Assembly: GCF_010233585.1 (NCBI RefSeq)
Contig: NZ_CP045997.1
Location: 10,188,463 to 10,224,503, forward strand
DNA from: Spirosoma endbachense
GTDB taxonomy: Bacteria; Bacteroidota; Bacteroidia; Cytophagales; Spirosomataceae
Direction: 5' to 3'
DNA: 36,041 bases
The notes under the pieces were generated by a model that worked only from the letters and a program-made list of their open reading frames with translations, was not told where the DNA came from and did no database searches. This document shows positions 1-36,041 of this stretch, one piece after another. Positions within the stretch are counted from its first letter, which is position 1. Each line of letters begins with the position of its first letter. Made by a program: the position numbers and the translations under genes.

Positions 1-105
1 GGGCAGGTAGAAGGGCAGGTGAATCGGCTGAAGACCATCAAGCGAACCATGTATGGCAGAGCCAGTTTTGACCTGTTACGAAAACGAGTGGTTGGATTGG
101 GTTAA
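1..105 (+). CDS. ISL3-family transposase, C-terminal fragment (partial)
   Basis: Frame 1 reads 34 residues to a TAA at 103-105. It contains QVNRLKTIKRTMYGRASFDL followed by LLRKRV, which is the conserved C-terminal signature of ISL3-family transposases (usual form QVNRLKxIKRxMYGRAxFxLLRxRV). The protein would catalyse DDE-type cut-and-paste transposition of the element. Only the last part of the catalytic domain is in the window, so it cannot be judged whether the gene is intact. Confidence 0.8.
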   Translation, partial: GQVEGQVNRLKTIKRTMYGRASFDLLRKRVVGLG

Positions 106-127
106 TCACCAAAAGTGATTCAGAACC
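1..127 (+). mobile_element. 3' end of an ISL3-type insertion sequence (cut by window start)
   Basis: The window begins inside a transposase reading frame that ends at 105. It is followed by a likely terminal inverted repeat at 106-127, which in reverse complement begins GGTTCTGAATCACTTTTGG, the GG-TCT-type start common in ISL3 elements. The segment AATCAC-caaaa-GTGATT inside it is a small palindrome. The other end of the element lies outside the window, so neither inverted-repeat pairing nor the target duplication can be checked. Confidence 0.6.
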
Positions 128-184
128 TGAGGCAGCGAAATCTCCACTTCCTAAAGTGCGAAAAGCATTAAGAATGGATAGCTG

Positions 185-610
185 CTATACTTCGCTAGTA
201 GGATGAAGACATTCGCTCCAGTAAGCTATGATCAGTTTAATCTGTCGTTTTAGCTCAATGTAGGTGTAAGGTTTCTTAAAATAGCCTTGCACGGTTATAT
301 CGTAAGCGATTTGAACGAGGGCTGGGTTGGCCGAGGTCGTAATGAATACGAAGGGAATCGATTTACGCCGGAGATACTCGTTTTCGTTTAGCCGTTTACG
401 CAACTCAATGCCATTTATTAGCGGCAAATTGGTATCGCACAAGATCAAAAATGGTTTTTTAGGCGTGCTTTTCAGGAATTCGAGTGCAGCCTCACCATCA
501 AAAAAAAAGCATACTTCATTCAGGATCTGTAACTCCTTAATGGCTTCTGCGATTAAAAGTTGGTCGTCCTTATCGTCTTCAATGCAAATAATAGGCCCTG
601 AGAGTGACAC
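185..610 (-). CDS. single-domain response regulator (CheY/Rcp1-like receiver)
   Basis: The 141-residue protein is a stand-alone receiver domain. The acidic pocket is at E11-D12-D13, the phospho-acceptor Asp is D59 (LILCDTNLPLING), the switch Thr is at 91/92 (FITTSAN) and the conserved Lys is in GYFKKPY (112/113). It has no output domain, so it probably works by protein-protein contact, as Rcp1-type regulators paired with phytochrome-like or hybrid kinases do. The start is a GTG at 610; no in-frame ATG is available before an upstream stop. No intact kinase is adjacent; the broken kinase at 3369-3743 is about 2.7 kb away. Confidence 0.88.
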   Translation of the reverse strand: MSLSGPIICIEDDKDDQLLIAEAIKELQILNEVCFFFDGEAALEFLKSTPKKPFLILCDTNLPLINGIELRKRLNENEYLRRKSIPFVFITTSANPALVQIAYDITVQGYFKKPYTYIELKRQIKLIIAYWSECLHPTSEV

Positions 611-1232
611 AAATAAATTATTGAGTATGAGTCTAGTATATGCTCACACCCTTAATACTTGTGATTACTCATTTTGTTTTTTCAATAAGGAATTGGCGCG
701 GGGTTCTGGCCTATGCACACAGTCATTAGGAATGTTAGCACATTCCTATTCGTTTTCGTACTTCACTCTTAACGTGCGAAAAGTGATTACCCATAACCGA
801 ATTAGTACTGGGAAAACCCAAGTTTTTATTAGAAATATTTACGTACTTCCTAGAATAGAACGAAAGGCAGGTAGTATCCCAGGAAACGCCCATTTTTTGT
901 AGCATATCCCTTCGACTTTCTTTGTCTCAAGTAGGAGGGTATTTTGAGGTAGGGTCCCTGTGCCGTTTCGTACGGCGACGGCAAAGGGACCCAAAGTCTC
1001 TTCGGGTTCCCATCCTGTTGGCCTAGTTACTGGTAACAAGAACCCACCAGGCTAACGCTGGTGAGTAAGCGTCCATCGTTTTTTATACCGTTGCGTGATG
1101 TGAACATCCGGTGAGTGATTAACCGGTCCCTACCCGTTACGCACGGCTGGACGAACCAAGTAATACAACCCGACTAAGCCAAACCCCAGTAAAAAGCCAG
1201 CACTTGCGTTCGGCAGTCATGGCTTTGTGGTC
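611..1232. other. non-coding stretch
   Basis: No convincing gene is visible. It contains a 9-bp perfect hairpin (727-735 with 740-748, loop TAGC), the GC-rich palindromic element at 952-992, and a 6-bp hairpin CACCAG/CTGGTG near 1049-1065. On the minus strand, 1130 to about 1216 reads LPNASAGFLLGFGLVG then LYYLVRPAVRNG before a stop. That looks like the C-terminal membrane segment of a lost protein, but it has no start and a stop just upstream. Confidence 0.5.
952..992. repeat. REP-like GC-rich palindrome, copy 1
   Basis: Arms GGGTCCCTGTGCCGT (952-966) and ACGGCAAAGGGACCC (978-992) pair at 14 of 15 positions around an 11-nt loop. The core TGCCGTTTCGTA(C/T)GGC and the closing CGGCAAAG recur at 9454-9519 in a second intergenic position. 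It lies between convergent-free flanks and has no T-run, so a repeated extragenic palindrome is more likely than a terminator. Confidence 0.6.
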
Positions 1233-3125
1233 TTACAAGATCCCCACGGTTATCCGACTGGGGGCACCCTGACCGTGATAAACCCGGTGGGTGGCTTTCT
1301 GATAATCACCCGGTTTGGCCTGGAAAATATCAACAAACGTTTGCGGGTTGCGGTCGGCCCAGGGAAAGCACGAGCTCTGCACCTGAACCAGCAACCGATG
1401 GCCTTTTTTAAACGTATGCAGCACATCCTGTAGCTCGACCGCAATAGCCGTGGGCCGACCCGGCTGGAAGGGCTGAGGCTGGCTGGGATTGTTGCGGTAC
1501 TTGCCCCGCAGGATCTCCATCCGGACCAGTTGCTGATAATGCGCAAAAACCACCCCGGGCTTGGCCGGATTAGGGGGCGTATCGGCCGGATAGGCGTCAA
1601 CGAGCTTCACCACCCAATCCGCATCGGTACCCGTGGTGGAGACCAGTAGGTTAGCTAGAATAGGTCCAGCCAGGGTTAAATCCGCCCCAAGGGGTTCAGT
1701 CTGAAAGGTCAGCACATCGGGTCGGGCCAACGCAAAGCGCTGATCGTCGACCATATAATCCTTCGAAAAGCCATCATTGATCCGGGGTGAATAGGGCACC
1801 GGGTGGGCCGGATCAGACAAAAATTCACTGAAGGATCGAGCCGCCGTGGGGGCCTCGAAGCCCAGTTTGCCCCCCGCCTGCAGGTAAAGGGTTCGCGAGG
1901 TGAGGTTTCGGGGTGGGTACGTATCGAAGGTCCGCCAGCGATTGGTGCCGGTTTCAAACAGGGTGGCTTCGGGCAGATCAAAGGGACCACTGGGGTCCAG
2001 CAGGTAATGGCGAAAGAAGGGCGCTTCAATGGTTTGCTGGTAAAAGGGCAGTGGCTGGGTACCGAAATCTTGATCGGCCAGCGTCTGGCCCGAAGGCCGA
2101 ATCCAGCCCCCATGCACCCAGGGACCCACCACGATCCGATTCTGGATACCGGGATTCTGCCCTTCGATGGCCTGGTAGGTGTGGAAGGTGCCGTACAAAT
2201 CTTCGGCATCGAACCAGCCCCCCACCACCAGGATGGCGTGTTTGATGCCCCGCAGGTGGGGCAGGATCGTACGGCGTTGCCAGTGCGCATCGTAGGTGGG
2301 ATGATCCACGTTTTCGTGGTAGTAGGGGTTGCGATTGCGGTAGTAACCCGTTTCCGAATTGGCCGTCGGTCCCATACTCAAGTAAAACCGGTAGCCATCG
2401 GCATCGTCGGCCTCAAACAGGGCGGGTGGGTTGGTCTGGGTGGGTTTAGGATGGGGCTGAAAGAGACGATAGAATCGGAAATTAGCGGCCAGCATAAAGG
2501 CCCCGTTATGAAAGGCGTCATCGCGCCACAGATTCGAGACGGGTGCCTGGGGCGAGGAGGCCACCAGGGCGGGATGACCTGACAGACTACCGGCCGAGGT
2601 AAAAAAGCCCGGATAACTGCTGCCCCATTGCCCTACCCGCCCGTTGTGGCCGGGCAGGTTGTCCAGTAACCAGTCGATGGTGTCATAGGTATCGCTGGCT
2701 TCATCGACCTGGGTGGGGGTCTTTTTCTGATCCAGGTGGGGGGTCAGCTGGACAAACGATCCTTCGGAGGCCCAGCGTCCGCGCACATCCTGGTAGACCA
2801 TGATATAGTTATCCCGCAGGGTAAAGGGATTGGGGCCTACCTTGCGACGGAATAGATCCGGCCCATAGGGCTGACAGCCGAAGGGGGTGCGCCACAAGAG
2901 GATTGGGTGCGGAGTCAGGGTGTCTTTGGGGGCATAAATCTGGGTAAACAGGCGGGTTCCGTCGCGCATGGGCACCATCACCTCCCGCTTCTGGTAGGTT
3001 TGGCGGAGGTAGAGAGAATCCTGGGCCGCTGTGGGCAAAGTCGGCGATGGCTGGGCGCACAGGAGCCCGGGAAGCAGCCCAAGGAGGGAAAACAGGCAAA
3101 ACAGGCAAAACAGGCGATGAATCAT
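1233..3125 (-). CDS. secreted CocE/NonD-family hydrolase (X-Pro dipeptidyl-peptidase S15 / alpha-amino acid ester hydrolase type)
   Basis: The 630-residue protein starts with a signal peptide (about residues 1-24, strongly hydrophobic, ending LLCAQ). The S15/CocE catalytic domain follows: the nucleophile motif GSSYPG has the Ser at residue 170, the catalytic Asp lies in GGWFDAEDLYG and the catalytic His in VVGPWVHGGW. YQDVRGRWASEG at 111-122 supplies the oxyanion-hole Tyr region known in alpha-amino acid ester hydrolases. The C-terminal half is the jelly-roll domain of the family (PADTPP, QVQSSCFPWADRNPQT). It probably hydrolyses acylated amino acid esters or amides or X-Pro peptides in the periplasm; the substrate is not predictable. 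Length and motifs are complete, so the gene looks intact. Confidence 0.9.
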   Translation of the reverse strand: MIHRLFCLFCLFSLLGLLPGLLCAQPSPTLPTAAQDSLYLRQTYQKREVMVPMRDGTRLFTQIYAPKDTLTPHPILLWRTPFGCQPYGPDLFRRKVGPNPFTLRDNYIMVYQDVRGRWASEGSFVQLTPHLDQKKTPTQVDEASDTYDTIDWLLDNLPGHNGRVGQWGSSYPGFFTSAGSLSGHPALVASSPQAPVSNLWRDDAFHNGAFMLAANFRFYRLFQPHPKPTQTNPPALFEADDADGYRFYLSMGPTANSETGYYRNRNPYYHENVDHPTYDAHWQRRTILPHLRGIKHAILVVGGWFDAEDLYGTFHTYQAIEGQNPGIQNRIVVGPWVHGGWIRPSGQTLADQDFGTQPLPFYQQTIEAPFFRHYLLDPSGPFDLPEATLFETGTNRWRTFDTYPPRNLTSRTLYLQAGGKLGFEAPTAARSFSEFLSDPAHPVPYSPRINDGFSKDYMVDDQRFALARPDVLTFQTEPLGADLTLAGPILANLLVSTTGTDADWVVKLVDAYPADTPPNPAKPGVVFAHYQQLVRMEILRGKYRNNPSQPQPFQPGRPTAIAVELQDVLHTFKKGHRLLVQVQSSCFPWADRNPQTFVDIFQAKPGDYQKATHRVYHGQGAPSRITVGIL

Positions 3126-3368
3126 TTGAAGGAGTAGTTAAACGACCGGAACGAACTGATCGAGGGTTCCTTAGGACGTTCATACGAGCCGGTAAGGGAA
3201 ACTAGGGTCAGGAGAGCGCGTTGAGCCGTAGGGAGCGGAGCCAATAGCCCTTTCGGCCCTTCTGTTTGAGGTAGGACCTGGCGGGGTTACTTCGGGTTTG
3301 TAAGGATAGGGAATCGAGCGGGAAAAAGCAAGCAAAGGGCTTAACTAATTGCTGATAGTCAGCGGGTT

Positions 3369-3743
3369 GGGGCTGATGTGGTGCCCCAAGAGATGGGACG
3401 GGTATTACTAAATCTATTCAACAATGCCTTCTACACGCTTGCCCAACGGCAAAAACAGCCACTAACCGGCTATCCACCCATGATGAGCGTGAGTACCAAG
3501 CGCAAGAAAGAGCAGGTAGAATTAGGGGCCGTGACAACGGCATGGGTATGCCCGATGTGGGGTAAAAGCCAAGATCTTCCAGCCTTTTTTACCACCAAGC
3601 CCACCGGCGAAGGGACCGGCCTAGGGCTTAGTTTGAGTTATGATATTGTGACCAAAGGACACGGAGGAAGCTTGACGGTGGAAAGCTAGGAAGGAGAAGT
3701 AACTACGTATTTGATTCAATTACCGATCGGTAGCGGTCGGTAA
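3369..3743 (+). pseudogene. histidine kinase ATPase domain remnant (frameshifted, internal stop)
   Basis: The frame reads ADVVPQEMGRVLLNLFNNAF (N-box), and later FFTTKPTGEGTGLGLSLSYD with IVTKGHGGSLTVES (G2 box and end of HATPase_c). The expected DNGMGMPD segment (about 3535-3558) is in a different frame. The T-run before ACC at about 3585-3592 is one T short of QPFFTT, so at least two frameshifts separate the boxes. After VES, a TAG at 3687-3689 replaces a codon, and the same frame then continues EGEVTTYLIQLPIGSGR to a TAA at 3741-3743, the normal kinase C-terminus. The N-terminal sensor and HisKA region is missing. It was once the C-terminal half of a two-component sensor kinase; the fragment cannot be active. 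Confidence 0.85.
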
Positions 3744-4154
3744 TTGCGCTGGCCTGGGCTTACTCTTCAATGTCCTAAGTATCGCTTCTTCGCTATCTTG
3801 GAACCTGAGTTCTATCGTACTAATTAGGTTTTAGAATCAAATTACTGCCTTGGAAATATACCATTTATTTATATTTTTAGATGCCTATTCTAGCTTATTT
3901 ATTGGTTTAGTACAAAAATAAATATGCCCTTATCGTTCACGAAAACCCTTCTATCATTAAACTACCATTATAGTTAAATAACCTATTCTGCTTTATAATT
4001 TATAAGCCTAAAACCGTTTACGTAAAGGTTATTGTTTATATATGGTGAATATGAAACGTACAAAAATTGAAATGGGGAGGGGAGTAGGTATCTTATAATG
4101 TATATATCGGCAAAATACGATTTGTGATAAACAGGGTATTAGGATCAATTGACC
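3744..4154. other. non-coding AT-rich stretch with one dispersed repeat
   Basis: No gene is visible. It holds a small inverted repeat at about 3721-3743 (ACCGATCGGT AGCGGTCGGT) at the end of the kinase remnant, and a diverged copy of the CGTTCACGAAAA dispersed repeat (3938-4075). Confidence 0.5.
3938..4075 (+). repeat. dispersed CGTTCACGAAAA repeat, copy 1 (diverged)
   Basis: This copy contains ATCGTTCACGAAAACCCTTC near the left end and AACCGTTTACGTAAAGGTTA near the right. These match the two conserved blocks seen at 6006-6210, 17322-17452 and 23999-24215. The 3' closing block (ATGAAAcGTACAA) is also recognisable. It is the most diverged of the copies. Confidence 0.5.
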
Positions 4155-4206
4155 TACTCTCTTTTAGTGGAAACAATCTCAACGAAGTTTCCACTAAAAG
4201 AGAGTA
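4155..4206. repeat. 20-bp perfect inverted repeat
   Basis: Arms TACTCTCTTTTAGTGGAAAC (4155-4174) and its exact reverse complement (4187-4206) surround a 12-nt loop. No poly-T follows, and no complete gene ends immediately before it, so it is not an ordinary terminator. It lies directly before a coding remnant and could be a MITE-like element or a stem-loop left by one. Confidence 0.7.
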
Positions 4207-4216
4207 AGTCCAAGGG

Positions 4217-4418
4217 ATCGCTTACCAACCGGCTGAAAAGATGATTGAGAAACAGGGCATGGCTGAGCTGGTGGCTTAGTTGCAGGAGATGACTCAGCCC
4301 GATCACGGCTTGGTGACAGTTGCAACGGGCTGTTGCAGCTCTTGCCCTAACCTACGATAAGCGTTCGCCCTGGGAAGTTCTGCGGAAAAGTACCCGTAGT
4401 GGGCGATCGATTCAGTAA
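4217..4418 (+). pseudogene. degraded coding remnant of unknown family
   Basis: One frame reads AEKMIEKQGMAELVA, a TAG, then LQEMTQPDHGLVTV. A second frame from about 4335 reads AALALTYDKRSPWEVLRKST and RSGRSIQ to a TAA at 4416-4418. Both look like real protein sequence joined across a frameshift, with one internal stop. I do not recognise the family. It lies between the 20-bp inverted repeat and the DinB-like gene. Confidence 0.45.
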
Positions 4419-4502
4419 CTTAATGGACTTGTTTAGACGCAGCAGTTTAGCCCGCTTGGTCATGCTTGGTACATCGTTCATTCACCTTAAAATTAACCTA
4501 CT

Positions 4503-5063
4503 ATGAAACTACTCTTCAGCCTACTGCTTTCGTTGAGCAGCTGTTCGGTTACCGCCCAGAACCCAGCCAACGATAGCTGGAAACAGCAATTGATTGCCGA
4601 TTGGGAACGGGCCAAAGCCTACACCGGGGAATACCTCACCGCTATGCCTGCCGATCAATACGGCTTTCGGGCGGCCGATTCCATCCGAAGTTTCAGCCAA
4701 CAAATGCTGCATCTGGCCATCGCCAATGTGGTCATGGCCACCCACGCTACGGGGGTACAAAATGCGGGGGTTCAAGCGGTTTTTTTTAAGCCGGGCTTTG
4801 AACAACGGCCGACCGCGCAAAGCCGGGATTCGGTGATGTATTATGTCTACACCAGCTACGACTATACGATAAATGCCCTGAAGCGTATGAATGGCGGTCA
4901 ATTGGGGGAAGTCGTCACGCGGGATATGCCGGGAGGCAGGCGCACGGCTACGCGATTGGGTTGGTTGCTCAAAGCGTTCGAACATCAAACCCATCACCGG
5001 GGGCAATGCACGATATACCTCCGACGGCTGGAGATTCGCCCGCCCGCTGAAAAATTATGGTAA
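4503..5063 (+). CDS. secreted DinB-like four-helix protein
   Basis: The 186-residue protein has an N-terminal export signal (residues 1-19). LSSC at 11-14 could also serve as a lipobox. The mature part is a DinB/YfiT-type bundle: WERAKAYTGEYLTAMPADQY near the start and three candidate metal-binding histidines at H70 (QQMLHLAIANV), H161 and H165 (AFEHQTHHRGQ), in the spacing typical of the family. These proteins bind a divalent metal and some are thiol-dependent enzymes; the reaction here cannot be predicted. The gene stands alone, with a strong hairpin just downstream. Confidence 0.85.
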   Translation: MKLLFSLLLSLSSCSVTAQNPANDSWKQQLIADWERAKAYTGEYLTAMPADQYGFRAADSIRSFSQQMLHLAIANVVMATHATGVQNAGVQAVFFKPGFEQRPTAQSRDSVMYYVYTSYDYTINALKRMNGGQLGEVVTRDMPGGRRTATRLGWLLKAFEHQTHHRGQCTIYLRRLEIRPPAEKLW

Positions 5064-5082
5064 AGCCATCGTATCCTTGCCC

Positions 5083-5117
5083 AGGGGCTAACCTGCACGC
5101 CGTGCAGGTTAGCCCCT
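5083..5117 (+). terminator. Rho-independent-like terminator after the DinB-like gene
   Basis: The 15-bp perfect stem AGGGGCTAACCTGCA / TGCAGGTTAGCCCCT has a 5-nt loop (CGCCG) and is followed by CTTTATTTGT. It starts 19 nt after the DinB-like stop codon. Confidence 0.75.
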
Positions 5118-5218
5118 CTTTATTTGTCGTAGTTATCCCTTGTAAAGGGGTGCTTGTTGTTGATGGGGGTACGGCTAAGCTATAACCTGTTCAAATGGGT
5201 TAGTGTCTTAGCCCCCTA

Positions 5219-5725
5219 TTAACTGAACAGATTTTCTAAAAAGGCGGGAAAGTCGGCGATCCACATCCTTGTCATGCCCACAATGCCACCTAAAAGGGCA
5301 AGAGCAAACACTATTTTTATGATTGTTGATGTGGGTGTAACCGAATTACCCAATCCCCGATAGGTAAATACCCCAGGATGGCGAACCAGTATCTCAGCCC
5401 CCTGTTTAAAGTAAATCCAACGAACGGCCAAAATCCAAATAACAATAATATAGAGGTGGAGTAGCAACACGAAAGGGTTCAGCGTCAGCGTCCCTGGATG
5501 GAAATAATCGTAAACCGAAGTTGTTCGTCCGGTCAAACTACCCATGGCCATGATCAACCCCGGAATCGTTCCATAGATAAGAAGGGCCTTCAGAATTTGG
5601 TCATACCCCGCTTTAAGGTCAGGATTTATGTCAATGTGTTCTTGAACCCGGGCTTTAATAATAACGTAATTAACGACCGTCACTCCGATCAATAGCACCC
5701 AGGCATATCTGGAAATTAGGTCCAT
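5219..5725 (-). CDS. small multi-span membrane protein, unknown function
   Basis: The 168-residue protein has four likely transmembrane segments: YAWVLLIGVTVVNYVII (about 7-23), ALLIYGTIPGLIMAMG (about 47-62), FVLLLHLYIIVIWILAVRWI (about 85-104) and IIKIVFALALLGGIVGMTRM (about 135-154). No catalytic motif is visible and I do not recognise the family. The start ATG at 5725 gives a short N-terminus directly before the first membrane span. It is transcribed alone and away from the epimerase-like gene. Confidence 0.7.
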   Translation of the reverse strand: MDLISRYAWVLLIGVTVVNYVIIKARVQEHIDINPDLKAGYDQILKALLIYGTIPGLIMAMGSLTGRTTSVYDYFHPGTLTLNPFVLLLHLYIIVIWILAVRWIYFKQGAEILVRHPGVFTYRGLGNSVTPTSTIIKIVFALALLGGIVGMTRMWIADFPAFLENLFS

Positions 5726-5748
5726 TTTTGGGATGGTTTATAGACTAG

Positions 5749-5967
5749 GGACAATCGGGTAAATTAACAAAATGGATTCGACTCGAAGATGGCGAACCTG
5801 ATGGTGCTTTCCAAATATCAAACTGTTTGGGAGCACCCTCAGGAGTTGAGTTAGTGCGACACTTATTGAATTCTAATCGTAATCCTTTAGGCAACCTATT
5901 TTTAGAAATGCACATAGTTCGATTTAACGGGCAAGTTGTTCCATTTGAAATTTTCCTACCTGTTTAG
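5749..5967 (+). pseudogene. C-terminal fragment of an unrecognised protein (no start codon)
   Basis: After a TAG at 5746-5748 the frame is open for 72 codons: KWIRLEDGEPDGAFQISNCL, then GAPSGVELVRHLLNSN, NLFLEMHIVRFNGQVV and PFEIFLPV before TAG. The amino-acid composition is that of a folded protein and no ATG, GTG or TTG start with the right context is present. It is best read as the surviving 3' end of a truncated gene. Family unknown. Confidence 0.5.
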
Positions 5968-6005
5968 CGTAGTGCGATTTGACTATTGAGCTCTATTGGA
6001 AATGT

Positions 6006-6210
6006 ACTATTATGTCAATTTCGATTTTTGAAGTGTCGCTACTTGCTAAGTTACCAATAAGTGCAATTTTTGAATTCAAGGATTTCGTTCACGAAAACGC
6101 TTCGATGAATGAACGATATTTCATAATTCACTTGCCGGTTCGCCCAATAAAGTATGAATATAAAAGCGTTCGCATAAAGGTTGCCTTTTCTGATCGCGTA
6201 CGATGAAAAG
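6006..6210 (+). repeat. dispersed CGTTCACGAAAA repeat, copy 2
   Basis: It shares TTTCGATTTTTG, then CAATAAGTGCAATTTT.GAATTC, then TTCGTTCACGAAAACGCTTC with GATGAATGAACG, and finally AAGCGTTCgcatAAAGGTTG with GATGAAAAGT. The same ordered blocks occur at 8428-8530 (5' half), 17322-17452 (3' half) and 23999-24215 (nearly all). The short open frames across it are not credible genes. Confidence 0.7.
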
Positions 6211-6334
6211 TCTTGTCCTGATTTAATATTGACGATTAAATGCACATCGCCACAGCAACATAATGGAAGGGATTTACTAATTTACCCGGAATGCATCTAT
6301 AAGAAGCTAGCTACCTGATCAAATCCTTTTCCCA

Positions 6335-7291
6335 ATGCGCGTAGTAGTTATTGGCGGTACTGGGCACGTGGGTACCTTTCTCGTACCACGCTTAGTTGAA
6401 GCTGGCCATCAGGTCATTTGTGTTTGTCGACAGCAGAGGCAGCCCTATCAGCCTCATAGGGCCTGGCAACTGGTCGAATTGGTTTCCTTAGACCGCAGCC
6501 AGCTTGACGGGAAGGGCAAGTTTGGTCAGGCTATTGCTGACTTAAGTCCACAAGTAGTCATTGACCTAATTTGTTTTCAACTCAACAGTGCTCATCAACT
6601 GGTCAGTGCCTTACAGCATCGACTGGAGCATTACCTGCATTGTGGGACCATGTGGGTCCATGGCCACAGTGTCATCGTACCTACCGAAGAATCACAGCCA
6701 CGTTACCCCTTTGGCGAGTATGGCATTCAAAAAGCAGCCATTGAAGATTTTCTCTTGCGAAAAGTCGATCAGAGACGCTTTCCGGCAACTGTACTTCACC
6801 CTGGCCATTTAGTGGGTCCGGGCTGGCTTCCTATTAATCCGGCTGGAAACCTTAATCCCGTCGTGTTTGATCAGCTCGCCCAGGGTCGGGAAGTACTCCT
6901 GCCTGATAGAGGCATGGAAACATTACATCATGTGCATGTCGACGATGTGGCCCTGGGCTTTATGCAGGCGTTGACTCATCGGGCTCAGGCTGTGGGAGAA
7001 AGTTTTCATATTCTGTCGGCTAACGCGCTAACCATGCGCGGCTACGCTGAAGCAATGGCTGCCTGGTATGGTCAACCGGCCCGGTTGCGGTTTGTTCCCT
7101 GGGAGGAGTTTTGTCAGCACGTATCAACTCAGGATGCTACTTTAACGTGGGACCATCTGGCTCACAGTCCCCATGGTAGTATTGAGAAAGCCCGCCGATT
7201 ATTAGCCTATACCCCCCAGTATAGTTCGTTGGAGGCTATTCAGCAAGCGCTGAGTTGGTTAAAGAAGCAGCCAAACCCAGACCACGAGTAG
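6335..7291 (+). CDS. NAD(P)-dependent epimerase/dehydratase-like protein (extended SDR)
   Basis: The 318-residue protein opens with a Rossmann motif GGTGHVG at residues 7-13. The catalytic pair Y129-xxx-K133 (GEYGIQKAAIE) is typical of extended short-chain dehydrogenases. HPGHLVGPGW and HHVHVDDVALGF match the substrate and cofactor segments of NAD-dependent epimerase family proteins. The family uses NAD(P) to oxidise or epimerise sugar nucleotides and similar compounds; the substrate is unknown. Length is normal. The start ATG at 6335 places the Rossmann motif at the expected distance. It appears to be a single-gene unit. Confidence 0.88.
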   Translation: MRVVVIGGTGHVGTFLVPRLVEAGHQVICVCRQQRQPYQPHRAWQLVELVSLDRSQLDGKGKFGQAIADLSPQVVIDLICFQLNSAHQLVSALQHRLEHYLHCGTMWVHGHSVIVPTEESQPRYPFGEYGIQKAAIEDFLLRKVDQRRFPATVLHPGHLVGPGWLPINPAGNLNPVVFDQLAQGREVLLPDRGMETLHHVHVDDVALGFMQALTHRAQAVGESFHILSANALTMRGYAEAMAAWYGQPARLRFVPWEEFCQHVSTQDATLTWDHLAHSPHGSIEKARRLLAYTPQYSSLEAIQQALSWLKKQPNPDHE

Positions 7292-7417
7292 GGGGAAAGG
7301 TCAACCACTAAGTAATCCAATCTGGTGAAGGTCTGAAAGAGGCACTGGTTTGGGAAAACTGTCGCTCAACCCTATGGATCGCAACGCCTTTTAAATGAAA
7401 ATCAAAATCCCCGGAAG

Positions 7418-8188
7418 ATGAAAAAAGGATTGTTTAAATGGATCGTTTCTTCGCTGATAATTTCGGTCTTGTCGGTTTCAGGTAATTGCTATGGGCAGGC
7501 AGTCGCAAAAACTAAGAATATAATACTTGTTCACGGTGCATTCGTGGACGGTTCGGGATGGCTGGAAGTATATCACATACTTGCCCGACAAGGGTACAGG
7601 GTAGCGATTACCCAGCATCCAATGACCTCTTTCCAGGCAGACGTAGCTGCGGTGACCAGATTAATTGATCAACAAGACGGTCCCTGTGTATTGGTTGGGC
7701 ACAGCTATGGGGGTGCTATTATAACGACTGCCGGAAATAACCCGAAAGTCGCCGGACTGGTTTATATTGCTGCCCATGCCCCTGATGTAGGAGAGACCGA
7801 GGCCGACAATGGAAAAGCCTATCCGCCTGCCTACAAGTCGTTAATCAAGGGAAGTGACGGCTTGGATTACATTGACCCGGGCATGTTTTCAATTGATTTT
7901 GCACCAGGTGTTTCCAACGAAATAGCCGGCTTTATGGCAGTATCGCAGCCCGCAATTGCCGATCAGGCTTTCCATGCGGTTATCCAAACTCCATCGTGGA
8001 AAACAAAACCCGTTTGGTATATGGTGGCAAAGTCTGACCGGATTATCAATCCGGACCTGGAACGGATGTATGCAAAAAGGGCCAATAGTATTAAAACTGT
8101 TGAGGTAGACGGTGCGGGCCACTGCATTTATATGACCCATCCGAAGGAAGCTGCAGCATTGATTGTTTTAGCCACCCAAGGTAAATAA
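7418..8188 (+). CDS. secreted alpha/beta hydrolase
   Basis: The 256-residue protein has a signal peptide (residues 1-27, ending NCYGQ). The oxyanion strand is ILVHGAFVDGSGW, the nucleophile elbow GHSYGG has Ser96, and the acid D207 (MVAKSDRIINPDLE) and H235 (GAGHCIYMTHP) complete the triad. This matches small esterase-type AB-hydrolases related to salicylate/EstC-like esterases. It would act in the periplasm on an ester substrate that cannot be named. All catalytic residues are present. Confidence 0.88.
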   Translation: MKKGLFKWIVSSLIISVLSVSGNCYGQAVAKTKNIILVHGAFVDGSGWLEVYHILARQGYRVAITQHPMTSFQADVAAVTRLIDQQDGPCVLVGHSYGGAIITTAGNNPKVAGLVYIAAHAPDVGETEADNGKAYPPAYKSLIKGSDGLDYIDPGMFSIDFAPGVSNEIAGFMAVSQPAIADQAFHAVIQTPSWKTKPVWYMVAKSDRIINPDLERMYAKRANSIKTVEVDGAGHCIYMTHPKEAAALIVLATQGK

Positions 8189-8349
8189 GCCAACGACTGC
8201 GATGCGTCATTGTGTATTGCATTGACGAAGGTTGCAACTACTTGTCAAGTTATGTCCGTGTAATAATCGCCAGTTTTTTTAATTGTCTTTTACAAGGATT
8301 GTTTACCAGAAGTATAGCTATAGTCTACCTCAGCAGCCAAACTCTGCCA

Positions 8350-8419
8350 TTATTGATCCGTGAATCAATCCGTAAAGAAGGAGATTACCTTCTTTACGGA
8401 TTAATTCACGGATCAATAA
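8350..8419. repeat. 32-bp inverted repeat, nearly perfect
   Basis: Arms at 8350-8381 and 8388-8419 pair at 31 of 32 positions around a 6-nt loop. The stem begins TTATTGATCCGTGAAT. There is no T-run after it. It starts about 160 nt after the alpha/beta hydrolase stop, so it could end its transcript, but the size suggests a mobile or structured element. A 90-codon open frame that crosses it is not a credible gene. Confidence 0.75.
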
Positions 8420-8427
8420 TCAAAAAT

Positions 8428-8530
8428 GTTCTATTTTGTTTATTTCGATTTTTGGATAGACATTACCAACTGAGTCATCAATAAGTGCAATTTTAGAATT
8501 CTACGAATTCGTCCACTAAATAGCTTTTTT
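8428..8530 (+). repeat. dispersed CGTTCACGAAAA repeat, copy 5 (5' half only)
   Basis: It contains TTTATTTCGATTTTTGGA, then CATCAATAAGTGCAATTTTA followed by GAATTCTACGAATTCGTCCAC. This matches the 5' halves of the copies at 6006-6210 and 23999-24215. The 3' hairpin half is absent. Confidence 0.6.
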
Positions 8531-8659
8531 AACGGATCGCGTTTTATAACCTGGGACCGATAGTTTGCCTATCAGTCCCAGGCGCAACTAGTTCTTACTT
8601 TAGGCTATCTCCTGAAGCTAACTTATCACAGAGCCGACGCACGGTTAAGTAGTGAATAG

Positions 8660-8812
8660 CTAGTCCCCGTTCGGAGTTAATACGTCCTCCTTCGTCTCTT
8701 GACTAGCCTGCTCCACAGTTTCTACAAACTCCTCCGTTGAAACCGTGTGTACATAGGGGTCATCAAGTTCTTCATCCGCATCCGGGGTGAATGGTTGTTT
8801 ATCTATATTCAT
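8660..8812 (-). CDS. small acidic protein, 50 residues, unknown function
   Basis: The frame starts at ATG 8812 and reads MNIDKQPFTPDADEELDDPY, then VHTVSTEEFVETVEQASQET and KEDVLTPNGD before TAG. It is strongly acidic, has no membrane segment or signal peptide, and its codon use looks like that of real genes. No competing frame is open here. It is probably a soluble cytoplasmic protein; the function is unknown. Confidence 0.6.
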   Translation of the reverse strand: MNIDKQPFTPDADEELDDPYVHTVSTEEFVETVEQASQETKEDVLTPNGD

Positions 8813-9200
8813 ACCGGCAAGCTAGTCTTTTTGGCCTGGCTGAAGTAGCAACGACCTAAAGTTTTACAATTTGTAGTTTATTTGACATAAACTGTGACAA
8901 AACGAGCTTTACTGCCAAGCTGTCAGTCAGCTAATACATTATAGATTTATCGTAACAAAGCCATGACGGAGGTTATGGGATTTGAACTTCTTTACTACCA
9001 GCTATCAACGTAAAAAAATGTATTGATAATCAATTGTTTAATGGTTTTGATTTTCCATTGCTGAACAGCTCGAACGATTAGTTATTTTCTATAGCTGATA
9101 GATTCAGCGAAAGCCCATATAATTGGAAAGGGATGTATGAAGTAGATACACTAATTTTATTATTCCCCTTTCTAACCCTCTTGGGGGGTAAACTCTCCAG
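8813..9200. other. non-coding AT-rich stretch
   Basis: I see no gene, RNA or strong repeat here. It separates the 5' end of the acidic small gene from the 3' end of the small gene at 9201-9407 and probably contains the promoter of the former. Confidence 0.45.
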
Positions 9201-9407
9201 TCAATTCACTTTCCTAATCTCAGTCGCACTCAGGGTGATCGTAAATTCGCGCCGTTGGCTGTTCCAGCAGTGCACCCGCTGCCCATATTGACTGATGACC
9301 GGAACAGGCCAGTCAATTTCACCGTTAGCTGCAGCTAACTCTTGAGCAGCCTGCGGGTCGATCAGTGTAACCAAGTCGTCAAGCTTAAACTCATTGTTTT
9401 TCTTCAT
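9201..9407 (-). CDS. small hypothetical protein (68 residues)
   Basis: The frame starts with ATG at 9407 and reads MKKNNEFKLDDLVTLIDPQA, later PVISQYGQRVHCWNSQRREF and TITLSATEIRKVN. It looks like a small soluble domain; the middle (VISQYGQRVHCW...FTITLSATE) could form beta strands. No family was recognised. It lies downstream of the recombinase and the 139-residue gene on the same strand. Confidence 0.5.
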   Translation of the reverse strand: MKKNNEFKLDDLVTLIDPQAAQELAAANGEIDWPVPVISQYGQRVHCWNSQRREFTITLSATEIRKVN

Positions 9408-9453
9408 GAAGTACTGGAGATACGAGTCTGCTAGTTTATTTAGAATTCAGAAT

Positions 9454-9519
9454 GGTTTTGCCGTTTCGTATGGCTCCGGCGGCCACCGTGGCGCGGCCCA
9501 GCGCAGCGGCAAAGTAACC
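9454..9519. repeat. REP-like GC-rich palindrome, copy 2
   Basis: It begins GGTTTTGCCGTTTCGTATGG and ends CAGCGGCAAAGTAACC, so its ends are imperfect inverted repeats. Inside, GGCCACCGTGGCGCGGCC forms further short palindromes. The TGCCGTTTCGTAyGGC and CGGCAAAG parts are shared with 952-992. It lies between two small minus-strand genes. Confidence 0.55.
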
Positions 9520-9529
9520 CCTTAATGAC

Positions 9530-9949
9530 CTACTTCTCATCCAGTTTACTTCCAGGATGCTGCTCGACCGAATAGAGCGTAAGCACCACACGCGCACCAA
9601 CTTCGGCAATTCTGGCCAGTATCGTGGTCGAAAGATGGTGACTGAACTCCCTGGGCTCATCTCCGCACTGATAGCCGATATCGAATTCGCGACGGGTGCA
9701 GGCTGCCCACAGCTTATGGGAGGACTCGTCCAAGGCATCAATTGCCATGAGCATGACACCGATATTCAGGTCAGGTTCTGAGCAGGATCCACTAGTCTCG
9801 AGCCTAGCCGACCACAAGCCGTTCTGCGCCGGTCCAACGTAAAGCGAGCAGAGCACGCCATGCCTCACCAGAGCCTCGGCAAGTGGAGCCAAGTCATACG
9901 GAGCCAACAGGTTAAGATCGGTGTTAATGTAGAAAATTTCGCGTTTCAT
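9530..9949 (-). CDS. hypothetical protein (139 residues), possibly DUF4279-like
   Basis: The frame starts at ATG 9949 with MKREIFYINTDLNLLAPYDL and contains WSARLETSGSCSEPDLNIG, LWAACTRREFDIGYQCGDEP and LARIAEVGARVVLTLYSVEQ. A two-part alpha/beta fold ending in 'helix then LTLYS strand' resembles DUF4279-type proteins, but this is a weak impression. There is no signal peptide. GC content is visibly higher than in the flanks, which may mean recent acquisition. Confidence 0.6.
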   Translation of the reverse strand: MKREIFYINTDLNLLAPYDLAPLAEALVRHGVLCSLYVGPAQNGLWSARLETSGSCSEPDLNIGVMLMAIDALDESSHKLWAACTRREFDIGYQCGDEPREFSHHLSTTILARIAEVGARVVLTLYSVEQHPGSKLDEK

Positions 9950-10088
9950 AGGAGCTGCTCACCGTCGTCTATTGGTACAGGCACTGAGCCATAGCGGTAG
10001 CGATTGTACTAAGTTTGTTCATCGAGTTGGGCAGAACTACCCCTTATTACTCTTATTAATCAAAGAATTATGGCTGATTCTATACTTT

Positions 10089-10733
10089 CTATTCATCAAG
10101 CCGCTTAACACTCATGGCCAAAAACTCTTGACCTCGCCGGGTCCGATAGCCCATCTGATTCAACCGATCGGCGATAGCTCGGTACGTCAGCTCTTCTTGG
10201 CGGTAGAGACGAATTAACTCCGCAGCTTGTCGATTGGCTAAATTCACCTGAGCATTTTGTTGACGGACGACTAAACCTCGACGAGTCACCTCTGGAGTAA
10301 TGTTAGGCATGCCTAATTTATGTCCCTGGGCCTTCTTAGCAGCTAAGGCGGATCGGGTACGCTCACCGATCAGTTCCCGTTCATGTTGGGCTAATACCGC
10401 CATAATGCCAACTGTCAACGTATTAGCATCGGGAATGTCACAAGCCACAAAGTCGACTTCAGAGTTACGCAGCGAGAAGATGAAAGACACATTGCGGCTG
10501 AGCCGATCCAGCTTGGCAATGAGCAAGCGGGCTTTATGCTGTTTCGCCTGAGCAATGGCTGCGGCCAGTTGAGGTCGATCGGCCCGCTTCCCCGACTCCA
10601 CTTCAATAAACTCATCCAGCAGTTCGTCGCCCGCTTTGAGGAATCGTTGGACGATGTCCTGCTGGGCCGAGAGCCCTAATCCACTTTTACCCTGGCTAGC
10701 GGTGGAGACACGGTAGTAAGGAACGTACTTCAT
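10089..10733 (-). CDS. serine site-specific recombinase (resolvase/invertase type)
   Basis: The 214-residue protein begins MKYVPYYRVSTASQGKSGLG, with the catalytic Ser at residue 10 and R8 next to it. AKLDRLSRN (about 74-81) is the second conserved catalytic segment. The resolvase domain is followed by the long E-helix region (GIMAVLAQHERELIGERTRS) and a C-terminal helix-turn-helix (ELTYRAIADRLNQMGYRTRR). Such enzymes invert, excise or resolve DNA between short sites. No obvious transposon or invertible segment bounded by its sites is visible, so its target is unknown. A small gene diverges upstream. Confidence 0.9.
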   Translation of the reverse strand: MKYVPYYRVSTASQGKSGLGLSAQQDIVQRFLKAGDELLDEFIEVESGKRADRPQLAAAIAQAKQHKARLLIAKLDRLSRNVSFIFSLRNSEVDFVACDIPDANTLTVGIMAVLAQHERELIGERTRSALAAKKAQGHKLGMPNITPEVTRRGLVVRQQNAQVNLANRQAAELIRLYRQEELTYRAIADRLNQMGYRTRRGQEFLAMSVKRLDE

Positions 10734-10926
10734 TCAAATTATTTACGTATATAGGTAAGAGTTAGAAAGGGAGCCGAAAACTCTACTTTTTGCTCCTTTC
10801 CAAATTTAATTTGGCTCGCTTCAAGTGCCTTTTAGACGAAGATAGACAAATATACCTCTTTGAGAAGCTTCTCTTTTTATAGCGACCAGGTTTTCGGCTA
10901 TCTTTAGGTAACAATATCCACTAGCA

Positions 10927-11118
10927 ATGGCCGCACTCTTGTTCAAAGCTCAACTCGTCAATCAGGCAGGTGTACCCACAGCCGAGTTCGCTCGTATTCT
11001 ATTTGGAGTTGACTCACCAGAGGAAAAAGAGAAAACGTTTCGGGCTATTTGTAAAACGACTTATCCCCAGTTGCGCATCCAGGAGCCGTTGAGCATTTCG
11101 CCCGCTAAACTTGACTAA
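10927..11118 (+). CDS. small hypothetical protein (63 residues)
   Basis: The frame reads MAALLFKAQLVNQAGVPTAE, FARILFGVDSPEEKEKTFRA and ICKTTYPQLRIQEPLSISPA before KLD and stop. It appears soluble and helical, with a short helix-turn-helix-like centre. It is divergently transcribed from the serine recombinase across about 190 nt that contain the short palindrome GAGAAGCTTCTC. The function is unknown; it could be a small regulator linked to the recombinase. Confidence 0.45.
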   Translation: MAALLFKAQLVNQAGVPTAEFARILFGVDSPEEKEKTFRAICKTTYPQLRIQEPLSISPAKLD

Positions 11119-11370
11119 TGTTTATCGTGACGCCCAATACTAGTCCGTCAATAAGTTGGTAAAGTCGTTTAAGTGTCCCCCAGCTATTTAGGTACTGTAG
11201 AACATTAAAAGCGTCAGTATCTCTGGATAGATTTGGTCAGGAGCATATAAGGATGGCTTTCATTAGAGGCAAATGGTCATAAAAACGCCCTCATATTGTC
11301 GCGATTGACCCGCATCAGCGTAGCTCACCTGGTTTACTTTTGTATAAACAGTAAACTACTGGCTGACCAC

Positions 11371-11922
11371 ATGAGATCGGTATCATTTAGTATGAATATT
11401 AGCCTGGACGGCTACTGCGATCACACGATGTTCAATCCCAGTGAAGAGGTGCTGGAGTATTTCACAGCAACGTTGAGCGGGGTAGATCTGCTGTTTTTCG
11501 GTCGAGTGATGTATCAACTTATGTTTCCCTATTGGGCTGATGTAGCCCAAACTAAATCCGGCACAGCGACTGAAAATCGATTTGCTGAGCGGCTGACGGC
11601 GATCGATCGAGTGGTGATGTCACGCTCCTTAAACAGCGTCGATGATAAAACACGCATTGTCCGCAGCCACCCGGCCGAAGAACTCCTAAAACTGAAGCAG
11701 CAACCGGGCGACAAAATTTCGGTAGACAGTGTCAGCTTATTGCCAGAATTCATCCAAGCCGGTCTGATCGATGAATTTCAGTTGGTTGTCCATCCGGTGA
11801 TGGTGGGGCAGGGGAGACCCTTGCTTACTGGGGGAAGCCTACAGGAAACGCTTAATTTAAAGTTGGTTGATACGATTGCGTTCAAATCCGGCAATGTGGC
11901 GCTTCACTACTTGAAACAGTGA
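11371..11922 (+). CDS. dihydrofolate reductase / RibD C-terminal family protein
   Basis: Start chosen at ATG 11371 (MRSVSFSMNISLDGYCD); the longer open frame from 11296 adds an N-terminus unlike the family. The 183-residue protein has the opening strand with SLDGY, the cofactor segment DLLFFGRVMYQ, and the closing segment QAGLIDEFQLVVHPVMVGQG with RPLL. These are signatures of the RibD_C/YwjB-type reductase family, which binds NADPH. The actual substrate (pteridine, riboflavin precursor or other) is unknown. It is a single gene with no obvious partner. Confidence 0.85.
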   Translation: MRSVSFSMNISLDGYCDHTMFNPSEEVLEYFTATLSGVDLLFFGRVMYQLMFPYWADVAQTKSGTATENRFAERLTAIDRVVMSRSLNSVDDKTRIVRSHPAEELLKLKQQPGDKISVDSVSLLPEFIQAGLIDEFQLVVHPVMVGQGRPLLTGGSLQETLNLKLVDTIAFKSGNVALHYLKQ

Positions 11923-12109
11923 CAGAAGATTATCCAGTCGAATTACTAGTATCAGTATCCATCTAGACGCGATAAGCGTAACCTTAGTTAAACGTTCCTT
12001 TAATAAATGTTAAATCCACTATTCTACATTTCACATGTTGTCACAAGAACAATTAGATCAGCCAATTTATAATTTAGGATACTTATTTAATATTTAAAAT
12101 GGAAGGTGA

Positions 12110-12358
12110 AAAGAAGTATACATTACCGTTCAGGTGCCCATGGATGGGCTACCGGATGGTCTATATCGCTATACAATTTTGCAAATCAGCGATCTTCATG
12201 CCGGGGCCGGTATCCCTCGTCACTATATAGACCAGGTCGTTCAGAAAGCTCTTAATCAGCCCATGGATATTATCGTGCTTACGGGCGATATTGCTGAAGG
12301 AAACTTTAGTAAGTATCAGCATCGTGTTGAGCCGATTTCCCAATTGAAGGTGAGTCAC
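12110..12358 (+). pseudogene. calcineurin-like metallophosphoesterase fragment
   Basis: The frame contains LPDGLYRYTILQISDLHAGA, with the first metal motif D-L-H, and DIIVLTGDIAEGNF, with the second metal Asp (TGD). It then continues to HRVEPISQLK before losing similarity. The family continues with GNHE and later His motifs, which are missing. Upstream the same frame (EVYITVQVPMDG) is open only to a TGA at 12107-12109, so the N-terminus is missing too. Both ends are lost and the fragment abuts the 3' end of the 778-residue gene on the other strand. It cannot be catalytic. Confidence 0.8.
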
Positions 12359-12361
12359 GAG

Positions 12362-14698
12362 TCAATCAAATACCTTACTTTCTGGCCACAACTGCATAAT
12401 AATTCTTTCCAGATCGGTATGTTTTAACCAAAGTGCTTTTTCCTCCTTGAGATAATTTAAGTCGTCTTTATTGGTACCGAAGCCGTGACGGTGGCTCCTT
12501 ATTAAAGAAGCTACTGCCAGTTGAATTTCGTCTTTCTGGGCTTGATAGCATGCCTGGTAAAAATAGATACGTCTATGGCCTTCCTGCCGTGGTTGGATAT
12601 CTCCTTCGGAAGTAGCCGTTGAATGAAGCAATATTAATCTATTCATTTTTCCAGACAAGTATCTCACGATCTTTGCCCGGTATTCATGCTCAGCATGAGT
12701 CATCCACTCTTTATATTTCTCTTCTCTCGTATCTGTGCGAACTTCATCATATACCGTTTGCCCAAATGGAAACCCGTCCTCTGTTTCGTCTGGTAGCTTC
12801 CCATCTGTCATGGCTTCTAAGAACAACTCTACCCGCGCTTCCGGTACTTTACCTCGTCTCACGGAAACTCCATACAATTTGTTTACCTCCTCTGTTTTTT
12901 CGAGCCAGAAAACGAAATGGATATAGGTGTAATCCCCCGGAAGTTTTGGGCCATCTGGAATGGACTGAAACGTGATAGCCAGGTAATTTACCCCCCGCTC
13001 TACTTTACTGGTTTGGATCGGACTTGACGATGCGGAAAACTGCATCCACGCTGTTCCATCAGCACACAAGCGCAGCGGATACTCTACGATAAAATATTGC
13101 CGGGCTTTGAGCGGTACGGTCGGTTTCTCACGAACCCAACGACGTTCTAGGGAGTAAACCTTATATAACCCAACCAGCCCGAACTTTGGGGCCTGTGCAT
13201 CATAATTCGGACTCGTCAAATTAGCTACCGACTTAATTGTATTAATTTCTGTGAGTGCTGGTTGGGTAATGCCCGTAAAAAAATCAAACAAGATCTGACT
13301 ATACTCTCCTGTGGCTTTATTGAAATCATCTCTGCCTGTGAGTAGAAATACGGCTGGCTTGGGGGCTGATTCCATTCGTCTAATTGCCGTTCGGCTCCCC
13401 ATAATCGTTTCCTTCTCATTGTCATTGAGTCCTGTACCAATACCCCATACCCATTCGTCGGGCGCCGTTAGGTTAAAAAGCAGCCGAAACCGATACTGTC
13501 CAGACAGTCGCAGATAGTTGAATTCCAGTGACAACAGTTGGTTAGCCTGTCCCCAAACCCGCACATCCCCTCGAATGGTTTGGATTTGACTGTCCATAGT
13601 GTCAACGCCTTCTGTACTTTCCTGTAATGCCGCATCCATTAGACGGAGTGCCACCTTCCCGTTACTCTCAATAATACATCTAAATCGATGGAGGGTGCTG
13701 GTGACTGCGTTCATGTAAAAGCCGGTGTATATCCCCGCCATTGAGTTGATGGTTGACCAGGCTGTAGCCACTGTAGTTACCACATCCTCACGGGGGACAG
13801 CTAGCACTTTATTAGCCAGAAAATAATGTATCTGATGGGCTAGTTCTTCCTGATCTGCTGCGTCCGTAGCTGGTTTCAAGATGGTTAGCCCTACACTCGG
13901 GATGGAATCGTAGTCCGCTGGCAAGGTATAGATCGTCGAAAATGTACCCGTAAAGTAAGAGCTAGGATCATCCAGCGAAAATATAGGCGTGGCCATACCC
14001 GAGAAAACATCCTGCTGACCCGCAGAGATGATCAGATTAATGTAATCCCGCTCTTTTGTTTTCCTTTCTTCCCACAAATTAACAAACAGAGTCAGGTTTT
14101 TCCCTTCCTGCCACTTCCCGGTAAACTCAATTCTGGCTTCATTCTTAGCCGCAGCATCAATTGCCTGTGCCTGTAAGGAAAGACTAGCCATACGTTTCTG
14201 TTCGTGTAAGGTCAATTCCCCACTAAAAATTTTTGAGCGATGCACACTGTAGCAGTAGCAGGTGTATGTAACACTTTTACGAGGTAGTGGCTGCTGTAGA
14301 TCAGGTGACTCAACCTGAACACCCGCAATGCGAATCTTAAGTTGCGTTGAATCCTTTCCGCTCAACGTTCGTATCTCTACCTGCTGAAGCTGATACAGTG
14401 CCCAGAAGAGGTCTACATACTTTTCTTTTTTCGCATCATGGCCGGATCGTACCTCAAACATCCGGTGAATTGTCATAGGACTCAATCCTGGAATCTTCAA
14501 GTCGGCAATTTGACTCTTGAGTGCACTAAAATGTATCCTGTTAATTCCCTCGGCATCCCCTTTTTTAAGGTTAACCCTAACCTCTACAGCCAGTTGGCGT
14601 AGCTGCTGGACTGTCAGTCTGGCCAGTGCCTCTTCCAGAATTTGTCGTGTGTAATCAGGAACATGTTGACTCGACTGGGGTTGCTGTGATTCACTCAT
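12362..14698 (-). CDS. 778-residue protein of unknown function with three possible repeats of a beta-rich unit
   Basis: No signal peptide or membrane segment is visible, so it is probably cytoplasmic. Residues 13-110 are helical (TRQILEEALARLTVQQLRQL; LSPMTIHRMFEVRSGHDAKK) and could be a DNA-binding or adaptor domain. Three stretches look alike in layout: about 143-260 (FTGKWQEGKNLTLFVNLWEE), 321-445 (GDVRVWGQANQLLSLEFNYL) and 508-632 (VERGVNYLAITFQSI, DYTYIHFVFWLE). Each starts with an aromatic Y-x(2,4)-Y strand and has a G-W/V-x(4)-L-x-L pair of strands near the middle. The tail (650-778) is helical and ends KHTDLERIIMQLWPESKVFD. I know no family with this arrangement. A promoter-like sequence and two palindromes lie upstream. 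Unknown function; a regulatory or sensing role is a guess. Confidence 0.8.
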   Translation of the reverse strand: MSESQQPQSSQHVPDYTRQILEEALARLTVQQLRQLAVEVRVNLKKGDAEGINRIHFSALKSQIADLKIPGLSPMTIHRMFEVRSGHDAKKEKYVDLFWALYQLQQVEIRTLSGKDSTQLKIRIAGVQVESPDLQQPLPRKSVTYTCYCYSVHRSKIFSGELTLHEQKRMASLSLQAQAIDAAAKNEARIEFTGKWQEGKNLTLFVNLWEERKTKERDYINLIISAGQQDVFSGMATPIFSLDDPSSYFTGTFSTIYTLPADYDSIPSVGLTILKPATDAADQEELAHQIHYFLANKVLAVPREDVVTTVATAWSTINSMAGIYTGFYMNAVTSTLHRFRCIIESNGKVALRLMDAALQESTEGVDTMDSQIQTIRGDVRVWGQANQLLSLEFNYLRLSGQYRFRLLFNLTAPDEWVWGIGTGLNDNEKETIMGSRTAIRRMESAPKPAVFLLTGRDDFNKATGEYSQILFDFFTGITQPALTEINTIKSVANLTSPNYDAQAPKFGLVGLYKVYSLERRWVREKPTVPLKARQYFIVEYPLRLCADGTAWMQFSASSSPIQTSKVERGVNYLAITFQSIPDGPKLPGDYTYIHFVFWLEKTEEVNKLYGVSVRRGKVPEARVELFLEAMTDGKLPDETEDGFPFGQTVYDEVRTDTREEKYKEWMTHAEHEYRAKIVRYLSGKMNRLILLHSTATSEGDIQPRQEGHRRIYFYQACYQAQKDEIQLAVASLIRSHRHGFGTNKDDLNYLKEEKALWLKHTDLERIIMQLWPESKVFD

Positions 14699-14755
14699 AG
14701 GTATGGTATGGCACTACAATTATCAGGATACTTTCTCTGCCGAAGCGATTCAACT

Positions 14756-14763
14756 CAAAATTA
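14756..14763 (-). promoter_or_regulatory. candidate -7 promoter element for the 778-residue gene
   Basis: On the minus strand the sequence is TAATTTTG, a full match to the Bacteroidota consensus TAnnTTTG. It would give a 5' leader of about 50 nt. No clear TTG is present 17-20 nt upstream; that position falls at the edge of the first TATCATGATA palindrome. Confidence 0.45.
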
Positions 14764-14784
14764 TACTTAATCCCCGTTTTATTT

Positions 14785-14836
14785 TATCATGATAGAAATC
14801 AGGGAATAGACAATTTTTCAAAAACTTATCATGATA
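14785..14836. promoter_or_regulatory. pair of identical 10-bp palindromes (operator-like)
   Basis: TATCATGATA occurs at 14785-14794 and again at 14827-14836, 42 bp apart, about four helical turns. The first lies where the -33 element of the candidate promoter would be. The 324-bp region between this gene and the divergent gene at 15023 otherwise contains AT-rich sequence and no gene. The arrangement suggests two binding sites for a dimeric regulator on one DNA face. Confidence 0.5.
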
Positions 14837-15022
14837 ATTTTAATTCAAGCGAATAATATTTCGTGATATGCTATAGATTTAACAAATTAACGCTTATTTG
14901 TAGCAGGATAACAAAATATTATTCTTAAAAATCTTGTTTTGTCCATTTAAACTGTATTAATTACATCTAGCAACTACCTATAATTTCTTCTCAATCAAAA
15001 CTAATCAAACCCCTAATGAGTC

Positions 15023-15463
15023 ATGAAAGCGCCGTCCGTTATCCTCCCAAGCCTGATGCTCCTGGTTAGCCTTGAGACAATCGGTTTTGTCGGGCATTCG
15101 CATCCCGACCTAATTACTTCCGAGGTAGGCGTCATCAGTGTACTACTGATGATCACTTCAATCGGGAGCCTAGCTTTGGTGAACCTGGGTGTTCATTCCA
15201 ACACGCTGGTACCCAAAGCCCGGAAAAAGCATAAGGTGCATAGAATCCTCGATACCTTGCTGCTCTGGCTGTGTGTGCCGTCGCTTCTTCAGGTATACGT
15301 GGAAGCTTTTTCGGGTAATGAGTTTCTGCATCGGCTCATCCTGTTTGGGTACCTGAGCTTTTCAATACCTGCACTGACCGGTCTTGTCATTGTAATGTGT
15401 TCGGTAAGCTGGAAACGGGAAAACACAAATCCTCCCAAAACCCATGAAAAAATCACCCTGTAA
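15023..15463 (+). CDS. small membrane protein (146 residues), unknown function
   Basis: There are four likely membrane segments: VILPSLMLLVSLETIGFVG (about 6-24), VGVISVLLMITSIGSLALVN (about 36-55), LLLWLCVPSLLQVYVEAF (about 78-95) and LILFGYLSFSIPALTGLVIV (about 105-125). The loop PKARKKHKVHR between spans 2 and 3 is strongly basic, which suggests it is cytoplasmic. The C-terminus is hydrophilic. It is divergent from the 778-residue gene and ends just before a terminator hairpin. Function unknown. Confidence 0.7.
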   Translation: MKAPSVILPSLMLLVSLETIGFVGHSHPDLITSEVGVISVLLMITSIGSLALVNLGVHSNTLVPKARKKHKVHRILDTLLLWLCVPSLLQVYVEAFSGNEFLHRLILFGYLSFSIPALTGLVIVMCSVSWKRENTNPPKTHEKITL

Positions 15464-15487
15464 ACCACAGTCATACCGAAGCCCCTC

Positions 15488-15523
15488 CCAGCGAAGCCCA
15501 TCTATTCAGTTGGGCTTCGCTGG
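15488..15523 (+). terminator. terminator after the small membrane protein gene
   Basis: The 13-bp perfect stem CCAGCGAAGCCCA / TGGGCTTCGCTGG with a 10-nt loop is followed by TTTTGAT. It starts about 25 nt after the stop codon at 15463. Confidence 0.75.
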
Positions 15524-15556
15524 TTTTGATAGTTAATAATCTGGCAAAAGATTGCC

Positions 15557-15586
15557 AAAAAAAACGCCGGCCGTGGAGGTCCGGCG
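15557..15586 (-). terminator. possible minus-strand terminator hairpin
   Basis: On the minus strand a stem CGCCGG-N10-CCGGCG is followed by eight Ts. No clear minus-strand gene lies immediately upstream: 15587-15750 is GC-rich and shows no recognisable protein in either strand. It may be the end of a gene lost when the neighbouring IS arrived. Confidence 0.35.
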
Positions 15587-15837
15587 CAACCAGCTACGAT
15601 AAGAATACAGCGCCAAACAGGAACCCGATCCACACTCGCGTCGGCGACGACCGCACAGTAACCGGCAAGCCCTGGCCCCAAAGGCCCGGCACTACCCGCA
15701 ACCGATGCCAAGTGAACACCACCGGTGTCAAAACTATTCCGGGCGGGTCAAGATGACTTGTCCTGACAAATGTTGACCATAAACAGTCAATTTATGGACA
15801 GACTTGTTAGACTACGCATGAAAAAGCCCAAACCTGT

Positions 15838-16212
15838 ATGCGCCAAATGGTGGCCGCCGTTCTACTCGGTCAACTCAACATTGACCAAGCCACTGAGCGG
15901 TATAAAGTCAATCGAATGACCGTCCTGCGCTGGATCAGAAAAATCGAAGAGGAGACAAAAGCCAATAAGCAAGCTGCCTCGTGTGATTCTGATCTGCCAC
16001 CCCCTCGAAAACGAGCGTCAACCAAGAACTCGCCCCAGCAGAATGAAGCCGAAGTCAATCAACTGCGGGCCAAGCTGCGTTCGCTCGAACAAGAACTGGA
16101 AGCGGCTAATTTCAAAGTCCTTTATTATTCAACTCTGGTCCGGGTGGCTAAACATGAATTGGGGGTGGATATTGAAAAAAAGTCCGTTACCAAGCCATCC
16201 GGTTTATGCTGA
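15838..16212 (+). CDS. IS3-family transposase OrfA (helix-turn-helix and leucine-zipper part)
   Basis: The 124-residue frame has a helix-turn-helix typical of IS3 OrfA (MRQMVAAVLLGQLNIDQATE, RYKVNRMTVLRWIRKIEEET) and a coiled coil (EAEVNQLRAKLRSLEQELEA). Near its end the run A7G at 16175-16182 allows -1 slippage into orfB (IEKKVRYQAIRFML), as usual for the family. An ATG at 15818 would begin MKKPK, as in related elements, but it is one base out of frame with the rest. Translation therefore probably starts at 15838, or the 5' end carries a small indel. Confidence 0.8.
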   Translation: MRQMVAAVLLGQLNIDQATERYKVNRMTVLRWIRKIEEETKANKQAASCDSDLPPPRKRASTKNSPQQNEAEVNQLRAKLRSLEQELEAANFKVLYYSTLVRVAKHELGVDIEKKSVTKPSGLC

Positions 16213-16583
16213 CCAATTATCCCAACATTTCGATTCGGCAGCTAGAGGGTGTGCTTGGTTTTTCTCGACAGGCTTACTATCAATATTGGCAACGGCAAAC
16301 GGGCCAGGTGAGCTACGACGCTGACATACTACTTCTGGTCAAGAAAGTTCGTCAGGATCATCCACGTATTGGCGGTCGTAAGCTCTACAGTATGTTAGAG
16401 GAAGAGTTTTTGGAAAGGGGAATAAAGATGGGACGGGATGGCTTTTTCGACCTTCTAGCAGCTAATTGACTGTTAATTAGAAGGCGAAGGCGGAAGGTGA
16501 GGACTACCTTTTCGGGTCATCCGTTCCGCAAGTACCCGAACCTGATCAAGGACTTAGTCGTGGAAAGACCTAACCAATTGTGG

Positions 16584-16599
16584 CCGGGCCGCCGGTGCG
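16584..16599 (+). repeat. 16-nt GC-rich insertion, copy 1
   Basis: CCGGGCCGCCGGTGCG splits the codons for QLW|VSDITYW. The uninterrupted sequence would be TGG-GTA-TCG. The insertion lies inside GG|GT and shifts the frame by one. An identical copy is at 16874-16889. With the flanking GG and GT, 20 nt are identical at the two sites. Confidence 0.9.
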
Positions 16600-16873
16600 G
16601 TATCGGACATCACCTATTGGTTTACGCAGTACGGATGCCTCTATATCTCGTTCGTGACCGATGCCTATTCCAAACGAATCATGGGTTATTGTGTAGCCCC
16701 AACTCTAGGGGCTATTCATTGCAAAGCGGCCTTACAAATGGCCCTGAAAAAGATCAATAGACGAACGGCCAAGGCATTGATTCACCATAGTGATCGGGGA
16801 ATTCAATACTGTAGCGCCATCTATACCACGTTGCTGGACGCCTATCATGTTGATATCAGTATGACTGAGACGG

Positions 16874-16889
16874 CCGGGCCGCCGGTGCG
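16874..16889 (+). repeat. 16-nt GC-rich insertion, copy 2
   Basis: The same 16 bases as at 16584-16599 split MTET|GDPLENP, again inside GG|GT. The uninterrupted sequence would be ACG-GGT-GAT. The core CCGG-GCCG-CCGG can form a very short hairpin. Confidence 0.9.
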
Positions 16890-17222
16890 GTGATCCGCTG
16901 GAGAATCCCATTGCTGAACGGGTAAACGGGATCATCAAGAATGAGTATCTAGCTCACCGAGGGGTGTACCCATTGGCCCAGGCCGAGTTAGTACTTGAGC
17001 AAGCGGTTTTCCTTTACAACTATAAGCGTCCACACTTAAGTTGTGACATGCTCGTGCCGGCTCAAGCGCACAACGGGGGAAAAAAGTTGAAGCGAAGGTG
17101 GAAGAATTATTATCCCCAAAAGCAGACAGTGGATCTGGCGGGTAGTTAAAATAGGGTGTAAATTAGTGGTCAATAAAAAGATGGATAACCAATAAACGGT
17201 CAGCATAAATTAGGACGGGTCA

Positions 17223-17699
17223 AGATCAAAATCGTCTAATTAAAGGGTAAAGGAGATCAATAAATGAACGGCGTAAATATTTGTAAATTAATACTTTAGG
17301 TTGGTTATGACAGCCCTTAAAAAATCGTTCACAAAAACCCTTGGACCGATGAACGCTTTTCATGACTTATAGTGATAGCATAAAGTTCAGCTCTGATACC
17401 TGAAACCGTTCACGAAAAGGTTACTTTTTATGAACGGACTCTATGAAAAGTACAAATTATTAAAGCGGTGCGGGGGAGGCCATTCTTATTTTGCCTTAAC
17501 GGTATAATACCATTTCTAAGGCAAATCTTAAATGTGTATTGGGTGGTAACTAGCAATTCTTTTCACATGCGAATGGAGGTTTGTACAAGGGCCAATACAC
17601 TGTCCTATTTTTAGGGCTTTTTGCGAGATATAGCAGATTCCCTTACTATCACTGTACCCAGACAAATTCAGTTTATCTGAGTAAGTTTCCAGAGGGGCG
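17223..17699. other. non-coding stretch between the IS and the broken phosphatase gene
   Basis: It holds copy 3 of the dispersed CGTTCACGAAAA repeat (17322-17452). A GC-rich patch, GCGGTGCGGGGGAGGCC, lies at about 17465-17481 inside AT-rich DNA. No credible gene is visible; the 69-codon minus-strand frame ending at 17528 overlaps the phosphatase remnant in another frame. Confidence 0.5.
17322..17452 (+). repeat. dispersed CGTTCACGAAAA repeat, copy 3
   Basis: It contains ATCGTTCACAAAAACCCTTG, then GATGAACGCTTTTCATGACTT, then AACCGTTCACGAAAAGGTTA with CTTTTTATGAACG and CTATGAAAAGTACAA. The order and spacing match the 3' parts of the copies at 6006-6210 and 23999-24215. Confidence 0.7.
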
Positions 17700-18572
17700 C
17701 TATTTTTTCCACTCAGCTTTAGCCGCTTCAAGGTCACGTTGAAAGGTAGATCTCTTATTATAGTAGATCAGCATTTGATGCTTCACCAGGCGGGCGGCTT
17801 CATTATCGCTGGGGTAGTGAATGCCCATGATCTCCCGCGAACGACGGATTTCTTCGGCGAGTTTGAGAAATTCGGCCCGATGCTGTGGCAGCAATACGCT
17901 CCAGGTGTATGCCTGGATAAACGCCCATTAGTTGTGCCCCCTGGCAAAGGCCGGGGTGCCGATCCGAGTCAACGGCTTTAGCTTGGGTTCGAAATGTAAG
18001 GGCGAGTGCGAATAAAGTGATATTTGATGGTAAACTCCATCACCCGCATATCCTGCATAACACCTTTTAGCAAGTGGGCCGTTTTCGGATAGTTTTCTGC
18101 CCTACAACCAGCTCCTAAAATTTCACGACCTTCAAAAAACAGGTCTTTCAAGTTCTGACGATAATCCGGGTGCGAGGAGAGCAAATCAACGGGTGGCCAA
18201 AAGCCAATATCGCCCAGGAATTCGACGCGCTTTATCTGCTCTGGGGTGAGGGTGCGCTGTAGCGCCAATAAATGATCGAGTTCCTTGCGAGTCTGGTCGG
18301 AGGAATTGGCTGGTGGGCGAACACTGGTTTTAAGGGTTTCGACTTGCTACGCTGTCAGAAAATAAGGCTTCACCAGCACATAGGTCAGCGAGCTGCCGTA
18401 TTCACTGGATGGATAGTGAATGGTATCCTTCCAGGCGCGGCCGAGTTATTTTCCCGATTCTCAATGCGCTAAGCTGTTTATAATGGTCGGCAACGGGTTC
18501 CTGAGCATAAGGAGCCTGCGCATGGGTGAATATACCCCACAACAGCAAAATGGAAATCAAAGTGGTTTTCAT
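17700..18572 (-). pseudogene. PAP2-superfamily / class A acid phosphatase, broken by stops and frameshifts
   Basis: Pieces of a single protein occur in order on the minus strand. The signal peptide is MKTTLISILLLWGIFTHAQA (ATG at 18572). In another frame follow SSLTYVLVKPYFLTA, a TAG, then QVETLKTSVRPPANSSDQTR and LTPEQIKRVEFLGDIGFWPP. The region continues to RTRPYISNPS, then after a frameshift KPLTRIGTPAFARGHN, a TAA, then WAFIQAYTWSVLLPQHRAEF and SREIMGIHYPSDNEAAR. The motifs RTRPY, the degenerate PAFxxGH and SREIMGIHYPSDNEA are the three parts of the phosphatase active site. At least two frameshifts and two internal stops are needed to explain it. An intact relative would be a periplasmic phosphatase. 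Confidence 0.85.
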
Positions 18573-18608
18573 ACGGGATGCAATGATTAGAATTGCATCC
18601 AAGACGGA

Positions 18609-18824
18609 CTAGTCCCCATAAAGATGCATCGGTAGGGCATTCTTTTTTTGCTGCTCCTTCAGGAACGCTTGCAGGGTCACGCAATCGGGCCGAATAGCAA
18701 AGCTCTCAATGCGGACTTTCGGGTTAACTTCCAGATAAAAGCATTCGTAAAACAGCTTTTGGGTAAATCTAAAAAACGAACCAAATTCGTCACTTAAATT
18801 TATTTTGTCTTTTCGGTGGTGAAT
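18609..18824 (-). pseudogene. C-terminal fragment of an unrecognised protein
   Basis: After a stop at 18825-18827 the minus strand is open for 71 codons with no usable start: DEFGSFFRFTQKLFYECFYL, EVNPKVRIESFAIRPDCVTL and QAFLKEQQKKNALPMHLYGD before TAG. It reads like genuine protein sequence, so it is probably the 3' end of a gene truncated upstream. It lies between the broken phosphatase and the first metallopeptidase gene. Family unknown. Confidence 0.45.
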
Positions 18825-18935
18825 TCACGACCCGCCTTTGAGAAAGCCGTAGTAGGAATTAAGGTAAATACGTAAATTACCAACGATCAGTCATTTACGA
18901 CTTAAATGGTATTGGTCATTGTATAAAGGCAGCCG

Positions 18936-20969
18936 ATGAATGTATACGTCCCGTCAAGCACTATTAGACTATTGCGGTGGCTTCTCGGATTTCTTCTGTT
19001 GCTGCTGATCGGTTGGTTAATTTTTGACACATCCCCAGCCGAAGCGAAGTGGAAAGCAATCGAAGAGGAACTTAAACGGGGAACGATTGGCAAATTGTCA
19101 TTAGAGGAATCGGATCTACTACAACAAACCCTTACCTGGATTATTCCGCAGGCGGGTATTAAAGGGCCAATTATTATTAATAACAAGCCGCAGCCTGGCC
19201 ATCTGCATGTTTATGTGACTACACCCGACGCTATGTCAAGTACGGGGTGCGCCAGGGGCAATGCCATTTACAATGCGGAACTAGATGCGATCTTCATCGA
19301 TCAACAAATCCTGTATCCCAAAGAGATTCCAATGTTAGGTGAAAAAAGTCCAAACGCTTTGCTTTCGCTAAAAGATTTTACTTTCGTGCCCGTTTACCTT
19401 CGTTTTATTTTGCTCCATGAGTTAGGCCATCGTCAGCTTCACCGTCGTTCGAGTGGTTTCTTTGACGTGGGTAGCAGTTCCCGAAAGGCAGAAAAAGAAG
19501 CCGATAATTTTGCGGTCAATACCCTTAAAAAGGCCTACCAGGCAGATCTTAGCACCGGAGGGCATCTGGTAGGCGAGGGGGCGGCCGAATTCATACAAAT
19601 GGAGGATAGCAACTTGTCCGTTTCAGAACGGGTGTGGGTTGATTTAGTCAGTTCAGTGGCGAATATGAGCCAGGCACTTATGTTCTCGGACAGTGATTTT
19701 TCTTCCTTTTATGAAGACACGGCTCATCCGAATTTTATCAAAAGGGCTATGGATATCCTCGACGCGGCCGTTGCCGCTCCAGAAAATAGCTCTGCCCTGA
19801 AGGCCCATGCTGCCATTTATAGGAGGAACCTCGATCGGATGCAACACTTAGCCCAATCCGACTATGCTGAGATACAGTTAACCGAAGGCGTACAAAAGGT
19901 GACCTTTGATGCTGAACATCTACTTTCTATGACCAACCGAGGTCACATATTTTCTGTATCACTTGACGAAGTACAAAAAGCTATTTCAGCGAAGAACCAT
20001 ACCGTTAGACGACAAAGGCCTACCATTAATGGACCTTATCAGAGCGTGGATGAGGATGAGGCCTATCACAGCGAAATGTGGGTTCATCCTAAAAGCGGGC
20101 CTATCATTATCAGACCCGATTATAAAACGTTCGAGGTCAATGCGGTGACCATTCAAAATAACCAGTTTATTGCTTCACCAACCCTAACACGGCAGCTTAG
20201 AAAGGACGGCTATCGAGCAGAAGCTTATACTTCTCCCCAGCCCGCAACGGTAGCCCTATTAAAATCGGTTGTTGCTCAAAATGAGCAGTTTATCATTGTG
20301 CGTAATGGCTTGGTAACCAATCGCATCCGCACCGCTACCATTAAGCAGGCATGTGCTAAACGATTTAACCTCGTATCCGTTAACATTGAAGTAGGTACAG
20401 TTACGGATAGCCTAGCTTATTTAACCATATTCGATGGCCAAGGGATTCCTGAGCACATCGTTGGAGTCGCGCAGCTTGATCTCTACGCGGGGAAAATACG
20501 TTCCCTCAATCCACTACTATTTCGGGATAAGGAAGGCTATGAGATGCCATCTATTGCGAATGATAAACTGGTCGTCGTGCCCCGAAACGGAGAACCGTTA
20601 TATGTCTTATTGACGCGGAATCGAATTCACTTTATTGCATCGATTCTATCAACTACCCGGCCAATAGAGCCATTATCAGACCAACCCTTCTTATTTGATA
20701 GCGTACTGACGGAGCGTCATAAGACGGGCAACATTATGGGCCATTTTGACCCGCAGTTGACCAGCGCAACATTATTGCCATCCGGACAGATCCTTGTGAT
20801 CTTTGCGAATGATTCGGCTTATCTCTTAGATGTTCATACCGGAAAAACAGCCATTGTATTTAGCCCCGGAACTGCCGTTCAAGTATCGGTGAGTAATCAG
20901 GGTTTTACGGCGTTTTTTATACCAAATGGACGCAAAATTTACGTAATTAAACCCAACCCTTACTTTTAA
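18936..20969 (+). CDS. membrane-anchored HELGH zinc metallopeptidase-like protein, paralogue A
   Basis: The 677-residue protein has one N-terminal membrane anchor (LLRWLLGFLLLLLIGWLIF, residues 12-30). The zinc site is HELGH at 161-165, with a likely third ligand E188 in EKEADNFA, in gluzincin spacing. The segment TGCARGNAIYNAELDAIFID (103-122) is shared with the gene at 21666-23597. From about residue 300 to the end it is strand-rich with spaced short repeats (VTFDAEHLLSMTNRGHIFSV; VIFANDSAYLLDVHTGKTAI; GRKIYVIKPN), which suggests a beta-propeller. The catalytic part is probably outside the cytoplasm. The start ATG at 18936 gives a short basic N-terminus before the anchor. Family membership is not certain; M48-like is a guess. 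It has higher GC than its paralogue. Confidence 0.8.
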   Translation: MNVYVPSSTIRLLRWLLGFLLLLLIGWLIFDTSPAEAKWKAIEEELKRGTIGKLSLEESDLLQQTLTWIIPQAGIKGPIIINNKPQPGHLHVYVTTPDAMSSTGCARGNAIYNAELDAIFIDQQILYPKEIPMLGEKSPNALLSLKDFTFVPVYLRFILLHELGHRQLHRRSSGFFDVGSSSRKAEKEADNFAVNTLKKAYQADLSTGGHLVGEGAAEFIQMEDSNLSVSERVWVDLVSSVANMSQALMFSDSDFSSFYEDTAHPNFIKRAMDILDAAVAAPENSSALKAHAAIYRRNLDRMQHLAQSDYAEIQLTEGVQKVTFDAEHLLSMTNRGHIFSVSLDEVQKAISAKNHTVRRQRPTINGPYQSVDEDEAYHSEMWVHPKSGPIIIRPDYKTFEVNAVTIQNNQFIASPTLTRQLRKDGYRAEAYTSPQPATVALLKSVVAQNEQFIIVRNGLVTNRIRTATIKQACAKRFNLVSVNIEVGTVTDSLAYLTIFDGQGIPEHIVGVAQLDLYAGKIRSLNPLLFRDKEGYEMPSIANDKLVVVPRNGEPLYVLLTRNRIHFIASILSTTRPIEPLSDQPFLFDSVLTERHKTGNIMGHFDPQLTSATLLPSGQILVIFANDSAYLLDVHTGKTAIVFSPGTAVQVSVSNQGFTAFFIPNGRKIYVIKPNPYF

Positions 20970-21065
20970 ACAGCATGCATTTCTATGGTCCACTGAGAAC
21001 CCTTAACCATGGTCCGGCTATTTTGGTGAATGATCAACGATGTCGTTAAGTTTATTTTTAATTAA

Positions 21066-21093
21066 TTGATTGTCAGACGAAAATATATTTTTG
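21066..21093 (+). promoter_or_regulatory. Bacteroidota-type promoter for the 21165-23597 operon
   Basis: TTG at 21066-21068 and TATTTTTG at 21086-21093 (full match to TAnnTTTG) are separated by 17 nt. Transcription would start near 21100, leaving a leader of about 65 nt before the ATG at 21165. Confidence 0.65.
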
Positions 21094-21164
21094 TTTAGAT
21101 TGAGCTTTCAACAGAGGGCTTGGATAATCTACTTGGGGTAAGTACTCCATAACCAATTATAAAT

Positions 21165-21644
21165 ATGTCGAGCAGTATAAAATTTCTCCTACCCGTTATT
21201 GCCTTGGTGATTGGCTTTATCATGTTCTGGTATCTGGTGCCGAAAAGTCCTTCATTCGGCATGTTCTCGGGCACAGATGAGGTGAACTTGATGCGATTTG
21301 CTTTAAGTTTCCTAACTACCATCATAGGCGTAGTACTTGGATCATTCTATCGCAACCTACGCGCTCTGCAAGCGACCGGGAAAAACACGATTGAGAAGCC
21401 CCTTGTATTTCTTTCTGAAATGACCCGCTCTATTGATTTATGGCTTGGTTTAGTAGGTGCGCCGATTGTCTACGCCCTACTTTTACAATCGACGGGAAGT
21501 ATGACACTTCCCGGACTGCTGGTGATTGCACTAGAGAACGGTTTTTGTTGCCTGGTAATCATCAATGGGTTCGTCAGCCAAACAGAAACTAAAGTTAAGG
21601 ATTCAGCTCAACCTTCAGAAGGTAAAAAGAGCACAGACGCATAA
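21165..21644 (+). CDS. small four-span membrane protein between the two metallopeptidase genes
   Basis: The 159-residue protein has membrane segments at about 6-26 (FLLPVIALVIGFIMFWYLV), 44-64 (LMRFALSFLTTIIGVVLGSF), 91-109 (LWLGLVGAPIVYALLLQ) and 118-139 (GLLVIALENGFCCLVIINGF). The C-terminal tail is hydrophilic and charged. Its stop is 21 nt before the start of the second metallopeptidase, so the two are very likely one operon. No catalytic motif is seen. It may be a membrane partner or substrate of the peptidases; this is inference from position only. Confidence 0.75.
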   Translation: MSSSIKFLLPVIALVIGFIMFWYLVPKSPSFGMFSGTDEVNLMRFALSFLTTIIGVVLGSFYRNLRALQATGKNTIEKPLVFLSEMTRSIDLWLGLVGAPIVYALLLQSTGSMTLPGLLVIALENGFCCLVIINGFVSQTETKVKDSAQPSEGKKSTDA

Positions 21645-21665
21645 TAGAGAAAGAACAGCAGTCGC

Positions 21666-23597
21666 ATGAAGAAGTCAACTGCTTTTTGGATTAGAATAGT
21701 AGGTGGAGGAGCAATTGCCATTCTACTTGGGTGGCTTGCAGTTGCTCCACGATTTGAGTCGAGGTTTATAACCCTTAAAAAATTTGTGACTACTGGGGAT
21801 ATTGGTCGCCTTACTTCTGAGGAGAATGTTCTTTTTCAAGAATTGGTATTACGAGCTGTTCAAGCCGCGAACATTAAAGATTCAATTGTAATTAACGGGC
21901 TTCCAACTGAAACATCGCTTCATTTCTATTTGACTGATTCTCGTTCGCAAAAATTTACAGGTTGTTTTACTGGCAATGCTGTTTATGATCCTGAATTAGA
22001 CGCTGTTTTTATAGATCGCAGCCTTTTCAGACCGAAAGAATTAGATAGTTTTGGAGGAGTCTCGATTTTTCCTTTTTGGAGGAATCGAGACTTTGCCTTC
22101 ACTCAGACATTTCTGACTTTGATTCTTCTACATGAGCTTGGGCATCGCACATTGCATCGGTCACTTAGCCCCTTTTTCGATGGAAATCTATTTTCTAATT
22201 CAAGGGATAAAGAGTTAGAAGCTGATGTTTATTCTCTTGAAGCCTTCAAAAAAGGATATTCTCAGGGGTTATTTTCTGATTCAGATATTCTAGGGGAATT
22301 TTCCGGAGCGACCGGCATTAAAGACAAACTTAATTCTGACGAAGCGTTAAGTGCCGCATTGCTATTTTCAGCTTCTCAAATGAGTACAACGCTGTTGTTT
22401 ACACGCGGGTCAACTTCCTCCTTATATGAAGATGAAAGTCATCCTAGTTTTGGCTTTCGAATTAATCGCATTGCTGATATACTTGCGAGACAGGAATCAA
22501 GAAATCCAACTCTGAACAAATACATCGCCTATTTTCGGTCAAAGTTGAAGCGAGTGGACTCGCTTCGCTATCTCGGTTTCACTGAACTTCATAGTGAGAA
22601 AGCTATCAGAGGTATTGCTTTTGATGAGAATGGCCTGACACTCGTTGATAAAAGCTGGAATGTAATACATGTCCCTAATGAAGATTTAGGAAAAAACTTA
22701 AAATCAATAACGTTAAGTCCATACATTCTAGGGAGGATACCAATCCAGGACACAACGGATAATCTTTGTGAAATATGGAGTTTGAAAAATGGCGGGGTGT
22801 TTCTACTGTCTTGTAAGCATCATCTATTCTCAGTACATAAGCGGAAGTTTAAGACGGAGCCATACCTAAACAGTAGGCTTGATTCTACATTGGCAGATAT
22901 TTTCTCTTCAGACCAGCCTGCTCCATTAATAATTCGTAATAATTTCCCAACTTTTTCAGTAATACGGAACCATAAAACAATCCATACCGAACGCTGGGCT
23001 AATGTTTTAGGTAATGCTCCAGCGTCGTCCCCAGAAGAACAACTAACAACAAGAGAAATTACAATTATAGATGACATCAGTTTTGTTCCCGTCTATGGTG
23101 ATCATGGGCTCATAGGGACGCTGATAATTTCTGTTACGCCAGCATTCAACGTGAAATTTGTGAAATTAAATACTGAAGGGGATATTGATAGGACGGGCGA
23201 GCTTGCTATTTGTAAAGAGGGGAACAGAATACGTTACTTCCTAGCAGGTAAAGTGGATGTACATACGAAAGTTACTGTTTGGGAGCTTGACCTATTACAT
23301 GCGCCTAAAGAAAAAGCGACTTATTCACCACTTTTAGATGCATTGTCGACACTCAAAATATCAGCTCAGAATAGTCTTGTCTATATTAGAGATATTAAGT
23401 CTACTGGCGGAAAGTATATATTTATATCCCTTATGGGTGATGGTGTTCTTCTCTATGATATACATTCAAATAGTATCAAACCAGTTTTTCATACAGTAGC
23501 AATAGAACCTACAATTATTACCTCTCGGCAAGGGACTGTGGCCTTTACAGCAGAAAACTCTTACAAAGTATTTGTTATGCCTTTAGGTAATAATTAA
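21666..23597 (+). CDS. membrane-anchored HELGH zinc metallopeptidase-like protein, paralogue B
   Basis: The 643-residue protein repeats the layout of the gene at 18936: a membrane anchor (WIRIVGGGAIAILLGWLAVA, residues 8-27), TGCFTGNAVYDPELDAVFID at 98-117, HELGH at 156-160 and E185 in ELEADVYS. A strand-rich C-terminal region follows (IAFDENGLTLVDKSWNVIHV; GDGVLLYDIHSNSIKPVFH). The two proteins differ clearly in sequence outside these blocks, so the duplication is old. The DNA is more AT-rich than paralogue A. Co-transcribed with the small membrane protein upstream. Probably acts in the periplasm; the target is unknown. Confidence 0.8.
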   Translation: MKKSTAFWIRIVGGGAIAILLGWLAVAPRFESRFITLKKFVTTGDIGRLTSEENVLFQELVLRAVQAANIKDSIVINGLPTETSLHFYLTDSRSQKFTGCFTGNAVYDPELDAVFIDRSLFRPKELDSFGGVSIFPFWRNRDFAFTQTFLTLILLHELGHRTLHRSLSPFFDGNLFSNSRDKELEADVYSLEAFKKGYSQGLFSDSDILGEFSGATGIKDKLNSDEALSAALLFSASQMSTTLLFTRGSTSSLYEDESHPSFGFRINRIADILARQESRNPTLNKYIAYFRSKLKRVDSLRYLGFTELHSEKAIRGIAFDENGLTLVDKSWNVIHVPNEDLGKNLKSITLSPYILGRIPIQDTTDNLCEIWSLKNGGVFLLSCKHHLFSVHKRKFKTEPYLNSRLDSTLADIFSSDQPAPLIIRNNFPTFSVIRNHKTIHTERWANVLGNAPASSPEEQLTTREITIIDDISFVPVYGDHGLIGTLIISVTPAFNVKFVKLNTEGDIDRTGELAICKEGNRIRYFLAGKVDVHTKVTVWELDLLHAPKEKATYSPLLDALSTLKISAQNSLVYIRDIKSTGGKYIFISLMGDGVLLYDIHSNSIKPVFHTVAIEPTIITSRQGTVAFTAENSYKVFVMPLGNN

Positions 23598-24440
23598 GTG
23601 TGTTAAGAACACACATTCGCCTGTCAATTTTCCTTTACCCATATTTATGATTTTCGTCTTAAAAAAGCCCGTTTTAGCGAGATTGCGAAAAGCCGTAATA
23701 TACCTACTCAATAATTCGCCCGGCGTCGAAGTTGCGCCCATCCCGGTCAAATTACCATCCGCATTGGCAGTCCAATACCATATCAACATCTCATATTCTC
23801 AGTAGGGGTTGAGTTTGTGTCCGGGCAGCCGTTGCTAATAATCACTCAAGATTTTTTTGCTGTAATTCTTTGGAGGGTAATGTTCATCTACGCGACCCCA
23901 AATGTTGTAAGAATAGGCAAATTAATTGGTAGGATTCTCCAATTAAGTTATAGATTTTTGCTTAGGTAATGTGATTAGAATATGATAGCTTATTTGAATT
24001 ATACTATTTTATTTGTCTCAGGTTTTATTTGGAAATTACAAGCTACATCAGCGATAAGTTCAATTTTAGGATTCGTCTATTTCGTCCAAGAAATCCCTTA
24101 GCCAAATGAACGCTTCTAATGACTCAGGGAGCCAGTCAGACGTTCGGCTTAAAAGTAAGAAAGCGTTCACGAAAAGGTTGCTTTTCGTGAACGCTAACTA
24201 TGAAAAGTTCAATCCTTGAAAACACAGAAGTTGACTCAGCTTGTGATCAAGATAACAGTAAAATACTATTTTTTATAAAATAGTGAAGTTGGGTGCCTGT
24301 ACAGACGAGAATGAATTTCTGTTCAATTAAGGCATTTCTTAAATCACCGTTTGTAAAACGCTATAAGCCTAAATTCGTTTGGCTAACCCCCTTTAATAAA
24401 AGTATAATTTAGTTAATCGAAGCCAGCTTACCCTTAAACC
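23598..24440. other. long non-coding stretch
   Basis: It contains the best copy of the dispersed CGTTCACGAAAA repeat (23999-24215). A perfect 8-bp hairpin ACTATTTT-TTAT-AAAATAGT lies at 24265-24284. No credible gene is visible: a 68-codon minus frame at 23583-23789 starts at a plausible ATG but resembles nothing known and overlaps the end of the metallopeptidase gene. Confidence 0.5.
23999..24215 (+). repeat. dispersed CGTTCACGAAAA repeat, copy 4 (most complete)
   Basis: This copy has the 5' blocks (TACTATTTTATTTG; CATCAGCGATAAGTTCAATT; TTCGTCCAAGAAATCCCTTA), the middle block AATGAACGCTTCTAATGACT and the 3' hairpin. The hairpin arms AGCGTTCACGAAAAG (24162-24176) and CTTTTCGTGAACGCT (24181-24195) pair perfectly over 15 bp around GTTG. 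It closes with CTATGAAAAGTTCAA. It lies within a long non-coding region. Confidence 0.75.
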
Positions 24441-24471
24441 AACAGAACAGGCTTTGGCAGCCTGTTCTGTT
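24441..24471 (-). terminator. hairpin downstream of the cold-shock gene
   Basis: The 13-bp perfect stem AACAGAACAGGCT / AGCCTGTTCTGTT with a 5-nt loop lies 33 nt after the cold-shock stop codon on the minus strand. The following bases GGTTTAAGGG have only a weak T-run, so termination may be partial. Confidence 0.6.
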
Positions 24472-24504
24472 CTCCCTGTACTACTAGCGGACCGCCCGAT
24501 GGTC

Positions 24505-24696
24505 TTACGTCCGTTTGACGTTGACCGCATTCAAGCCCTTCTTGCCCTGTTCGACATTGTAAGTTACTTTATCATTCTCTCGGAGTTCTTCGCTCGTACC
24601 GGAAATGTGCACAAACACATCGTCGCTGCCATCATCGGGTTTGATAAAACCGAAGCCTTTACTCTCATTAAAAAATTTGACGCTTCCTGTGGGCAT
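24505..24696 (-). CDS. cold-shock domain protein (CspA-like)
   Basis: The start is placed at ATG 24696, giving a 63-residue protein [20 protein letters not shown]. The longer frame adds residues that do not fit the family. RNP1 (KGFGFI) and RNP2 (VFVHI) RNA-binding motifs are intact, and the C-terminus [13 protein letters not shown] matches Bacteroidota cold-shock proteins. It binds single-stranded RNA or DNA and probably acts as an RNA chaperone. A long leader on the minus strand (roughly 24697-24800) may be a regulatory 5' UTR, as is common for this family. Confidence 0.93.
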
Positions 24697-25275
24697 TGTG
24701 ATAAGGTTAAAGTTTGGCTCAAGGACGATAGAAGCGGTCAAATTACCAAACAGGTTTATCGATTGGTATGCTCATGATGAATGGTTGGCTAATTAGCGTG
24801 GTTCTTTATGGGATGTAAGGGCAGGCCGTTTCCGGGTGAAAAGTCGTTTTTGAAAGCTCTGTAGCAAAGTGAGTACGGAACTGTAAATTGTATAATTCCT
24901 GGTCAAGTTGCATATGGTATGTGGCTGTTGCAAAAGTCGATGCTGCCACGAGCGAATTGGTTAAGTAGGCAATTGATAGCCATTCATCGGGCCCTATTTA
25001 GATTCCTATTCATGCGCATCTATACCGCACTTTTGCAACCGCGAATTCTAAGGTAAAAATAAGTGATTCACATATAAATTACTAAGCTGCTGTTGGTAAT
25101 GCGTAAGCTTGGCAAAACTTTTGGCAAATCCTTGGCTCAATGCTTGATCCGTTTACTTTTACTACCGCGGGGGCGGACCCAAGCCACTGCACTTATACAA
25201 CAACCTTTGTAAACCTTTACCAGTAGCTTACGACCTACATTTTCTTACTACTCCAAATCCTTAATCGCCATATTT
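24697..25275. other. non-coding stretch at the left edge of the small-gene island
   Basis: It contains the cold-shock gene leader, the 19-bp inverted repeat end at 24921-24939, a related site at 25026-25044 (CGCACTTTTGCAACCGCGA) and the motif GCACTTATACAAC at 25189-25201. GC-rich CCGCGGGGGCGGACCC lies at about 25166-25180 in AT-rich DNA. No gene is visible before the lipoprotein start at 25276. Confidence 0.5.
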
Positions 25276-25745
25276 ATGAAAAGTTTTCTTTTAGGTTTAG
25301 CACTACTATCCATCTTGATAACTGCTTGTCAAAAACCAGCTCCAGACCTCACGCCAAAATATGAGGGTCAGTATCAGTTGCAATTTTCAAGTCATACTGA
25401 CTTTGATAACACGCCCGTGACAGCAACTAGCACTATTAAAGGCAGCTTACTTATTGTCAAGAATACAGATGGAACTTATACATTCACTGAGAAGAGGCCC
25501 AACAGCACGGAACGTTCTTATCAGGTTCATTTGGTGGGTACTAAATTTGAGGTGCCCACCCAGATCGAATCGTTCGAAGTTAGCGGGGTATCTTATAGTC
25601 CACAATTTAAAGGTACAGGTGAGTTCAAGACGAACAGTGTGACTATTAACCGGACATCTAGCTTTACGGCGGGTTCTGCAAGAGTCAACAGCAAATGGAC
25701 CAGTTATGGGTATCGTTAACCACTACCGACTTTTGCAACAGCCAC
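24921..25745 (+). mobile_element. 825-bp unit with perfect 19-bp inverted ends carrying a lipoprotein gene (candidate non-autonomous element)
   Basis: GTGGCTGTTGCAAAAGTCG at 24921-24939 is the exact reverse complement of 25727-25745. Directly outside each end is GTAT (24917-24920 and 25746-25749), possibly a 4-bp target duplication. No transposase lies inside; the only gene is the lipoprotein. The end sequence resembles the CTGTTGCAAA core of IS6-type ends, but the family is not established. A related site at 25026-25044 could instead pair with the left end to form a 124-bp MITE. Confidence 0.5.
25276..25719 (+). CDS. lipoprotein, unknown function (147 residues)
   Basis: The N-terminus MKSFLLGLALLSILITACQK is a lipoprotein signal with lipobox ITAC (Cys18). 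The mature part is strand-rich (YEGQYQLQFSSHTDFDNTPV; TSTIKGSLLIVKNTDGTYTF; TVTINRTSSF), compatible with a small beta-sandwich or lipocalin-like fold. It should be anchored in the outer or inner membrane facing the periplasm. It is followed 8 nt later by the right inverted end of the bracketed unit. Function unknown. Confidence 0.75.
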   Translation: MKSFLLGLALLSILITACQKPAPDLTPKYEGQYQLQFSSHTDFDNTPVTATSTIKGSLLIVKNTDGTYTFTEKRPNSTERSYQVHLVGTKFEVPTQIESFEVSGVSYSPQFKGTGEFKTNSVTINRTSSFTAGSARVNSKWTSYGYR

Positions 25746-26035
25746 GTATCTTATGTTAATGAACTATTCTTAGATCAACCACCTCATACAAGCCGTGAAA
25801 ACAGGCCGAATTGTACTTTGGGAAGGGCGGACGCCGTGCGGAAGAACAAAGCTTCACATTATGGTAAAGGAAGATTGGTAGATTAAGCCGCTCAGTTACC
25901 AGCAAAGTACCCCTAAAAACGGCCTACCAGTTACCTTAGCGTTTGGCTACGATGTATAATTAAAATACTAATATTTAGAAAATAAGTTCATATTTGTGCC
26001 AAGTACAGCTTGTTGTACGATAACTAACTTGGGTC

Positions 26036-26647
26036 ATGAGAAAGACCTTACTTCTTTGCCTTTTAGGGTATTCCTGGCTCTGCCAAGCACAGCATGAAAC
26101 GCCACTAAATAGAGCATTTGAAAGCCCGCTACCTTTTAGCCGCAATGCTTGGTTAGCGGGCTTTCAAGTAGGGTATTCCAAGGGCACTTATGGTAACGAG
26201 CAGTATTCAGCCACTCAAGCGTACGGAGGCTATTTTGTGGCCGATAAAGTAGCCCTTGGCTTGGCTGCTACCTGGGGCCGGGAACGCTTTGGAGCCGTTC
26301 AGGATGTCGCTATTTCAGCAGGTCCACTAGTCCGCTATCAGTTCACGCGCAGCCGGTTTTCTCCGTTTATAGTGGGCGCCTATCAGTTTGGCCAAGCTAC
26401 GGTTTCTGGCCTGAAGTCCAGGCCTACTACCCACAATGTATCTACTACGGCTGACAGCCAGGACCGACCGATCCAATCTCGGTATGTGGGCCTTGGTCTG
26501 AGTGTTAGGGTTGTTGGTGCCTGTCGGCTCGATCTACTCCTGACTTGGCAGGATAAAGCGGGTGCTGCCGAATTAGGCCAAACGGGGAGGTACAACCTCT
26601 TACAAGCGCAGATCGGGGTTAATTATTTAATGAATAGAAAGCGATAA
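26036..26647 (+). CDS. outer-membrane beta-barrel-like protein (203 residues)
   Basis: A signal peptide (residues 1-19, ending LCQAQ) is followed by alternating aromatic and hydrophobic strands with glycines: WLAGFQVGYSKGTYGNEQYS, GYFVADKVALGLAATWGRER, PLVRYQFTRSRFSPFIVGAY, RYVGLGLSVRVVGACRLDLL and LLQAQIGVNYLMNRKR. This is the pattern of small eight-stranded barrels such as the OmpA/PorT-like group. It probably sits in the outer membrane. No enzymatic motif is visible. The 316 bases before it are non-coding, apart from a GC-rich patch near 25829-25846. Confidence 0.78.
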   Translation: MRKTLLLCLLGYSWLCQAQHETPLNRAFESPLPFSRNAWLAGFQVGYSKGTYGNEQYSATQAYGGYFVADKVALGLAATWGRERFGAVQDVAISAGPLVRYQFTRSRFSPFIVGAYQFGQATVSGLKSRPTTHNVSTTADSQDRPIQSRYVGLGLSVRVVGACRLDLLLTWQDKAGAAELGQTGRYNLLQAQIGVNYLMNRKR

Positions 26648-26732
26648 CGGTATCTTTATTCAATGACCTACGCGGTAATATTCTGCCGTTAACTTGACAT
26701 CAAAGCACTTATACACCAATGAGAGCAAGGCC

Positions 26733-26951
26733 ATGAGTAAAGATCAATACAATTTTAGAGCTAGATGGATTTTGGCCACGACGATTGTACTAACGTTCAT
26801 TCTAGCTCTCAACTGGAAGGCCATTAATGCCTTTGTCGCTCAGGTAGCACCAAGCGCATTAGGGTATTATTGGATAAGCTATGTTGTACTAATCAGTTTA
26901 TGGGCAGTCGGATTTTACTTTGCTATAAAGGGTCTGCTAGCTAAGCAGTAA
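26733..26951 (+). CDS. small two-span membrane protein (72 residues)
   Basis: The start is ATG 26733 (MSKDQYNFRARW), preceded by AGCAAGG at ribosome-binding distance; a longer frame would need a TTG start. Two membrane segments are at about 12-30 (ILATTIVLTFILALNW) and 46-66 (ISYVVLISLWAVGFYFAI). The motif GCACTTATACACC lies just upstream (26705-26717). Function unknown; by position it belongs to the small-gene island. Confidence 0.65.
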   Translation: MSKDQYNFRARWILATTIVLTFILALNWKAINAFVAQVAPSALGYYWISYVVLISLWAVGFYFAIKGLLAKQ

Positions 26952-27034
26952 AACCCGTAAATTGAACAGAATTAAATTTTACAGTTATAAGACTTCGTTA
27001 GCAATTCTGTTTTCTGTCCATTTACATAATCCTA

Positions 27035-27129
27035 GTGGCTGTTGCAAAAGTAACTCATTGAGGGATAGATAAGTTGTTAGCGTATGCTAGGCTATCAAGA
27101 CCTCAATGAGTTACTTTTGCAACAGCGAC
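27035..27129. repeat. MITE-like 95-bp inverted repeat element
   Basis: Arms at 27038-27063 and 27101-27126 are exact reverse complements over 26 bp (GCTGTTGCAAAAGTAACTCA..., loop 37 nt). The pairing extends to 28 of 29 bases with the flanks. Its ends carry the same GTGGCTGTTGCAAAAGT core as the ends at 24921, 25727, 27490 and 30016. Confidence 0.7.
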
Positions 27130-27155
27130 CTTAAGCGTTTCGTTGATAGTCTAAA

Positions 27156-27479
27156 ATGAGCTATTTTATTCGTCAAGTCCTTGCCAGCATAGTAAGTAAT
27201 CTAATCACCGGCAATTATGGTGCTATCATTGAGGCAAGTGCAGTAAAAAGATGCTCTGCCGAAGACATTAGCCATGAGCTTTCAACTTATCCCGGCGTCA
27301 TGACAGACCCGCCAGAATCTGCTTATGAGGACCTGCTTGTTATTGATATTGACGATTCAACTGAACAACTCGTCCATTTTGACTTATGGTTTGACGGCAA
27401 TAAAGCAGATTTGCAACTACTTGTGTTGGTAAACGAAACCTTAGGTAACTATTCTTTTTGGGATATCCTTGTCCCCTAA
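27156..27479 (+). CDS. DUF7668-like small protein (probable immunity-type)
   Basis: The 107-residue protein lacks a signal peptide. It begins MSYFIRQVLASIVSNLITGN and contains RCSAEDISHELSTYPGVMTD with PP, then VHFDLWFDGNKADLQLLVLV and a C-terminal FWDILVP. The LWf..G.aDLqL.v and closing ..dI.v segments fit the small domain called DUF7668, found near contact-dependent and polymorphic toxin genes. A role as an immunity protein is an inference from that family setting. It starts 26 nt after a MITE-like element and ends 10 nt before the next CTTTTGCAACAGCCAC site. Confidence 0.6.
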   Translation: MSYFIRQVLASIVSNLITGNYGAIIEASAVKRCSAEDISHELSTYPGVMTDPPESAYEDLLVIDIDDSTEQLVHFDLWFDGNKADLQLLVLVNETLGNYSFWDILVP

Positions 27480-27489
27480 CCTGATGGGC

Positions 27490-27519
27490 CTTTTGCAACA
27501 GCCACCGCACTTATACACC
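27490..27519 (+). repeat. gene-junction motif pair
   Basis: CTTTTGCAACAGCCAC (27490-27505) is followed almost directly by GCACTTATACACC (27507-27519). The first motif is the end sequence of the inverted-repeat units in this island; the second recurs before several gene starts (25189, 26705, 28293, and on the minus strand 32584 and 34726). Confidence 0.6.
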
Positions 27520-27526
27520 ACCAGAA

Positions 27527-28222
27527 ATGATATTTCTCATTAGCCTATTCTTCGCGTTAACTAAACCTCTATCGGTTAGTGATACAGAACAGATTAAGCG
27601 CCAAACTAACTCATCTTGCGTAACTGAATTAGAAGATAGTTTAGCGATCCAATATATTGATCTTCAAGCAAATCCATTACTTTATTCAGAAGTAAAAAAA
27701 TACATCAAGGAACAGCAGGATAGCAGTCAGTTATTTAAAAATGGATTTGGTTATATAACAATAGGAGGAATTAAATTGGTACGTAACGGTAAACCTATTG
27801 AAGTTAGTACCTTAAAGGAACATGAAAAAGATATTGAAGTTGAATTTTTAATTGGGCTTAGTAGCTTTTATCCAACCCAGAGCATGGGCAAGCCATTATA
27901 TTACTCATTTGTGGAAAGTAGGCTAGTCCTTATCTACGATCAAAGTGTGAAATGGATACATCAAAATTCTTATTCAAAAGCAAGCGTAAGTAAACTTAAG
28001 GATTTAGTCAAACAGACGCTTATGCCAGTTTTTGACCCTGACTTCGAGTTTAAAGGTTTTAATGGAGAAACTGTGATCCTTACTCCAGAACGAAGGGAGC
28101 AAATGAGCCAAGAGCAGATCTTAGAAATGGCTGCGGCAACTTTGTCAAAGCTTAAAATCGTTGTTGAGTATTTTGATGGAAGCATTTCCTATCGATATGT
28201 TAAGCTAGGAAAAGTACGCTGA
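27527..28222 (+). CDS. hypothetical secreted protein (231 residues)
   Basis: A short hydrophobic N-terminus (MIFLISLFFALTKPLSVSDT) may be a signal peptide or anchor. The rest is soluble: IQYIDLQANPLLYSEVKKYI, FGYITIGGIKLVRNGKPIEV, EVEFLIGLSSFYPTQSMGKP and the C-terminal ILEMAAATLSKLKIVVEYFD. No family was recognised. The motif pair at 27490-27519 ends 7 nt before the ATG. It could be an immunity or effector-associated protein by location only. Confidence 0.6.
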   Translation: MIFLISLFFALTKPLSVSDTEQIKRQTNSSCVTELEDSLAIQYIDLQANPLLYSEVKKYIKEQQDSSQLFKNGFGYITIGGIKLVRNGKPIEVSTLKEHEKDIEVEFLIGLSSFYPTQSMGKPLYYSFVESRLVLIYDQSVKWIHQNSYSKASVSKLKDLVKQTLMPVFDPDFEFKGFNGETVILTPERREQMSQEQILEMAAATLSKLKIVVEYFDGSISYRYVKLGKVR

Positions 28223-28344
28223 ATGGTACTATCTGTATAAGTTGAAATACATTTATTAACCTTCTGATTAGATTATTCCCTTTACATATTGCCACTTATA
28301 CAACTTTAGCCAAACAGATATTTTAGGCTACCACTTACAAAATA

Positions 28345-29331
28345 ATGATGAAAACGATGCTGTTTCAACGCCCCAGCACCCACCGACTCAAACGAATCAA
28401 TCAGTTCCTACTGGTTACAGCCTTGGGCTTTTTCAGTCTGCTCTTAACTAGTTGCGATCCCCGGTCTCCTGGCATTAATCCCACCGAGCCTGTACCGCTT
28501 AACCTGAAGGTTAGCCCTCAACCTGACTCCCTACTGACGCTGCCTACTGGACTGGACTTCGCGGTCATCTCCAAAGTGGGGCAAGGCCCAACCGGTTCAC
28601 TGATTCGCTGGAGCTCGCTGGGATCACCCAGTAATAACTTTACCGCTTATACCTATGACCAACAAGGCCGCCTGGTAGGCAGCTGTGAACAGACTAGTTT
28701 TGGCTATGATCTACTCCAGCTGGCCCACTACCAGGGGAGCTACCGGACGTATGTATATACCGGATTTGACTATAGCCGGGGAACCGTGAGTCCCCGACGG
28801 GTCGATGGTATTGGCTGGGTCAGCAAGTATGAATACGACGATCAGAATCGGCTGGGACAAGTCTTAATTTATGAGCATGTAGGGGACCGCTTTAAGCTGA
28901 ATCATATCATTCAATATGAATATACCGCAGCTGGCCACTTACAGCTCACCCGTGATGCGACGGGTCTGGCCTTCAAATCCATTGGCCTTTTCCCCGTAGT
29001 GGTCAGCTACTGGCAAGATGGCGATATTATCCAGACAGAGCAGTATCTGCCCAATCAAACGCCCGTCAAGTCTACCCAGCAGACGTTTTATAATCAGGTG
29101 AGTAATCCGCGGGCTCGCTTGCAGTTATGGCCTCAACCTATTCTCACTGCCCATTATCCCATCGGTTGGGGGGTTAGCAGCCCAGACTACGAAAGCTTCC
29201 AATACCGCTATGGCTACGATGCTCAAGGGCGCTTATCGAGTGTGCAACAACGCAGTCTGAATGGTTACGCTGGTGATACTACGCGCTGGACCGAGTGGAC
29301 CTATCAGGAGGAGTTTACTTATGCTCCCTAG
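28345..29331 (+). CDS. lipoprotein with three YD/RHS-like motifs (328 residues)
   Basis: A lipoprotein signal (LLVTALGFFSLLLTSCDPRS; lipobox LTSC, Cys37) is preceded by about 20 residues rich in K and R. The mature part contains three YD-repeat-like units: YTYDQQGRLVGSC, YEYDDQNRLGQVLIYEH and YGYDAQGRLSSVQQ. YD repeats build the shells of RHS toxins; here they are few and widely spaced, as in many Bacteroidota surface lipoproteins. An alternative start is M5. The gene carries CCACTTATACAAC about 40 nt upstream. Probably surface-exposed or periplasmic; its function is unknown. Confidence 0.75.
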   Translation: MMKTMLFQRPSTHRLKRINQFLLVTALGFFSLLLTSCDPRSPGINPTEPVPLNLKVSPQPDSLLTLPTGLDFAVISKVGQGPTGSLIRWSSLGSPSNNFTAYTYDQQGRLVGSCEQTSFGYDLLQLAHYQGSYRTYVYTGFDYSRGTVSPRRVDGIGWVSKYEYDDQNRLGQVLIYEHVGDRFKLNHIIQYEYTAAGHLQLTRDATGLAFKSIGLFPVVVSYWQDGDIIQTEQYLPNQTPVKSTQQTFYNQVSNPRARLQLWPQPILTAHYPIGWGVSSPDYESFQYRYGYDAQGRLSSVQQRSLNGYAGDTTRWTEWTYQEEFTYAP

Positions 29332-29573
29332 GCCATGCTTTGGGGGACGGATGGACTAGTTTGCTTTATTTCCCCTGGGTTGCAACGAAGAAGATAGATA
29401 GTACTTTCCAAAGCACGGTCAAAGAACGCTAGCTGAAAGGCTTCTTACTTTATTCCATTAACAGAACGAGAGCGGCTGATGAAAAATGCAATCCCAATCT
29501 TTAGGATTACCATTCAGCAGCTACAGTGATTATACAACAGGACATACGCTAGAAATAGCTCTAAGAAGATCAT

Positions 29574-29987
29574 ATGACGAGAAGGTACTCTAGGCATCTC
29601 GCATTGCACCTGCTCATGGGGTTAAGTATAGTCGGCGGTTGTACCCCTCCCTATAAACCCGATTATGATTCGGGCTTTGGCCAATTAATCTATGTCAATA
29701 AGTGCAATCAGCAACTCGTATATTTGGTGGATCTAGCTGGATTCCACACCTATCAAAGTGGGCTAACCTATAGCGATACATTAACCCTCCATGGCACCAA
29801 GTACACGCATGTTATCCGACTGGATAGCAGTCAGGCCACATTCTTGTCCAAGCGAAGCGCATTGGACAAAGTAAGTATTGATTTTCGACCCTTGGCTCGT
29901 CAAGCGCTTCCTAGCTGTGCCGTTGTTCCAAGGGCGAGTATTCAAACCGTACAGGTGCTTTCGATTGGAAATACGGATTACCAATGA
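29574..29987 (+). CDS. small lipoprotein (137 residues), unknown function
   Basis: The signal sequence MTRRYSRHLALHLLMGLSIV ends in lipobox VGGC (Cys23). The mature domain reads GFGQLIYVNKCNQQLVYLVD and LTLHGTKYTHVIRLDSSQAT, strand-rich with two cysteines at KCNQ and SCAV that could form a disulfide. Family unknown. A copy of the CGACTTTTGCAACAcCCAC motif follows 28 nt after the stop. Confidence 0.65.
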   Translation: MTRRYSRHLALHLLMGLSIVGGCTPPYKPDYDSGFGQLIYVNKCNQQLVYLVDLAGFHTYQSGLTYSDTLTLHGTKYTHVIRLDSSQATFLSKRSALDKVSIDFRPLARQALPSCAVVPRASIQTVQVLSIGNTDYQ

Positions 29988-30015
29988 GCTACTTTATACT
30001 TTACCTATTGGCAGC

Positions 30016-30034
30016 CGACTTTTGCAACACCCAC
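30016..30034 (+). repeat. end-type motif, one mismatch copy
   Basis: CGACTTTTGCAACACCCAC differs by one base from the inverted-repeat end at 25727-25745. It is followed 3 nt later by the left inverted repeat of the unit 30037-30789. Confidence 0.65.
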
Positions 30035-30036
30035 GT

Positions 30037-30789
30037 GAGTTATAAAACTACCCTACAGAAAGTTCAATATTTGGCCCTTAGACAATCGGAATAGTCAGTA
30101 TATTTTAGTTCGATCTAGTCAGGCAAGCGAGCATAGTGATAAAAGTTGGGCCCTATCACTTCAAATAGTTTATACTGTGAGCGATTTACCATATCATCTT
30201 CCACATACAGTATGCCTTCTTCGCTGTACCGCCAGGAGGTTGGCTTCCAACGGTAGGCTATTACTTTATACGTAATTTCTATGGACTCTATGTTAGTTGT
30301 CTTCATCGCCCCTGTGATTTGATAGACCGTTGTACTATCCAGGTGCTGAGGGGCCAACAACGAGTCCAGGGATGAAAACTTATGTATACTTGCTAGCTCA
30401 TACAATTGGTCGATACCTTGTACTCGTACTTGGCCCCTACCGAACGTTCGCTTAGCCAAGTTAATGGCTAGCTTATCAATGACGATATACTCGTTGCGGG
30501 GTAGAACCACAATATCCCTCGTATTATCGAGCTGATGGACGAGCTGGTGGAGATGTTGGAACGGTTGGCTATTAACGAGCTCTCGGCTATCAATCTCTGG
30601 TCCGTCGGTTGATTGAAGGAAGAAGAAAAAGAGAAAGGGTATACTAATCAAGCAGAGCAGAGCAATGCCCACTGCTTTTAGAGCGACAACTACTGTTTTC
30701 AAAAGGGTATGGTTAAGATAAAGTGCAAAATGACGATAACCTTTGCATTCATCGCATTTTGTACTTATTGAAGGGCAGTTTTATAACTC
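30037..30789 (-). mobile_element. 753-bp unit with 33-bp imperfect inverted ends around one gene
   Basis: The left end at 30037-30069 begins GAGTTATAAAACTACCCTAC. The right end at 30757-30789, in reverse complement, begins GAGTTATAAAACTGCCCTTC. The two 33-base ends match at 27 positions. The only gene inside is the hypothetical protein at 30115-30702. No target duplication is obvious, so this may be a gene-bearing repeat unit or the remnant of one. Confidence 0.45.
30115..30702 (-). CDS. hypothetical membrane-anchored protein (195 residues)
   Basis: The N-terminus has one membrane span (AVGIALLCLISIPFLFFFFL, about 10-29). The remainder, probably periplasmic, reads LVHQLDNTRDIVVLPRNEYI, VRVQGIDQLYELASIHKFSS and NIESIEITYKVIAYRWKPTS, ending KLFEVIGPNFYHYARLPD. 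No family was recognised. The gene lies entirely inside the 33-bp inverted-repeat unit. Confidence 0.65.
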   Translation of the reverse strand: MKTVVVALKAVGIALLCLISIPFLFFFFLQSTDGPEIDSRELVNSQPFQHLHQLVHQLDNTRDIVVLPRNEYIVIDKLAINLAKRTFGRGQVRVQGIDQLYELASIHKFSSLDSLLAPQHLDSTTVYQITGAMKTTNIESIEITYKVIAYRWKPTSWRYSEEGILYVEDDMVNRSQYKLFEVIGPNFYHYARLPD

Positions 30790-30861
30790 CGATTATGTAA
30801 TGAGATTATACTCAGATCGAGTCGTTTGGTCTACGACAAGGTACATTAACTAAATCCTACT

Positions 30862-31200
30862 TCACTGGCTGGTGTTCATTGGAATGTCTTTGGGATTTAG
30901 ATAAGGGAGTCGATATTTGGGCTTAGTAACCATATCACCCCATTCCCAAAACATAATCGGGTTGATCCGATATAATCGGTATAATACCGTGTCATTAGGA
31001 TGCTCTTGTTTATAGGACATAAATCTTCGTTCGATTCCATCATAATTGCGAGCCATTAATGGAATTTCATCATCCCTAAATCCTCCTGAGGCCGTCGCGT
31101 AGTCCAGTGTAGTACAGAAAGGCTCAATGAAGGTTTGAAAGAGAAATTTGAGGGGCTGCATATTAGATAAAACGATGAAGACAAGTACTATCAACTGAGG
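30862..31200 (-). pseudogene. hypothetical membrane protein cut at its 5' end by the IS256 element
   Basis: The remaining frame reads PQLIVLVFIVLSNMQPLKFL, FQTFIEPFCTTLDYATASGG and ends YLNPKDIPMNTSQ. The first credible internal start is only a TTG at 31194. Across the IS (31201-32517), bases 32518-32535 read GTG AAG CGT TGG TTG AGA in frame with it. This restores VKRWLRPQLIVLVFIVLSNM, a normal signal-anchor N-terminus, with AAAGGAAG just upstream. The reconstruction assumes no target duplication. The truncated frame might still be translated from the TTG. Confidence 0.6.
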
Positions 31201-32517
31201 GAGTGCTCGCTGAACTGTGTCAGCAGGGTTTATTCGAAGCGATGTGATTTAATCCGCTCCTCAAAGATAATGCTGAACTGATTAATGATCTCTTTCCAGT
31301 TGTAAGTCGTCGTTTCCCACTTGATCTGCAAATTCTGGATAACCAGATAAACCAACTTTTGTAAAGCGACATCCGACGAAAAAGCCCCTTTCGTTTTGGT
31401 CACTTTGCGCAGCTGCCGATGATAGCCTTCGACTGTATTGGTCGTATACATTGCCTTGCGAATCGCAGGTGGATAGTCGAAAAAAGGAGACAGTAGTTCC
31501 CATTTCTCTAACCACGGCTGGACCGCTTTAGGATAGGCTGAGCCCCATTTTTCTTGCACTACTAACAAATTTTCTAAGCCTTGCTCGCGGTTAGAAGCCT
31601 GATAAACCGTCTTTAGATCGTTAGCCAAGTCTTTTAGGTACTTGTCGGGCACGAACCGGAAACTGTTACGGAGTTGGTGCACAATACAAAGCTGCACGGT
31701 AGTGGTGGGGAAAACACTGGCAATGGCTGTATCAAAACCTTTCAAGCCATCCACACAGCTAATCAGCAAGTCTTCTACTCCCCGTTGTTTCAGATCGGTG
31801 AGTACGGTCAACCAGAATTTAGCCGATTCACTCTCAGCCGTGTAAATGCCGAGTACTTGCTTTTTGCCTGCCAAACTCAGCCCGATCACGCTATAAAGCA
31901 CACGCGTGACCACTTTGCCATCATGGCGCACTTTGTAATAGATGCCGTCGAGCCACACCAAGGTGTATAGGCTTTCCAATGGTCGATTTTGCCATTCCCG
32001 CATAGCCGGAATGACTTTGTCCGTAATGGCTGTTAATTCGCTGTCAGACAGTGAATAGCCGTACATCTCCAACAGGTGTTTGCTGATGTCAGCGTAGCTG
32101 TTTCCTACACCGTAGAGCGATAAAACCTTCTGTTCGAGTTGGGGCGTGAGGATGACCTGTCGTTTGGGTACGATCTGGGGTTGGTAGCTACCGGTGCGAT
32201 CCCGCGGAGTCTGTAACTCTAAAGGACCAGCGCTACTTTTAACCTGCTTGGTAGTTTTGCCGTTTCGGCGGTTCTGCTCAGGAAGTCGGGTTTGCGCCAA
32301 ATGGCCATCCATTTCTCCTTCCAAAGCGGACTCTAAAAAGTGTTTAAGCAAAGGAGCGAATAAGCCGTTTTCGCCCGTCAGGGGTTTGCCTTCGTAAAGG
32401 CCTTTGATAGCCGCTTGTTTGAAGGCTTCAAAGTCGAACTCGTTCTCGTTAGTCATGATGGTGAAAGTTAGAGGTTTTAACCCTTTATTCACCTGTGACA
32501 CAGTTTAGCGAGCAGTC
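31201..32517 (-). mobile_element. IS256-family insertion sequence
   Basis: Terminal inverted repeats at 31201-31222 and 32496-32517 share TGCTCGCTgAACTGTGTCA (left) versus TGCTCGCTaAACTGTGTCA (right). One full-length transposase lies between them. An 8-9 bp target duplication, expected for the family, is not seen in the flanks (left AACTGAGG, right TCTCAACC). Confidence 0.85.
31230..32456 (-). CDS. IS256-family transposase
   Basis: The start is taken as ATG 32456 (MTNENEFDFEAFKQAAIKGL); the longer frame starts inside the right terminal repeat, so it is unlikely. The 408-residue protein has the N-terminal MDGHLAQTR and KSSAGPLELQTPRDR segments of the family. The catalytic triad lies in VWLDGIYYKVR (Asp), ISCVDGLKGFDTAI (Asp) and TTNTVEGYHRQLRKVTKTKG (Glu). 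All are present and the frame is unbroken, so the element is probably active. Confidence 0.92.
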   Translation of the reverse strand: MTNENEFDFEAFKQAAIKGLYEGKPLTGENGLFAPLLKHFLESALEGEMDGHLAQTRLPEQNRRNGKTTKQVKSSAGPLELQTPRDRTGSYQPQIVPKRQVILTPQLEQKVLSLYGVGNSYADISKHLLEMYGYSLSDSELTAITDKVIPAMREWQNRPLESLYTLVWLDGIYYKVRHDGKVVTRVLYSVIGLSLAGKKQVLGIYTAESESAKFWLTVLTDLKQRGVEDLLISCVDGLKGFDTAIASVFPTTTVQLCIVHQLRNSFRFVPDKYLKDLANDLKTVYQASNREQGLENLLVVQEKWGSAYPKAVQPWLEKWELLSPFFDYPPAIRKAMYTTNTVEGYHRQLRKVTKTKGAFSSDVALQKLVYLVIQNLQIKWETTTYNWKEIINQFSIIFEERIKSHRFE

Positions 32518-32597
32518 TCTCAACCAACGCTTCACGTTCTTCCTTTCCCAACTAATACTGCACATATAGAGTATCACTTTAGTGTTGTATAAGTGGC
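32518..32597 (-). promoter_or_regulatory. displaced 5' end and upstream region of the IS256-cut gene
   Basis: On the minus strand this contains GCCACTTATACAAC (32584-32597), then AAAGGAAG (ribosome-binding-like, about 32540-32547), then GTG at 32533-32535 followed by five codons up to the IS end. The spacing from the CACTTATACAAC motif to the GTG (about 50 nt) resembles that at 28293-28345. Confidence 0.5.
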
Positions 32598-32647
32598 ATT
32601 ATAAGCATAAGTAGATGGTGCTCCCCAACTGTTGGACAGTTAGTGGG

Positions 32648-33549
32648 TCAATTTAAGATGGTACCAGCTGACTGCGAAATTGTATTTTTCTTCCCCTTTG
32701 TACCCTCAATATACCATTGGGCTGGCGTATGGTAATCCAGCGACTGGTGTTTGCGGCCATAGTTATAAAAATGAAAGTACTTGGCTAAACCGCGCTCTAA
32801 AGCTAAACCATCTGGGTAAGCCTGCAAATAGATATGCTCGTATTTCACTGTTCGCCATAGTCGCTCAATAAAAATATTGTCTATGGCCCGGCCTTTTCCA
32901 TCCATACTGATTTGGATTTCAGCCGCTTTTAGGGGCCCTAAAAAACGAGGACTGGTGAACTGGCCCCCTTGGTCGGTATTGAAAATCCGAGGCTTACCCC
33001 ATTGCTTAAGTGCATCCTGTAAAGCATCAATGCAAAAATCAACTAGCAAGGTGTTCGATAAGCGCCAACTTAGCACAAAACGGGTATACCAGTCGATGAC
33101 CGCACACAGATAAAGAAATCCGTTGGCCATCGGAATGTACGTTATATCCGTTGACCAAACATGGTTAGGCTCTTCAATGGTTACACCGCCTAACAGATAG
33201 GGGTAAATTTGATGTCCCTCAGCAGGTTTTGACAAATTCGGTTTGCAATAGATCGCTTCCAGGCTCATCAACCGCATTAGCCGCCGTACACGTTTGAGAT
33301 TTACAGGGGTTTGTGTTGTGGTTAGCTCTTGCTGCATTCGGCGCACACCCAACTCAGGTCGTTCGGTAAAGAGTTTGTCGATCTGTGCCATTAATGCCAG
33401 GTTTGCTGCTGATTCACCCACTGGCTGATAGTAATAGCTGGCGCGGGTAATGCCCAGTAGCTCACACTGTTGATTAATACTTAACTGATTATGAGCAGGC
33501 TCAATCAGGCAACGCCGGTCGCTGACTAGATCGTCCGTAATTTTTTTTT
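32648..33549 (-). CDS. IS3-family transposase OrfB (DDE integrase), made by -1 frameshift
   Basis: The frame follows the slippery A9 (T9 at 33541-33549 on the + strand) and reads KKKITDDLVSDRRCLIEPAH, then SINQQCELLGITRASYYYQP. The catalytic residues are in VWSTDITYIP (Asp), FNTDQGGQF (Asp) and FIERLWRTVKYEH (Glu). The C-terminal FYNYGRKHQSLDYHTPAQWY is typical. The frame is unbroken to 32648, so the element should be functional. The upstream extension of this frame to 33832 is only an open stretch antisense-phase to orfA. Confidence 0.92.
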
Positions 33550-33822
33550 GAGGTAGTCGTTTTCCACCTTGAGTTGGCCAATTTGTTGAAACAAGGGGGC
33601 TTCGATCTGCTCCCGTTCGTAGTCTGCCATAGGCGAACTGACTAGCCCATTGAACAGCGTGGGTAAACCCTCTAAGGCTTGTTGCTTCCACTGAGTAATT
33701 TGAGTAGCATGAATACCGAATTCGCTGCTGAGTTGAGCCAGAGTTTTGTGCCCCTTTAATGTTTCCAGGACCACTTTGGTCTTGAAGTTTGCGTCGTGAA
33801 CACGCCGAGTTGATTTGGCCAT
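33526..33822 (-). CDS. IS3-family transposase OrfA
   Basis: The 98-residue protein starts MAKSTRRVHDANFKTKVVLE and has a helix-turn-helix (TLAQLSSEFGIHATQITQWK) that binds the element's ends. A coiled coil follows, ending QIGQLKVENDYLKKKLRTI. The overlap with orfB contains the A9 slippery run. Expression as the OrfAB fusion by -1 slippage is known for the family and inferred here. Confidence 0.92.
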   Translation of the reverse strand: MAKSTRRVHDANFKTKVVLETLKGHKTLAQLSSEFGIHATQITQWKQQALEGLPTLFNGLVSSPMADYEREQIEAPLFQQIGQLKVENDYLKKKLRTI

Positions 33823-33923
33823 GATTGGACATTTTGTAGGTCTAAGTTATTGGTTTTACACTTATCACTACTGTCCAACTTTAGGGGAGCACTATAGTAA
33901 GCCTCAATTTAGTACTCAATTAT

Positions 33924-34289
33924 ATGAAACCTATCCTTGTCGATTTCGATTCTGCTGACGTACCAGACTTGTTCAGTTATCAACCCGAAGATCCCGAGGT
34001 TTTTGGCTTCTCGCTTAACCTGGCTGTCGGAATTGAAGGACAAAAAGGAGCTGATAACTTTCAACTTATGGTTGCCACACCTAAGTACATTCAAAAAATG
34101 TATCCTAACCAAACATCTATCCTACTTCGACACTATCTCCTCGTATTTCGCTATGACTTCAATGAGATTCTGGATGTGATCAATGGATATATCCGCTCTA
34201 TTAACGAGGATATATGGGAAAAGGTGGGCGAAAAGGTAGGAAGGATAGCTCAATGGGAGTTTGAAGACTATAAACCCTATCAAAAATAG
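33924..34289 (+). CDS. Imm8-like immunity protein
   Basis: The 121-residue protein begins MKPILVDFDSADVPDLFSYQ and contains PEDPEVFGFSLNLAVGIEGQ and KGADNFQLMVATPKYIQ. The features FgfsL.laiG..g.kGad.Fql.V.TPkyi are the signature of the Imm8 family, which neutralises toxins of contact-dependent or polymorphic toxin systems. It is cytoplasmic. No cognate toxin is beside it, so it may be an orphan. The IS3 element sits 31 nt upstream and may have separated it from its own promoter. Confidence 0.82.
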   Translation: MKPILVDFDSADVPDLFSYQPEDPEVFGFSLNLAVGIEGQKGADNFQLMVATPKYIQKMYPNQTSILLRHYLLVFRYDFNEILDVINGYIRSINEDIWEKVGEKVGRIAQWEFEDYKPYQK

Positions 34290-34321
34290 CAGTTGTATAA
34301 TTGGCTATATGTAAAAGGACA

Positions 34322-34699
34322 TCACTGCGCCTTAAGAGCTCTTAAAAAATCTACAAAATTGCCACCCATTTCCCTAGAATAGCTATCGTCAATCATATCC
34401 AGTTCGTAGAATACCCGATCACGGACTCCATAGTGGAAATAGCCAGTCGAACCAATAATGACAAACTGCTTGTAAGGGTCATCATTAATTTGGTGCAATT
34501 CCGTCACTTCAAGTACATCAGCGATAGGCCATATTGATAGATAGTTGTCCCCAACAAGCCCATTTGCCCCATTATGTAATCTAATAAACGCCAAGTAGTC
34601 AGACGAAAGAACAGTGCTATATCGATCAGCCAGTCTGGAAAATGCCCCATTATCCGGCTTGTCATTCAGCGTAAGATTACTAATCAAGTCTTCGTACAT
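34322..34699 (-). CDS. SUKH / SMI1-KNR4 family immunity-type protein
   Basis: The 125-residue protein contains FSRLADRYSTVLSSDYLAFI with RLHNGANGLVGDNYLSIWPI (the lP.dYl.fl...nG.... signature). It continues ADVLEVTELHQI, KQFVIIGSTGYFHYGVRD and EMGGNFVDFLRALKAQ, matching the SUKH fold. These proteins act as immunity proteins against diverse nuclease and other toxins. GCACTTATACAAC (minus strand, 34726-34738) lies 26 nt upstream of the start. It is convergent with the Imm8-like gene (32 nt apart). Confidence 0.82.
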   Translation of the reverse strand: MYEDLISNLTLNDKPDNGAFSRLADRYSTVLSSDYLAFIRLHNGANGLVGDNYLSIWPIADVLEVTELHQINDDPYKQFVIIGSTGYFHYGVRDRVFYELDMIDDSYSREMGGNFVDFLRALKAQ

Positions 34700-34817
34700 A
34701 CTGATCTTGAAGGGGTGGATTTGCTGTTGTATAAGTGCCTTTACGTTAGTGAAATAAATCTAGAATCGGCAAGTGCACTCTCCTCTCAGTCAGGCTGACT
34801 TGAAAAAGTGCAAAATA

Positions 34818-35156
34818 CTATTTCGGATTGTGAAAGTATTCCCAAGCGTAACTCTCTATTTCCCCACTATTAGTAAGTTCGTTACCTGCCTCATTAAAGA
34901 GTTTATACATCTGCTGATTGTTGTCACCGATTGAAGCTTCGCCATCCAAACCTAACAAAACAGTATATAAAGCGTCTGTCAAGGCACCGTCGAGAATTTT
35001 ATATAAGGTACTCGTTTCACTACTATCTACATCTAATGACTCAATCATTTTGGCTATAGGAGAGCCAAAATATTCATCTTGAGAGGGACTAAAGTACCTT
35101 TTAAGGAGGTCGGTTTTTAGTTCATAAAAACCTTTCACAAAGTCTTCTTCTGGCAT
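34818..35156 (-). CDS. small protein, probable immunity-type (112 residues)
   Basis: The protein reads MPEEDFVKGFYELKTDLLKR, SPIAKMIESLDVDSSETSTL, YKILDGALTDALYTVLLGLD and ends ESYAWEYFHNPK. The acidic, helical layout with LDGaLTDalYt.LlGLDG.asiG is one I associate with small proteins near toxin-immunity loci, but I cannot name the family. No signal peptide. It lies in the same direction as the SUKH-like gene, 118 nt upstream of it. Confidence 0.6.
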   Translation of the reverse strand: MPEEDFVKGFYELKTDLLKRYFSPSQDEYFGSPIAKMIESLDVDSSETSTLYKILDGALTDALYTVLLGLDGEASIGDNNQQMYKLFNEAGNELTNSGEIESYAWEYFHNPK

Positions 35157-35222
35157 TGTTAATGGTGTATACGTGCAATTATGATAACTCAGTTTTGAGT
35201 ATTTTCAATGCTTTATATCGTA

Positions 35223-35978
35223 CTAATTACTAGACACGGCGTTATTTAAATCGTTTGGCTTGAATAAACGCTTTTCTTTTTTTGCTTTTATCAAGCAATG
35301 TAACCGAATTACAATCTCGTCTAGAGATGGATTTTTCATCTCTATCCATTCTTCTGCCTCCTTAAACTCTACTTCTGAGATTGATACATTGCTTAATTGG
35401 TATCCTTGAAACGTTAAAGTCGTCGCACTAATCCCACTTTTACCGTAAACAGGTAACCACCGTTGACTCGTGGCAAATACCCCCGCAAACAACAGTTTAG
35501 CTTTAACTTCTGGTAAGCCTGCTGTTAGGCAGGCTTCATAGAACATTCGATGCACCAAAAACCAGGGCTCTTTTTTGTAGTTACAGTAATAATTATGAAG
35601 GACCACTGCCTCCCGATAAGGTCCTGTTAGGGGCGAACCTACTTGCACCCACAGAGCCTTGGGGATAGACGAGTCGTCGATCAAAACACCCTTGGGTACT
35701 TGCCAAGTCTTTCCCTTAAAGTCAGTAAAGCCAAAGTCATTGAGGAGCCTCATTTTATGGTGATCACCTTCAGCGTCTATCCATTGAGCCACAACACTAC
35801 CTAAAAACTGTCCCTCACTTGGCGTCCAGCCAGACGCGCCTATTAACATAGGCACACAGCAAAAAAGTAGCCACTTCCGCAGCGTGTAATGTATGGTTAG
35901 TTCAGAGTGAGACACGTATGCTACTAGAATAGGTTTACAAAGGAGAACAGTACTGATTATCAGCCTGATATTGCACAT
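35223..35978 (-). CDS. DUF1353-family protein with N-terminal hydrophobic segment
   Basis: The core matches DUF1353: LLNDFGFTDFKGKTWQVPKG with VLIDDSSIPKALW, VGSPLTGPYREAVVLHNYYC, VHRMFYEACLTAG and QRWLPVYG. Conserved D, SIP, G..R.A..LHN(D)yyC and VHrMFYeaml residues are present, although the usual HD is HN here. The N-terminus is uncertain: ATG 35978 gives a 251-residue protein with two hydrophobic stretches. The GTG at codon 22 would leave one signal-like segment (RKWLLFCCVPMLIGASGW). The family's biochemical role is unknown; some members are phage-associated. It lies 66 nt upstream of the neighbouring small gene, on the same strand. Confidence 0.72.
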   Translation of the reverse strand: MCNIRLIISTVLLCKPILVAYVSHSELTIHYTLRKWLLFCCVPMLIGASGWTPSEGQFLGSVVAQWIDAEGDHHKMRLLNDFGFTDFKGKTWQVPKGVLIDDSSIPKALWVQVGSPLTGPYREAVVLHNYYCNYKKEPWFLVHRMFYEACLTAGLPEVKAKLLFAGVFATSQRWLPVYGKSGISATTLTFQGYQLSNVSISEVEFKEAEEWIEMKNPSLDEIVIRLHCLIKAKKEKRLFKPNDLNNAVSSN

Positions 35979-36041
35979 TTCCGAACCGTACTTTTTTGTA
36001 TGGGTACCATTTTAGTGGTGGATAGCCTTGACCTTGGTGAG

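What the first reader, a model, noticed from the sequence alone, without database searches (positions are those of the whole stretch)
16582..16891. Same 16-nt GC-rich sequence inserted twice into one IS3 transposase gene
CCGGGCCGCCGGTGCG occurs at 16584-16599 and 16874-16889, each time inside GG|GT and each time shifting the frame by one. Deleting exactly these bases at both sites restores the expected QLW-VSDITYW and MTET-GDPLENP protein sequence. So these are two recent, precise insertions of one tiny unit with the same site preference. They resemble the short GC clusters known from some mitochondrial genomes more than any standard bacterial element. Both sit next to catalytic residues. Other GC-rich patches in AT-rich DNA here (about 17465-17481, 25166-25180, 25829-25846) are loosely similar but not copies.
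Basis: seen in the sequence. Interest (0 to 1): 0.75.

Follow-up and report, generated by a model that had tools for sequence, protein, structure and literature searches.

The report
Sixteen-base mobile elements in Spirosoma transposases
A 16-base DNA unit has inserted precisely in many places in Spirosoma bacteria, often inside the genes of other jumping elements, and one of its bases tends to match the base it lands next to, so it looks like a very small mobile element that reads its target.

Summary
CCGGGCCGCCGGTGCG lies at 16584-16599 and 16874-16889 inside an IS3-type transposase. It belongs to a family of 16-nt insertions matched in 36 of 36 genomes searched of the genus (Spirosoma) and in 1 of 23 others of the order. 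Related IS copies lack the inserts by 16 nt: 14 of 15 at site 1, 13 of 13 at site 2. A host gene has one too (DUF1348; empty in 3 relatives). Indels between held loci peak at 16 nt. The insertions covary as two interlocked helices, 1-4/9-12 and 6-8/15-17, where 17 is the first TARGET base: in 56 indel-defined events C6 meets G 40 of 40 times and T6 meets A 8 of 8; G6 breaks the rule in 4 of 7. I infer a non-autonomous ultra-short mobile element whose loop base helps choose its target. It leaves no target duplication at the site where this can be judged. The enzyme is unknown; Y1 genes are absent from the own genome. Some interrupted IS copies moved afterwards with inserts inside. Closest known: cyanobacterial SDRs, fungal mitochondrial GC clusters/MUSEs, REPs; IS608 for guide-target pairing.

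The parts
16584..16599 (+). 16-nt element, copy 1 (CCGGGCCGCCGGTGCG), between W and V of the ELW|VSD motif of the IS3 orfB
   Evidence: absent by 16 nt in 14 of 15 related IS copies spanning it, present in L528
16874..16889 (+). 16-nt element, copy 2, inside the TET|GDPLENP stretch
   Evidence: absent by 16 nt in 13 of 13 related IS copies spanning it
16600..16601 (+). target dinucleotide GT of copy 1; its G is position 17, complementary to element base C6
   Evidence: GT present in most empty sites; 6:17 covariation
16890..16891 (+). target dinucleotide GT of copy 2
15801..17212 (+). IS3-type insertion sequence carrying both elements (extent = alignment with L528; ends not mapped to terminal repeats)
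15838..16212 (+). orfA of the IS
   Evidence: ORF list; aligned with L528
16206..16469 (+). first open piece of orfB, ended by an in-frame TGA at 16467-16469 that L528 shares
16600..16872 (+). orfB piece between the two elements, integrase core (rve)
   Evidence: Pfam PF00665, E 1.6e-12
16892..17149 (+). orfB piece after copy 2 (rve_3)
   Evidence: Pfam PF13683, E 7.1e-12 on 16892-17146

Best explanation
The two 16-mers are copies of a family of ultra-short, non-autonomous mobile DNA elements of Spirosoma. SHOWN: the unit is 16 nt (15-nt forms occur), inserts precisely, mostly between a purine and N(T), in either orientation, often in transposase genes (IS3-, IS110-, DDE_Tnp_1-, DDE_Tnp_1_3- and Mutator/IS256-type), in small repeat hairpins and between genes; at the one unambiguous site there is no target duplication. 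Positions 1-4 match 9-12, and 6-8 match 15, 16 and the first target base 17; both pairings are kept by compensatory changes. INFERRED: the unit moves as a folded single strand and its loop base 6 reads the target base by pairing, as the guide of IS200/IS605 elements does; an enzyme supplied in trans, not identified, cuts and joins. An insertion normally breaks the gene it enters; copies are found mainly in transposase genes and repeats because insertions elsewhere are purged, because insertion there is favoured, or both.
For: Family and spread: (36 of 36 own-genus genomes; 602 matches, sum, against 4 for the reversed control). Precise insertion. Covariation in 56 indel-defined events with distinct flanks: 1:12 Watson-Crick in 52, 2:11 in 53, 6:17 in 52, 7:16 in 54, 8:15 in 55, three or four pair types each. 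Pattern with loop and tail left open: of 150 listed rows (of 921; three of 13 genomes) 108 are distinct and 10 of these have all three helix-B pairs; shuffles give 1.8 on average, maximum 8, 0 of 5000 reach 10. Base 6 against target base, 150 of 300 rows listed: T6 with A in 93 of 108, A6 with T in 18 of 25 (rechecked in 95); C6 with a base other than G: 19 hits in 36 genomes. Transposase genes: of 28 own-genome sites looked at, ORF pieces at 10 exceed a transposase Pfam cut-off.
Against: No enzyme found; PF01797 is absent from G000 and six other carriers. Many rows repeat one string: by distinct 18-mer T6 meets A in 8 of 17 and A6 meets T in 5 of 12. G6 meets A in 11 of 17 rows, C in 3. The folding program gives one hairpin at a time, no better than shuffles; it does not model pseudoknots. 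A structure-only scan of 800 kb of the own genome gives 2 hits, as the controls do, so the family is sparse and the fold alone does not find it. T18 was demanded by several patterns of mine; in the indel-defined set it is 37 of 56.
Confidence: 0.74

Rival explanations
1. The 16-mers are REP-like repeats moved by a RAYT/Y1 (IS200-like) transposase, as single units or as REPIN-type inverted pairs.
Against: No Y1 gene in 7 of 36 carriers (one of them, G021, only 82% complete), including the own genome (43 matches) and G031 (33); 5 of 30 fetched Y1 loci have any match within 3 mismatches; GTAG/CGTC tags are no commoner beside the elements than 50 nt away (51 against 53 of 263 sites).
Confidence: 0.2
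2. Inserts in transposase genes are tolerated: skipped in translation, removed from the RNA, or excised precisely from DNA often enough for the IS to stay active.
For: Two 100% identical 1343-bp IS256-type copies in G032 with different 8-bp target duplications carry the same two inserts; an 81%-identical copy with its own target duplication has one at the same site, and the differences are mostly third-position, 26/12/112 and 13/9/58. A 7-insert IS3 copy (L254) has private changes 1/1/15 by codon position and no stop in 314 codons.
Against: Of 28 own-genome sites looked at only 1 is a clear hit in a host gene, so inserts look harmful in general; both orientations occur in one gene. L254 is also cut short at its 5' end (alignment with L587 starts inside orfA), so it is dead anyway. 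L584, the most riddled copy, shows 38/20/34. Window and L528 also carry stops. Mobilisation in trans and gene conversion explain the rest.
Confidence: 0.11
3. The 16-mers are footprints left when a larger element excises.
For: Uniform length, precise ends, no target duplication.
Against: Footprints should not vary with compensatory changes or follow the target base; tandem copies occur inside hairpin repeats. I made no search for a larger element with these ends.
Confidence: 0.08
4. Native sequence, chance or assembly error.
For: One 2-mismatch match (L277) proved native: same length in the orthologue.
Against: Empty homologues, genus-wide recurrence, shared sites in separate assemblies.
Confidence: 0.01

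Closest known systems
Very small mobile repeats of cyanobacteria (SDRs; Elhai et al. 2008)
   Same: Tiny dispersed bacterial repeats; precise insertion of SDR5 between bases 3 and 4 of HIP1 is stated in PMC4390886 (passage). Length of 21-27 nt and insertion into other repeats are recalled; the paper is not held.
   Different: Here 16 nt, two interlocked covarying helices, target base following an internal base, many copies in transposase genes; other phylum. SDR sequences were not compared.
Mobile GC clusters of yeast mitochondria and MUSEs of Podospora
   Same: Short GC-rich mobile units, tandem arrays, also inside genes (PMC4464245 passages; MUSEs: PMC7272585 passages).
   Different: GC clusters are 30-80 bp and in organelles; a match between element and target base is not known to me (recalled).
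IS200/IS605 elements such as IS608
   Same: Target chosen by base pairing with a guide in the element; precise insertion next to a short target; hairpins (PMC5934647 passages).
   Different: IS608 has tnpA and a tetranucleotide target; here 16 nt, one clear guide base, guide inside the hairpin loop, and no Y1 gene in 7 of 36 carriers.
REP/REPIN repeats with RAYTs
   Same: Small palindromes, some as inverted pairs (PMC3116915 passages; PMC3733652 abstract).
   Different: Single 16-nt insertion unit, no tag, not beside Y1 genes.
Mitochondrial bypass (byp) elements of Magnusiomyces
   Same: Blocks of extra bases inside protein genes, 81 positions (PMC5009743 passages).
   Different: Those are skipped by the ribosome; no skipping is shown here.

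Membership tests
REP/REPIN moved by RAYT | Dedicated Y1 (RAYT) gene in the genome | tested here: not met
   PF01797 absent from G000 and from 7 of 36 carriers in all
REP/REPIN moved by RAYT | Repeats flank the RAYT gene | tested here: not met
   5 of 30 fetched Y1 loci have any match within 3 mismatches
REP/REPIN moved by RAYT | Unpaired GTAG or CGTC tag at one end | tested here: not met
   51 of 263 sites have such a tetramer within 10 nt on either strand, 53 of 263 at 50 nt away; definition from PMC3733652 abstract
IS200/IS605 | Insertion without target duplication beside a target matched by a guide | tested here: inconclusive
   no duplication at the L279 site; one matching base, by covariation only
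IS200/IS605 | Two ends with subterminal hairpins and a tnpA gene | tested here: not met
   the insertion unit is 16 nt
Cyanobacterial SDR | Small dispersed repeat with sharp ends and empty homologous sites | tested here: met
Cyanobacterial SDR | Sequence membership in an SDR class | not tested
   SDR sequences not held
Classical MITE | Target duplication on insertion | tested here: not met
   L279 site GA|AT allows one placement only and shows none
byp-like translational bypass | Inserts occur freely in host protein genes | tested here: not met
   1 clear case among 28 own-genome sites looked at; L276 and L283 unresolved
byp-like translational bypass | Normal protein made from the interrupted gene | not testable with these tools
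   needs RNA and protein data

The most novel reading that the evidence does not exclude
The 16-nt unit is both a guided mobile element and a removable one: transposase genes carrying one or more copies stay functional because the folded unit is skipped, spliced or precisely excised, so IS lineages live with it for long times, a bacterial counterpart of mitochondrial byps or ciliate internal eliminated sequences, and it acts as a brake on transposition.
Probability: 0.11. Interest if true: 0.97.

Novelty: new variant of a known kind. Interest (0 to 1): 0.82.

Why it matters
How the smallest mobile repeats (SDRs, GC clusters, MUSEs) move is, to my knowledge, still open. Here the comparative record gives exact ends, a covarying fold and a base in the element that tends to predict the base at the target, so the mechanism can be tested directly. 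If base 6 is a true guide, this is a very small target-reading mobile element. The load in transposase genes, nine structural matches in one IS copy, also bears on how genomes silence insertion sequences.

Tried and rejected
Y1/RAYT as the mover was tested and not supported for the own genome. Chance or assembly origin was rejected. In that set 263 flank-unique sites were kept of 378; for the flank couplings 242 of 263 were used, MITE-hairpin and GAT copies dropped. The set was picked partly by pairing, so its 6:17 figure is not independent; searches are. In one search, 56 of 97 sixteen-nt gaps were kept (in register with GG at 3-4 and CC at 9-10, one per flank); some of the 97 are one event placed twice by shifted gaps. 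Loci were fetched because they hold the element, so the height of the 16-nt peak is inflated. The rows are capped lists (150 of 921 and 150 of 300), not cleared of copies. The 28 own-genome sites (26 plus the window's two) are those I had fetched, not the whole; ORF pieces of about half of them were sent to Pfam. L277 was dropped as native. L276 and L283 lie in ORFs that run through the match and stay unresolved. Rfam: no match in 15700-17300. Literature: listings of searches showed no title or abstract opening that describes this family; 73-75 and 81 sought analogues. The library is open-licence only and the key SDR paper is not held, so a prior description is not excluded.

Full report
WHAT IS THERE. 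The 16-mer CCGGGCCGCCGGTGCG is at 16584-16599 and 16874-16889, each followed by GT, inside the orfB of an IS3-type insertion sequence (integrase core in the pieces). The window lies in a 10.33-Mb single-contig genome. Its genus is Spirosoma: a same-genus genome (G035) holds a 189,452-bp contig whose match has the same coordinates as the match in the 189,452-bp S. linguale DSM 74 plasmid CP001770 (contig length).

PRECISE INSERTION. Of related IS copies from the genus, 15 span site 1: 14 lack it, the gaps adding up to 16 nt, and one (L528, from G032, 84% identical) has the same 16-mer. Of 13 spanning site 2 none has it. L528 also shares the in-frame TGA at 16467-16469 and has further stops. Between the two sites window and L528 differ 9/1/20 by codon position, which points to selection on the protein for most of their separate history. 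Site 1 was therefore either hit twice, passed on by conversion, or tolerated for some time.

A FAMILY. The own genome has 6 exact 16-mers, all with GT behind them, and 131 matches within 3 mismatches of the 18-mer against 2 for the reversed control. With one mismatch, 36 of 36 own-genus genomes match (2 to 52 copies; 602 matches, 4 in the reversed control), and 1 of 23 other genomes of the order (G052, 11 matches with varied flanks). Places are of four kinds: transposase genes; the stem of a dispersed hairpin repeat (AAACCTATAAG|GTTTTTGAAACC...), often as tandem 16-mers; other small palindromic repeats, some with two inverted copies; and DNA without an evident ORF. Of 28 own-genome sites that I looked at (26 plus the window's two; not the whole), ORF pieces at 10 match a transposase family above its cut-off and one more below it; pieces of about half of the sites were tested. 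One site is in a host gene, a DUF1348 gene at G000:2565181, whose two pieces match profile positions 3-85 and 85-128; three relatives have it uninterrupted with an exact 16-nt gap. The site at G000:4328176 is empty in G020.

LENGTH. Among indels between homologous held loci, clustered events number 9 at 14 nt, 63 at 15, 97 at 16, 1 at 17 and 21 at 18. Apart from 1-2 nt and lengths divisible by three, no other length exceeds 13. The loci were chosen for holding the element and some events are counted twice by shifted gaps, so the height is inflated; the sharpness is not.

FOLD AND TARGET. From 56 indel-defined elements with distinct flanks, positions 1:12, 2:11, 6:17, 7:16 and 8:15 form Watson-Crick pairs in 52, 53, 52, 54 and 55 cases, with four pair types at 1:12, 2:11, 6:17 and 7:16 and three at 8:15. 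Pairs 3:10 and 4:9 were required for register and say nothing. Over the 32 distinct 17-mers mutual information is highest at 7:16, 6:17 and 1:12, then at 1:5 and 5:12, which I cannot explain, then 2:11 and 8:15. An independent pattern leaving 5-8 and 14-17 open gave 150 listed rows (of 921, from three of 13 genomes), 108 distinct; 10 have all three helix-B pairs against a shuffle mean of 1.8 (maximum 8, 0 of 5000 reach 10); slid registers give 4 and 0. Position 17 belongs to the target: it is there in empty sites. So the element's base 6 tends to predict the target's first base: in the 56 events C6 meets G in 40 of 40, T6 meets A in 8 of 8, A6 meets T in 1 of 1, G6 meets C in 3 and A in 4 of 7. 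In the capped list (150 of 300 rows, copies not removed) T6 meets A in 93 of 108, A6 meets T in 18 of 25, G6 meets A in 11, C in 3, G in 3 of 17; counted by distinct 18-mer the figures are weaker, 8 of 17 for T6 and 5 of 12 for A6. C6 with a base other than G gives 19 hits in 36 genomes. The G6 rows are against simple pairing. The base before the insert is a purine in 51 of 56. The L279 site, GA|AT, allows only one placement and shows no target duplication. The energy program sees one hairpin at a time, so the interlocked fold rests on covariation.

LOAD IN INSERTION SEQUENCES. Five copies of one IS3 family (L584, L586, L587, L004, L254) share a set of positions, filled in some copies and empty in others; one site holds a 15-nt form in opposite orientations in two copies, another holds different variants. 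L584 has nine structural matches. L254 has seven inserts, one of them 15 nt; its private changes in orfB are 1/1/15 by codon position and no stop is present in 314 codons, but its 5' end is missing, so it is dead anyway and must have died recently; L584 shows 38/20/34. L547 and L531, copies in one genome, differ by 59 substitutions in 1,138 aligned bases and by five inserts (four of 16 nt, one of 14), with no other indel. L254 and L587, both of G031, are more alike just before their shared GAACA insert than overall (4 differences in about 69 bases by eye), so conversion may spread some inserts.

MOVED AFTER INSERTION. Two IS256-type copies in G032 are 100% identical over 1,343 bp, have different 8-bp target duplications, and both carry the same two inserts, which leave the transposase in three frames (Transposase_mut in two pieces). 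An 81%-identical third copy with its own duplication has one insert at the same site. The IS was thus moved with inserts inside. Help in trans from an intact copy is the plain reading; tolerance of the insert is not excluded.

WHAT MOVES IT. Target choice by pairing and insertion without duplication recall IS200/IS605 elements, whose guide pairs with a tetranucleotide target (PMC5934647, passages). But Y1 transposase genes are absent from G000 and from 6 other carriers of 36, 16-mers do not accompany Y1 genes, and no GTAG/CGTC tag is enriched. The weak correlation of copy number with Y1 number (0.42; 0.34 given genome size) leaves a role in some genomes possible. The enzyme is unknown.

WHAT IS KNOWN. 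Cyanobacterial SDRs, yeast GC clusters and Podospora MUSEs are the same kind of thing: very small mobile repeats. SDR5 inserts precisely in HIP1 (PMC4390886, passage); GC clusters are 30-80 bp (PMC4464245, passages); MUSEs are called ultra-short and highly invasive (PMC7272585, passages). REPINs are REP doublets tied to RAYTs (PMC3116915, passages). None of the passages I read describes a unit of 16 nt with two covarying helices and a target base following an internal base. I file it as a new variant of the kind 'very small mobile repeat' that works like a guided single-strand element, not as a member of REP, IS200/IS605 or MITE, since defining features of those were tested and not met.

Noticed in passing
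window 31199-32519: An uninterrupted Mutator/IS256-type element (Transposase_mut, 423 aa); its 87%-identical relative in another Spirosoma (L593, G034) has two 16-nt inserts and a third that the aligner splits.
   Followed up: partly
window 32648-33832: A second IS3-type transposase (394 aa, rve), open along its length and without structural matches, close to the broken one.
   Followed up: no
own genome, e.g. L014-L034: A dispersed hairpin repeat, AAACCTATAAG...TTATAGGTTT, often carries the variant CCGGGCCGCCGATGCG in its stem, singly or in tandem; the tandem copies would fit repeated insertion before the same GT.
   Followed up: partly
elements, positions 1, 5 and 12: Base 5 tends to equal base 12 (both complementary to base 1): CCGGG..G, TCGGA..A, ACGGT..T. 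No explanation found.
   Followed up: no
G052 (L556-L566): A genome of another family in the order has about a dozen matches, several followed by GTTACTTCG or GTTGCTTCG.
   Followed up: partly
L588 1241-1552 and L589 1302-1613: A 312-bp stretch 99.7% identical in two contigs of G031 carries the same 16-mer in both.
   Followed up: no
window 12362-14698, 18936-20969, 21666-23597: Large open frames (778, 677, 643 aa) without a Pfam match at E 0.001.
   Followed up: no
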